A DNA stretch of 39,660 nt from Chloroflexota bacterium (lineage in GTDB: Bacteria > Chloroflexota > Anaerolineae > Anaerolineales > UBA11858): positions 1 to 39,660 of the forward strand of contig VGOC01000023.1 in assembly GCA_016865865.1 (NCBI GenBank). The letters are read 5' to 3'. Numbering within the stretch: position 1 is the first letter of the stretch; each line of letters begins with the position of its first letter. The position numbers and the translations under genes were made by a program. The notes under the pieces are model-generated. The model did not search any database. It was given only the letters and a program-made list of their open reading frames with translations, and was not told where the DNA came from. Of the stretch, positions 1 to 39,660 are shown piece after piece.

Positions 1-117
1 ACTCCGGTGCGCGAGAACCTGAAGGAACGCCAAAAGAACAATGAGAAACCCCGCCCGCGGAAATTTCATGCTGAATCCAGCCTATCAAACCCGCGGGGAA
101 TTGGCAAGGAGTTCTAA
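1..117 (+). CDS. C-terminal end of an unidentified protein (partial)
   Basis: Frame 1 is open from the window edge to a TAA at 115-117, giving 38 residues rich in Lys, Arg, Glu and Pro that end in GIGKEF. The composition suits a charged, disordered C-terminal tail. The reading ends within 4 bp of the end of the convergent gene at 114-554, which is typical of tightly packed convergent genes. No family can be named from this tail, and so short an open frame could be chance. Confidence 0.4.
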   Translation, partial: TPVRENLKERQKNNEKPRPRKFHAESSLSNPRGIGKEF

Positions 118-554
118 AACGCGCAGGCGCGCGGGCCGGAGCTCCTGACTTCCTTCGGAACGACAGCGCCGCCGGAGGACAGTTTGCCAACGTCGCGCGC
201 CTCTATCGTCACGGAAAGCGCGTCTCCTCCGCAGAAGGCTGTCCGCCACCACTGGTTTTTTTTGATATTAAACAGAATCGTTTCGTTTTTCGGCTGTCCG
301 GGCGCTGAAATGGGAATGACGGCGACGGTCCCGGGAGGTTCTATTTTGAAGACTGCCTGCCTTCCATCGGCAAGCGTTGCGGAGAGCAGCGCGGAAGAGG
401 GGTCCCAGGAGGCGACTTTCACATTGGCGAGGTTCGCGCCGCGGACAGTCTGCGCCTGCGGCGCCTGTTTTTTCTGCAGGAATGTAATTGACAGAAACGT
501 TGCGGCCGCGGCCAACGCGACCGAACTCGAAATGATAATCAATCGGGAAGGCAT
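114..554 (-). CDS. Small membrane-anchored or secreted protein of unknown function
   Basis: The product has 146 residues. Residues 4-26 form one hydrophobic segment (IISSSVALAAAATFLSITF) after a short basic start, then a KK pair, which fits an uncleaved signal anchor or a signal peptide. The rest is a small soluble domain with alternating hydrophobic residues (LLSATLADGRQAVFKIEPPG), probably a beta-rich extracytoplasmic domain. I recognise no family. The two cysteines (in FCGGD and RACAF) could pair outside the cell. The ATG at 554 has no strong ribosome site, so the start is moderately certain. It lies 49 bp downstream of nothing on its own strand except the lipoprotein gene at 604-1605, with which it may be cotranscribed. 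Confidence 0.6.
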   Translation of the reverse strand: MPSRLIIISSSVALAAAATFLSITFLQKKQAPQAQTVRGANLANVKVASWDPSSALLSATLADGRQAVFKIEPPGTVAVIPISAPGQPKNETILFNIKKNQWWRTAFCGGDALSVTIEARDVGKLSSGGAVVPKEVRSSGPRACAF

Positions 555-603
555 GGTATGGTTCTATCATAGAAACATTCCGTGCGGTTTGCAAGCGGGA
601 GCA

Positions 604-1605
604 TTAATACGCAAACGAAATCCCGAGAACCGGAAGCACGATGTCGCTTAATCGGCCGCTCAACGGCAAACCATCAACATTCCCATACGACATAAACATA
701 ACAAGATCACCGGCTACGTCTACAAATCCCGGCCATTGTCCTGTAATAAATGGATGATTACTATCATAATTATTATTTAAAGCAATGAAACGAGACAACG
801 GTTCTAAGGCGGGAGGCAAAACAGTAAGATCATATGCAGTGCTTGACGGCGCCACGACCCAGAAGGACATATTTTTAAGCCCAGCCATTTGGTCGGCGCT
901 GTTTATCATTTCCAGAACTTCTGACGGGCTTGCCACAGGCCCCCTGGCGCCTTCTAATTGGTAGAACAGATCGGTATGCTCCATAACCCAATCATGGCTT
1001 GCCTGCGGATAGGCAAAATGGAGGACGGGGATGTTGTCCGACCTCACATTCAACATATCCGGCATGTACGACGGTCTCACGATCGCAGAAAATACAATTG
1101 TGCCGTCAGGGAGCGCGGCGCACGATGTCATCCACTGTTCGGGGCCCGGCTGGCCATATCCTTGCCCGGGCGCAAATATTGGATACACAGGCAAGGGAAA
1201 ATGGTAATCTGTCAAATATCTGATTTCGGTAGCATATCCGAACGGGTATATTTGGCTGAACGGCGGTTTGTTTTGGGCGATCCAGGTGCGCTCCGCCGCC
1301 AGGTAGTCATCGGGAATCTTGTTGTCCGCGGTGAGCGTGAGCGGGTTGCAATCGTCCACTGTCATGCCCGGCTCGAAGCCGAAGCGGAGAGGGACAGCTG
1401 TGGGCGAGTGGGTTGGTTCCGGGGTGGCGGTGGGTGCGGCTGTCGGCGTTTCGGAGGGAGCGGGGGTATGCGTTATTTCCGGTCCGGCGGGCGTTGCAAG
1501 AATCGTCGGAGGGGTAGATGTCTCCACCACTGGTGTTGGAGGTGGGGTCACCAATGTACAAGAGGTGAGAAAAAGGATAAGGAAGAATGAGACTATTCTT
1601 GTCAT
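604..1605 (-). CDS. Lipoprotein of unknown function with a Thr/Pro-rich linker
   Basis: The product has 333 residues. It begins with a lipoprotein signal peptide (MTRIVSFFLILFLTSC), whose lipobox LTSC makes Cys16 the predicted lipidated residue. Residues about 18-72 form a Thr/Pro/Ala-rich linker (TPPPTP, TPTAAPTATPEPT), a common spacer between membrane and globular domain in surface lipoproteins of Chloroflexota. From about residue 75 a globular domain follows (RFGFEPGMTVDDCN onward) with many aromatic residues and two further cysteines; I recognise no family in it. The ATG at 1605 is well supported by GGAGGA eight or so bases upstream. The protein is predicted to sit on the outer face of the cytoplasmic membrane. 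Confidence 0.75.
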   Translation of the reverse strand: MTRIVSFFLILFLTSCTLVTPPPTPVVETSTPPTILATPAGPEITHTPAPSETPTAAPTATPEPTHSPTAVPLRFGFEPGMTVDDCNPLTLTADNKIPDDYLAAERTWIAQNKPPFSQIYPFGYATEIRYLTDYHFPLPVYPIFAPGQGYGQPGPEQWMTSCAALPDGTIVFSAIVRPSYMPDMLNVRSDNIPVLHFAYPQASHDWVMEHTDLFYQLEGARGPVASPSEVLEMINSADQMAGLKNMSFWVVAPSSTAYDLTVLPPALEPLSRFIALNNNYDSNHPFITGQWPGFVDVAGDLVMFMSYGNVDGLPLSGRLSDIVLPVLGISFAY

Positions 1606-1684
1606 GGTCTCCTCCGTGTCTGGCTTATGATAATTGCTGGACGGCGCGCGGGCACATTTTACGTTTTTCTGACTAGCGGATAGT

Positions 1685-1728
1685 GAGCGGATAAGCGGAT
1701 AATGACTCGAACATCCGCTTATTCGCTA
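1685..1728. repeat. Imperfect palindrome of GCGGATA units
   Basis: GAGCGGATAAGCGGAT at 1685-1700 is matched by its near-perfect reverse complement at 1713-1728, separated by 12 bases. A further GCGGATA lies just to the left near 1676. No T-run follows on either strand, so it is not a clear terminator. It lies between the divergently read lipoprotein gene and the tRNA terminator, and may be a REP-like repeat. The rest of 1606-1760 shows no gene. Confidence 0.5.
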
Positions 1729-1760
1729 ACAAGCAATTGGTGCACACAAGGAATGCCTGA

Positions 1761-1799
1761 TTAAAACAATCGAGCATCCACTTGGCAGAGTGAATGCTC
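1761..1799 (-). terminator. Probable terminator of tRNA-Asp
   Basis: On the minus strand GAGCATTCAC pairs with GTGGATGCTC (10 bp including one G-T pair, loop of 8) at 1772-1799. GATTGTTTT follows. It lies 54 bp downstream of the tRNA 3' end. The T-run is short and interrupted, so strength is uncertain. Confidence 0.5.
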
Positions 1800-2615
1800 A
1801 TTCACAGAAAAACCACATCGAACACATGCAACTGGATGCGTTTGTCTATTGGCGGTCCCGACGGGAGTCGAACCCGCGCTCTCCGCCTTGACAGGGCGGC
1901 ATGTTTGACCACTACACCACGGGACCTGAACGCGCGATATATTATCACACGCACTATTCAGCGTCAAGAACCTTTCTAATCGTGCACCCCACCTGCGAAT
2001 TCCTTCTCTGAGTCCATTGCAAAAACTAAGAGTAGAGGATTCGGGGCGGCATATATGGGGGTGCGTGCTGCGCACGCACCCCCATATATGCCGCCCCGCC
2101 GCCTCGTTCTGGAGTTTTTTCAGTGGACTCTTCTCTAGAATCATATAAGTTGTGGGGTATTGATTCTGTTCATCAGCATCGAATTGCTCGCTCGAGATCT
2201 CGATCCACTCGCGGATATCGAATTCGGGAAAGAACACATCGGCCTGCGCGCGCGCGTGCACGCGAGTCAGGTAGATTCGGTCGGCGAGGGGCAGGGCTAA
2301 CCGGAACACTTCCGATCCACCGCCGATGAAGGCTTCCCGTTCGCCTCTGCCCTCCGCCAGATGTATGGCCTCGTCCAAAGAGGATACGACATCTACCTCG
2401 TCGGATTGGGTCGCTGCGTTCTTCGTTATGACGATCATGCGCCGCCCAGGCAGCGCACGCCCGATGCTCTCATAGGTCCTTCGCCCCAGGATGAGGTGAT
2501 GTCCCATGGTGAGACGATGGAAACGTTTCAGATCCGCAGATAAACGCCACGGAAGCCGGTTTTCGAAACCAATCCCCCCATTCTCGTCCATGGCGACAAT
2601 GATCGAAATGCGCAT
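1761..2615 (-). CDS. folA: Dihydrofolate reductase with read-through C-terminal extension
   Basis: Reduces dihydrofolate to tetrahydrofolate with NADPH. The start ATG at 2615 gives MRISIIVAMDENGGIGFENR, with DHFR landmarks LPWRLSADLKRF (substrate site), GRRTYESIG, and the cofactor-binding FIGGGSEVF; the end of the fold is YMILEK near residue 160, the normal family length. No stop follows. The frame runs into a family A repeat (2010-2130) exactly at the expected C-terminus, then through the tRNA-Asp promoter and gene, to a TAA at 1761. The predicted protein is 284 residues, about 122 of them not DHFR. The start overlaps the stop of the thyA relic (TGATG), the remains of a thyA-folA operon. Activity may survive if the tail is tolerated or trimmed; otherwise this is an early pseudogene. 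Confidence 0.85.
   Translation of the reverse strand: MRISIIVAMDENGGIGFENRLPWRLSADLKRFHRLTMGHHLILGRRTYESIGRALPGRRMIVITKNAATQSDEVDVVSSLDEAIHLAEGRGEREAFIGGGSEVFRLALPLADRIYLTRVHARAQADVFFPEFDIREWIEISSEQFDADEQNQYPTTYMILEKSPLKKLQNEAAGRHIWGCVRSTHPHICRPESSTLSFCNGLREGIRRWGARLERFLTLNSACDNISRVQVPWCSGQTCRPVKAESAGSTPVGTANRQTHPVACVRCGFSVNEHSLCQVDARLF
1853..1926 (-). tRNA. tRNA-Asp (anticodon GTC)
   Basis: The minus strand folds into a full cloverleaf. The acceptor stem is GGTCCCG with CGGGACC and discriminator G. The anticodon stem CCGCC/GGCGG encloses loop CTGTCAA, giving anticodon GTC. The T-arm is GCGGGTTCGACTCCCGT. CCA is not fully encoded (GCC follows the acceptor stem). A strong promoter lies directly upstream and a hairpin terminator downstream, so it is an independent unit. 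It is overlapped in the same direction by the read-through extension of the folA reading frame. Confidence 0.96.
1939..1967 (-). promoter_or_regulatory. Promoter of tRNA-Asp
   Basis: The minus strand has -35 TTGACG (1962-1967), a 17-bp spacer and -10 TAATAT (1939-1944), with a TG one base upstream of the -10 (extended -10). Predicted transcription start is about 1932, six bases before the mature tRNA 5' end. Confidence 0.75.
2010..2130. mobile_element. Family A palindromic element, copy 1 (121 bp)
   Basis: The ends form terminal inverted repeats: GAGTCCATTGCAAAAACT on the left and the reverse complement GAGTCCACTGAAAAAACT on the right. The core is a near-perfect 55-bp palindrome whose arms begin GGGGCGGCATATATGGGGGT and meet at a 3-base loop. 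The second copy at 13000-13120 has the same length and core. No coding capacity; it would have to be mobilised in trans. It is inserted at the 3' end of folA. Confidence 0.8.
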
Positions 2616-2860
2616 CACACCGATACCCGCGCTTTGATGTGAGGATGCGCCCGATAGTCGAGCAGTTCGAAATCGGGATAGAGGAAAACATCTGCTGACC
2701 GTTGGTATAACTGACAGGATAGTTTTCCAGCCGCCACATAGAATTGGAAGAGTAAGTGACAGGGCAGCAAAGCCATCTTCTCCAGTTCGCCCACATTTTA
2801 GGCGCTGACGATGAGTCTCCGGGAGGCAGGATTCTGCTTGATGGACAGAATCAACTAGGC
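2615..2860 (-). pseudogene. thyA: Thymidylate synthase relic (thyA pseudogene)
   Basis: ThyA makes dTMP from dUMP and methylene-tetrahydrofolate, leaving dihydrofolate. One minus-strand frame reads LILSIKQNPASRRLIVSA, stop, [37 protein letters not shown], then directly [18 protein letters not shown] and a TGA. These are consecutive ThyA motifs: the dUMP-binding SRR, the WNVGEL block with Trp changed to TAA, the active-site PCH, the LSCQLYQRS block and the C-terminal DPHP-type block. About 120 N-terminal residues and the stretch from LGxPFNIASYALL to the C-terminal block are missing. The final TGA overlaps the folA start, so this was a coupled thyA-folA pair. The nonsense codon and two deletions make it certainly inactive. 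Confidence 0.88.
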
Positions 2861-3649
2861 TCACCTGATTCGCCGCTTCCACTCTTCTTTGAGCGCGAGC
2901 TTGTGGGGGCTTTCATCGCCAGGCAAAGCCATGAAATCAGTCATCAAACGATTGAATTTATTCGGCGTATCCAGCATCGGGAAGTGCCCGGAATCGTCGA
3001 ATGGAATGAAATGGAGATGAGGAGGCAGCGCTACTGCGCGATCGTATCCGGCAACGCTGATCACGGGATCATTCTGCCCATGAACTAACAAACAGGGAAT
3101 GGACAATCGCAAGGGCAATTCGGTAATATCGGCTTCATCCAGGCGCTCGAGCGAATGAAAAATTGCATCCTGATCTGCTTTGGGCGCCTCGATACGCGCC
3201 GCCTCGGACTCAGGAGTCGAACCCAACAACCAGCTCGCCAAATCTTCAGGCGAGCTTTGGAACAAACGCGGATTGATTTGTTTTCGATCCAGAGGAAAAC
3301 CGACCGCCATAATGCGGTCAACCTGTTGGGGATTTTCCTCTGCAAACATGAGCGACACGATCGCGCCCAGGCCATGCCCCACAATAGCTACTTTTCCAAT
3401 CCCCAACTCATCGAGAAAGCTCTTCAATAAACCCAACTGCTGAGAGAGGAAATAACGGCTGGAATTCTTGGCTGATTCTCCGAAACCCCACAAGTCTAAG
3501 GCGTAGGCGCGATAGCTGACCGAGGCTGCCTGCATCGAAGGAATCCAATAACGCCAGGAACCAACCCAACCATGTAAAAAAATGATCGGACGGCCACGTC
3601 CCAGGACTTCGTAATGGACAATATCATCTTCGAGAATAATCGCGCTCAT
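2861..3649 (-). CDS. Alpha/beta hydrolase-fold protein lacking the nucleophile serine
   Basis: A 262-residue alpha/beta hydrolase. The oxyanion region HGWVGSW follows strand 3, and DLWGFGES matches the family. The nucleophile elbow is normally GxSxG but here reads G-H-G-L-G (VAIVGHGLGAI); the codon at the serine position is GGC. The acid (VHGQNDP) and histidine (DSGHFPML) are kept. The paralogue at 13110-13919 has an intact GHSMG. Established knowledge: without the nucleophile, esterase chemistry is not expected, though binding roles or non-esterase activities exist in this fold. It is the last gene of the signalling block, 45 bp after the response regulator. The C-terminus (EEWKRRIR) abuts the thyA relic, so its natural tail may have been altered. 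Confidence 0.85.
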   Translation of the reverse strand: MSAIILEDDIVHYEVLGRGRPIIFLHGWVGSWRYWIPSMQAASVSYRAYALDLWGFGESAKNSSRYFLSQQLGLLKSFLDELGIGKVAIVGHGLGAIVSLMFAEENPQQVDRIMAVGFPLDRKQINPRLFQSSPEDLASWLLGSTPESEAARIEAPKADQDAIFHSLERLDEADITELPLRLSIPCLLVHGQNDPVISVAGYDRAVALPPHLHFIPFDDSGHFPMLDTPNKFNRLMTDFMALPGDESPHKLALKEEWKRRIR

Positions 3650-3694
3650 TGGATTAGCAGTAAGCTCGACTCTGACGCGCTCATGATCCCATAC

Positions 3695-4078
3695 CTACAG
3701 CCGTTTCAACAATTCCTGGACTTTGCTGGTGAGCTGATCTGGCGCGAAGGGTTTGACGACATAGTCAATGGCGCCAGCGTCGAAACCTTCTCGAACCTCG
3801 GATTCTTGTCCCTTGGCAGATAAAAACACCACCGGGAGATGAGCGAGTCTCGGATCAGCCTTGATGCGTTTACAAGCCTCATAGCCAGTCATACGCGGCA
3901 TACGAACATCCATCAAGATCAGATCTGGCAATTCGCCTCGATCGGCCATTCCCATCGCTGCTTCCACTGCTTCAGCGCCATTGGCCACAGCGATGATCTC
4001 GTGTCCGGCGAAACGCAATGTGAATGTGATTAGATTTCTGATATCGAGTTCGTCTTCTGCAATCAAGATCTTCGCCAT
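3695..4078 (-). CDS. Single-domain response regulator (CheY-like)
   Basis: The product has 127 residues and is a receiver domain only. Acidic pocket residues are in AEDELD, the phospho-acceptor is Asp57 in LILMDVRMP, the switch Ser is in FLSAKG and the conserved Lys in VVKPFAP. There is no output domain, so it must act by protein contact or relay. The start is taken as the ATG at 4078, preceded by AGAGG, rather than the ATG at 4093 that overlaps the kinase stop (ATGA). Coupling to the giant kinase directly upstream strongly suggests it is that kinase's partner. Confidence 0.88.
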   Translation of the reverse strand: MAKILIAEDELDIRNLITFTLRFAGHEIIAVANGAEAVEAAMGMADRGELPDLILMDVRMPRMTGYEACKRIKADPRLAHLPVVFLSAKGQESEVREGFDAGAIDYVVKPFAPDQLTSKVQELLKRL

Positions 4079-4089
4079 AGCTACCTCTA

Positions 4090-7000
4090 TCATTCTTGAG
4101 TTTCTCCAGGGAACTCATCTGTAAAAACCGGCAGGGTGAAGGAAAAGGTGCTTCCCTCACCCGGAATGCCATCGCTCCTTACCCAAATACGACCGCCGTG
4201 CAGGTCAATGAGTTGCTGAACAATGGATAGTCCCAGGCCAGTGCCAGCAGTCGCCAGCACCAGAGGGTCCTCTCCACGGTAGAAACGTTCGAACACACGC
4301 TCCTGCTCCCCCTGGGCGATACCAATGCCATTGTCCGCAACATCCACCTGAACTTCAGCCCCAAGGGATCTGGCCTGGATATGGATATGTCCATTCGCCG
4401 GCGTGTAGTGATAGGCATTGCTAACCAGGTTTGCCAAAATCTGGCGCACGCGTTCTTCATCCCCTCGAACTCTCGGCAGGTCGAAGGGAATATCACAATC
4501 TATCGTGATCGGCTTCGCTTCTTTCTCCGCCTGTCGCCGCTGCTCTTCCACGACGGAGAAGGTCAAATCCTGCAATCGGAGAGACTGCATAGAGAGATCA
4601 TATTTCCCGGCGTCTATGCGAGAGACATCCAGGAGGTCATTGACCAACACATTCAGGCGCTGCGCATTGCTCAAAACGACTTCCAGGAATTGAGTTTGCT
4701 GCTCAGTGAGATTTCCTGCTGCGCCCATCAATAGTATTTCCACATATCCTTTGATGGAGGTCATAGGCGTTCGCAGCTCGTGACTCACCGTAGCCACAAA
4801 CTCAGATTTGAGGCGATCTACTTCGACCTGGTGGGTGATATCCCGAAAGATCGAAACCGTGCCTAAGAACTCATCCTGCATGTATACAGGCGCCAGGTGA
4901 ATAGCCACAAAACGGCCATCATCTAATGTGATCTGTTCGGCATACGTGCCGCCTTCGCCATCCGCTCTGGGCGAAGTAGACCAATCCGCAATGGTGTTCA
5001 TCCATGTCTGCGTGGCGCCGCCAAACAGGCCGCTGAAACTCTCCAGAGATCTACCAACCACCTGTCCGCGTTCCAAACTCAGGATATATTGAGCCGAGTC
5101 ATTGAAGAGTGTAATCCTATTCTCAGCATCGGTGACCAGAACACCGTCGGCGACAGCTTCCAGAATGGCCCTCGAGCGACTGGTTTCGACCTGCTGCGTG
5201 CGCAGCATATTCCCCAAACGTTCAGCCTGTTCACGGATCAGATTGAACAATTCGGCATTATTGATCGAAACCGCAATTTGGTTGGCGGCAGCCTGGGCCA
5301 TCTCCATTTGCCTCGACGTGAAATGATACGTTTGCCGGTGAAACAGGAACATAACCCCAAGCAACTCTGCCCCAACCAACAGAGGAACGCCTATGGCGCT
5401 TCGATGACTGGTTTCTCTCTCATCCACGCAGCGCCAACGGTCATCTTCCCGCAGATCAGCGATCAAGACACCCTCTCGATGCGTCACCATCCATCCCGCC
5501 AAACCATCACCAATCTCCAGTTCCGCCGAACGCCCTCCCACGGGCGGCGGTTCCGTATAGCCCAGAGAAGCCCGAAAATAGAACGTGTCTTCATTGGGCC
5601 GGGTGAGCAAGATCGTGCTCTGCTCCGAATCGGTGATTTCATTCAACAATTGCAGCGTACGGTTGAGGACATGATCCAAATCCAGGCTGGCGGAAAGTTC
5701 GCGCATGATGCTCAGGAGAGCCTGCGCCCGTCGGTGTTCCCTCTCTAACTGCATCGTCCTCTCTTCGACGCGCTTCTCCAGATCTTCAGTCAATCTTTGA
5801 GTTTGGACGAACAACGCGGCGTTTTGGAGGGCCAGCGCCGCCTGACGGGAGAGAGAGGTCACTAACGCCTGATCATCGGTCGAAAACGCATTCTCATCCT
5901 GGAAATTATCCAGCACGAGAACCCCCAATGCCGATTGACCCGAATGGATGGGGACTGCCATACTCGAAACCGGTAAAATCCCATCGGTCCCTTCACGGTA
6001 ACGCAACAAGGCCGCCGAATCCAGATCGAAGTGCCGAGAAAAATCTACCTCGCTGATCCGCCGGGTTCTCCCATCGTCGAAGACCTGACCAACCAGGGCC
6101 TCTCCCGGTCGAAATTCAATCTCCAGCATGGCCGCATTATCGGCGTATCCCCTTGCAGCCCGGGGTTTCAAGACTCCACGATCAGGCTCGAAAATCACCG
6201 CCATACAAGCCTGGGCCAATTGAACCACCTCTAGAGCGCTATCAACCAACAAGGACATCACTTTCTCTGCTTCCATCCCACCCAACTGGCGGCTGAACTC
6301 GAGCAGCAAATATACCTCACGTAAACGGTGTCCCGTCTCGGTCAAGAGAGTCAGATTGTTCAGGGCTGTGGCTGTTTGTCTTGCCAGCATATCGAATAAC
6401 TTCCCGTCATCGGGCGAGAAATCCGCCAGGGGGGATGAACTCACCCCCAAGACTGCAGCAGGAGAACCAGCCTGCGATAAAATTGGTAAACTGAGAAATC
6501 CCTCCGCCCCTAACGCTTCGAGCAATGGGGATTTCTGCCATTGCTCATCCCCCTCGATGTCAGGAGCCAGGTGCAACCGCCCCTCATTCAAACTACTATA
6601 CAGTGGATTACGCTGACCAAACAAAGCTTCAAGCTTAAGCTTTGGGGGAATCTCTCCAAGAACATGGAGCAATTGCAGCCCATCCGCGCCCATCTCCACC
6701 ACTAATACATTATCCAACCCCAGATGCGAGAGAAGGCCCTGCCCTAAAGCTTCGAGCACCGCCGAACGGTCGGGCTGACGCGCCAGGTTCTCGATGATCT
6801 CCAACACAGCGTTTACACGTTGTTCCGAATGGGGATGAGGGAATTGAGCCAGTAATCTCTCTGCTGTCTGGCTGCTCGAATCGAGTTGCGCTGCGAGGTT
6901 CTCGATCTGGAGTTCGAGTTGATCCGCCCATTGGTGATGATCTATGACCAGGCAGGCTTGCCGCGAAAAATTATCCAGGATCTCCAGAGAAACCCGATCA

Positions 7001-9993
7001 GGGTACTCATCCCCAGGAAGGGATGCGATGGCGATCAACCCCAAAGGCTGCGAGGCAGATTTGAGGAGGGGCTGCAACAGAACCGCTTCATGCCCACCTT
7101 GCCTCTCATGTGAGTTCGTAAGAACCGAAAGCCATTCGTCAACGTCGGCTGGTTTTTCGATGGGGATGAAATACGAACTCATCAGCAGGTATTCGGAGGA
7201 GAGTGCATTTTCCACATCCGACCATTTGGGGGATGATTTCCGCAAGGAGGCCAACCTGGCCTGCGAAACCCCTGCGGTGGCAATCCATTCCAGGTTGCCC
7301 TCGCCGCCGAGAACGCCCACCAGCACTTCCGGAAAGGCGGCGACCTCACGTATCCTGGAGGCCATGTCACGGAGCGATTTCTCTAAAGGCTGATCGTCAT
7401 AGGCTCCCCCCGAGGCTTCGATCAACCCGGTTAGCGCTTTGATGCGTTTCGTGAGCTGGCGATTATTCTGAACCTGCTCCTGGTATCGCTGCACGTTTCC
7501 AATGGCGACAGCCGCCTGAACAGCCAAAGCCTGGGCGATCTGCAGCGCAGCATCATTAAACCGGCCAGGCTGCGCGGCATGCAAGTGGAATAATCCAACC
7601 ACATCACCCTGATAGGCGATCGGCAGGATCAGCGCGGAATGAACCCCCTCGTGAGCAGGGCGCACAGTCGCTTCATCCAGGCTGGGTGGCGGATCATCGA
7701 AATCTTCTACCAGAACAGGAGCATCCTTCTCCAAAACCACCCGCTCCAGGGGATGTAAATCTTTGCCTGGTTCATCTCCAATATGAAGCCTCACTTTGGG
7801 GTTGGATGCTGGGGTATCGCCCATCTCGAAGAGGAGGATGGTGCCGCAATCTGCCCGCGTTGTTTTCAATGCCTCTTCATAGACGCGCCTCAACAGACGC
7901 TTCAAGTTCAACGAGGCGTTCAACTCCCGGCCAACACGCGTCAGGGCGGTAAGCTGCTCCACACGTTGGCGGAGGTCTTCATCTGTTTGTGAAGCCAACG
8001 AAGCGCGCTCGACAGCCACGGCGAGCTGATCTGCAACCATCTTGATGAGTTGGATATCGCTGCGATTGAAATGCTCGTAGCGCTTGCTCGCCATCATCAT
8101 TTCCCCCAGGCCGCGGCCTCGAAACACCAAAGGCACATCCACAGCCGACAAAACCCCCATCGAGTCGATGAGCAGACGATACGGAGGCAGGACGCGCGGA
8201 TCTTCGAGGGTATTATCGGAGATGAATGGCTGCTGGTTATTCGAGACGATGAACTTCGAGAATTCCTCTTCCACGGGGATTCGCCCCAACTTCTCATACA
8301 AATCCGATGGAACGCCGTAAACCGACTCGATATGAGCCTGCAATTCTCCGAGGCTTTCATCATAGAAAAAGATAGCCGCGGAATCCACCTTGAGCAATCT
8401 CGACAATTCGATGACCGAATACTTGAGGATCTCATCCAGCGCAGCCTCGGATCCAGATAAGCTGGCGATTCTTCTGAGCGATTCAGCGCGCAACGCCCGC
8501 TGAATGGCTTGTTGAACGAGATCCGCATTTTCGATGATGGGAGCAGCCTGACCGGCGATAATAGACAACAAGCGCACATCATCATGAGTGAAAGGTGAGC
8601 CGTCGCGTTTATTGGCAGCCTGGAGATATCCGAGCGAGCGGCTGCCGCTCCTCAGAGGCATCAAGACCGTGTGTTTGATTCCCGACGCCCTGGAGGAATG
8701 ATCCAGACCTAAAGCGATCATCGTGGGATCATCGCCGGCATTCGTCACGATCAGCGTTTCTTGCCCTCGCCAGATTTTGTCGGCTGGGCTGTCTGGGGGG
8801 ATTTCGATTTGATATAACTCGACGAATTGAGGCGGCACGCCAATAAAGGGGTTCTGCGCTGCCAGCCTGCGATGCGCCTCATCGAAAACCAAAAAGCCTG
8901 CAATCTGCACATCTAGCAGCGGCGAGATGCCCTGGGCAAGCCGGGCGAACAATTCCTTCGAATCGCGCACCGAACTCACCGCCTGAGTAAGATTAGCCAG
9001 GCTGGATAACTCCAAAGCGCGGCGCTTCTCTTCCTGATACACCAGGGCATTATGCACTGCAATAGCCGCCTGCCCCGAGAGCAGACGCAGCACTTCGATA
9101 TCATTCTCGTCGAATGCATTCCTATCGAGGGATGTCAGGCCCAACGAGCCGATCAACTCACCCCCAATCACAAGAGGGTAGCCAATATACGAGTGGAAAG
9201 GATATTTCTGCCGGTTGATGAGAGGCCTGAATTCACGAAAAGTATCTACATCAGCAATCAACACCGGTTGGCGTTTTTCGGCCACGTGACCAGAATAACC
9301 CTCCCCAAGCGGGTAACGTTCCTCGGCGACCTCGATGTGACGATCTGCGCCCGGCGCGCCGACAAACCGATAGGGAACCAGGCAGCCTTCATCAGCATCC
9401 CAAATTGCGATCTCGGCAAAATCGTTGGGAAGTAATTGATCCACACTCGAGAGAATCGACTGTAATGTAGCCTCCAATTCCAGATTTATGGCGATGGATT
9501 GGCTGACGGCAGTCAAGATTTCGACGGTATGATTCGAATATCCTCTATCGTCTGAGGTCAATGCTGCCTGTTGATCAGGGCGGATAGATAGCAGGATCGC
9601 ATTCCCATTCCCGTTGGGAACCAGGTAAGATGTCACTTCCATCATCTGGCCTTCGATGGAAAAACGCGCCTGACCTTCAGCGGCGCACAAACCTAAGAAA
9701 ACATCCCCCGGCCGCGTGCGTCGCGCCAGACGGTCGAGGTTGGGCGCCTCGCTCCAGGTATTGAACATGCTCCTGGCCTCTTGATTCATGAATGAGATTC
9801 TCCCTCCGGGCTGAATCACCAGGACGGCATGACCATGCTGAGGCGTATCAGGAAGGACAGGTGGGCGGGAAGACCCCCTGAAAAAAGAGATGTTCTGCGG
9901 AATCACGCGCAACGAAAAGAATGCCAGAAGAAGGAATACTAAGCCGGCAAGAAACAGCGTAACTCCGAGGGGAATAGCACCCAGCTCGAACAT
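4090..9993 (-). CDS. Giant multi-GAF sensor histidine kinase
   Basis: The product has 1967 residues. Residues about 8-30 form one membrane segment (LGVTLFLAGLVFLLLAFFSL). A PAS-like region follows (about 50-145), then by repeated sequence pattern eight GAF domains at roughly 155-320, 330-500, 510-670, 680-840, 850-1040, 1060-1240, 1245-1400 and 1430-1590. Each starts with a helix of the type LTALTRVGRELNASLNL and ends in QAAxAIxNA. A PAS domain (about 1600-1720) precedes the kinase core: H box SHELRTP with phospho-acceptor His1738, N box ILANLVSNAYHY, G1 DNGIG, F box FERFYRG and G2 GTGLGLSIV. All catalytic motifs are intact. GAF domains bind cyclic nucleotides, chromophores or other small molecules; the ligands here are unknown. 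It lies between two response regulators in one operon. Confidence 0.95.
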   Translation of the reverse strand: MFELGAIPLGVTLFLAGLVFLLLAFFSLRVIPQNISFFRGSSRPPVLPDTPQHGHAVLVIQPGGRISFMNQEARSMFNTWSEAPNLDRLARRTRPGDVFLGLCAAEGQARFSIEGQMMEVTSYLVPNGNGNAILLSIRPDQQAALTSDDRGYSNHTVEILTAVSQSIAINLELEATLQSILSSVDQLLPNDFAEIAIWDADEGCLVPYRFVGAPGADRHIEVAEERYPLGEGYSGHVAEKRQPVLIADVDTFREFRPLINRQKYPFHSYIGYPLVIGGELIGSLGLTSLDRNAFDENDIEVLRLLSGQAAIAVHNALVYQEEKRRALELSSLANLTQAVSSVRDSKELFARLAQGISPLLDVQIAGFLVFDEAHRRLAAQNPFIGVPPQFVELYQIEIPPDSPADKIWRGQETLIVTNAGDDPTMIALGLDHSSRASGIKHTVLMPLRSGSRSLGYLQAANKRDGSPFTHDDVRLLSIIAGQAAPIIENADLVQQAIQRALRAESLRRIASLSGSEAALDEILKYSVIELSRLLKVDSAAIFFYDESLGELQAHIESVYGVPSDLYEKLGRIPVEEEFSKFIVSNNQQPFISDNTLEDPRVLPPYRLLIDSMGVLSAVDVPLVFRGRGLGEMMMASKRYEHFNRSDIQLIKMVADQLAVAVERASLASQTDEDLRQRVEQLTALTRVGRELNASLNLKRLLRRVYEEALKTTRADCGTILLFEMGDTPASNPKVRLHIGDEPGKDLHPLERVVLEKDAPVLVEDFDDPPPSLDEATVRPAHEGVHSALILPIAYQGDVVGLFHLHAAQPGRFNDAALQIAQALAVQAAVAIGNVQRYQEQVQNNRQLTKRIKALTGLIEASGGAYDDQPLEKSLRDMASRIREVAAFPEVLVGVLGGEGNLEWIATAGVSQARLASLRKSSPKWSDVENALSSEYLLMSSYFIPIEKPADVDEWLSVLTNSHERQGGHEAVLLQPLLKSASQPLGLIAIASLPGDEYPDRVSLEILDNFSRQACLVIDHHQWADQLELQIENLAAQLDSSSQTAERLLAQFPHPHSEQRVNAVLEIIENLARQPDRSAVLEALGQGLLSHLGLDNVLVVEMGADGLQLLHVLGEIPPKLKLEALFGQRNPLYSSLNEGRLHLAPDIEGDEQWQKSPLLEALGAEGFLSLPILSQAGSPAAVLGVSSSPLADFSPDDGKLFDMLARQTATALNNLTLLTETGHRLREVYLLLEFSRQLGGMEAEKVMSLLVDSALEVVQLAQACMAVIFEPDRGVLKPRAARGYADNAAMLEIEFRPGEALVGQVFDDGRTRRISEVDFSRHFDLDSAALLRYREGTDGILPVSSMAVPIHSGQSALGVLVLDNFQDENAFSTDDQALVTSLSRQAALALQNAALFVQTQRLTEDLEKRVEERTMQLEREHRRAQALLSIMRELSASLDLDHVLNRTLQLLNEITDSEQSTILLTRPNEDTFYFRASLGYTEPPPVGGRSAELEIGDGLAGWMVTHREGVLIADLREDDRWRCVDERETSHRSAIGVPLLVGAELLGVMFLFHRQTYHFTSRQMEMAQAAANQIAVSINNAELFNLIREQAERLGNMLRTQQVETSRSRAILEAVADGVLVTDAENRITLFNDSAQYILSLERGQVVGRSLESFSGLFGGATQTWMNTIADWSTSPRADGEGGTYAEQITLDDGRFVAIHLAPVYMQDEFLGTVSIFRDITHQVEVDRLKSEFVATVSHELRTPMTSIKGYVEILLMGAAGNLTEQQTQFLEVVLSNAQRLNVLVNDLLDVSRIDAGKYDLSMQSLRLQDLTFSVVEEQRRQAEKEAKPITIDCDIPFDLPRVRGDEERVRQILANLVSNAYHYTPANGHIHIQARSLGAEVQVDVADNGIGIAQGEQERVFERFYRGEDPLVLATAGTGLGLSIVQQLIDLHGGRIWVRSDGIPGEGSTFSFTLPVFTDEFPGETQE

Positions 9994-10014
9994 AAATATC
10001 CAAAAGGGGCAATC

Positions 10015-10902
10015 CTAATTCTCTGAACGGCGCGCTTCGGCAGCCATTTCCGTTATCTCTCTGATATCTGCGAATTGTTGGTCTGACGCGAAAACTATTC
10101 CAACGCCCGCGTTCATCAGGGGAACATTCTCTTGTTCTCCGGCGGCGTTCGTGGTGGCGATATGACCTTGTTCTCGATCCATGAAGTTGTAGTGTGTGAG
10201 GATCTCCTCGCTAAAGCGGGTCTTCACCGCCTTGAGGATTTCCGATGCGCCGTCCTTGGTGGTTATCACGATAAAATTATCGCCGCCGGCATGGCCGATG
10301 AAGTCATCGGGGGTGCCCCATTCGTCCACGATCTCATTGAGCAGCATGGCCGTAAAGCGCAGTACATCATCTGCCGCCACAAAGCCATACTCTTCTCCAA
10401 ATGGCTGGAAGTGATTGATTCGGATATCCATCAACGCCCAGTCATCCTTTCGGATGATACGACGGAGATGATCTTCGATCAAACGCCCCGATGGCAGGCC
10501 GGAACGCGGATCAGTGAGGCTTTCGCGCTCAGCGCGTGCGATGGCGTTCTGCACCCTGAGCTTGAGTTCCTCGATGTCGAAGGGCTTGGTGATATAGTCG
10601 TCTGCGCCTAACTCTAAACCCTGCAAACGGTCGCTGCGCTCATCTTTCTGAGTGAGAAAGATCACCGGGATATGGCTGGTGCGTGTGTTCGTCCGCAATT
10701 TCCTACAAACCTCGTACCCATCAATATCTGGGAGCATGATGTCCAGGACGATCAGATGGGGTAAGTTTTGCCGGGTCTTTTCCAAAGCGACCGATCCGCG
10801 CGGGGCGACATCCACCTCATAGCCCTGGCCTGCAAAATAAATGCGGAGCATATTCGAGATGTCGAAATCATCTTCGACGATCAACAAACGGTGTTTGCTC
10901 AT
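10015..10902 (-). CDS. Response regulator with degenerate GGDEF output domain
   Basis: The product has 295 residues: a receiver domain (1-125; phospho-acceptor Asp54 in LIVLDIMLPD, Lys in DYITKPFD) and a GGDEF-type domain (about 130-290) beginning TDPRSGLPSGR. The signature that should read GG[DE]EF is GGDNF (GHAGGDNFIVI), so diguanylate cyclase activity is doubtful though not excluded. A strong GGAGG precedes the ATG at 10902. The gene ends 21 bp before the giant kinase starts. The paralogue at 16291-17139 has the same layout with an even more eroded signature. Likely role: phosphorylation-dependent binding output in the signalling block. Confidence 0.87.
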   Translation of the reverse strand: MSKHRLLIVEDDFDISNMLRIYFAGQGYEVDVAPRGSVALEKTRQNLPHLIVLDIMLPDIDGYEVCRKLRTNTRTSHIPVIFLTQKDERSDRLQGLELGADDYITKPFDIEELKLRVQNAIARAERESLTDPRSGLPSGRLIEDHLRRIIRKDDWALMDIRINHFQPFGEEYGFVAADDVLRFTAMLLNEIVDEWGTPDDFIGHAGGDNFIVITTKDGASEILKAVKTRFSEEILTHYNFMDREQGHIATTNAAGEQENVPLMNAGVGIVFASDQQFADIREITEMAAEARRSEN

Positions 10903-10935
10903 AGGATCCTCCCGAAATATAAAGGGAAAGAGATC

Positions 10936-11020
10936 ATCAGTACTTCACGAAAGATGATCCAAGACCCGTCTACGGGTCGCCCGGGGACGGGCTCCTGATC
11001 GTTTTCGTGAACTACTGATA
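10936..11020. repeat. Family C palindromic element, copy 1
   Basis: The ends are inverted repeats: CATCAGTACTTCACGAAA on the left and, reverse-complemented, TATCAGTAGTTCACGAAA on the right. Inside is a GC-rich inverted repeat around CCCGTCTACGGGTCGCCCGG. It sits between the beta-helix gene and the regulator gene on an otherwise continuous minus-strand run. Copy 2 is at 36282-36391 and right-half relics are at 18410 and 20160. Confidence 0.7.
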
Positions 11021-11072
11021 ATGAGACTACTTTTCCGGTAATTCTAACATACGCTCAGCCCTGGGTTACAGG

Positions 11073-12350
11073 TTACCAGGTTTCGTGTTCCCTCTCGCCA
11101 GGACGCGGGTAAAGGCGTTTATGCAAGTCGGCAAAATCGAAGCGATGATGATCGCTATCTTCGTAACGCAAATCCTTCGTTATTACGCGTCGATCTGGCG
11201 AGGCAACCAAAACCACATCCGATTCGATTGTCCGGGCGGGGAAGAAGATCATCCCCGAACCCAGGCGGCAATTGTGGCCTACACAACCGCCCAACACAGG
11301 GCGATTCGCGTCCAGTAATTCTCCCCCGGCATCCAGGGCTTTCAAGGGAGTGGGGATCAGGTTGAAATCTGTGAACGTAGAACCGGCGCCGATGAAGGTA
11401 TTCCGTCCGATCACGCACATCTGCAAACACGTGTTTTGAGCGACCATGCTGTTGTCCATGAAAGTGGTCATGAACATCGAGGCCCGGAAGGGCAAGAACG
11501 CGCCATCTCCGACAACCGACAACATCAATTGACAACCTTGCGACACATTGACGTTATCCCCAATGATGCAGTTTTCGATCACCGCGCCGGCGCCGATGGT
11601 CACATTGTCGCCAATGGTGGTTGGCCCATGGATGATGGCCGTTGGGTCAATGACGCAGTTCCGGCCAATTTTCACCACGGCTGAACATTCGAGCACCTGC
11701 TTCCCCTCATACATCGCCCTGGCGAGTACCCCCAATTTGAAGAATGGATCACGATCCAATCGGTCCTCGAAACGAGCGCCTCGGGTGAACAGTCCAAAGA
11801 CAACATCTGCGATGAAAATATGCGCCCACGAATCGATAGCGATGATGCTGCGCAACGGAACCTGGAAGGTCAGATCGCCCGATTCGGTAGCCATGTAGGT
11901 CGGCACATGGTAATACCCCACTTCCCGCGGAAGTAAGTCAATGACCAGAGGCCTTACATCCTCCGAAAGGCCGTCCGGGTAGAACCATAAATCCGCCAGG
12001 TAGTAATCGCCCTGTTTTTCATAAGAATATGATAACGGCAGAGCGTGTTCGCGAAATGCAAGATCATTCGCTGAGAGAGCCGCCCTCGAGGGATGATCCC
12101 TTTTTCGAGCTTCGTCCAGAAAAGCCTGGATAAAGGCGGGATCGAAAAAAAGATTCTCCCGATAGACGATCGCCGAACCCGAAAAGTCGGACAGCGGCTC
12201 GCCGGGTAATACCTCGCGCTCTCGATCCGTATAGGGAGCAAGGACATCGCGGTGGATCAACCAGAGCGGCTTGTTTTGAATGCGCAGGTCTCGCGCTGGC
12301 TCATTGAATGGGTGGATATTCTCAGGGGCAGGAAGAATGATCTTTTGCAT
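11073..12350 (-). CDS. Left-handed beta-helix (hexapeptide-repeat) protein, GlmU-C-terminus-like
   Basis: The product has 425 residues. The N-terminal 220 residues do not match a family I can name; the region around YYLADLWFYPDGL and REVGYYHVPTY looks enzymatic or structural. From about residue 225 there are imperfect hexapeptide repeats of the [LIV]-G-x4 type (VVKIGRNCVI, TTIGDNVTIGAGAVI, CIIGDNVNVSQGC, CVIGRNTFIGAGSTF), which form a left-handed beta helix as in sugar-nucleotide acyltransferases. No N-terminal nucleotidyltransferase signature is visible, so it is not a standard GlmU. It starts 3 bp after the V4R stop, so it is translated with that signalling gene. A role in sugar or envelope modification is plausible but inferred. 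Confidence 0.7.
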   Translation of the reverse strand: MQKIILPAPENIHPFNEPARDLRIQNKPLWLIHRDVLAPYTDREREVLPGEPLSDFSGSAIVYRENLFFDPAFIQAFLDEARKRDHPSRAALSANDLAFREHALPLSYSYEKQGDYYLADLWFYPDGLSEDVRPLVIDLLPREVGYYHVPTYMATESGDLTFQVPLRSIIAIDSWAHIFIADVVFGLFTRGARFEDRLDRDPFFKLGVLARAMYEGKQVLECSAVVKIGRNCVIDPTAIIHGPTTIGDNVTIGAGAVIENCIIGDNVNVSQGCQLMLSVVGDGAFLPFRASMFMTTFMDNSMVAQNTCLQMCVIGRNTFIGAGSTFTDFNLIPTPLKALDAGGELLDANRPVLGGCVGHNCRLGSGMIFFPARTIESDVVLVASPDRRVITKDLRYEDSDHHRFDFADLHKRLYPRPGEREHETW

Positions 12351-12353
12351 GAA

Positions 12354-12986
12354 TCAGCTCAGGGGTGTCTTATTGATCTCGATCGTACAGGCTGGCTCCC
12401 CCTGGGCGATACAAGCGGTCTCTTCGATCTGAAAGCATTTACCGCCACTCATCCAATAGAGCGCTTCTTGTAGAATTCCTACCGCCAGATGACAGGCCGG
12501 CGCCTCTGTTGTACGCTGCCAGCAAATCGGGCAGCGCTCGATCTGCCATAGGATTATATCATCTATGATTTCGAGGCGCACTTGTTGGTCGGTGAATCTG
12601 TTGAACACCCCGGCGAAGATCTCGGAGCCTTTGTCCAGCTTCGTAGTGAGAGGCAGCAGTCGAAACGCCTTATCGCTGGCCTCCAACATAGGGCCGTATT
12701 CGCGCAGGCCATACTTGAAGCAAGCCCTGCCTGACCTCAGCGCCAATCCCCGGCCAGCGCGGGGGCCAAAGTAGCTTTCGATAGAGGACATGATCCGGCT
12801 CAAACGATCGAAGCTGAATTGGCGCTCGAAGTTGACGGGAGGCAGGTTTTCGATCACGTCAGATAATCCAGCCAGATTCAATATCGCATCGAGTCCATTG
12901 CGCCCGATCACGTCTTCGATAGCCAGTAAAATAATCCGCCCCATATTGTTGGGATAGTAGTATTGTTTTTTCTGAGTTTTCACCAT
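12354..12986 (-). CDS. V4R (4-vinyl reductase) domain protein, copy 1
   Basis: The product has 210 residues, nearly all a V4R-type module. The N-terminal half carries YYYPNNMGRI and a GPRAGRGLALRSGRA block shared almost exactly with the paralogue at 17174-17809. The C-terminal half has the V4R cysteine pattern: CPICWQR, then ACHLAVGIL, then ETACIAQGEPACTIEI. Established knowledge: V4R is a small-molecule-binding domain with a zinc site and the same fold as Bet3 of the eukaryotic TRAPP complex. No DNA-binding part is present, so it is probably a sensor or adaptor. It is followed after 3 bp by the beta-helix gene and preceded by a family A repeat that separates it from the hydrolase. Confidence 0.85.
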   Translation of the reverse strand: MVKTQKKQYYYPNNMGRIILLAIEDVIGRNGLDAILNLAGLSDVIENLPPVNFERQFSFDRLSRIMSSIESYFGPRAGRGLALRSGRACFKYGLREYGPMLEASDKAFRLLPLTTKLDKGSEIFAGVFNRFTDQQVRLEIIDDIILWQIERCPICWQRTTEAPACHLAVGILQEALYWMSGGKCFQIEETACIAQGEPACTIEINKTPLS

Positions 12987-12999
12987 GAGTTATGCCAAT

Positions 13000-13120
13000 G
13001 TGTTCACTGAAAAAACTCAAGAAAGAGGGGGCGGGGCAGCATATATGGGGGTGCGTGCTGCGCACGCACCCCCATATATGCCGCCCCGAATCCTCTACTT
13101 GTGGTTTTTTCAGTGGTCTC
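13000..13120. mobile_element. Family A palindromic element, copy 2 (121 bp)
   Basis: Same length as copy 1 (2010-2130). The ends are GTGTTCACTGAAAAAACT and, reverse-complemented, GAGACCACTGAAAAAACC. The core palindrome has arms of GGGGCAGCATATATGGGGGT type, with one arm base differing from copy 1. The stop codon of the hydrolase gene on the minus strand (GAC CAC TGA) lies inside its terminal repeat. Confidence 0.8.
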
Positions 13121-13919
13121 TTCGATGCATATAGTCGTTTGCATCTAAAAATTTTCTGATCGTATCCATGAATCTTTCAGGCTCATCTAACATAATGAAA
13201 TGGCCGGAATGACTAAACCGCTCGATGCAAGCGGATTGAATCCCTGCCTGTATGAGCTGCCATTGTTTGGGGTTGACGATCACATCCTTGTCGCCATACA
13301 TACCCATCGTGGGCACTTTGATCTGGCTCAAGAAGGGGCGCAAATCGGTTCTGCGCAAGGAGGCGATGCTGTGTATAAAAGACTCCAGGGTGGTTCGCGA
13401 GAGATCGTGGGAGATCATCCGATAAAAATTTGGATTACTCGAAATGATCGGGGCGCTCAAACGCAAGCCCAATCGCAAGGCCCACATGGCGTTGAAAACC
13501 ATCGAGGCGATCCAGCGGTTCCCGGCTAATTTCAAGGTCAAAGCCAATGACGAACCAAGCACAGGGGAGCCAATCACCGCGACTTTGCTTACACGGTCAG
13601 GATAGTGAATGGCAGTAGATAAACTAACCGTCCCTCCCATACTATGGCCGACCAATGGCGCGCTTTCGATGCCCAACCGTTCCATGAATTGAACAACCAT
13701 GCTGACAAAATCCTGGACGGCAAAAGTGGGAATTTTCTTTCCAGATTCCCCAAACCCCCAAAAATCGAGCGCATACGTGCGATAGTATTGGCCCAGATAC
13801 TTCATGGTTTGCTGCCATAACCCCCAAGACCCCAGCCAACCATGCAACAGCAATACCGGTTGGCCGCGCCCGTACACTTCATAATGCAGGATGCCTTGAT
13901 CCGTCGTTATAGATGACAC
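13110..13919 (-). CDS. Alpha/beta hydrolase with intact catalytic triad
   Basis: The product has 269 residues. The oxyanion motif is HGWLGSWG, the nucleophile elbow GHSMGG (Ser), the acid in MYGDKDVIV and the histidine in SHSGHFIML, so a working esterase/lipase-type enzyme is likely; the substrate is unknown. I chose the GTG at 13919 because from there the protein aligns without gap to the paralogue at 2861-3649 (VSSITTDQGILHYEV against MSAIILEDDIVHYEV). The upstream ATG at 14000 would overlap the GTPase gene by 59 bp and adds unrelated residues. The last codons and the TGA come from the family A element, so the original 3' end may be altered. Confidence 0.85.
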   Translation of the reverse strand: MSSITTDQGILHYEVYGRGQPVLLLHGWLGSWGLWQQTMKYLGQYYRTYALDFWGFGESGKKIPTFAVQDFVSMVVQFMERLGIESAPLVGHSMGGTVSLSTAIHYPDRVSKVAVIGSPVLGSSLALTLKLAGNRWIASMVFNAMWALRLGLRLSAPIISSNPNFYRMISHDLSRTTLESFIHSIASLRRTDLRPFLSQIKVPTMGMYGDKDVIVNPKQWQLIQAGIQSACIERFSHSGHFIMLDEPERFMDTIRKFLDANDYMHRRDH

Positions 13920-13941
13920 GATATCCGAAGTTCGAACCAGG

Positions 13942-14481
13942 CTATAACTCCCCAGCTTCCATCTCGGCCAGGATGCTGTAGAGGAGTTCCAACAATACAC
14001 TCTTTACGGATTCTTTCTTCAACGCTACACAGGGAAGAAACTTGATCTTCGGATCCAGTCGTAGAGCGATCCGCATATCATCAACTGACCAGGCATCTGC
14101 CAAATCTTGTTTGTTCGCGGCGACGACATAGGGCGTCGGCGCATAGGCGCGAAAAGTCTCTAGGATGCTCCTGGCTTCCCGGAATGTTTCAGGGCGCGTG
14201 CTGTCAACCATCACGATGAAACCCAACATCCCTTCTGATAGGATCTCCCACATGAAATCGAAGCGCTTCTGCCCTGGCGTGCCAAACAGATAAAGCACCA
14301 GGTTGTCATCCACAGTGATGCGACCGAAATCCATAGCTACGGTGGTTGTTTCCTTGATCCTTTCGGCTTCGGAAGTTATCTTTCTCTCCGTGGCGACGAC
14401 ATCTATCTCGCTCACCGTCTGGATGAACTCGGTCTTTCCTGAACTGAAGGGGCCTGTGACTACCATTTTTACTGTTTGCAT
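13942..14481 (-). CDS. Small Ras-like GTPase (MglA / CvnD type)
   Basis: The product has 179 residues, one G domain. The P-loop is GPFSSGKTEF (residues 10-19), switch I runs through ETTTVAMDFG, the Walker B/G3 segment is LFGTPGQKRFDF (the usual Asp is Gly, as in many bacterial members) and G4 is NKQD. This is the bacterial Ras-superfamily group that works with roadblock/LC7 proteins: MglA in polarity and motility, and CvnD in actinobacterial conservons. GAGG precedes the ATG at 14481. It lies between the DUF4388 gene and the hydrolase, in one operon with the roadblock gene at 17822-18193, its expected regulator. Confidence 0.92.
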   Translation of the reverse strand: MQTVKMVVTGPFSSGKTEFIQTVSEIDVVATERKITSEAERIKETTTVAMDFGRITVDDNLVLYLFGTPGQKRFDFMWEILSEGMLGFIVMVDSTRPETFREARSILETFRAYAPTPYVVAANKQDLADAWSVDDMRIALRLDPKIKFLPCVALKKESVKSVLLELLYSILAEMEAGEL

Positions 14482-14537
14482 AATTGCTTGCCTCGAAAAA
14501 TTGGGAGAACTCGAAATGCTGGCTCCCGTAGGAAAGA

Positions 14538-15353
14538 TTATAGCGTGCGAATCCGTTTGATAATCCGATTCACCAATGATTTCTGTTCCTCCGCGCCCAC
14601 AGCAGGCATGGAGGGAATTCTGCGTTCGAACACCACTCCCTCTGGCCTGATAAGCTCGACCAAACCTGCCTGAAGCAGCCCATACACAACTCGCCGGATT
14701 TCAAGATCGTTCATTTTCGTTGTGCTGGCAATCTGCTTGATGGTATTTTTAGGATCGATATACGAGACGACTCGCCACTCTTCGACGCTTAAATTGACAT
14801 TCCTCAAATTTGCTCCAGGCCGATCCGCGAACTTGAGGGCGATATCCAGGCTGGGGAGCTCATCTTGAAGCTGCTCCCACTCTCGAAGGCGGCGCGAGCC
14901 TTCGATGATGATATTCTCCAACCCGATTTGGAGGGTGATCTTGCCATCCGGGGGCATTTCACCATCTCCAAAGCGGAACAATCCTTCTACCCAGGTGAAT
15001 ATGCGATGTAATACACCCACGAACTCGGAGCGCAAACTGGCCAGGATATCTTCTTGGGAGATGTAATTGGCGTTGATCAGCAATAGCCCCAACTCTTTAT
15101 CACTCATGTTAGCGGCGCGTGCTTTGATCGTGCTATAGTGAGATCTCGAAAGCTTTCTCGAGCGATGGAGAATCGCCGCCAGGTCATCCTCATCCGAGCC
15201 CATTCTGGCATAGGCCAACTTCCCTTCTCGGAAAGACACCCAGGCAGAATCGCCCGGCCCCTCGACAACTAAGGTGCCGGTCTTCCTGGCTAAGTTGATG
15301 AGATTAAGAAGCTGATTGATCGAGAAATCACGAAGATTGCCCTTCAAGGCCAT
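14538..15353 (-). CDS. DUF4388 (PATAN-type) domain protein
   Basis: The product has 271 residues. The N-terminus MALKGNLRDFSINQLLNLI, followed by KTGTLVVEG and VSFREGKLAYARM, is the DUF4388/PATAN signature found in bacterial signalling proteins that contact GTPases or receiver domains. A helical middle (about 70-150) contains LLLINANYISQEDIL. The C-terminal 60 residues, DPKNTIKQIASTTKMNDLEI onward, look like a winged-helix (KQIA..T.M....RRVVYGLLQAGLV). Hence it may be adaptor plus possible nucleic-acid contact. It lies 56 bp upstream of the GTPase gene. Confidence 0.82.
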   Translation of the reverse strand: MALKGNLRDFSINQLLNLINLARKTGTLVVEGPGDSAWVSFREGKLAYARMGSDEDDLAAILHRSRKLSRSHYSTIKARAANMSDKELGLLLINANYISQEDILASLRSEFVGVLHRIFTWVEGLFRFGDGEMPPDGKITLQIGLENIIIEGSRRLREWEQLQDELPSLDIALKFADRPGANLRNVNLSVEEWRVVSYIDPKNTIKQIASTTKMNDLEIRRVVYGLLQAGLVELIRPEGVVFERRIPSMPAVGAEEQKSLVNRIIKRIRTL

Positions 15354-15459
15354 GAATAATATCCGCTACTTCGAAGTCGAGATTTGTTGTATCAGATCAG
15401 GGCGATTATACTGCCTCGTTAATATCGCGTCAAATCGCGCAAGCAAGCTGCAAGCTGCG

Positions 15460-16221
15460 CTATGAGGACAGATCGTTGATTATGCTCATGGGTTCCACAT
15501 CTGGCGCAAGATCGCGGTAGGCGTTGCGTATTTGCCAGACCCGAAAGGCAGCCTCGAGCTGAATCCGAAAGGACATCTTCGATTCGCCCAGATAACGATC
15601 GGCAAAATAGATCGGCACTTCTTCGATCTTACGCCCCAGCTGGTGAGCAATATAAATCATCTCGATCTGAAAAGCATATCCATTAGAGCGCACACGTTCC
15701 AACGGCATACACATCAACGTCTCGCGTCGCCACATGCGAAAACCACCGGTGACATCGAGAACGGGCATGCCCAGGATCGAACGAGCATAATAATTTCCAA
15801 AAGACGACAAAGCCCTGCGCCAGAGCGGCCACGCCTCATCTAACTTTCCCCCTGGCACATAGCGCGACCCCAGCACAACATCACAATGTCTGATCGCTCC
15901 GGAAAACTCGAGAATTTTTTGCGGCGGATGGGAGAAATCGGCATCCATCTGAACCACATATTCAGCTCCATCATTCAACGCCTGCTGGAATCCCTGGATA
16001 TAGGCTGTGCCTAAACCCTGTTTCCCGGCCCGGCGAATTACGGCGAGGCGAGGAGAATATTGGCCAGCCAAATCATCCGCCAGCTCCCCTGTGCCATCTG
16101 GGCTGCCATCATCAACGATCAATACCCTCAGATCGGAGATCGGTAACTCGAATAGAGCCGCGACTATTTTAGGTAAGTTTTCGACTTCATTGTAGGTTGG
16201 TATGACGATAGTTAGTTGCAT
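15460..16221 (-). CDS. Polyprenol monophosphomannose synthase-like glycosyltransferase (DPM1 type, GT2)
   Basis: The product has 253 residues. The fold starts at MQLTIVIPTYNEVENL, with VLIVDDGSPDGTGELA (nucleotide site), GLGTAYIQGF and the metal-binding VQMDADFSHPP, all diagnostic of the DPM1 branch of GT2. The family transfers mannose or a similar sugar from GDP to a polyprenyl phosphate at the inner face of the membrane. There is no C-terminal membrane segment, as in the short DPM1 forms. The ATG at 16221 is preferred because it opens directly into the first beta strand; the upstream ATG at 16260 adds 13 unrelated residues. It is inside the signalling operon, suggesting that glycan or glycolipid synthesis is co-expressed. 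Confidence 0.88.
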   Translation of the reverse strand: MQLTIVIPTYNEVENLPKIVAALFELPISDLRVLIVDDGSPDGTGELADDLAGQYSPRLAVIRRAGKQGLGTAYIQGFQQALNDGAEYVVQMDADFSHPPQKILEFSGAIRHCDVVLGSRYVPGGKLDEAWPLWRRALSSFGNYYARSILGMPVLDVTGGFRMWRRETLMCMPLERVRSNGYAFQIEMIYIAHQLGRKIEEVPIYFADRYLGESKMSFRIQLEAAFRVWQIRNAYRDLAPDVEPMSIINDLSS

Positions 16222-16290
16222 AGTGTATAAACTAATTTGGGATGGCAGAGTAATCGCCATCCCAATGACAATTCGATATGAGAAAATAAC

Positions 16291-17139
16291 TCATCGAAGC
16301 TCAAAAAGCCTGGTTTTCAATTCTTCCAGGTCTTCGAAAGGGCCTTGTTTCGGCAACAGACCCCCCATCGTCAATGCCAGTCTCTGGCTGAGTTTTTCAG
16401 CTTTATCACGATCCTTGAGCGGATAGAAATAATCCAGAGACTGTTCGATTCGGGTTCGAATGCGTTCCCCTAAATTGACGAGCACACCGGCATTCGTTAC
16501 TATTACCAGTTGCGTGGTTGTTAGATGCCCAATAAAATCAGAGGGGCTGCCGATGTTGCGAACGGCGTTATGAACCATCAGGCTGACCGCTCGCAAGACG
16601 TCATCCGAGGCCACGAATCCATAATCGCTTCGAAATACATCCAGGTTATCCAAAGAGATGGACAACAGCGCCCAATCATCTCTCCCCAAACATTCGGTCA
16701 GCTTCTCGTCAACAAGGACACCCTCGGGGAATCCGGTTACAGGATTATTGATGGCATTTTGAGAAATGCGCTGCAGAGAGTTGCGAACACGCAGACGTAG
16801 CTCCTGAATATCGAATGGTTTGGTGATGTAATCATCTGCGCCCAATTCGAGCCCTTGCAAGCGATCCGATCGAGCGCGTTTCTCGGTCAGGAAAATAATG
16901 GGAATATGCTCTGTCCGACGGTTTTTCCTGAAGCGTCGGGCAACTTCGTAGCCATCTATGTCGGGCAAGCGAATATCCAGGATGACCAGATCAGGATGTC
17001 GGCTCAGCCCAATTTCGACTGCATCTTCCCCATCATTAGCGACCATCACGAAATACCCCTGAACGCGGAAATAGGCTTCGAGCATTTCCGCAACATCCAA
17101 ATCATCTTCGACTATCAGGATATTCGAGGTTTCTTCCAT
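16291..17139 (-). CDS. Response regulator with strongly degenerate GGDEF-like domain
   Basis: The product has 282 residues: a receiver domain (phospho-acceptor Asp55 in LVILDIRLPD, Lys in DYITKPFD) and a GGDEF-like half that aligns with the protein at 10015-10902 (VTGFPEGVLVDEKL, DDWALLSISLDNLDVFRSDYGFVASDD). The signature position reads IGHLTTTQLVIV, with no GG[DE]EF residue left, so it cannot be a diguanylate cyclase. The paralogy suggests a tandem duplication inside the block. The ATG at 17139 is preferred; a GTG lies directly before it. It lies 34 bp downstream of the V4R gene. Confidence 0.86.
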   Translation of the reverse strand: MEETSNILIVEDDLDVAEMLEAYFRVQGYFVMVANDGEDAVEIGLSRHPDLVILDIRLPDIDGYEVARRFRKNRRTEHIPIIFLTEKRARSDRLQGLELGADDYITKPFDIQELRLRVRNSLQRISQNAINNPVTGFPEGVLVDEKLTECLGRDDWALLSISLDNLDVFRSDYGFVASDDVLRAVSLMVHNAVRNIGSPSDFIGHLTTTQLVIVTNAGVLVNLGERIRTRIEQSLDYFYPLKDRDKAEKLSQRLALTMGGLLPKQGPFEDLEELKTRLFELR

Positions 17140-17173
17140 CACTGATTTTTCTTGTAAGTTGACATTGTCGAAT

Positions 17174-17809
17174 TTATTCTAAAGGCTGCTTATAAATGAC
17201 GAACTCGCACACATCATTGCCCATCGCAACGCATTTGGACTCATTGACACGAAACTCTTTTCCACCAGAAACCCATTTCAGACCAGCATGTAATAAACCC
17301 GTCGCCACGAAGCACACAGGCTTATCCTCCCCGCTGCGTCCCCAACAGACAGGGCACCGATGGATCGTGTAGATATAGTCGCTGCTATGTTCTTCCACTG
17401 TAGATATTTGATCGCTCATCTGGCTGAAGATCTTGGCCATGGCAGGGATGCCAATGCGTAATTTGGTCTCGAGAGGCAATACCTTGAACGCCAGGTCACC
17501 CACACCTGCCAGCGCCCCAAAGTCTTTGAGCACATCATCGAATGTAGCCCTCCCAGCGCGCAGAGCCAGTCCCCGCCCTCCCCGGGGGCCATACATCTCT
17601 TCGAGGGCCAGATTGATCGCCGAAATATCAGCAAAATCGAAGTCTTTATTCAAATTATCCGCAGGAAAATGATTGATCAAATCGCCGAGATTTGCCAGAT
17701 TCAATATTGCATTAAGCCCATTTTTCCCCATCACATTTTCGAGCGCTTCGATCATGATCAAAGCGAATTTATTCGGGTAGTAATATCCGCTTTTGGGAAT
17801 AGAGTCCAT
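17174..17809 (-). CDS. V4R (4-vinyl reductase) domain protein, copy 2
   Basis: The product has 211 residues, a close paralogue of 12354-12986 (YYYPNKFALIMIEALENVMG, GPRGGRGLALRAGRA). The V4R cysteines are CPVCWGR, then VCFVATGLL, then ESKCVAMGNDVCEFVI. Fold and presumed zinc site are as in copy 1. It starts 12 bp after the roadblock gene ends. Roadblock and V4R are therefore the first two genes of the transcript, ahead of the regulator and GTPase. Confidence 0.85.
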   Translation of the reverse strand: MDSIPKSGYYYPNKFALIMIEALENVMGKNGLNAILNLANLGDLINHFPADNLNKDFDFADISAINLALEEMYGPRGGRGLALRAGRATFDDVLKDFGALAGVGDLAFKVLPLETKLRIGIPAMAKIFSQMSDQISTVEEHSSDYIYTIHRCPVCWGRSGEDKPVCFVATGLLHAGLKWVSGGKEFRVNESKCVAMGNDVCEFVIYKQPLE

Positions 17810-17821
17810 AACAAATCTCGA

Positions 17822-18193
17822 TCACACTAACCTGGCAAGGTCATCGGCAGCGCGGCGCATATCCAGGAAGATCAGTCCCAATTTCGCGTCTTCGCGAGCC
17901 AGGGCAGTAAGCACGGCATCCTCGCCGATTGACATCAGCACCACATAGCCCTCTTCGCCCTTGATATACACCTGATCGAGCGAGCCACGGCCTAACTCCG
18001 AGGCAATGCGCTCGCCCAATGATAGCATCGCCGCCGACATCGCAGAGACGCGATCCTCTTCCACATCCTGAGGCAACGCAGAGGCAATCGTCAATCCATC
18101 AACACTGACGACAGCAGAGGCCTCGATATCAGGAGAGGAGGCTTGCAAATCACGCAAGCGTTCTACCATGAGTTGTGAACGTGATTTTGTCAA
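17822..18193 (-). CDS. Roadblock/LC7 domain protein (MglB / CvnB type)
   Basis: The product has 123 residues, one roadblock/LC7 domain: a helix (LMVERLRDLQA), then the paired strands ASAVVSVDGLTIASALP and the EGYVVLMSIGEDAVLTALA strand pair, then LGLIFLDMRRAADDLARL. This family forms dimers that act as GTPase-activating or scaffold partners of small Ras-like GTPases; the partner here would be the GTPase at 13942-14481. The start is a TTG at 18193 with AAGGAG eight bases upstream; an in-frame ATG at 18169 lacks such a site. It is the first gene after the operon promoter. Confidence 0.9.
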   Translation of the reverse strand: MTKSRSQLMVERLRDLQASSPDIEASAVVSVDGLTIASALPQDVEEDRVSAMSAAMLSLGERIASELGRGSLDQVYIKGEEGYVVLMSIGEDAVLTALAREDAKLGLIFLDMRRAADDLARLV

Positions 18194-18224
18194 ATCTGTA
18201 CTCCTTGCTAATTTCGATGACCCG

Positions 18225-18253
18225 AATCTAGCATAGAGAATTTACAGTGTCAA
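18225..18253 (-). promoter_or_regulatory. Promoter of the signalling operon
   Basis: The minus strand has -35 TTGACA (18248-18253), a 17-bp spacer and -10 TAGATT (18225-18230) preceded by TGC, an extended -10. The predicted start near 18218 leaves a short leader with AAGGAG before the TTG start of the roadblock gene. No other equally good promoter was noticed within the block. Confidence 0.72.
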
Positions 18254-18329
18254 GAAATTGGGCATAACAGTTCAATATTACCACAAAGTAGCCATGATGA
18301 TTCGCGCCTGCCATCGAATCGAAAGGTGC

Positions 18330-18363
18330 TTAAAACAAAAAATGCCCTGTCCACTAGACAGGT
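18330..18363 (-). terminator. Possible terminator insulating the signalling operon
   Basis: CCTGTC/GACAGG with a 5-base loop (18346-18362) is followed on the minus strand by GCATTTTTTG. It would stop transcripts entering from the accessory region before the operon promoter. The stem is only 6 bp, so it is a modest candidate. Confidence 0.4.
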
Positions 18364-18409
18364 TATTTGAGGGGCACAAGGGTATCTGCCAGCCTCTTCG
18401 ATCTCCAAC

Positions 18410-18560
18410 GGCTTTCGATCTTTTCGTGATCTCCCGACACTCAGTTGTCCAGGCCTGCACTGATTTTATCGAATTGTTCGATGACCTTGCCGCTCATCCC
18501 CCGGTTTTACCCAGTTTCGAGCGAACGGGTCGCACACAGCGGGTTGCAGCCGACGTTGCT
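18410..18560. repeat. Dispersed repeat D, copy 1 (with a family C end)
   Basis: This stretch matches 20179-20325 with scattered differences. Shared landmarks in order are GGCTTTCGATCTTTTCGTGAT, GACACTCAGTTGTC, GGCCTGCACTGA, TATCGAA, TGACCTTGC, GCTCATCCC and CAGTTTCGAGCGAACGG. The beginning equals the right end of family C elements. No open frame is shared, so it is a decayed noncoding repeat, not a gene. The remainder of 18254-18638 holds nothing else recognisable. Confidence 0.7.
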
Positions 18561-18638
18561 CCGCTGCGCGGCTGAACCCGACCGTTGAGCGGCAGGAATA
18601 AATCAGGCGAAGTTCACGCAAGTCAGCGGTAATAATAG

Positions 18639-18667
18639 TTGACGATATTATCACATAATGATATTAT
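18639..18667 (+). promoter_or_regulatory. higBA promoter with embedded operator
   Basis: -35 TTGACG (18639-18644), 17-bp spacer, -10 TATTAT (18662-18667). The spacer holds the inverted repeat TATCA-CATAA-TGATA and a direct repeat of GATATTAT, a natural autorepressor site for HigA. The predicted start falls at about 18674, the first base of the toxin's GTG. Confidence 0.72.
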
Positions 18668-18673
18668 ATTCTT

Positions 18674-18955
18674 GTGATCGAATCATTTGCGAGTAAAGAA
18701 ACCGAGAAGATATTTCAAGGTCAAGTCTCGAGGAAGTTGCCGAGAGATATACAAAAGACCGCCAGGCGAAAACTTTTGTATTTGCACGAAGCAGAAGATA
18801 TTCAAGATTTGAGAGCACCCCCCGGTAATCGTTTAGAAAAACTTTCAGGAGATAGAGCCGGGCAATACAGTATTCGTATCAACGATCAGTGGCGTATTTG
18901 TTTTCGCTGGATAGAAGAAGCTGCGCAACATGTAGAAATAACAGATTATCACTAG
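18674..18955 (+). CDS. higB: HigB-type toxin (RelE superfamily mRNA interferase)
   Basis: The product has 93 residues. It matches the HigB/RelE 'killer' family in length and sequence: IESFASKETEKIF at the start, a basic ARRKLLYLHEAEDIQDLR middle, PPGNRLEKLSGDRAGQYSIRI, then DQWRICFRW, the usual catalytic-face strand. The family cleaves mRNA on the ribosome. The start is the GTG at 18674, giving VIESF where relatives have MIKSF; there is no leader or ribosome site, since the predicted transcription start coincides with the GTG. It lies 9 bp before the antitoxin gene, toxin first, as is usual for higBA. Confidence 0.92.
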   Translation: MIESFASKETEKIFQGQVSRKLPRDIQKTARRKLLYLHEAEDIQDLRAPPGNRLEKLSGDRAGQYSIRINDQWRICFRWIEEAAQHVEITDYH

Positions 18956-18964
18956 AGAAGAGAT

Positions 18965-19276
18965 ATGGAAGAGAGATTACCCCCAGTCCATCCCGGAGAA
19001 GTTTTGTTGGAAGATTTTATGAAGCCGTTAGGCCTGAGTCAATATCGTTTGGCAAAAGATATTGGGGTAACGCCAATACGCATTAGTCAAATCGTAAATG
19101 GCAAGCGATCTATAACCGTAGATACGGCGATGCGATTAGCGAGATATTTTATGACAAGTGCAGGCGTATGGTTACGATTACAGGTCAGATACGATTTGGA
19201 AGTAGCGGAGCAAGAGATGCGGGAGAAGATCAACCGCGAAGTAAAGGTTTATGAACAGCATTATGCGAGTGCGTAA
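18965..19276 (+). CDS. higA: HigA-type antitoxin (XRE helix-turn-helix)
   Basis: The product has 103 residues with the HigA opening PPVHPGEVLLEDFMKPLG followed by an XRE helix-turn-helix (LSQYRLAKDIGVTPIRISQIV, NGKRSITVDTAMRLARYF). It neutralises the toxin encoded just upstream and represses the shared promoter; the inverted repeat at 18639-18667 is the likely operator. A purine-rich AGAAGAG precedes the ATG. The C-terminal EQEMREKINREVKVYEQ helix is probably the toxin-contacting part, as inferred from position. Confidence 0.93.
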   Translation: MEERLPPVHPGEVLLEDFMKPLGLSQYRLAKDIGVTPIRISQIVNGKRSITVDTAMRLARYFMTSAGVWLRLQVRYDLEVAEQEMREKINREVKVYEQHYASA

Positions 19277-19374
19277 GGCGTTGTTCGAACACATTTGTTG
19301 GAGTTGTTGTTCGGGTAGGCTATCTTTTGTATGAGCCAAAGCAATTTGTTTGTAGGCATGAGTTTAGAACGAGA

Positions 19375-19656
19375 GTGTCGCCCAAACCAATTGTCATGGC
19401 TTGACACCTGGAGGGAAAGCAGATGACAGCAGATATATCCTGCTGGTGCGCCTTCTGGTGACTTAGGTCACACGATGGCTCCAAGCGTGTATCGTGAAGT
19501 TGCAGCAGATTGGGTTATCCTGTTGCAGCGCGTCCTGCAAAGGGCGTTCGCAGCGGCTTGAGCCGTGTGCGGTGAAAGCATGCCCTGAGCTTGCGAAGGG
19601 TCGCAAGCACGATTCTTAGGGGAGGGGGTGGCGGTGACGCCGCCTCTTTACCCGAC
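19375..19656 (+). mobile_element. Group II intron remnant (domains V and VI recognisable)
   Basis: GAGCCGTGTGCGGTGAAAG at 19560-19578 and TCGCAAGCACGATTCTTAG at 19601-19619 together match the domain V consensus of bacterial group II introns, including the GAAA tetraloop and the AGC of the catalytic triad. They are separated by a 22-base insertion. GGGGTGGCGGTGACGCCGCC with CTCTTTACCCGAC at 19624-19656 forms a domain VI hairpin and ends in AC at the expected 3' boundary. Upstream, 19375-19559 has local hairpins but I cannot assign domains I-IV, and no reverse transcriptase is present. The left limit is a guess (GTGTCGCCC). It is almost certainly inactive. Confidence 0.6.
19579..19600. repeat. 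REP-like insertion in the intron domain V loop
   Basis: CATGCCCTGAGCTTGCGAAGGG (22 bases, of which CCCTGAGCTTGCGAAGGG is an imperfect palindrome) interrupts the domain V apical loop. Removing it restores an uninterrupted consensus domain V. The same CCCTTCGCAAGCTCAGGG-like sequence appears as CCCTTCTCAGCGCAAGC inside the family C element at 36282-36391. Confidence 0.55.
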
Positions 19657-19738
19657 CAGCCTGTTATCCCCACTTATCGGGCTTTACCAAAATGTAACCA
19701 TCTGACTTTGTGATTTCTTCTGGGAATAAACTTTTTGA

Positions 19739-19868
19739 GTTACTGCTCAGGCTATCGATTGGAAATCGAGGCTGCGTTGCGAAACCGACCTTCGTCGGTT
19801 GAAAATCCAATCCACGAAGGTGGATTTCGCACGCCAGCCTCGAATTTATTCGATGGCTGAGCAGTTAC
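19739..19868. mobile_element. Family B palindromic element, copy 1 (longer variant)
   Basis: Inverted ends GTTACTGCTCAGGCTATCGA and, reverse-complemented from the right, GTAACTGCTCAGCCATCGA. Homology between the arms continues inward (ATCGAGGCTG, TTGCGAAA, CCACC). The centre carries CCGACCTTCGTCGG rather than the A6/T6 hairpin of the other copies. It truncates the NYN gene on its right. No flanking duplication is visible. 19657-19738 holds nothing recognisable. Confidence 0.72.
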
Positions 19869-20016
19869 AATATTTCGTAAATAATAGTTGCTGGTTCTGG
19901 TCAAGCAAGTTCTCAACCATCAGGTGAACGTTCAGCCAGTATGCCCACTTCCATCCACGGCTTTTTAAGCCATGATACAAATTGTAGCCGTCAATGTATG
20001 CAATTACTCTTTCCAT
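19846..20016 (-). pseudogene. NYN-domain (PIN-like) nuclease, truncated
   Basis: Only 56 codons remain: MERVIAYIDGYNLYHGLKSR is the classic NYN/LabA-like start, where IDGYNL carries the first catalytic acidic residue of this metal-dependent RNase-like fold. After LLFTKY the frame enters the family B element and ends within it (CNCSAIE, stop). Full-length relatives have about 180-250 residues, so the remaining acidic residues are lost. The ATG at 20016 follows AAGGG; an upstream in-frame ATG lies in the leader hairpin and is unlikely. A good promoter and a two-hairpin leader are preserved upstream. Confidence 0.8.
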
Positions 20017-20027
20017 AATCAATCCCT

Positions 20028-20083
20028 TAAAAAAGAGCCGCACCACCTTTTGGTGGGCGGCGGGCCGGAGATGCTATCTCCGG
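20028..20083 (-). promoter_or_regulatory. Two-hairpin leader / attenuator before the NYN gene
   Basis: On the minus strand the transcript first forms CCGGAGAT-AGC-ATCTCCGG (20065-20083), then GCCGCCCACC-AAAA-GGTGGTGCGGC (20037-20061; one bulged base), followed directly by TCTTTTTTAAG. The second hairpin plus U-run has the form of an intrinsic terminator inside the 5' leader, ending just before the AAGGG ribosome site. It could be an attenuator or the end of a small RNA. Confidence 0.6.
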
Positions 20084-20096
20084 GGGGGTTGAAAAT

Positions 20097-20125
20097 AATA
20101 TATCATAGACGTTACAGGAAGTCAA
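20097..20125 (-). promoter_or_regulatory. Promoter of the NYN gene leader
   Basis: The minus strand has -35 TTGACT (20120-20125), a 17-bp spacer and -10 TATATT (20097-20102). The predicted start near 20090 places both hairpins of the leader inside the transcript. Confidence 0.7.
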
Positions 20126-20154
20126 CTAAAACAAAAGTTCGATTTCTGGCTGCC

Positions 20155-20345
20155 CAATCCTCGGGTCGCCCGGGGACGGGCTTTCGATCTTTTCGTGATC
20201 TACCGACACTCAGTTGTCAAGGCCTGCACTGAGTTTATCGAAGTGTACAGTGACCTTGCTGCTCATCCCTTGTATCTTGCGATACAATACAGTTTCGAGC
20301 GAACGGATCGCACACACCGGCTACACAGGGCAGCGGCTGCGCGTC
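20155..20345. repeat. Dispersed repeat D, copy 2 (with a family C end)
   Basis: GGGTCGCCCGGGGACGGGC followed by TTTCGATCTTTTCGTGAT is the right half of a family C element; 20179-20325 then matches 18410-18560. It also contains GCACTGAGTTTATCGAAGTG, a short imperfect palindrome of the REP type. Noncoding; it occupies the gap before the acyl-CoA dehydrogenase gene. Confidence 0.65.
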
Positions 20346-20414
20346 TGATGGTACGCACTCGGTGTATAAGAAGTGTAGGACAATTGAGTCTTTGATCCGG
20401 GTTAGGAGAATATT

Positions 20415-21662
20415 ATGTCAACGACAGCCATGTTATCAACCAGCGACCTGGAACTGCGCGAGAAGACGCGCGACTTCGTCGCTTCGATCCCCCGTCAGCT
20501 CTTGCTGGATATGGACGCCGATAAAGTCAGGTATCCGCGCCAGTATCTGGAAGAAGCCGGGCGGCGGAATCTGCTCGGCCTGCGTTTCGAGCCGCGCTGG
20601 GGTGGCGCAGGGCTGCCCTGGACATCCGAACTGGTCGCCCTGGAAGAAATCGGCATGCTGGGCACATCCCTGGGCTGCCTGTATTCGCTGGTCTCTATCG
20701 TCGGGGAGGCGATTCACGAATTTGGCACCGAAACGCAGAAAGAGAAATACCTGAAGCCCATGCTGCGCGGCGATCTCACCGTCGCCGAAGCCCTGACTGA
20801 ACCGCGCGGCGGATCGGATTTCTTTGGGGCGACGACTCGAGCGCGCCGGGAAGGTGATACCTTCTATCTCACCGGGCAAAAGCGCTTCGCCGTCGGGGCA
20901 GAAGGCGCCGACCTGATCATGGTCTACGCCAAAGTGGAGGGCATCGCTGACCCCAAAGACTCCATGACGACCTTCCTGGTCGAGCGCGGACCCGGCGTGG
21001 AAGTAAGGCATCTCTACGGGCTGTTGGGCACGCGCGGGGGTGGTACAGGACGCCTGCTCTTTCGGGACGCGCCCGTCCCCCTGGAAAATGTCCTGGGCGG
21101 CGAGGCCGGCATCGGCCAGGGCGCAGAGGTCTTCCACCAGATGATGATCCCCGAGCGCATGACCTCCGCGGGCGGCGCCATCGGCATGGGGCGCGCCGCG
21201 ATCGAGATCGCCGCCCGCTACGCCGACAAGCGTCAGGCTTTCGGGCAGAAGATCCGCAACTTCGAAGGGGTCAGCTTCAAAGTCGCTGAAAGCCTGACTT
21301 TGTTGGACGCAGCCCGGGCGCTCAATCACGCTGTTGGCGCAGCCATCGCTGCAGGGGAGTCGCCAGGCAAAGTGCGCCGATTGGTCTCCGAAGCCAAGAA
21401 ATTCTCCACCGACAGCGCCTGGACGGTCGTCAACCACGCCATGCAGATTTTGGGCGGGATCGGCTACACCGATGTCTATCCCATCGAACGTCTGCTGCGC
21501 GATATCCGCCTGATCACCATCTGGACCGGCACCAACGAGATCATGAACCTGGTGATCCAGCATGAATTCTACAAGGAGTTCCTGGGGAGCGAACGATCGG
21601 GGCGAGATGTGGAAGCCGACGCGGCCGGTTCCGAATTCGTGGAAGAGAAAGTTTATCAATGA
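20415..21662 (+). CDS. Acyl-CoA dehydrogenase
   Basis: The product has 415 residues, full length for the family. It oxidises acyl-CoA to the 2-enoyl-CoA with FAD, passing electrons to ETF. Landmarks: [15 protein letters not shown] and [21 protein letters not shown] in the middle beta domain, then [45 protein letters not shown], and [13 protein letters not shown] at the C-terminus. The Glu of the YEGT motif used as catalytic base in medium-chain enzymes is Thr here (WTGT). A Glu in [11 protein letters not shown] sits where isovaleryl- and long-chain enzymes carry their base, so that role is inferred. AGGAG lies seven bases before the ATG. The stop overlaps the Nudix start (ATGA). Confidence 0.93.
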
Positions 21663-22111
21663 ATAGTTCAGAGAACGAAAACCTCACTGCCGATGTCATC
21701 GAAGCCGCCGGAGGCCTGCTCTGGCGAGAAACTCCTTCAGGGCGCGAACTGGCTCTCATCCACCGGCGAAAATATGATGATTGGACCCTCCCCAAGGGCA
21801 AACGCGACCCTGGCGAGCGCTGGCAGGATACGGCCTTACGGGAAGTCTTCGAAGAAACCGGTTGCAGAGCAACATTGAAGAGCTTTGCCGGGAGCACAGC
21901 CTATACAGTCAAAGGGGTCGCTAAAGTCGTATTATTTTGGAATATGGAAACGGCAGAAGATGGGGACTTCCAGGCCAACGACGAAGTTGACCGCCTGGTC
22001 TGGCTCCCTGTGGAAAAAGCTTTACTCGAGATGAGTCACGAGACCGAAAGATCATTGCTCGTAGCGCTTGGATCAAGAAAGCTGAACTTCTCGCAGAAGT
22101 TTAGCTATTGA
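21659..22111 (+). CDS. Nudix hydrolase
   Basis: The product has 150 residues. The complete Nudix box is visible as [23 protein letters not shown] (GX5EX7REUXEEXGU), preceded by the usual WTLPKG. It hydrolyses a nucleoside diphosphate linked to another group, using Mg2+ on the box glutamates; [13 protein letters not shown] resembles the MutT/diadenosine polyphosphate branch, but the substrate cannot be told. The ATG overlaps the stop of the dehydrogenase gene by 4 bases, indicating coupled translation. A strong terminator follows 15-50 bp downstream. Confidence 0.93.
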
Positions 22112-22124
22112 TCGAAATGGAAAA

Positions 22125-22167
22125 GAAAAGGCCTCATCAGTAGTTCTGATGAGGCCCTTGGTTTTCG
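22125..22167. terminator. Bidirectional terminator between Nudix and cold shock genes
   Basis: GGCCTCATCAG/CTGATGAGGCC (11 bp, 5-base loop, 22130-22156) is followed by CTTGGTTTT on the plus strand and by TTTTCTTTTCC on the minus strand. It serves the convergent Nudix and cold shock genes. Confidence 0.82.
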
Positions 22168-22179
22168 ACAGGCTAACAA

Positions 22180-22389
22180 TTACATGGGGATAACGTTGGC
22201 AGCCTGGGGTCCTTTTTGGCCGTCTTCTACAGAGAATTCGACCTGCTGGCCCTCTTCGAGGTTGCGGAAGCCTTCGCCCTGGATGGCGGAATAGTGGACA
22301 AAGACATCCTTGCCACTTTCGCGCTCGATGAAGCCATAGCCTTTGCTTCCATTGAACCACTTGACCGTACCGATGACACGTTCAGACAT
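22180..22389 (-). CDS. Cold shock protein (CspA family)
   Basis: The product has 69 residues, the standard length. RNA-binding motifs are KGYGFI (RNP1) and DVFVHYSAI (RNP2); the opening [15 protein letters not shown] is diagnostic. It is a single-stranded RNA/DNA-binding chaperone. The ATG at 22389 follows AAGGAG; an upstream in-frame ATG at 22512 would add 41 unrelated residues across the terminator of the upstream gene and is rejected. Leader of unknown length, possibly regulatory as in other csp genes. Confidence 0.96.
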
Positions 22390-22455
22390 TTTTTTACTCC
22401 TTATTGAACTATATCTGATATTACTTCGAGGTGCTCGATCGTTCCATCGGAGGGT

Positions 22456-22494
22456 CAAAAAAAACAGCTCAAGGACCTTGCCTCGAGCTGTTGT
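22456..22494 (-). terminator. Terminator of the RRM protein gene
   Basis: On the minus strand ACAGCTC pairs with GAGCTGT (22464-22491; the inner part AGG/CCT extends the stem) and is followed by a run of eight T. It lies about 100 bp after the RRM gene stop and ahead of the cold shock gene. Confidence 0.8.
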
Positions 22495-22595
22495 CTTTCT
22501 TCCTGCGTCCAACGAAAACTTTCTGGCATCCTACGGGGAGAGAATATAGCATCGAAACCCTCCGCCGTCAAGAGAGCAAATCACCGGAATCAATC

Positions 22596-22907
22596 TTAAT
22601 ATTTTTCTCGATCATCATGGCGCCGACTACCTTGACGCCGCCTTGGTCCTCCACTATCTTCCTTGGGGCGTGCAATATTGACTCGCAAAGCACGGCCTTC
22701 TAATTCGAACTCGTTGAACATCCGAATAGCCTCTTCGGCCTCGGCCTGGCTGCTCATCTCCACAAAGCCGAATCCTTTGGAACGGCCAGAGTTGCGATCT
22801 TTGATCAAGACCGCTGACTCCACAGTTCCAGCCTGGGAAAACATCTCTTCCAGGTCGCTCTCCTTGGTGGAGTAAGGCAGATTTCCAACATACAACTTTT
22901 TCTCCAT
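22596..22907 (-). CDS. RNA-binding protein, single RRM domain
   Basis: The product has 103 residues. It is an RRM with RNP2 KLYVGNLPY and RNP1 KGFGFVEM, followed by a basic Gly/Arg tail (RRRQGSRRHDDREKY), the layout of the glycine-rich RNA-binding proteins found in Cyanobacteria and Chloroflexota, often cold-induced. The ATG at 22907 follows GAGGAGAAG; the upstream ATG at 22958 has no such site. Neighbouring the cold shock gene on the same strand, it may share a role in RNA structure at low temperature, although each gene has its own terminator. Confidence 0.93.
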   Translation of the reverse strand: MEKKLYVGNLPYSTKESDLEEMFSQAGTVESAVLIKDRNSGRSKGFGFVEMSSQAEAEEAIRMFNEFELEGRALRVNIARPKEDSGGPRRRQGSRRHDDREKY

Positions 22908-23103
22908 CTCTTCTCCTCTTGACCAATTGGTCGAAAAAAATACTGCCAAATCATACATGGATTCGGCAGCAGTACCACAATACCCAGATATGACAGTGAT
23001 ATTGTATCACCAATTGGGGCAGAAATAGCAAGGGCTGTCGCGAACCAGTTGGCTTCAACCAACCGCGCGCTTTCAGCCAGGGATTCATCTCCTGGATTTG
23101 ATC

Positions 23104-23162
23104 TTGACGTGGATTGCTTTCTGTCATATCATGTACGTATGATGATTAGATATATGTACGTA
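23104..23162 (+). promoter_or_regulatory. Promoter and direct-repeat operator of the Phd/PIN operon
   Basis: -35 TTGACG (23104-23109), 17-bp spacer, -10 TATCAT (23127-23132). ATGTACGTA occurs twice, at 23131-23139 and 23154-23162, each with a palindromic TACGTA centre: a likely antitoxin operator. A family B element is inserted immediately after the second operator copy. The rest of 22908-23103 shows no gene. Confidence 0.72.
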
Positions 23163-23166
23163 AGGA

Positions 23167-23278
23167 GGAACTACTCAGCCGAACGGAGAAACTCTCGAAA
23201 AAAGGGTGTGCGCAGGGGGCTACGCCCCCTGCGCACACCCTTTTTTCGGGTAAATCCGTTCGATGGCTGAGCAGTTAC
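23167..23278. mobile_element. Family B palindromic element, copy 2 (112 bp, with 8-bp target duplication)
   Basis: Ends GGAACTACTCAGCC and, reverse-complemented, GTAACTGCTCAGCC. The core is a perfect hairpin CGAAAAAAGGGTGTGCGCAG... with mirrored TTTTTTCG (23196-23248), shaped like a bidirectional terminator. CGTAAGGA flanks it on both sides (23159-23166 and 23279-23286), a target-site duplication. It separates the toxin-antitoxin promoter from the antitoxin gene. Confidence 0.85.
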
Positions 23279-23293
23279 CGTAAGGATATATTT

Positions 23294-23530
23294 ATGAAAA
23301 CGATCACCCCAACTGAACTGAGGGCCAATATCTACAATCTACTCGAAGGCGTATTGAGCACAGGTATTCCTCTCGAAATCAAGAAGGGAGATAAAAAACT
23401 AAAAATCGTGTCTATCGAGAAGGTAGATAAATTCCAAAATCTAATCCATAGGCCCAACGCCATCCAGGGAGATCCCGAAGAACTGGTTGCGATTCATTGG
23501 GCAGATGAGGTGCACCTTGATCTACCTTGA
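23294..23530 (+). CDS. Phd/YefM-type antitoxin
   Basis: The product has 78 residues. The start MKTITPTELRANIYNLLEGV is the Phd/YefM DNA-binding fold, followed by a conserved-looking strand pair (LEIKKGDKKLKIVSI) and a short toxin-binding tail. It would neutralise the PIN toxin encoded next and repress its own promoter. The ribosome site AAGGA is part of the duplicated target CGTAAGGA beside the family B element. It overlaps the toxin gene by about 26 bp. Confidence 0.82.
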   Translation: MKTITPTELRANIYNLLEGVLSTGIPLEIKKGDKKLKIVSIEKVDKFQNLIHRPNAIQGDPEELVAIHWADEVHLDLP

Positions 23531-23891
23531 TACGCACATCGTCGTGTGGTTGTATGCAGGATTGATCGAAAAATTCAGCCAGCCAGTCAAAAACCTCATC
23601 AATGAAAACGAGATCTCCATCTCGCCCATCGTTCACCTTGAATTGCAGTATTTGTTCGAGATTCATCGGGTGAAAGACAACGCCAATGCCATCATAACGG
23701 ATCTATCGAATCGCATCGGCCTCCAGGTTTGCCAGAAGGATTTCGACGCCATCGTCAGCCAGGCAATGGCTTTTTCGTGGACGCGTGATCCCTTCGATCG
23801 GGTAATCGTAGCCACCGCAGCTCTCAAGGACAGCATTCTAGTTTCCAAAGATCGCAGCATACTCGAGAATTACATTCACGCCAGATGGTAA
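23505..23891 (+). CDS. PIN-domain toxin (VapC type)
   Basis: The product has 128 residues from the ATG at 23505. PIN landmarks: LIYLDTHIVVWLY with the first catalytic Asp, SPIVHLELQYLFE with a Glu, and DPFDRVIVATAAL with the third acidic cluster, then LVSKDRSI. It is a Mg2+-dependent RNase, VapC-like. An ATG at 23487 is also in frame, but 23505 opens right at the first strand. The stop region overlaps the start of the AddB-like gene (ATGGTAA), so toxin-antitoxin and helicase genes form one transcription unit. Confidence 0.88.
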   Translation: MRCTLIYLDTHIVVWLYAGLIEKFSQPVKNLINENEISISPIVHLELQYLFEIHRVKDNANAIITDLSNRIGLQVCQKDFDAIVSQAMAFSWTRDPFDRVIVATAALKDSILVSKDRSILENYIHARW

Positions 23892-25981
23892 ATCACCCCC
23901 TTACCCCTGAGCAACTCGCCGTTATCGCTTCCCCTCTCGACGCGAAAATCTTCCTCGAAGGACACGCCGGCGCGGGCAAGACCACTGCCGGGATGGAGCG
24001 CCTCTTATCCCTCTTCGAAGCTGGTATCCCAGGCTACCAGATCCTGCTGCTCGTCCCACAGCGAACCCTGGCGACGCCCTACTACGACGCGTTACAAAGC
24101 CCCACCGCCGCTGCAGGCGGCTCAGTGACCGTGCTGACCATCGGCGGCCTGGCCAAACGCATGGTGGAGCTCTTCTGGCCGCTGATCTCCGCCGAGGCTG
24201 GTTTCGCCCACCCCAACCGCCCCCCGAACTTCCTGACCCTGGAGACCGCCCAATATTTCATGGCTCGCCTGGTGCGCCCGCTGCTGGATCAAGGCTTCTT
24301 CGAGTCGCTCACCATCGAGCGCAACCGCCTCTACAGCCAGATCCTCGACAATCTCAACAAGGCTGCCGTGGTCGGCTTTCCCCATACCGAGATCAGCCTC
24401 AAGCTCAAGAGCGCCTGGGCCGGCGATCCCGGTCAGGCCCATGTCTACGAGGACGCCCAGCACTGCGCCGATCTCTTCCGCGCCTACTGCCTGGAGCGCA
24501 ACTTGCTGGATTTCTCTTTGCAGCTCGAAATCTTCCTCGAGCATCTCTGGCCCGCGCCGATTTGCCGCGATTATCTCGTGGAGAACTACCGTCACATGAT
24601 CGTGGATAATCTGGAGGAGGATGTCCCGGTGACGTTCGATCTGCTGCGAGAGTGGATTCCCGAATTAGAATCGGGGCTGTTCATCTACGACCTCGAGGCT
24701 GGTTACCGCCGATTTATGGGCGCCGACCCCCAGACGACCTACCAAATAAAAGAACACTGTGACCAGACGGTCACATTCTTCGAGTCGTTCAGTTCCTCGG
24801 AAGAGATGTTGAGCGTTGGATACGCCCTCGCCCAGTCCCTCCACCCGGAAAAAGAACCCCCCTCCCTTCATCCTTCCGCCCTCCCCCTTCATCCTTCCGC
24901 CTCCCACTACTACCCCCAAATGCTGGATTGGGTCGTCGAGCAGATCGCTGCCCTGGTCGAGGAGGGTACACCCCCAGGAGAGATCGTCGTGCTGTCGTCT
25001 TTTCTCAGCGACGCTTTGCGATTCTCGCTGGCCGAACGACTCGATGGGATGGGCATCCCCACCTGCTCCCACCGCCCCTCGCGCTCCCTCAGGGAAGAAC
25101 CCGCGACGCAGGCCCTGCTGACCCTGGCCGCCCTGGCTCATCCCCAATGGGGGCTGTCCCCCTCGAAATTCGACCTGGCCTATGCGCTCATCCAGGCCAT
25201 TGAGGGGTTGGATTTGGTGCGCGCCCAACTGCTCACCGAGATCGTCTACAAAGAACGCGACGGCGCACTCACCCCCTTCGATCAGATCAACCCGGAAACC
25301 CAGGAACGAATCACGTATCAACTCGGCAACCTCTACCAGGAATTGTATCGCTGGCTCAATGCCTATACGCAGGGCGCGCCGGGAGAACTGGATCATTTCT
25401 TCAGCCGCCTCTTCGGGGAAGTGCTCTCGCAGCCAGGCTTCGGCTTCCATGTTGACTATGACGCCGGGGAAGTCGCCGCCAACCTGATCGAGTCTGTGCG
25501 TAAGTTCCGCTGGGCGGTGGGCGAGAGCCTGGAGGCCGAGGGCATCTCCTTGGGCAAAGAGTATCTCCAGATGGTCGCTGATGGCGTCATCGCCGCGCAA
25601 TATATCTATAGCTGGCAGACCCAGCCTGAGGACGCCGTCTTCCTGGCCCCGGCGTACACCTTCCTGATGCGCAACCGGCCAGTCGAATACCAGTTCTGGC
25701 TGGACATCGGCTCGCGCGGCTGGTACGAGCGCATTCGCCAGCCGCTCACCCATCCCTACGTGCTCAGCCGGCATTGGGAGCTGCACCGCCCCTGGACGGA
25801 CGCCGACGAATACGACGCCAGCCGCGATTCCCTATACCGGCTGGCGCTGGGCCTGATCCGCCGCTGCCGCAGCGGCATCTACCTGGGGTTGAGCCAGTTG
25901 GGAGAACAGGGTTACGAACATAAGGGCCTATTGTTGAAAATCATTGACCGCGCGCTTTATTCAGTAAGCAGTGAGCAGTAG
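23885..25981 (+). CDS. AddB-like helicase-fold subunit, without nuclease domain
   Basis: The product has 698 residues. Walker A is intact (LEGHAGAGKTTAGMERL) and LLLVPQRTLATPYYDAL follows, as in AddB/UvrD-like proteins. The Walker B region reads MIVDNLEEDVP instead of DExQD, and no helicase motifs V-VI of active UvrD are apparent, matching the catalytically silent helicase arm of AddB. AddB normally ends with a Fe-S nuclease domain; here the protein stops and that domain is encoded separately at 29089-30012. Residues around 318-340 hold a short insertion, HPEKEPPSLHPSALPLHPSA, from a DNA tandem repeat. The C-terminal SVSSEQ derives from the repeat at 25970. Presumed role: DNA-end processing in recombination repair. 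Confidence 0.78.
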   Translation: MVNHPLTPEQLAVIASPLDAKIFLEGHAGAGKTTAGMERLLSLFEAGIPGYQILLLVPQRTLATPYYDALQSPTAAAGGSVTVLTIGGLAKRMVELFWPLISAEAGFAHPNRPPNFLTLETAQYFMARLVRPLLDQGFFESLTIERNRLYSQILDNLNKAAVVGFPHTEISLKLKSAWAGDPGQAHVYEDAQHCADLFRAYCLERNLLDFSLQLEIFLEHLWPAPICRDYLVENYRHMIVDNLEEDVPVTFDLLREWIPELESGLFIYDLEAGYRRFMGADPQTTYQIKEHCDQTVTFFESFSSSEEMLSVGYALAQSLHPEKEPPSLHPSALPLHPSASHYYPQMLDWVVEQIAALVEEGTPPGEIVVLSSFLSDALRFSLAERLDGMGIPTCSHRPSRSLREEPATQALLTLAALAHPQWGLSPSKFDLAYALIQAIEGLDLVRAQLLTEIVYKERDGALTPFDQINPETQERITYQLGNLYQELYRWLNAYTQGAPGELDHFFSRLFGEVLSQPGFGFHVDYDAGEVAANLIESVRKFRWAVGESLEAEGISLGKEYLQMVADGVIAAQYIYSWQTQPEDAVFLAPAYTFLMRNRPVEYQFWLDIGSRGWYERIRQPLTHPYVLSRHWELHRPWTDADEYDASRDSLYRLALGLIRRCRSGIYLGLSQLGEQGYEHKGLLLKIIDRALYSVSSEQ

Positions 25982-26116
25982 ACGGCTGGAAGTCTACCAG
26001 ACTAATCTCTGAACACTGCAAACTGACCACTGACCGCCGACCACTGCTCACTATTCACTAACCGCTGTTCACCTGTCACTTATCACTGCCTACTGCCTAC
26101 TGCTTACTGCCTACAG
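25970..26116. repeat. CTACTG-type short repeat tract
   Basis: The gap between the AddB-like and helicase genes is filled with imperfect 7-10 bp units such as CACTGACC, ACTGCTCACT, CACTGCCTACTG and CTGCCTACTG. The first units supply the end of the AddB-like gene. A related tract lies at 38323-38369. No gene or promoter was recognised in it. Confidence 0.7.
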
Positions 26117-28351
26117 ATGACCGACTTCCTCCCCCGCCCCGCTCAACAGGCCGTCCTGGAATACACCGGCGGCACGATGGGCATCTCCGCCGTCCCTGGC
26201 AGCGGCAAGACCTGGACGCTTTCGGCGCTGGCCGCCCGGCTGATCAGCGAAGGATGCCTGCAGCAAGACCAGGAAATCCTGATCGTCACGCTGACCAACT
26301 CGGCGGTAGATAACTTCGCTGCACGCATCGAGGGCTTTCTACGACATCAGGAGAGGCGCCCCTTGCTGCCCTACTACCGCGTTCGCACATTGCATGGTTT
26401 ATCTCACGACATCGTGCGCGATCGCCCCGAGCTGGTGGGGCTGGATTCCAACTTCCAGATCCTCGACGAGCGCGAGGCTAACGCCATCCGCGATGAGGTC
26501 GCCGCCGCCTGGCTCAGGGTCAATCCCTACGCCCTGGACGACTATCTCGACTCCGAACTCGACGAAGGCCGCCGCGATTGGGTGCGCCGCCAACCCCTTG
26601 TCGAGCAGGTCAAGAGCATCGCGCTGAGCTTCATCCGAACGGCCAAGGATATGCAGCTCACCCCAGAAACCCTGCGCCGCCAACTGGATACCCTGCCGCT
26701 TCCCCTGCCCCTTGCGGAGATGGGCGCGGCCATGTACAGCGACTACCAACGCGCCCTGGCCTACCGCGGGGCGGTTGATTTCGACGATCTCATCCGCCTG
26801 GCGCTACAAGCCCTGCGCAGCGATGATGACCTGCTGAACCGACTTCGAGAGATGTGGCCTTTCATCCTGGAAGATGAAGCCCAGGATAGCAGCAAGCTAC
26901 AAGAGGAAATCTTGCGCCTGCTGGCCGGCCCCTCAGGAAATTGGGTGCGCGTCGGCGACCCCAACCAGGCGATCTACGAATCCTTCACGACCGCTGATCC
27001 ACGCCACCTGCGCCAATTCATGAGTGTGGCCGATTTTCCCCAAGAACTGCCCAACTCCGGACGCTCCACTCGAAGCATCATGGATGTAGCCAACTACCTG
27101 ATTGATTGGGCGCGCGGCGAACACCCCATCATCGAGGCGCGCGACGCCCTGGATTTGCCGCATATCCTGCCGACTCCGGAGGGGGATCCCCAGCTCAATC
27201 CGCCCGATGCACCCGAGGGGATCCACCTGATCGAGATCAGATTCACTCCCGAGGCTGAAATCCTGGCTGTGGCCGATTCCATCGAAAGGTGGCTGGGGCA
27301 GCACAGCGAGGAGACAATCGCCGCGCTGACGCCACGCAATGTGCGCGGCTTCGCCCTCAACGACGAACTGCGCCGCCGTGGGATCGAGACCGTAGACAGC
27401 CTGCTGCGTAGTTCCAGCTCGACGCGCTTCACCGCTGGCGCGCTGGGCAACATCCTGCACTATCTCGCTGATCCGGGGTCGGCGCGCAAGCTGGCCAGGG
27501 TCTATCGCGTCTGGCGGCGGGCAGATCGGGGGGACTCTGACTTGTGGAAGCAGGTCGAAGCTACGGCCAAAATTTTGGGGGGGTGCAATCACGTCGAGGA
27601 TTTCCTGCACCCCGGCCCGGGAGGCGATTGGCTGGACGATCTCCGGGAGCAAGATATCCTCTCGGGGGAGCTGGACCAACTCGAAGAATTCCGGCTCGTC
27701 CTGTCGAGGTGGCTGAAAACCATCGAGCTGCCCATAGACCAGATGGTCCTGACTCTATCCCAGGAATTATTCACCAGCCCCAACGATTTAGCGATCTCCC
27801 ACAAATTGGCCGTGATGTTGCGGCGCGTCCGCAACATGCACCCGGAGTGGCATCTGCCCGAACTGACCGGCGAGCTGGCTGTGATCGCGAAGAACGAACG
27901 CCGCTTCCTGGGCTTCAGCGAGGACGACACCGGCTTCGACCCGGATAAGCATAAAGGCAAGGTAGTCATTTCGACTATCCACAAAGCCAAGGGATTGGAG
28001 TGGGATCGGGTTTATTTGATGTCGGTCAACAATTATGACTTTCCTTCGGGGATGGAGTACGACAACTATATCCCTGAGAAGTGGTTCGTGCGCAACCGCT
28101 TGAACCTGGAGGCTGAAACCCTGGCGCAGTTGGAGGCCGCTTTTTCGCGCGACGCCTATGAATGGTACGCCGAAGGCGGACCGACCTACGAGGCGCGTAT
28201 GGAATACGTGCGCGAGCGGCTGCGCTTGCTTTATGTAGGCATCACCCGCGCCAGGAAGGAGTTGATCATCACCTGGAACACTGGGCGAAGGGGAGATCTG
28301 CAAGCGGCGATTCCGTTGGTGGCGCTGCAAGCGTTCTGGAAAAACAAGTAG
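26117..28351 (+). CDS. UvrD/Rep-family superfamily 1 helicase (AddA-like, without nuclease domain)
   Basis: The product has 744 residues with a full motif set: Q-motif RPAQQAVLE, Walker A AVPGSGKTWTL, VTLTNSAVDNFAARIEG (Ia), RTLHGLSHDIVRD, FILEDEAQDSSK (Walker B), VGDPNQAIYESF (III), NSGRSTRSIMDVANYLI (IV), VISTIHKAKGLEWDRVYLM (V) and LLYVGITRARKELIITW (VI). It is thus an active 3'-5' DNA helicase by motif. AddA usually carries a C-terminal nuclease domain; this one does not. It sits between the AddB-like helicase and the RecB-like nuclease, and is best read as the motor subunit of that complex. Confidence 0.93.
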   Translation: MTDFLPRPAQQAVLEYTGGTMGISAVPGSGKTWTLSALAARLISEGCLQQDQEILIVTLTNSAVDNFAARIEGFLRHQERRPLLPYYRVRTLHGLSHDIVRDRPELVGLDSNFQILDEREANAIRDEVAAAWLRVNPYALDDYLDSELDEGRRDWVRRQPLVEQVKSIALSFIRTAKDMQLTPETLRRQLDTLPLPLPLAEMGAAMYSDYQRALAYRGAVDFDDLIRLALQALRSDDDLLNRLREMWPFILEDEAQDSSKLQEEILRLLAGPSGNWVRVGDPNQAIYESFTTADPRHLRQFMSVADFPQELPNSGRSTRSIMDVANYLIDWARGEHPIIEARDALDLPHILPTPEGDPQLNPPDAPEGIHLIEIRFTPEAEILAVADSIERWLGQHSEETIAALTPRNVRGFALNDELRRRGIETVDSLLRSSSSTRFTAGALGNILHYLADPGSARKLARVYRVWRRADRGDSDLWKQVEATAKILGGCNHVEDFLHPGPGGDWLDDLREQDILSGELDQLEEFRLVLSRWLKTIELPIDQMVLTLSQELFTSPNDLAISHKLAVMLRRVRNMHPEWHLPELTGELAVIAKNERRFLGFSEDDTGFDPDKHKGKVVISTIHKAKGLEWDRVYLMSVNNYDFPSGMEYDNYIPEKWFVRNRLNLEAETLAQLEAAFSRDAYEWYAEGGPTYEARMEYVRERLRLLYVGITRARKELIITWNTGRRGDLQAAIPLVALQAFWKNK

Positions 28352-28398
28352 TATAATATAGGCGTATTTTCCGAAATTCCGTTTTTCTGGAGAGCGAA

Positions 28399-28668
28399 AT
28401 GACCACACTTCAAATCCGCAATAAAGGCACAATTACCTTCCCCGCCAGCATGCGCCGAAAATACGCCCTTGGCGAGGGATCAGTGCTGTCGCTGATCGAT
28501 CTGGGCGAGGGCGTTTTCCTGCTAAAACCATTCCGCTCGAATATCGACGAATTGGCCGACAAAATCCGCCTGGAATTGGAAGCGCAGGGGGAAACACTCG
28601 AAACAATGTTGACCTGCCTCCGGGAGGTGCGGGAAAACTATGCCGCTGACGAATCTCCCCCGGCTTGA
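28399..28668 (+). CDS. AbrB/MazE-type antitoxin
   Basis: The product has 89 residues. The N-terminus TLQIRNKGTITFPASMRRKY is the swapped-hairpin AbrB/SpoVT fold (RxKGxITxPxxxR). The C-terminal helices (IDELADKIRLELEAQGE) would bind the toxin. GGAGAG precedes the ATG. A TATAAT at 28352-28357, just after the helicase stop, may be its own -10, but the -35 is poor. It overlaps the following PIN gene by 29 bp. Confidence 0.85.
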   Translation: MTTLQIRNKGTITFPASMRRKYALGEGSVLSLIDLGEGVFLLKPFRSNIDELADKIRLELEAQGETLETMLTCLREVRENYAADESPPA

Positions 28669-29092
28669 GGTCTTTCTGGATACCAGCGTTATGATTGCCG
28701 CCGTAATGTCTCCAACCGGCGGCGCCCGGCTTTTGCTCCACATGGGAGAAGCGGGGATAATTCGGCTAATCACGGGAAAAAGTGTCATCCAGGAAGCCGA
28801 CGAAGTTCTGCGCCGCAAAGCCGCCCACCTGCTCCCCCTGTTGGCCCGGCTGATGGATGCCGCTCGAATCGAGATCAGCAAGCTACCATCAGCGACAAAC
28901 ATCCAGGTCGCAGAGCAAATTATCGAATATCCCCCGGACAGATTGGTTCTTGCAGAAGCAATACAATCCAATGCTGATTGGTTCGTCACCCACGATCGGG
29001 AGCACTTTCTGAACAATCCCAAAATGAGCAGACTCCCCTTCCGGACCGGATCTTCGGGCGATTTGCTCGTATGGGTTAGACAATCATCATGA
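28640..29092 (+). CDS. PIN-domain toxin
   Basis: The product has 150 residues. PIN pattern: VFLDTSVMIAAVMSPTGGAR (first Asp), GKSVIQEADEVLRRK (Glu), PPDRLVLAEAIQSNADWFVTHD (Asp cluster and last strand). Likely a Mg2+-dependent RNase paired with the AbrB-type antitoxin. Its stop overlaps the ATG of the nuclease gene (ATGA), so the pair is translationally wired into the helicase-nuclease operon. Confidence 0.87.
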   Translation: MPLTNLPRLEVFLDTSVMIAAVMSPTGGARLLLHMGEAGIIRLITGKSVIQEADEVLRRKAAHLLPLLARLMDAARIEISKLPSATNIQVAEQIIEYPPDRLVLAEAIQSNADWFVTHDREHFLNNPKMSRLPFRTGSSGDLLVWVRQSS

Positions 29093-30012
29093 CTCTGCTC
29101 AATAACTTTCAATTCAGTCAAAGTTCACTGCAAGATTACGTTGATTGCCAGCGGCGCTTTCAATTGCGCTATCTCCAGCAGCGCGCCTGGCCCGCGGTGG
29201 AAGCCGAACCGGCCATGGACAACGAACTCTTTTTGCAGCGCGGTTCGCAGTTCCATCACATGGCGCATCAATACTGGCTGGGGGTGCCGGCGCAGAATAT
29301 TGCCGATCAGGTCGAGGGGGATGAAGTTCTGAGCCGGTGGTGGGGCAACTTCACCGATCCAGACCTGGGAGGTTTTGCGCAGCACTCCGAGAACGGCGAG
29401 GAGAGAAATCTCCCAGGTCTCATTCATCCCGAAATCAGCCTCTCGGCTCCTATCGGCGATCACCGGATTATGGCGCAGTATGACTTGCTAATCATTAATA
29501 CCCTTAGGGTCTCCGAGGAAAACCTGGAAAATAAAGATGCTCCGAAAGACCCTAAGGGTTTCCGCGCGACGATCTACGATTGGAAGACCTCGACCAGGCT
29601 GCCAAAACGGGAATGGTTGATCCAACGCTTGCAGACTCGCGTCTATCCCTATCTCTTGGCCCGCGCAGGCGCGCAGTTCAACGGGGGGACTCCAATCCCG
29701 CCCGAACAGATCGAGATGATCTACTGGTACAGCGACTTCCCCGATCTGCCGGCGCGCTTCCCCTACAGTCAGGGACAATTCGAGGAGGATGGCGCCTATC
29801 TCACTGGCCTGATCGAGGAGATTAGCAACGTGGGGGAAAAGGATGCACCCCTCACAGATGAGGAACGCCGCTGCCAGTTCTGCGTCTATCGCTCTTTGTG
29901 CAACCGCGGCGTCGAGGCGGGGTCGCTGGCCGAACTCGAGGGGGATGGGGAGGCCGAAGAGGGTTTCGTTTTGGACCTCGACTTCGAGCACATCGCCGAG
30001 ATCGAGTATTAG
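29089..30012 (+). CDS. RecB/AddB-type PD-(D/E)XK nuclease with Fe-S cluster cysteines
   Basis: The product has 307 residues. SQSSLQDYVDCQRRFQLRYL opens with the first cluster cysteine; FLQRGSQFHHMAHQYW is the helix preceding the active site; the catalytic core is ATIYDWKTSTR (D-x-K) with RLQTRVYPYLLA (QxxxY motif). The C-terminal CQFCVYRSLC repeats the C-x2-C-x5-C spacing of the AddB 4Fe-4S site. In AddB this domain closes a protein of about 1150 residues; here it stands alone and would complement the two helicase genes upstream. It was probably part of an AddB that became split. Confidence 0.88.
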   Translation: MTLLNNFQFSQSSLQDYVDCQRRFQLRYLQQRAWPAVEAEPAMDNELFLQRGSQFHHMAHQYWLGVPAQNIADQVEGDEVLSRWWGNFTDPDLGGFAQHSENGEERNLPGLIHPEISLSAPIGDHRIMAQYDLLIINTLRVSEENLENKDAPKDPKGFRATIYDWKTSTRLPKREWLIQRLQTRVYPYLLARAGAQFNGGTPIPPEQIEMIYWYSDFPDLPARFPYSQGQFEEDGAYLTGLIEEISNVGEKDAPLTDEERRCQFCVYRSLCNRGVEAGSLAELEGDGEAEEGFVLDLDFEHIAEIEY

Positions 30013-30037
30013 CGATAAATATCACCGAAGAGACGCA

Positions 30038-30149
30038 GAGTACACAGCCAAACAGAGAAATTCCCGAAAAAAGGGTGTGCGTGGGGGTGCTGCGCACCCC
30101 CACGCACACCCTTTTTTCGGGCTAATCCGTTCGATGACTGAGCAGTTAC
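30038..30149. mobile_element. Family B palindromic element, copy 3 (112 bp)
   Basis: Same length and plan as 23167-23278. The right end is GACTGAGCAGTTAC; the left end is diverged (GAGTACACAGCCAAACAGAG). Perfect core hairpin CCCGAAAAAAGGGTGTGCGT... mirrored to TTTTTTCGGG at 30063-30121, shaped like a bidirectional terminator. It follows the nuclease gene by 25 bp and could end that operon. No target duplication is visible. Confidence 0.8.
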
Positions 30150-30194
30150 GTTGGGAGAAAATTTCATAAAGCAAATGGAGATTGGCAAATACCC

Positions 30195-31346
30195 ATGATA
30201 CCCAAGACAGCATCCATCATCATCATCGGCGGCGGCGTGATGGGCGCCAGCACCGCCTATCACCTTGCCGCCCGTGGGGTGAAGGACATCCTTTTGCTCG
30301 AAAAGGAAGAGTTCTTCGGCGCGGGCGCCACCGGGCGATGCGCGGGCGGCGTGCGCTACCAGTTTTCTACCGAGGTCAACATCCGTCTGTCGCTCGCCAG
30401 CCTGCCCATGCTGGAGCGCTTCGAAGAAGAGATTGGCCAGGCTATCAGCTATCGTCAGGTCGGCTACCTGATGCTGCTGACGGACGAAAATGACCTGCAA
30501 ACCTTTCGCCGGAATGTGGAGCTTCAACACAGCCTCGGTGTGATGACAGAATGGCTGGACGGCGATGAAGTTCGCCGCCGCGTTCCCGTGTTGAACGCCG
30601 ACGATGTCATCGCCGCCACCAACCACCCCAAGGAAGGCGTCGTGGATCCCAACGGCGTGGTGATGGGCTATGTCGGCGCTGCGCAGCGCGCAGGGGTCAA
30701 GGCGCTCACCGGGGTCGCGGTCACCGGGATCAACCTCGAGGGCGGAAAAGTCGCCGGGGCGCAGACGACAGCCGGAACGGCCTCCGCCCCCATCGTGGTC
30801 AACGCGGCCGGACCCTGGGCCGCGGTGATCGGCCAGATGGCAGGCCTCCCCATCCCCATCACTCCCCTGCGGCGGCAGTGGCTGACCACTACGCCTCTTC
30901 CCGATCTCTCCCCCGATTTCCCCTTCGTGATAGATTTCGCGCAGTCGCTTTACTTCCACCCCGAGGGGGAAGGGTTGTTGACGGGTATGTCCAACCCAAA
31001 CGAGCGACCGGGCTTCAACCAGAATATTGACCCGGATTGGGAGCTGATCCACATGGAGGCGGCTATCCGGCGTTTGCCTTTATTGGATTATGCCGGCCTG
31101 GCTTCGAGATTGGCCGGATTGTACGAGAACACCCCCGACGCCCACCCCATCTTCGGCGCGACGCCGGTGGAGGGTTTCTACATGGTGGCCGGATTCTCGG
31201 GGCATGGCTTCATGCATGGACCGATATCCGGGAAGCTGATGTCCGAGATCATCCTGGACGGAAAGGCGGCTACCGTAGATGTCTCCATGCTCGACCTGGC
31301 GCGCTTCGACGAGGGACGATTGATACATGAGTATAATGTTATTTGA
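30195..31346 (+). CDS. FAD-dependent oxidoreductase of the DAO (sarcosine/glycine oxidase) family
   Basis: The product has 383 residues. The Rossmann dinucleotide site IIIGGGVMGASTAYHLAARG is followed by LLLEKEEFFGAGATGR, then APIVVNAAGPWA and the C-terminal MVAGFSGHGFMHGPISGKL, all typical of the DAO family, which oxidises secondary or tertiary amino acids such as sarcosine, proline or glycine. The substrate cannot be deduced. Upstream GGAGA is 12 bases from the ATG, so the start is acceptable but not firm. The stop overlaps nothing, and the CinA-like gene starts 28 bp later. Confidence 0.9.
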   Translation: MIPKTASIIIIGGGVMGASTAYHLAARGVKDILLLEKEEFFGAGATGRCAGGVRYQFSTEVNIRLSLASLPMLERFEEEIGQAISYRQVGYLMLLTDENDLQTFRRNVELQHSLGVMTEWLDGDEVRRRVPVLNADDVIAATNHPKEGVVDPNGVVMGYVGAAQRAGVKALTGVAVTGINLEGGKVAGAQTTAGTASAPIVVNAAGPWAAVIGQMAGLPIPITPLRRQWLTTTPLPDLSPDFPFVIDFAQSLYFHPEGEGLLTGMSNPNERPGFNQNIDPDWELIHMEAAIRRLPLLDYAGLASRLAGLYENTPDAHPIFGATPVEGFYMVAGFSGHGFMHGPISGKLMSEIILDGKAATVDVSMLDLARFDEGRLIHEYNVI

Positions 31347-31374
31347 GTGTCACCTGACACCGGAACACACCTAT

Positions 31375-32535
31375 ATGCCTACTGCCGAAATTATAACGAT
31401 TGGTACAGAATTACTGCTCGGCGAGACGATTGACACCAACACGCGCTATATCGCCCGTTCCCTGCGCGATGCTGGCGTTGACCTTTACCGGGCCTCGACG
31501 GTTGGCGACAATCAGGAACGAATCGCGCGGATCATCCGCGAGGGGATGGAGCGCGCCGAGATCATCATCACAACCGGCGGGCTTGGCCCTACCGTGGATG
31601 ATCCCACTCGCGGAGCGATTGCCCTGGCCCTGGGCGTCGAGACGGAGTTTCGCCCCGAACTATGGGATCAAATTCAAGAACGATTTCGACGCTTTGGTCG
31701 CACGCCTACTGAGAACAATCGGCGCCAGGCGTATGTTCCCCAGGGCGCTTTGGCAATCGAGAATGAAGTCGGCACAGCGCCCGCCTTCATTTGCGAGACA
31801 GATCATCATGCCATCATCGCTCTGCCCGGCGTGCCGCGCGAGATGGAATTCCTGATGCACGGAAAGATCATGCCTTATTTGCGAGAGCGCTTCGATCTCA
31901 GGGAATTGATCAAATCCAGGGTGCTGCATACTTCGGGGGTCGGCGAATCGACTATTGACGCGCGCATCGGCGATCTGGAAGAGATGAGCAACCCCACCGT
32001 CGGGATGGCCGCTCATGCCGGGCAGGTGGATATCCGCATCACCGCCAAAGCTCACTCCGAAGAGCAGGCCGACGCGCTGATCCATGAAATCGAAGAGCAG
32101 CTCCGTGACCGGCTTGGCGACTGGATTTATGGGGCTGATGAAGATACTTTGGAGGGCGTGGTGCTGGCGGCCATGGCTGAGAAGAAATGGCGACTGGCCG
32201 CTGTGGAAACCAGCCTGGGAGGTCAGCTATTGGGACGGTTAGCGGGCAAAGGGGAATCCTTCGTGGGGGGCGAGATCGTATCACCGCCTTCGGATACATC
32301 ACCCGAGGGTCTGTCTCGATCCGTGGAGAAGGTCTGCCTGGCCTACCGGGCGGATGTGTGTCTCGGCGTGATGCTGATCCCCGGAGAAACCCAGCAGACC
32401 ATGCATCTGGCCATTCGAACGCCACAAGACATGCATAAGACCACACGCACCTATGGCGGGCCGCCCCAATTGGCGCCGCTTTGGACCGTGAATTTAAGTC
32501 TCGATATTTTACGAAAGTATCTGGTTGGCTCCTGA
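31375..32535 (+). CDS. cinA: CinA-like protein with degenerate PncC domain
   Basis: The product has 386 residues. The N-terminal MoaB-type domain is complete: AEIITIGTELLLGETIDTN, IITTGGLGPTVDDPTR, IALPGVPREM. A KH-type middle follows. The C-terminal third should be the nicotinamide-nucleotide amidase (PncC) domain, whose AESCTGG catalytic motif reads AVETSLGG here; the serine position is not conserved, so deamidase activity is doubtful. CinA cleans ADP-ribose and NMN and is often linked to competence. The ATG at 31375 is the start of the conserved region; an ATG at 31327 overlapping the upstream gene is possible. The stop lies 8 bp before the amidohydrolase ATG. Confidence 0.85.
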   Translation: MPTAEIITIGTELLLGETIDTNTRYIARSLRDAGVDLYRASTVGDNQERIARIIREGMERAEIIITTGGLGPTVDDPTRGAIALALGVETEFRPELWDQIQERFRRFGRTPTENNRRQAYVPQGALAIENEVGTAPAFICETDHHAIIALPGVPREMEFLMHGKIMPYLRERFDLRELIKSRVLHTSGVGESTIDARIGDLEEMSNPTVGMAAHAGQVDIRITAKAHSEEQADALIHEIEEQLRDRLGDWIYGADEDTLEGVVLAAMAEKKWRLAAVETSLGGQLLGRLAGKGESFVGGEIVSPPSDTSPEGLSRSVEKVCLAYRADVCLGVMLIPGETQQTMHLAIRTPQDMHKTTRTYGGPPQLAPLWTVNLSLDILRKYLVGS

Positions 32536-32543
32536 GGTATCTC

Positions 32544-34526
32544 ATGACAAAACATATTGACCTCTTACTTACCAATGCCATCGTGTTGACGATGGATGAT
32601 GAATTCCATCAATACGAGCCTGGCGCGGTCGCCGTAGACGGAGACAGCATCATCGCCGTCGGCTCCGATGATTTGCTGAAGACCCAATACGCCGCCAAAG
32701 AAATTACCGACTGCCAGGGTAGAGTGCTCATGCCTGGGCTGGTCAACGCACACACCCACGCCGCGATGACGCTGTTACGCGGTCTTGCCGATGACCTGCG
32801 CCTGGATGTGTGGCTGCTGGGCTTCATGATGCCGGTGGAACGAGAATTCGTTTCACCCGAATTCGTACAACTGGGCACATCCCTGGCCTGTATCGAATTC
32901 ATCCGCTCTGGGGTGACTTGTTTTGCGGATATGTACTATTACGAGGAAGAAGCCGCCAGGGCGACTGCCGAGATCGGGCTGAGGGCGCTCTGCTCCCAGA
33001 CCGTGCTCAAATTCCCCTCGCCGGACGCAGACACATACGAACAAGCCCTGGAAGTCGCTCAGGATTTCATCCAACGCTGGGTGGGACATCCCCTGATCGT
33101 CCCTTCCGTAGCTCCCCACGCCCCCTATACCTGTACGGAGGGTATCCTTCAGGCAACCACGCAGATCGCCGCCTCCTATAACGTGCCTCTTCACACACAT
33201 CTTGCTGAGACTCTTACGGAAGCAGAAAATTCAAAAGAAGAACATGGTATGGCAGTGATCCCTTATGTAGAGAAGATGAGACTCTTCGACGCCAAGGTAC
33301 TGGCGGCTCATTGTGTTCATATAGATGTTGGCGAAATCCATACTCTATGTCATCGCAAGGTCGGAGTGTCGCACAACCCCACCTCCAACTTGAAATTAGC
33401 CTCGGGGTTCGCGCCAGTTACCGGGATGCTCGAGGCGGGTCTCGATGTGGGAATCGGCACCGATGGCCCCGCCTCCAATAACGATTTGGACATGTTCGAA
33501 GAAATCCGTCTGGCTGCGTTGGTCGCCAAAGGTTCGTCAGGCGACCCCACTGCGCTGCCGGCCCGGACCGCTCTTGCAATGGGAACCCGTCTCGGCGCAA
33601 AAGCCCTTCACATGGGAGACGTCACCGGCTCATTGGAGCCTGGCAAACGCGCCGATTTGATCCTGGTGGACATCTCTCCCCTGCACAACGCCCCTCGTTT
33701 TCGGCGCGACCCGGAAGGGATTTACGCGCAACTGGTATACGCATCCAAAGCCACCGATGTCACGGATGTGATGGTCAACGGGCGGTGGTTGATGCGTGAA
33801 CGGAAACTGCTTACGATCAATGAAGCAGAATTATTAGCGCACGCGGCCGCCTACGCGAAGAAGATAGACGCCTTCCTGATCCAGCGGGAACAATCGGTGC
33901 TCTCGAAATTGATTGCCATCGGCGGCGCCATGGAACAAGAGAGCTTCGAGGTTCAGGTCAAGGTGCGCGTATCCGACCCCGACGCCATCATAGAACGCAT
34001 CGAACAACCCGATTTGGAGATCCTGCAACAAAGGCGTTATCACGAATTCGATACGTACTTCCACTTCGACGATCCCGCTCAAGGCCAGTTACGTTACCGA
34101 GAGGATGAATTTATCAATGAAAAAGGGGAAATCACAAACGTCCGTTACCGCCTGACGATGATCGGGCAGACTCGCGAGCGGCATTTCCCCAGCGATGTCC
34201 TGCTCTCGCGCAGCCGTTTCATTGCGCCCGCCATCCACAGCTTACGCTTCTATCGGGAATATTTCAAACCCAAATCCGAGACCTTCATCGAAAAAGACCG
34301 TCTTCGCTGGCGGGTGATTTATCAAGGGACAGAATTCTACATCAATCTCGACCGCATCGCCCAACCCGATCTGGGTACCTTCCTGGAAGTCAAAAGCCGC
34401 ACCTGGAGTCTGCGGGATGCTGAGAACAAAGCCGAGATCGCTGAGCACCTGATCGCCTTCCTGGGCGCCGAGATGGAAAGCACCGTCACACAGGATTACG
34501 TCGAGTTCATCGAGGAACCCAAATAA
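32544..34526 (+). CDS. Amidohydrolase (SAH/MTA deaminase type) fused to a CYTH domain
   Basis: The product has 660 residues. Residues 1-440 are an amidohydrolase of the TRZ/ATZ-MtaD branch: metal-binding HTH at 70-72 (NAHTHAAMTLLRGLADD), VPSVAPHAPYTC, HTHLAET, AHCVHID and IGTDGPASNND. It would deaminate an adenosine-type compound. From residue about 463 (MEQESFEVQVKVRV) a CYTH domain follows, with the ExExK signature altered to E-V-Q-V-K, then RYREDEF, RYRLTMIG, RWRVIYQG and FLEVKSRTW, which carry the Arg/Lys/Glu residues of the triphosphate tunnel. CYTH proteins bind or hydrolyse triphosphates. GAGGT precedes the ATG at 32544. The frame is continuous across the junction; an internal ATG at 33930 could in principle start CYTH alone, but it has no ribosome site. 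Confidence 0.88.
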   Translation: MTKHIDLLLTNAIVLTMDDEFHQYEPGAVAVDGDSIIAVGSDDLLKTQYAAKEITDCQGRVLMPGLVNAHTHAAMTLLRGLADDLRLDVWLLGFMMPVEREFVSPEFVQLGTSLACIEFIRSGVTCFADMYYYEEEAARATAEIGLRALCSQTVLKFPSPDADTYEQALEVAQDFIQRWVGHPLIVPSVAPHAPYTCTEGILQATTQIAASYNVPLHTHLAETLTEAENSKEEHGMAVIPYVEKMRLFDAKVLAAHCVHIDVGEIHTLCHRKVGVSHNPTSNLKLASGFAPVTGMLEAGLDVGIGTDGPASNNDLDMFEEIRLAALVAKGSSGDPTALPARTALAMGTRLGAKALHMGDVTGSLEPGKRADLILVDISPLHNAPRFRRDPEGIYAQLVYASKATDVTDVMVNGRWLMRERKLLTINEAELLAHAAAYAKKIDAFLIQREQSVLSKLIAIGGAMEQESFEVQVKVRVSDPDAIIERIEQPDLEILQQRRYHEFDTYFHFDDPAQGQLRYREDEFINEKGEITNVRYRLTMIGQTRERHFPSDVLLSRSRFIAPAIHSLRFYREYFKPKSETFIEKDRLRWRVIYQGTEFYINLDRIAQPDLGTFLEVKSRTWSLRDAENKAEIAEHLIAFLGAEMESTVTQDYVEFIEEPK

Positions 34527-34536
34527 TCGGAGAAAG

Positions 34537-35388
34537 ATGAAAATCGCTGTCCTGGCTGACATCCACGCCAACTACCCGGCGTTGTTGGAAGTCGCTGAGC
34601 ATGTTCGAAGCTGGAAACCCGACCTGATTTTCGTCGCCGGCGATACAGTCAACCGCGGGCCGCGGTCAATGGAATGCTTGCGTTTCATCCAGGAGAAGGA
34701 ACGCCAGGAAGGTTGGCGAGTCATCCGCGGCAACCACGAAGATTACGTCATCGTGCATTCGCAGCCGGATGCCCCAAAAGCTGGGCCGCTGTTCGAGTTG
34801 TTCCGCTACAGCTATTGGACGTACGAACAATTGGGGTGTGACGCCAAAGCCCTGGAAGCCATGCCCGAAGAGGTGAGCCAAAATGTAGCCGGTGGCGGCG
34901 AATTCCGGGGAGTACATGCTTCGATGCGCAGCAGCCGGCACGGCATCTATCCTGAGATGGACGATCAAACTCTGAAAAAGCTGATCACCCCTGCCCCCAC
35001 GCTGCTGGCCGTGGGACACACCCACCGGCCGCTTGTCCGCCAGGTGGGGGAGACGCTGGTAGTCAACGCCGGTTCGGTCGGTCTGCCCTTCGATGGAGAC
35101 CCGCGCGCGGGCTACGCCCAGATCAGCCTTGTTAAGGGAAGCTGGAGCGCCAAGATCATCCGCTTGCCTTATGATCTCGCTCGAACCAGACAGGATTATA
35201 TCGAGACCGGTTTCCTGGGAGGCGCAGGCCCCCTGGCAAAGTTGATCCAACTGGAATTAGAACATTCTCTTTCCCAGCTCTATCAATGGATGAGCTGCTA
35301 CATGGATGCCGTGTTGGACGAAGAAATCAGCGTCGAGCAGGCTGTAGAAGAATATCTAAAAGCGCCCATGATACAACCCTATTGGTAA
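34537..35388 (+). CDS. Metallophosphoesterase (calcineurin-like, YfcE/MJ0936 type)
   Basis: The product has 283 residues. Metal-site motifs appear in order: LADIHANYPAL (D-x-H), VAGDTVNRGP (GD), IRGNHEDYV (GNHE) and VGHTHRPLV (GHxH). The NAGSVGLPFDG block places it with small cytosolic phosphodiesterases. The C-terminal 70 residues, helical and rich in Glu and Gln, go beyond the minimal fold. It is 10 bp after the amidohydrolase-CYTH gene, likely co-transcribed, so a shared nucleotide substrate is possible but inferred. Confidence 0.92.
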   Translation: MKIAVLADIHANYPALLEVAEHVRSWKPDLIFVAGDTVNRGPRSMECLRFIQEKERQEGWRVIRGNHEDYVIVHSQPDAPKAGPLFELFRYSYWTYEQLGCDAKALEAMPEEVSQNVAGGGEFRGVHASMRSSRHGIYPEMDDQTLKKLITPAPTLLAVGHTHRPLVRQVGETLVVNAGSVGLPFDGDPRAGYAQISLVKGSWSAKIIRLPYDLARTRQDYIETGFLGGAGPLAKLIQLELEHSLSQLYQWMSCYMDAVLDEEISVEQAVEEYLKAPMIQPYW

Positions 35389-35407
35389 TTCGGTAATCAT
35401 ATGAAAT

Positions 35408-35909
35408 TCACGGCTGAGAATCCATTGCGCAACGGAAACCAAAACTGGGCAGCTCGATGGTGGGATCATCCCAGCCGCGCAGAGCCACGCGTAACGCGCT
35501 TTCCTCATCTTCCCAGGAACCGCCTCGCACCACCCGGTCAACTCCCTGCGCGGGGCCGATAGGGTTTTCGACCGAATCGCTCGACTGCTGATAATAATCT
35601 TCGGCGTAATAATCCGCCACCCACTCCCAGACATTGCCCGCCATATCGTGCAGGCCATATCCATTGGGGGGGATAACTCCCTACCGGGTCAGTGTCTGCG
35701 GCGTCGCATTCCTTATCATCGTCGAACTTCACGCCATTGGATGCAGTTCGATCGCAAAGGGGAGGCTCATCCCCCCAGGGATATTCGCCCCCCTCCAGGC
35801 CGCCGCGGGCGGCCTTCTCCCATTCCGCCTCGGTAGGCCTGTCGAAGATTCTCCCGGCGAAGCCAGCGGTATCTTCACGCCGATAACTGATGAATATCTG
35901 TCCGCTCAT
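35408..35909 (-). pseudogene. TIR-FGE (formylglycine-generating-type) protein, broken
   Basis: It starts as a TIR domain (MSGQIFISYRREDTAGFAG, RIFD), then within one residue switches to an FGE/SUMF1-type domain (RPTEAEWEKAARGGLEGGEY, PWGDE). Most of the TIR domain and the start of the FGE domain are therefore deleted. At a run of seven G on the plus strand (35666-35672) the frame slips; removing one base joins it to NGYGLHDMAGNVWEW..., GGSWEDEESALRVA and GFRCAMDSQP, the proper FGE end. TIR-FGE fusions are common in Chloroflexota; the TIR part normally degrades NAD. The ATG overlaps the stop of the zinc-ribbon gene upstream (ATGA). The single-base slip could also be a sequencing error, the deletion not. 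Confidence 0.82.
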
Positions 35910-36235
35910 CCATTCAACTCGTCTTCGCGATAATATCGCTTTTCCTCGGAATGATACAGTAATTCACACGAAGGGCAAAACCACCACAATCGGTTTTCGC
36001 TGCGAGACAGGGTGACATTGCAATCCCGGCAAATGTACCCTGTCCCTGGAATGGGCGGTGTAATTTGGGCGGCTACCTTGGGAGGTTCGATAATCGTAAA
36101 AGGCCCGTTCGACAGGAGAATCACCCGGCAGGTGCCCAATTCCCAGCCGATCACCCGACGGGCGTCGTCAGAGGATTGCGCTTCGACTTCCCAGATTTCA
36201 CCTGTGTCGCGATGGATAACACGGTAGCGCGCCAT
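35906..36235 (-). CDS. Zinc-ribbon protein of unknown function
   Basis: The product has 109 residues. The N-terminal 60 form a small beta-rich domain (ARYRVIHRDTGEIWEVEAQS) resembling a nucleic-acid or protein adaptor fold. The C-terminus carries two CxxC knuckles, YICRDCNVTL and WFCPSCELLYH, which should bind one zinc. AAGGAG precedes the ATG at 36235. It is coupled to the broken TIR-FGE gene, so the two formed a small operon. Function unknown. Confidence 0.72.
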   Translation of the reverse strand: MARYRVIHRDTGEIWEVEAQSSDDARRVIGWELGTCRVILLSNGPFTIIEPPKVAAQITPPIPGTGYICRDCNVTLSRSENRLWWFCPSCELLYHSEEKRYYREDELNG

Positions 36236-36281
36236 TCTTCAGTCTCCTTGGAAAAAGTATATCACGATATTCAGGGCTATA

Positions 36282-36391
36282 GTCAGTAGATCACGAAAAA
36301 GATCGGAAGCCCGTCACTTCGACCCTTCTCAGCGCAAGCCCGGGGCGACCCGAGGACGGGTCTTTGATCCTATTTTCGTGAAGTACTGATA
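36282..36391. repeat. Family C palindromic element, copy 2
   Basis: Inverted ends GTCAGTAGATCACGAAAAAG and, reverse-complemented, TATCAGTACTTCACGAAAAT. Inside, a GCCCGTC/GACGGGT pair encloses CACTTCGACCCTTCTCAGCGC, a REP-like sequence related to the intron insertion at 19579. It fills the gap between the divergent zinc-ribbon and phosphatase genes. Confidence 0.7.
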
Positions 36392-36433
36392 GTCCAATCG
36401 CGCTCCGCCCCAGGCATGGTATACTCCCTTCGT

Positions 36434-37267
36434 ATGATCGAAGCACTGGCCCTCGCATCCCAGCTTGCCCAGGAGACCGGCGTCCTGCTGATGGGATTTT
36501 ATCAACCCGGCGGCGTCATCACATCCCTGAAAGATGACCGCTCGGCCGTCACCGAAGCCGATCTGGCTGCCGACCAGCTCATCCGCGCCCGCATCGGCCA
36601 GCACTTCCCAGACGATGGCCTGCTTACAGAAGAAGACAATACCATCTATCCCAGGGAGAAGCCTGCCGTGTGGGTCATTGATCCGCTGGATGGCACGACC
36701 AATTTCAGCCTGGGCCTGCATTATTGGGGTGTGTCCATCGCCCGCCTGGTACACGGAGAACCGGACACCGGCGCGCTTTACTTTCCGATGATCGGAGAAT
36801 TATTCACCGCCCAACGCGGCCAGGGCGCTTACCTGAATGGGGATCGTCTGCGGGTCAAAAGTCCAGACAAAAACCGACCCTTCACCTTCTTCACCTGCTG
36901 CTCTCGCACCTTCAAGCAGTATGAGATCAAAGTCCCTTACAAGGCTCGCATCCTGGGATCAGCGGCTTATGGATTGACCACCGTCGCGCGCGGGAGCGCC
37001 GTACTTGCCTTCGAGGCGACTCCTATGGTTTGGGATTTTGCCGCCAGTTGGCTGGTGATTCGGGAGGCAGGAGGGGTGGTTCGACCTCTTGAAGAGAATC
37101 ATGTCTTCCCGCTCTCTCCAGGGACAGATTACGCCAGCAAGAGTTTTCCCATTCTGGCAGCGGCTACACTTGAACTGTGGGATGAAGGTCGGAGCAAGAT
37201 CATTCTAAAAAAGGGTGTGCGCAGGGGGCGTAGCCGCTTTGCGTGCGCACACCCTTTTTTCGGGTAA
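36434..37267 (+). CDS. Inositol-monophosphatase-family phosphatase with repeat-derived tail
   Basis: The product has 277 residues from the ATG at 36434. Metal-site motifs: LLTEEDNT (Glu pair), WVIDPLDGTTNFS (DPLDGTTN) and MVWDFAASWLVIREAGG (WDxAA). The family removes phosphate from inositol 1-phosphate, fructose bisphosphate or 3'-phosphoadenosine phosphate; the substrate is unknown. The last 22 or so residues (KKGVRRGRSRFACAHPFFG) are translated from the hairpin of a family B element, so the natural stop was lost. No ribosome site precedes either ATG (36416 or 36434). A TATACT at 36420-36425 would place the transcript start at about 36432, almost leaderless for the ATG at 36434, but no good -35 is seen. 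Confidence 0.88.
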   Translation: MIEALALASQLAQETGVLLMGFYQPGGVITSLKDDRSAVTEADLAADQLIRARIGQHFPDDGLLTEEDNTIYPREKPAVWVIDPLDGTTNFSLGLHYWGVSIARLVHGEPDTGALYFPMIGELFTAQRGQGAYLNGDRLRVKSPDKNRPFTFFTCCSRTFKQYEIKVPYKARILGSAAYGLTTVARGSAVLAFEATPMVWDFAASWLVIREAGGVVRPLEENHVFPLSPGTDYASKSFPILAAATLELWDEGRSKIILKKGVRRGRSRFACAHPFFG

Positions 37268-37292
37268 ATCCGCTCGATGGCTGAGCAGTTAC
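37207..37292. mobile_element. Family B palindromic element, copy 4 (left end lost)
   Basis: AAAAAAGGGTGTGCGCAG... mirrored to TGCGCACACCCTTTTTT forms the usual core, here with a few mismatches near the loop. The right end GGCTGAGCAGTTAC is intact; the left terminal repeat cannot be recognised. It provides the stop of the phosphatase gene, and its hairpin could terminate that transcript ahead of the aldo/keto reductase gene. Confidence 0.75.
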
Positions 37293-37317
37293 TATTCATA
37301 TACTTTGGAGGCTACAC

Positions 37318-38313
37318 ATGGAATACCGTTATCTTGGAAAATCTGGCTTACAGGTATCGGCGCTTTCCTTTGGCGCATGGGTCACCTTTGGAGATCAGAT
37401 CGGCGAAGAGGTAGCCCTGGAGATGATGAAGGCCGCCTACGACGCCGGCGTCAACTTCTTCGACAACGCCGAAGTGTACAGCCAGGGCAAGGCCGAAACC
37501 ATCATGGGCAATGTCATCAAAAGGACCGGCTGGAAGCGTCCCGACCTGGTAGTCTCGACGAAAATCTACTGGGGCGGCGAAGGGCCTAATGACCGCGGGC
37601 TTTCCCGCAAGCACATCGTCGAAGGCCTGGACGCCTCCCTGGCGCGCCTGCAAATGGATTACGTTGATCTGGTTTTCGCTCATCGTCCTGATTTCCATAC
37701 ACCCATGGAAGAGACTGTGCGGGCTTTCGATCATGTCATCGCCCAGGGCAAAGCTTTCTACTGGGGCACCAGCGAGTGGAGCGCCCAGGAGATCATGGAG
37801 GCCTACGCTGTCGCACGTCGTGAACATCTGATCCCGCCTCTGATGGAACAGCCCCAATACCACATGTTCCACCGTCAGCGCGTGGAGGTCGAATATGCCC
37901 CTCTTTACGAAGAGATCGGCCTGGGCACGACGATCTGGAGCCCGTTGGCCAGCGGCTTGCTGACCGGCAAATACAATCAAGGTATGCCCGAGGGCACGCG
38001 CGCTTCACTAGAAGGTTACGAGTGGCTACACAAACATTTCGTGGATGAAGAAGCTATTCGAAATATCCAAAAGGTCGGCGAGATAATGCCGATAGCCGGG
38101 GAATTAGGCTGCACGATGCCGCAACTGGCCCTGGCCTGGACGTTGAAGAATCCCAACGTCAGCACCACCATCACCGGCGCGTCGAAAGTTGAGCAAGTGG
38201 TAGAGAACATGAAATCCATTAACTTCGTGGACAAACTCACCCCCGAGGTGATAGAACGGATCGAGGCGATTCTTGACAACAAACCCCAACCACCGACCGA
38301 TTGGCGCGAATAG
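37318..38313 (+). CDS. Aldo/keto reductase, AKR6 (Kv-beta-like) branch
   Basis: The product has 331 residues, full length. It is an NADPH-dependent carbonyl reductase with a TIM barrel. Catalytic residues fit the family: [14 protein letters not shown] (Asp and Tyr), VVSTKIYW (Lys) and VFAHRPD (His). The opening [19 protein letters not shown], with [12 protein letters not shown] and [10 protein letters not shown], places it near the potassium-channel beta-subunit-like group. GGAGG precedes the ATG. It probably has its own transcript, following a family B hairpin. Confidence 0.94.
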
Positions 38314-38322
38314 TCAGTCCAC

Positions 38323-38369
38323 AACCCACTTCCTACTGCGTACTGCCTACTGCCTACTGCCTATTGCCC
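38323..38369. repeat. CTACTG-type short repeat tract
   Basis: Four near-identical units (CTACTGCGTACTGCCTACTG, CCTACTG, CCTATTG) sit between the convergent reductase and GyrI-like genes. Read on the minus strand, the tract supplies the last codons and the TAG of the GyrI-like gene. It is related to the tract at 25970-26116. Confidence 0.7.
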
Positions 38370-38980
38370 ACCGGCCTCACCGGTTGTCGAATCACCGTCT
38401 TCAATTTCTCGGGGGCCACCCGCCGCGGATCGCCCAGGTAGATTTCGTGATGCTTGCCGTTCAATTCGTAGCCCTGTTCCTTGGCGAATTGGTGCATAGC
38501 CGCAATCGTAGGCCCTTCGTTGGCATAGGAGCCAAGATACATAATCTGCACAGATAAGCCTTCGTGATATTCACCGAAGCGCAGGCGCGGCAGGGCGGCG
38601 GGATTCTTCTTGCGGGCTAATTCAGCGCGAGCCTGCTCGACGATCTCGGCGGTGACCGGCTCAGGCTGCATGACCATCACCGTCCACAGCCAATCCTCTT
38701 TTCGAGTCTGACTGAACGCGGTCATATCTTCTGCCCACCACAGACCTTCCAGAGGCGGCACAGTGAACTCGATCCCCTGCGGCTTGAGCGCAAACTTGAT
38801 CGTGTAGGCCATCCCATAGAGCGCATTGCAGGCCTCCTGGAAGAGAGGATTATCGTTGGGATAACCCTCCCCATCCACCATCAGGAAATTCATCGCCGGC
38901 ACATCCACCAGCGTGAATTTCCCCTTGGGGGGCAGGTAGAGATGTTTGAGTTCTTTCTTGTAATCGAATTTAGTAGACAT
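38354..38980 (-). CDS. GyrI-like small-molecule-binding protein
   Basis: The product has 208 residues. MNFLMVDGEGYPNDNPLFQEA, GMAYTIKFAL, GLWWAEDM and HEIYLGDPRRV are typical of the GyrI-like (SHS2-type effector-binding) family. These bind hydrophobic ligands and sometimes hydrolyse cyclopropanyl compounds. It overlaps the end of the PadR gene by 11 bp, so the two are co-translated and probably form a ligand-sensing pair. The C-terminal GNRQ and stop come from the CTACTG repeat. Confidence 0.85.
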   Translation of the reverse strand: MSTKFDYKKELKHLYLPPKGKFTLVDVPAMNFLMVDGEGYPNDNPLFQEACNALYGMAYTIKFALKPQGIEFTVPPLEGLWWAEDMTAFSQTRKEDWLWTVMVMQPEPVTAEIVEQARAELARKKNPAALPRLRFGEYHEGLSVQIMYLGSYANEGPTIAAMHQFAKEQGYELNGKHHEIYLGDPRRVAPEKLKTVIRQPVRPVGNRQ

Positions 38981-39506
38981 TTCCAGCCTCCACTTCTTGT
39001 ATGAATTTTCGCATCCAGTCGAGTTCGGCCTCGACCAGCGTGATACTGTAATCGAACATGGCTTCGACGAAGGGCGGCAAGGGACGTTGCTCGGCGACTC
39101 TCTGCAATAGATGTTCCCGGCGCTCTACCAAACAATCAGCGTAGGCATCGAGCGCTTCCAGGGCTTGCTCCTTGGGGATGATGGGCAAATTGGAAAGTCC
39201 TAACAAGAATGGGACCGAGCCTCGTCCGGGATTCGCCAGGGCTTCGGTCGACTCTACCACTTGAGTATGCCATCCCTGCGGAGTGATGGTGTACACCTTC
39301 CGGGCAGGGCCTCGGCCCTCTGGATGTTGGAGTTGACTCTCGATCAACCTGGATTTTTCTAGCTTATTGAGCAAGTAATAGATCGAGGAGAAACCAATCT
39401 CAGTCCAATCGCGCATGCCGCGTTCCTCAATGATCTGCTCGATCTCATAGCCATGGCGGGGCTTTTCGGCAATCAGGCTGAGGATGGCAAGTTCTGCATT
39501 GGTCAT
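38970..39506 (-). CDS. PadR-family transcriptional regulator
   Basis: The product has 178 residues. Winged helix: AELAILSLIAEKPRHGYEIEQII, GFSSIYYLLNKLEKSRLI, then the wing GPARKVYTITPQGW. The C-terminal helical dimerisation domain follows (PKEQALEALDAYADCLVERREHLLQ), the layout of PadR group s1. These repress genes for efflux or detoxification until a ligand binds. An inverted repeat lies directly upstream of its start (39515-39526), consistent with autoregulation. Co-translated with the GyrI-like gene. Confidence 0.92.
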   Translation of the reverse strand: MTNAELAILSLIAEKPRHGYEIEQIIEERGMRDWTEIGFSSIYYLLNKLEKSRLIESQLQHPEGRGPARKVYTITPQGWHTQVVESTEALANPGRGSVPFLLGLSNLPIIPKEQALEALDAYADCLVERREHLLQRVAEQRPLPPFVEAMFDYSITLVEAELDWMRKFIQEVEAGNVY

Positions 39507-39514
39507 AGAACTAT

Positions 39515-39526
39515 CCTAATAATAGG
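39515..39526. promoter_or_regulatory. Candidate PadR operator
   Basis: CCTA-ATAA-TAGG is a 4+4 inverted repeat, flanked by CTAT on both sides, 9-20 bp upstream of the PadR start. Its AT-rich centre and position suit autoregulation. On the minus strand it also contains TATTAT, a possible -10, but no acceptable -35 is seen. Confidence 0.35.
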
Positions 39527-39540
39527 CTATTCTCTGTCCA

Positions 39541-39601
39541 TTCGCTGAAAAATCTAGCGAAATTGCGAATTAGCAGATAAACTCAGGGGATGACCCCTGA
39601 G
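39541..39601 (+). repeat. Inverted repeats before a transposase start
   Basis: TTCGCT/AGCGAA (39541-39561) and CTCAGGGG-ATGA-CCCCTGAG (39582-39601) precede the transposase ATG; the second ends one base before it. A hairpin here would cover any ribosome site, a known way insertion sequences limit translation of transcripts entering from outside. The exact IS end is not determined. Confidence 0.5.
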
Positions 39602-39660
39602 ATGCACATTACCACAGAAAGAATAGACGACTTTCCGCTTTTGCTGGAAACGATGCAACA
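39602..39660 (+). CDS. Start of a probable IS1634-type (DUF4277) transposase, partial
   Basis: Nineteen codons are inside the window: MHITTERIDDFPLLLETMQ. The ITTERIDDxPLLL opening resembles transposases of the IS1634 group that are common in Chloroflexota, in which a DUF4277 domain precedes a DDE domain. The identification rests on this short segment alone, and the gene continues past the window edge. Confidence 0.5.
   Translation, partial: MHITTERIDDFPLLLETMQ

Follow-up and report, generated by a model that had tools for sequence, protein, structure and literature searches.

A MITE with IS66/ISBst12-type ends and a terminator-shaped hairpin lies between the promoter and the antitoxin gene of a toxin-antitoxin operon in a Chloroflexota bacterium

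If a mobile element that carries a terminator-shaped hairpin lands between a promoter and its first gene, what becomes of the genes behind it? This question is raised by a toxin-antitoxin (TA) operon of a Chloroflexota bacterium (Anaerolineae, Anaerolineales, UBA11858; assembly GCA_016865865.1), which we analysed within the 39,660 nucleotides of contig VGOC01000023.1 (positions 1 to 39,660 of the forward strand, hereafter the window). A promoter scan returned one sigma70-like site within 22900-23960, the TTGACG-17-TATCAT of the TA operon (23104-23132, +). It is followed on the same strand by two operator-like repeats ATGTACGTA, the second (23154-23162) 23 nt from the first (23131-23139). Domain matches identified an antitoxin gene (PhdYeFM_antitox, PF02604; 23294-23530, +) and a toxin gene with an intact frame (PIN domain, PF01850; 23517-23891, +). 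The two reading frames overlap and the promoter carries repeats that are conserved in a same-genus genome (G003), as is typical of type II TA operons.

Between the second repeat and the antitoxin start codon lies a 112-bp element without coding capacity (23167-23278, +). The initial annotation had described an exact duplication of CGTAAGGA around it, and both duplicates were indeed found, the left one at 23159-23166 and the right one at 23279-23286 (+); the distance between them is exactly 112 bp. Each includes a Shine-Dalgarno-like AAGGA, and it is the right one that provides this motif ahead of the ATG. The element starts with GGAACTACTCAGCC (23167-23180, +) and ends with the inverted repeat GTAACTGCTCAGCC (23265-23278, -); the inverted repeats are thus present, although the left end is mutated in this copy (GGAACTAC for GTAACTAC). 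The hairpin with A6 and T6 flanks was likewise recovered: the arms of its core (23196-23248, both strands) form 25 perfect pairs (23196-23220 with 23224-23248), and the two tracts at its base lie at 23198-23203 (A6) and 23241-23246 (T6). The entire element folds into a single long hairpin (-84 kcal/mol, z -14.5 against shuffled sequences).

According to the initial annotation, removal of the element and of one duplicate would restore a normal leader. Such a leader exists in nature. In G003 the same antitoxin-toxin pair (L060, 81% DNA identity) is preceded by the empty site TTGACATGG...TATCATGTACGTACGATAATATAATATATGTACGTAAGGATAGATTATG, with the -35 TTGAC and the TATCAT kept, both repeats exact and the antitoxin start conserved, so that the reconstructed leader corresponds to a real allele. 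A more distant TA copy in G011 is also free of the element; its promoter is similar, its antitoxin start conserved, and its repeats read ATGTACGTG and ATGTACGCA. Judged by sequence comparison with G003, the antitoxin (dN 0.11, dS 1.34) and the toxin (dN 0.10, dS 0.79) are under purifying selection across the whole divergence from that genome. A miniature inverted-repeat element (MITE) with IS66/ISBst12-type ends is inserted between an intact TA promoter-operator region and the antitoxin start codon. Since the promoter and both operators lie together upstream of the insertion, and the duplication keeps the Shine-Dalgarno motif by the ATG, initiation, autorepression and the translation start should all survive.

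The element belongs to a large family. All copy counts refer to the window's own genome, a draft of 3.25 Mb. At least about 40 copies were among the matches listed in a similarity search of this genome, and the end pattern AACTACTCAGC, with one mismatch allowed, gave 378 matches versus 51 for the reversed control, from which we estimate about 160 two-ended copies. The copies studied, with the stretches around them, were taken from the best matches and from the exact left-end matches on the larger contigs, and thus are not a random sample. Among these loci we found 106 end-pairs, mostly 112, 114 or 117 bp long, 78 of which had exact 8-bp duplications; together with the fold of the window copy, this argues against a chance arrangement. 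The 14-bp consensus ends are GTAACTACTCAGCC on the left and GTAACTGCTCAGCC on the right. Short length, lack of coding capacity, inverted ends, target duplication and multiple copies define a MITE family. Compared with the subfamily master common to L002, L003 and L004, the copy in the TA leader has four changed positions; two of its bases are unique to it and none of the four falls in the hairpin core. An exact 20-base left-end pattern had no match in a scan of named genomes, and a description of the family was not found in the literature searched, which does not prove that none exists.

Further repeats of this kind occur in the window. A second, degenerate copy of the 114-bp type with a decayed left end (30036-30149) sits between the stop of a PD-(D/E)XK nuclease gene (30012) and the next ORF (30195), and the two copies together bracket the TA-helicase-nuclease genes. 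A third, truncated at its left end (37206-37292), lies right before the ORF at 37318, and the upstream ORF (36416-37267) terminates within it. A different MITE, 130 bp in length, whose ends are of this type but whose interior is another one, was found at 19739-19868 of the window, where no clear duplication was seen, and at L112:484-613. L028, L086, L094 and other 117-bp copies form a subfamily with an asymmetric apex (ACGCAAAGCGG), whose loops are present in both orientations, as though the centre of the palindrome flips. Motifs resembling GAGTTTTTTTCAGTGAACAC were also observed at unrelated intergenic spots of the same genome (window 13000-13018, -; L100; L123).

Which transposase could have moved the MITE? 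Its GTAA ends and 8-bp duplication indicate the IS66 family, and both features are those of the ISBst12 group, as a comparison with ISDge4 illustrates. This member of the group has the ends GTGACTACTCAGCA and GTAACTGCTCAGCA, an 8-bp repeat and the same A-versus-G difference between left and right ends as the MITE, but it encodes a 449-aa transposase whereas the MITE is non-coding (PMC12898284). The MITE would accordingly be non-autonomous, with its mobility supplied by a transposase from the ISBst12 group (single-ORF) of the IS66 family. A candidate mobiliser is a 1549-bp element in G003 (L068:577-2125), whose single ORF (about 469 aa) contains DDE_Tnp_IS66 and zf-IS66 domains and which bears GTAACTACTAAGCC at either end, identical to the MITE end at 13 of 14 positions; a target duplication was not found around this copy (2/8). 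The only IS66 transposase found in the window's own genome is truncated and has a different end (GTAACTACCTACCC), so the mobiliser may have been lost or may be missing from the assembly.

The empty sites revealed a target rule. They favour the two-fold symmetric WWWNNTA-N8-TANNWWW, with at least one flanking TA in 45 of 78 sites (background 6%) and TA on both flanks in six (background 0.1%), the window site among them. The landing site in the leader of the Phd/YefM-PIN operon, ATATATGTA-CGTAAGGA-TATATTT, is a near-ideal target. While 20% of random positions are intergenic, this was true for 76 of 85 pre-insertion sites, the other nine lying near gene ends; these classes derive from simple gene calling by codon usage, in which small genes (the antitoxin included) are overlooked and some starts misplaced. 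A preference for AT-rich targets may explain part of the intergenic bias. We did not observe the enrichment between convergent genes that co-opted terminators would be expected to show (5 of 76 versus 12.4% expected), nor an orientation bias relative to transcription (20 copies in the same, 28 in the opposite direction).

By shape, the hairpin is a terminator on both strands, with a 17-bp GC-rich core stem followed by U6. A GC-rich stem with U6 is the textbook arrangement of a strong terminator. A consensus terminator scanner misses it, probably owing to the position of the U tract inside the stem. The sole Rfam matches, to miRNA models, stayed far under the gathering scores, and we rejected them as generic-hairpin matches. 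Elsewhere in the genus and the order, mostly in Anaerolineales/Anaerolineae MAGs, related hairpins keep CCGAAAAAAGGGTG...CACCCTTTTTTCGG around changing palindromes, and several have recognisable IS66-type ends. Across 23 chosen cores 99.1% of the cells pair, a figure inflated because the cores were selected for forming hairpins and then trimmed manually; both sides have changed in 18 of the 24 pairs, and G-U occurs in only two cells. Within the window's genome, 43 of 52 copies of the 112-bp type have a perfect stem (20 pairs checked). The scarcity of G-U pairs would be compatible with a constraint that applies to the two strands alike or to the DNA itself, as well as with correction of the palindrome when it is replicated.

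What could be affected downstream is more than the TA pair. A UvrD-like helicase ORF (23885-25981, +) overlaps the toxin stop, followed by a second UvrD helicase (26117-28351, +), a second PIN-domain protein (PIN_3; 28640-29092, +) and the PD-(D/E)XK nuclease (29089-30012, +), all identified by domain matches. In G001, G002 and G003 the UvrD-like helicase lies only about 90-120 bp after its upstream neighbour, which corresponds to the window gene at 22180-22512 (-), and the TA cassette is missing there. G001 and G002 carry a -10-like box, TGGTGTAAAAT, before the helicase. In the window this box is missing, a gene for an RRM RNA-binding protein and the TA cassette fill the leader position, and the helicase ATG falls within the toxin ORF. 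Given this layout, transcription of the helicase may well rely on the TA promoter. The proposal that the helicase-nuclease operon stands behind this promoter is hence plausible, as opposed to the accompanying claim that transcription stops before the antitoxin, for which we found no support (see below). The RRM gene and TA cassette (22573-23884) are absent from the orthologous place in all three relatives and would have been inserted in front of the helicase, or have replaced what stood there, in this lineage specifically. In its own leader the RRM gene has a terminator-shaped hairpin followed by T7 (22941-22971, -), a possible attenuator.

How, then, might the MITE affect transcription? We consider it rather probable that, moved into the TA leader by an IS66 (ISBst12) transposase, it acts as a leaky attenuator that is buffered by TA autorepression. 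Each transcript from the TA promoter would gain about 120 leader nucleotides, predicted to fold into a single long hairpin whose 3' side carries U6. Partial intrinsic termination would then leave less, though not zero, readthrough into the antitoxin, toxin and helicase-nuclease genes, so that expression is likely lowered by the element. Because TA operons of this type repress themselves, which we assume here from the type of the module and its repeats, reduced readthrough should relieve repression, raise initiation and thereby restore the protein level. Such feedback would compensate for an insertion and make a TA leader a tolerant place for one.

The classic arrangement of a GC-rich stem with U6, conserved across relatives, renders it unlikely that transcription passes almost freely and that the hairpin acts only later, as a 5' stabiliser or RNase III/E site, or remains idle. 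Such passage would be owed to an overlong stem and to pairing of the U tract with the A tract. Some observations would suit it: within the stem A6 is available as a partner for U6, which leaves the U tract not simply single-stranded, copies are widely tolerated upstream of ATGs, and processing of hairpins has been described for other MITEs (PMC10969869, PMC3049150).

At the other extreme, the element could be an effectively complete terminator, by which both the TA module and the helicase-nuclease operon would be silenced in this strain, in line with the expectation that it should stop transcription before the antitoxin. The stem with U6 is present on both strands, no promoter at the 9-of-12 threshold lies between the element and the ATG, and the helicase's own leader, present in relatives, is gone. 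However, if copies generally blocked transcription they should be depleted from short tandem gaps, and co-directional gaps of up to 60 bp are instead commoner among intergenic copies (9.2%) than among intergenic positions (1.8%). One sister copy sits between minC and minD, 12 bp before the minD ATG, in a pair that is contiguous and empty in G001, G002 and G005; another separates acetyl-CoA hydrolase from pyk (pyruvate kinase), contiguous and empty in G002 and G003. Apart from these conserved pairs, copies also occupy the gaps between OsmC and thioredoxin and between gatB and glutamate dehydrogenase. The cobS-cobU pair was rejected as a conserved-operon case, since in relatives these genes are kilobases apart or on separate contigs. 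Moreover, the six downstream ORFs are open despite the four substitutions in the element. If one, two, three or four of these arose after insertion, 2.1, 4.2, 6.3 or 8.4 nonsense mutations would be expected, and none was seen; this expectation assumes free drift, some of the four changes may be older than the insertion, and a further promoter may serve the later genes. The TA pair by itself says little on drift because fewer than one nonsense mutation is expected in it. Some sister copies may block well, given their stem and U6, and the genes behind them might have other, unrecognised promoters. Taken together, the tandem gaps, the minD and pyk copies and the open frames speak against a full block, which we judge quite improbable.

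A rescue promoter at the right end appears very unlikely. Many copies end in a weak -35-like hexamer (TTGGCT/ATGGCT) 18 bp from the TANNWW half-site of the target, and -10 matches of at least 4/6 therefore occur at 19 of 85 right ends versus 3.9 expected from the local background. In the window this yields ATGGCT-18-TATATT with the -10 at 23287-23292, which matches at only 3/6 and 5/6 positions, under the scan threshold; transcription would also start past the antitoxin ATG at 23294 and so could not supply the conserved antitoxin start. That the insertion was co-opted as a regulated switch, by anti-termination or signal-sensing attenuation, is suggested by its position in a leader, but is scarcely credible for an element of which about 160 similar copies exist in contexts unrelated to each other and for which Rfam offers only miRNA models far under threshold.

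A leaky attenuator of this kind would not be without relatives, and a 2024 review called MITE terminators conceivable (PMC10969869). BIMEs and SPRITE are precedents for attenuating or terminator-like small repeats (PMC3049150). SPRITE of Streptococcus pneumoniae is a dispersed short repeat near genes with the shape of a Rho-independent terminator (18-bp duplex and U-rich tract; PMC3049150), but it is reported to be enriched near the 3' ends of genes, whereas the MITE shows no convergent enrichment and has IS66-type terminal repeats and target duplications. BIME/REP insertions in operons have been reported as transcriptional attenuators (PMC3049150); REPs, however, measure 20-40 bp and are associated with RAYT transposases (PMC3733652), in contrast to the IS66-type ends found here. 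Correia elements (NEMIS/CREE) show that a MITE just past an operon promoter can alter the operon, for example mtrCDE (PMC10969869), but what has been reported for them is promoters, binding of IHF and cleavage by RNase III, and their ends are unlike those of the MITE. MITEAba12, of 113 bp, was assigned to its parent IS in the same way, by shared ends and duplication length (PMC6382973), and differs in its 78% AT, 9-bp duplication and parent ISAba12.

Beyond this locus, IS66-type MITEs might spread a two-strand terminator hairpin across the Anaerolineales, with the perfect palindrome kept despite sequence change. They would then serve as mobile attenuators that work in both directions and determine how much many operons are expressed, and insertion into leaders would be tolerable through the TA-N8-TA rule and the preserved ribosome site. 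We regard this as possible, though doubtful. The same TA leader with the terminator-shaped mobile element (window) and without it (G003) represents a natural before/after pair. On it one can readily study how an attenuator is accommodated by a TA operon that represses itself, and whether operons throughout the genome are tuned by hairpin MITEs. The family, with its roughly 160 copies, some of them between operon-like conserved neighbours such as minC and minD, is well suited to testing how frequently a hairpin of 'perfect' terminator shape does terminate.

Follow-up and report, generated by a model that had tools for sequence, protein, structure and literature searches.

A single gene of a Chloroflexota bacterium raises the question of why a protein half resembling deaminases of adenosine compounds should be joined to a domain resembling the CYTH triphosphate tunnels, and what a tunnel might do in such company. 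The gene lies in the window, by which we mean the whole stretch of 39,660 nucleotides that was analysed (contig VGOC01000023.1). An earlier note, made from the sequence alone, had offered two answers, a bifunctional enzyme acting on an adenosine compound and a triphosphate, or a deaminase with a built-in nucleotide sensor.

The fusion gene and its distribution

The frame is open without interruption from the ATG at 32544 to the stop at 34524-34526 (Table 1). That an amidohydrolase and a CYTH domain are joined in frame, as the earlier note proposed, agrees with a match of the N-terminal half to Pfam Amidohydro_1 (PF01979; aa 61-415, 1.2e-69, 235.6 bits against a cut-off of 25) and with the tunnel (TTM) fold predicted for the C-terminal half. 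The full-length model of the fusion protein has a pLDDT of 89.1 and a pTM of 0.86; the domain limits are approximate, with the deaminase at aa 1 to ~445 (1-441 in Table 1) and the C-domain at aa ~464-660.

Table 1 Features of the fusion gene and its flanks, in window positions
Feature	Position	Strand	Basis or remark
CinA-like gene (MoCF_biosynth + CinA_KH)	31375..32535	+	Ends 8 bp before the fusion
Whole fusion gene	32544..34526	+	660 aa plus stop; ORF reading and full-length homologues
MTA/SAH-type adenosine deaminase half, aa 1-441	32544..33866	+	Profile, structure match, invariant residues
Helical linker, aa 442-463	33867..33932	+	Conservation and predicted structure
CYTH/TTM-fold C-domain, aa 464-660 (predicted tunnel and C-terminal helix)	33933..34523	+	Profiles, model
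E469-V-Q471-V-K473 (ExQxK; altered CYTH ExExK)	33948..33962	+	130/130 rows
D503-T-Y505 (DxY motif of TTMs)	34050..34058	+	130/130 rows
R517-Y-R519 (RxR phosphate-binding pair)	34092..34100	+	130/130 rows
K584-D-R586-L-R588 (KxR phosphate-binding pair and extra Arg)	34293..34307	+	130/130 rows
E615-V-K617 (ExK at the TTM ExE; metal-1 ligand retained, metal-2 ligand now Lys)	34386..34394	+	130/130 rows
Metallophosphoesterase	34537..35388	+	Begins 10 bp downstream of the fusion; local neighbour

Far from being unique to this assembly through the loss of a stop, which the earlier note had named as the finding that would undo its proposal, the fusion is widespread in one open frame. A contig database scan, in which the best 80 of 544 relatives were examined (record titles: Chloroflexota, Anaerolineae or their genera), returned the complete fusion at 64-84% identity in 80 of 80 loci, all from other genome records. 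Since every one of these loci carries it in one open frame, and 88 of the 90 places described below are full-length, an assembly artefact or chance read-through can be set aside as having a negligible probability.

Among 400 sampled Chloroflexota genomes, the C-domain is present in 89, at 90 places. By kinship, the counts are 35 of 36 within the same order (the window's own genome counted), 15 of 19 in other orders of that class, and 39 of 345 in other classes. Complete fusions make up 88 of the 90 places, and the other two are interrupted by contig ends: L111 starts at a contig end within the deaminase, and the G387 copy is situated at two contig ends. No free-standing C-domain was seen among the 90 places. 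Reading the loci showed full fusions at 30 places (L081-L110) and at 19 of the 20 distant ones (L111-L130); for the other 40, a full-length profile showed the same at 39. One read-through stop occurs in four of the 90 matches; L129, the one of these that was read, has the frame over aa 1-655. Among 41 relatives, 38 have the full-length fusion, the three without it being drafts that are 80-88% complete. Five genomes belonging to the order or class of the window's genome (G176, G088, G128, G208 and G276) are without the tunnel domain and have unfused deaminase relatives, and one genome (G304) holds two full-length fusion copies (G304:C53 and G304:C121). A search of plasmids and phages gave no match.

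A tree was built from 28 fused deaminase halves, picked for spread from 130 rows, and 24 unfused paralogues. A single branch (support 99/99, recovered in 98% of 200 bootstrap trees) separates the fused rows from the unfused ones, and on the fused side the same-class and other-class rows stand mostly apart; there are long branches among the unfused rows, whose own order is unsure. One fused side and the separation by class therefore fit a single old fusion event that would have been mainly inherited.

The deaminase half

The amidohydrolase active site comprises an HxH pair, a His, a catalytic Glu, a further His and an Asp. H70, H72, H219, E222, H256 and D307 of the fusion fit this motif, and together with W90, E99, R147 and H192 they are invariant throughout the 129 rows that extend this far. 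The closest structural parallels are 4f0r from C. violaceum, 4dyk and 4gbd from P. aeruginosa, and 4dzh from X. campestris, which have the fold in common with aa 1-445 of the fusion. The first of these, named MTA/SAH deaminase, matches by sequence at 9.9e-92, and its metal and catalytic residues align with those of the fusion and are identical, the six active-site residues included. The deaminase model superposes on 4dzh, 4dyk and 4f0r with Z 57-58, rmsd 1.3-1.6 and 37-38% identity; with 4gbd included, Z spans 56.5-58.3, above that for Tm0936 (1p1m, Z 50.7). The solved MTA/SAH-type deaminase chains, of 434-439 residues, stop where the linker of the fusion starts. The cut-offs of the NCBIfam MTA/SAH deaminase equivalogs were missed (NF012037, 296 against 779 bits; NF006549, 454.2 against 540). 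Because of the structure match and the invariant active site, the data support this half being a working deaminase of adenosine-type compounds, in line with the earlier note, and MTA or SAH as substrate would be compatible with its fold and active site.

In P. aeruginosa, MTA is converted to methylthioinosine, which then undergoes phosphorolysis (PMC6302742). Across 121 sampled Chloroflexota genomes, an AhcY homologue is found in 117 and an MTAP-family enzyme in 112 (96 above cut-off), and MtnN lies above its cut-off in 6. As AhcY and MTAP-family enzymes are near-universal in this sample, the fusion deaminase is not clearly required for the removal of SAH or MTA. The idea that the fusion replaces AhcY, MTAP or MtnN was rejected, as the 121 genomes display no simple opposition between them and the fusion. 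At one locus (L125), the opposite-strand gene adjoining the fusion resembles, as we take it from its sequence, an MTA/methylthioinosine phosphorylase; such a neighbour would suit MTA as the substrate of the deaminase.

The tunnel half: fold and family

The window protein has no match to Pfam CYTH (PF01928; cut-off 23.2 bits), and its match to NCBIfam cyaB (1.2e-5, 25.2 bits) lies under the cut-off of 57.95. Because its own sequence is too divergent for Pfam CYTH, the C-terminal half is linked to that family through homologues: 36 of 81 homologous C-domains match PF01928 and 66 match cyaB (E up to 0.1), and one fused homologue (G078) reaches 31.1 bits with PF01928, above the cut-off. In hhalign, the C-domain aligns with ordinary Chloroflexota CYTHs at 94.5% probability over 163 columns, against a set of 24 rows of which one was mis-picked (L153, a wrong-strand ORF). 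Four ordinary CYTH rows (L134, L148, L149 and L157), aligned separately, give the same correspondence for the ExExK, RxR, KxR and ExE positions, and one row of the 24 aligns to SaTTM at 4.3e-14.

A search of solved structures with the C-domain sequence, singly and as a profile, found nothing. The C-domain model (pLDDT 87.6) superposes best on PH1819 (2een; Z 18.9, rmsd 2.4, 170 aligned), followed by AC-IV (2fjt/3n0z, Z 17.2), SaTTM (7ns9, 16.9), AtTTM1 (7z67, 15.9) and ThTPase (14.8). Archaeal TTMs and class IV cyclases together span Z 16.6-18.9, and Vtc4p (3g3r) is a weak match (Z 9.3, rmsd 4.1). By predicted model and profile comparison, the domain thus has the eight-stranded tunnel fold of the CYTH/TTM superfamily.

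With cyaB as the top NCBIfam match (66 of 81 members) and AC-IV structures as strong fold matches, the domain could be taken for a class IV adenylate cyclase that forms a cyclic nucleotide. The motifs point elsewhere: HFxxxxExExK is missing, the first Arg of RxR is retained where a cyclase has a small residue, Lys takes the place of the second Glu of ExE where a cyclase has Ala, and the window protein falls under the curated cyaB cut-off. We consider a cyclase very improbable; similarity matches of such tunnel domains to the cyclase model are probably misleading.

A tunnel with an altered metal site

The altered CYTH signature that the earlier note had singled out is indeed there, E-V-Q-V-K occupying the position of ExExK. 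E469, Q471, K473, D503, Y505, R517, R519, R558, K584, R586, R588, D603, E615 and K617 are invariant in all 130 rows, 20 distant ones included; these rows exclude the window's second copy (L081) and are not independent, since many come from related species. The correspondence to TTM residues rests on profile alignment. Of the residues that characterise TTM phosphatases, the fusion retains RxR (R517/R519), KxR (K584/R586) and the metal-1 Glu (E615), and has ExQxK and ExK in place of the ExExK and ExE of metal site 2; the tripolyphosphatase motif rule also fails. At position 540 (I540 in the window protein), where TTMs have the Lys of LTxK, every one of the 130 rows carries an uncharged residue (I, L, V, T or M). 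R558 is the probable counterpart of the first Glu of RxExE, at the point where the alignment is weakest and model confidence dips. Position 515, which serves as the W/YxRxR test for ThTPase, holds R in 73, Y in 12 and W in 11 of 130 rows, and this motif rule fails too. W621 is present in 99% of rows, and we would guess that it stacks on a base or ring. Compared with SaTTM and archaeal CYTH (7ns9, 2een), the fusion shares the tunnel fold (Z 16.9-18.9), RxR, KxR, DxY and the metal-1 Glu, whereas ExQxK, ExK, the absence of the LTxK Lys and the obligate deaminase fusion set it apart.

In TTMs, metal 1 is bound by the leading Glu of ExE, and metal 2, the activator of the water, by the other Glu of ExE and by those of ExExK. 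In ygiF, metal 1 is bound by Glu-160 and the substrate, metal 2 is bound by Glu-4, Glu-6 and Glu-162, and metal 2 is the proposed activator of the attacking water (PMC4641920). The same paper reports that mutation of metal-2-type residues strongly lowers the activity of AtTTM3 and ygiF, and PMC8233210 names the second Glu of ExE as the metal-2 ligand on which TTM and ThTPase catalysis depends. In our alignment, Glu-160 is retained (E615), Glu-6 has become Gln and Glu-162 has become Lys. We infer that the tunnel may hold a phosphate chain without the usual hydrolysis, because metal-2 residues are replaced while metal-1 and phosphate-binding residues are retained. Some metal-2 binding would be possible, as E469 and D603 are retained.

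On the bifunctional answer, the tunnel would use metal differently but remain a phosphohydrolase of PPPi, PPi or NTP; it would remove an ATP-derived phosphate product, and the deaminase the adenosine product that goes with it. The residues expected along the tunnel are invariant, and such strict conservation would fit altered catalysis as well as a binding site. Plant TTM1/2 are without ExExK and ExE and have pyrophosphatase activity, with DxY present (PMC8233210). The fusion keeps this DxY, and its C-domain model superposes well on TTM1 (7z67, Z 15.9); like the fusion, TTM1/TTM2 join a TTM to a second domain, although theirs is kinase-type and the fusion's is a deaminase. Since these plant proteins are active, motif loss does not prove an inactive domain, which is the main counterpoint to a tunnel without hydrolysis. 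Against hydrolysis, two of the three ygiF metal-2 glutamates are Gln and Lys, changes of a kind that strongly cut the activity of AtTTM3 and ygiF, the LTxK Lys is also lost in 130 of 130 rows, and the W/YxRxR of TTM1/2 is not conserved. The earlier note's two answers therefore part here: the sensor is favoured over the triphosphatase because the metal-2 site needed by TTM phosphatases is now Gln, Lys and probably Arg in all 130 rows, and we regard retained hydrolysis as unlikely.

A basic tunnel with metal site 1 only could also act as a transferase of the Vtc4 type, taking phosphate from a nucleotide and handing it on, for example to a lengthening polyphosphate as acceptor. Vtc4p is described as having metal site 1 without site 2, with basic residues replacing the acidic patch (PMC4641920), and the fusion may be similar in that site 1 would be present and the site-2 acidic patch largely replaced. 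By alignment, Q471, R558 (less surely) and K617 stand at three of the four acidic-patch positions of site 2. The Vtc4 residues R264, R266 and E426 (PMC9911596) would in our inference match R517, R519 and E615. However, the structural match to Vtc4p is the weak one given above, Pfam finds no VTC family in 81 members and recognises neither SPX nor membrane parts, and E469, the first Glu of the acidic patch, is retained; a Vtc4-like transferase appears decidedly improbable.

The TTM folds of Mediator subunits Med18/Med20 provide a precedent for a ligand-free structural or oligomerisation module, as they occur among the fold matches and their catalytic activity is described as lost (PMC4641920). 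A pure scaffold would not need the many invariant residues that bind phosphate or metal 1, and we think this explanation quite unlikely.

Linker and coupling

In the alignment of fusion rows, mean column identity is 0.771 in the linker, 0.766 in the deaminase and 0.664 in the C-domain. F444, E449 and K455 of the linker are invariant, and most of it is predicted to be helix. Because the linker is conserved like the deaminase and the fusion is obligate, mechanical or allosteric coupling of the two halves is favoured over a loose tether.

Neighbouring genes and local DNA

A same-strand CinA-like relative lies upstream of the fusion in 60 of the 71 loci with room, within 150 bp in 34. In the window's CinA-like protein, the CinA C-terminal (deamidase) domain was not matched at E 0.001, and ~130 C-terminal residues are without assignment. 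This gene order belongs to the 80 database loci, and no neighbour conserved phylum-wide was seen. The earlier note had also drawn on the metallophosphoesterase as a fit to nucleotide metabolism; its position 10 bp downstream stands, but as a functional clue or a partner of the fusion it was rejected, as it follows the fusion in just 5 of 74 loci with room. Neither of these two genes offers a functional link that holds across the phylum. In 8 of the 19 distant loci (L113, L116-L121 and L130), the gene directly 3' of the fusion is one that we take, from its sequence, to be CoaE-like (dephospho-CoA kinase-type).

At 30063-30121 lies a hairpin of 28 perfectly paired bp closed by a loop of 3 nt, and one of its arms, together with the flank, recurs as an imperfect second copy at 37246-37292. 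Across the genome of 3.25 Mb, the arm core has 212 forward and 213 reverse matches (at most two mismatches); the reversed pattern, used as control, has 0. The hairpin is a REP-like dispersed palindrome of roughly 200 copies.

Discussion

The fusion is real, old and obligate, and carries a distinct TTM variant; both of its halves are known folds. Among the fusion partners of CYTH listed in a 2021 survey (PMC8233210) are CHAD, HD hydrolase, exopolyphosphatase, nucleotidyl kinase and phosphoribulokinase-type domains. In a library of open-access papers, we found no report of a CYTH/triphosphate-tunnel domain fused to an amidohydrolase or deaminase, and no description of a fixed ExQxK/ExK tunnel.

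The best explanation adds to these observations the substrates of the deaminase, the ligand, the absence of hydrolysis and a regulatory role, each of them worded here as a proposal. The N-terminal half would most likely convert 5'-modified adenosines from SAM chemistry (MTA, SAH or 5'-deoxyadenosine) to their inosine form. The C-terminal half would be a TTM tunnel in which a polyphosphate- or nucleotide-type ligand is held with one metal and left unhydrolysed, and via the conserved helical linker this half would most likely adjust the deaminase or its assembly. An MTA/SAH/5'-deoxyadenosine-type deaminase with a non-hydrolysing, probably regulatory TTM domain is a description we are as ready to believe as to doubt. 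Of the readings considered, the sensor has the most support, and we give it about an even chance. Its more specific form, a metabolite sensor in which the tunnel without a catalytic metal serves as a built-in polyphosphate or nucleotide receptor that sets the clearance rate of SAM's adenosine by-products, is put forward only tentatively. If it is true, candidate signals would include ATP, PPPi from SAM or cobalamin chemistry, polyphosphate and an alarmone.

The fusion makes two questions testable, namely which ligands are bound by non-hydrolysing TTM domains, and whether the removal of SAM by-products is coupled to the energy or phosphate state of the cell. Should the metabolite sensor prove true, bacteria would have put the TTM fold to allosteric use, and this use would have become fixed early in the Chloroflexota.
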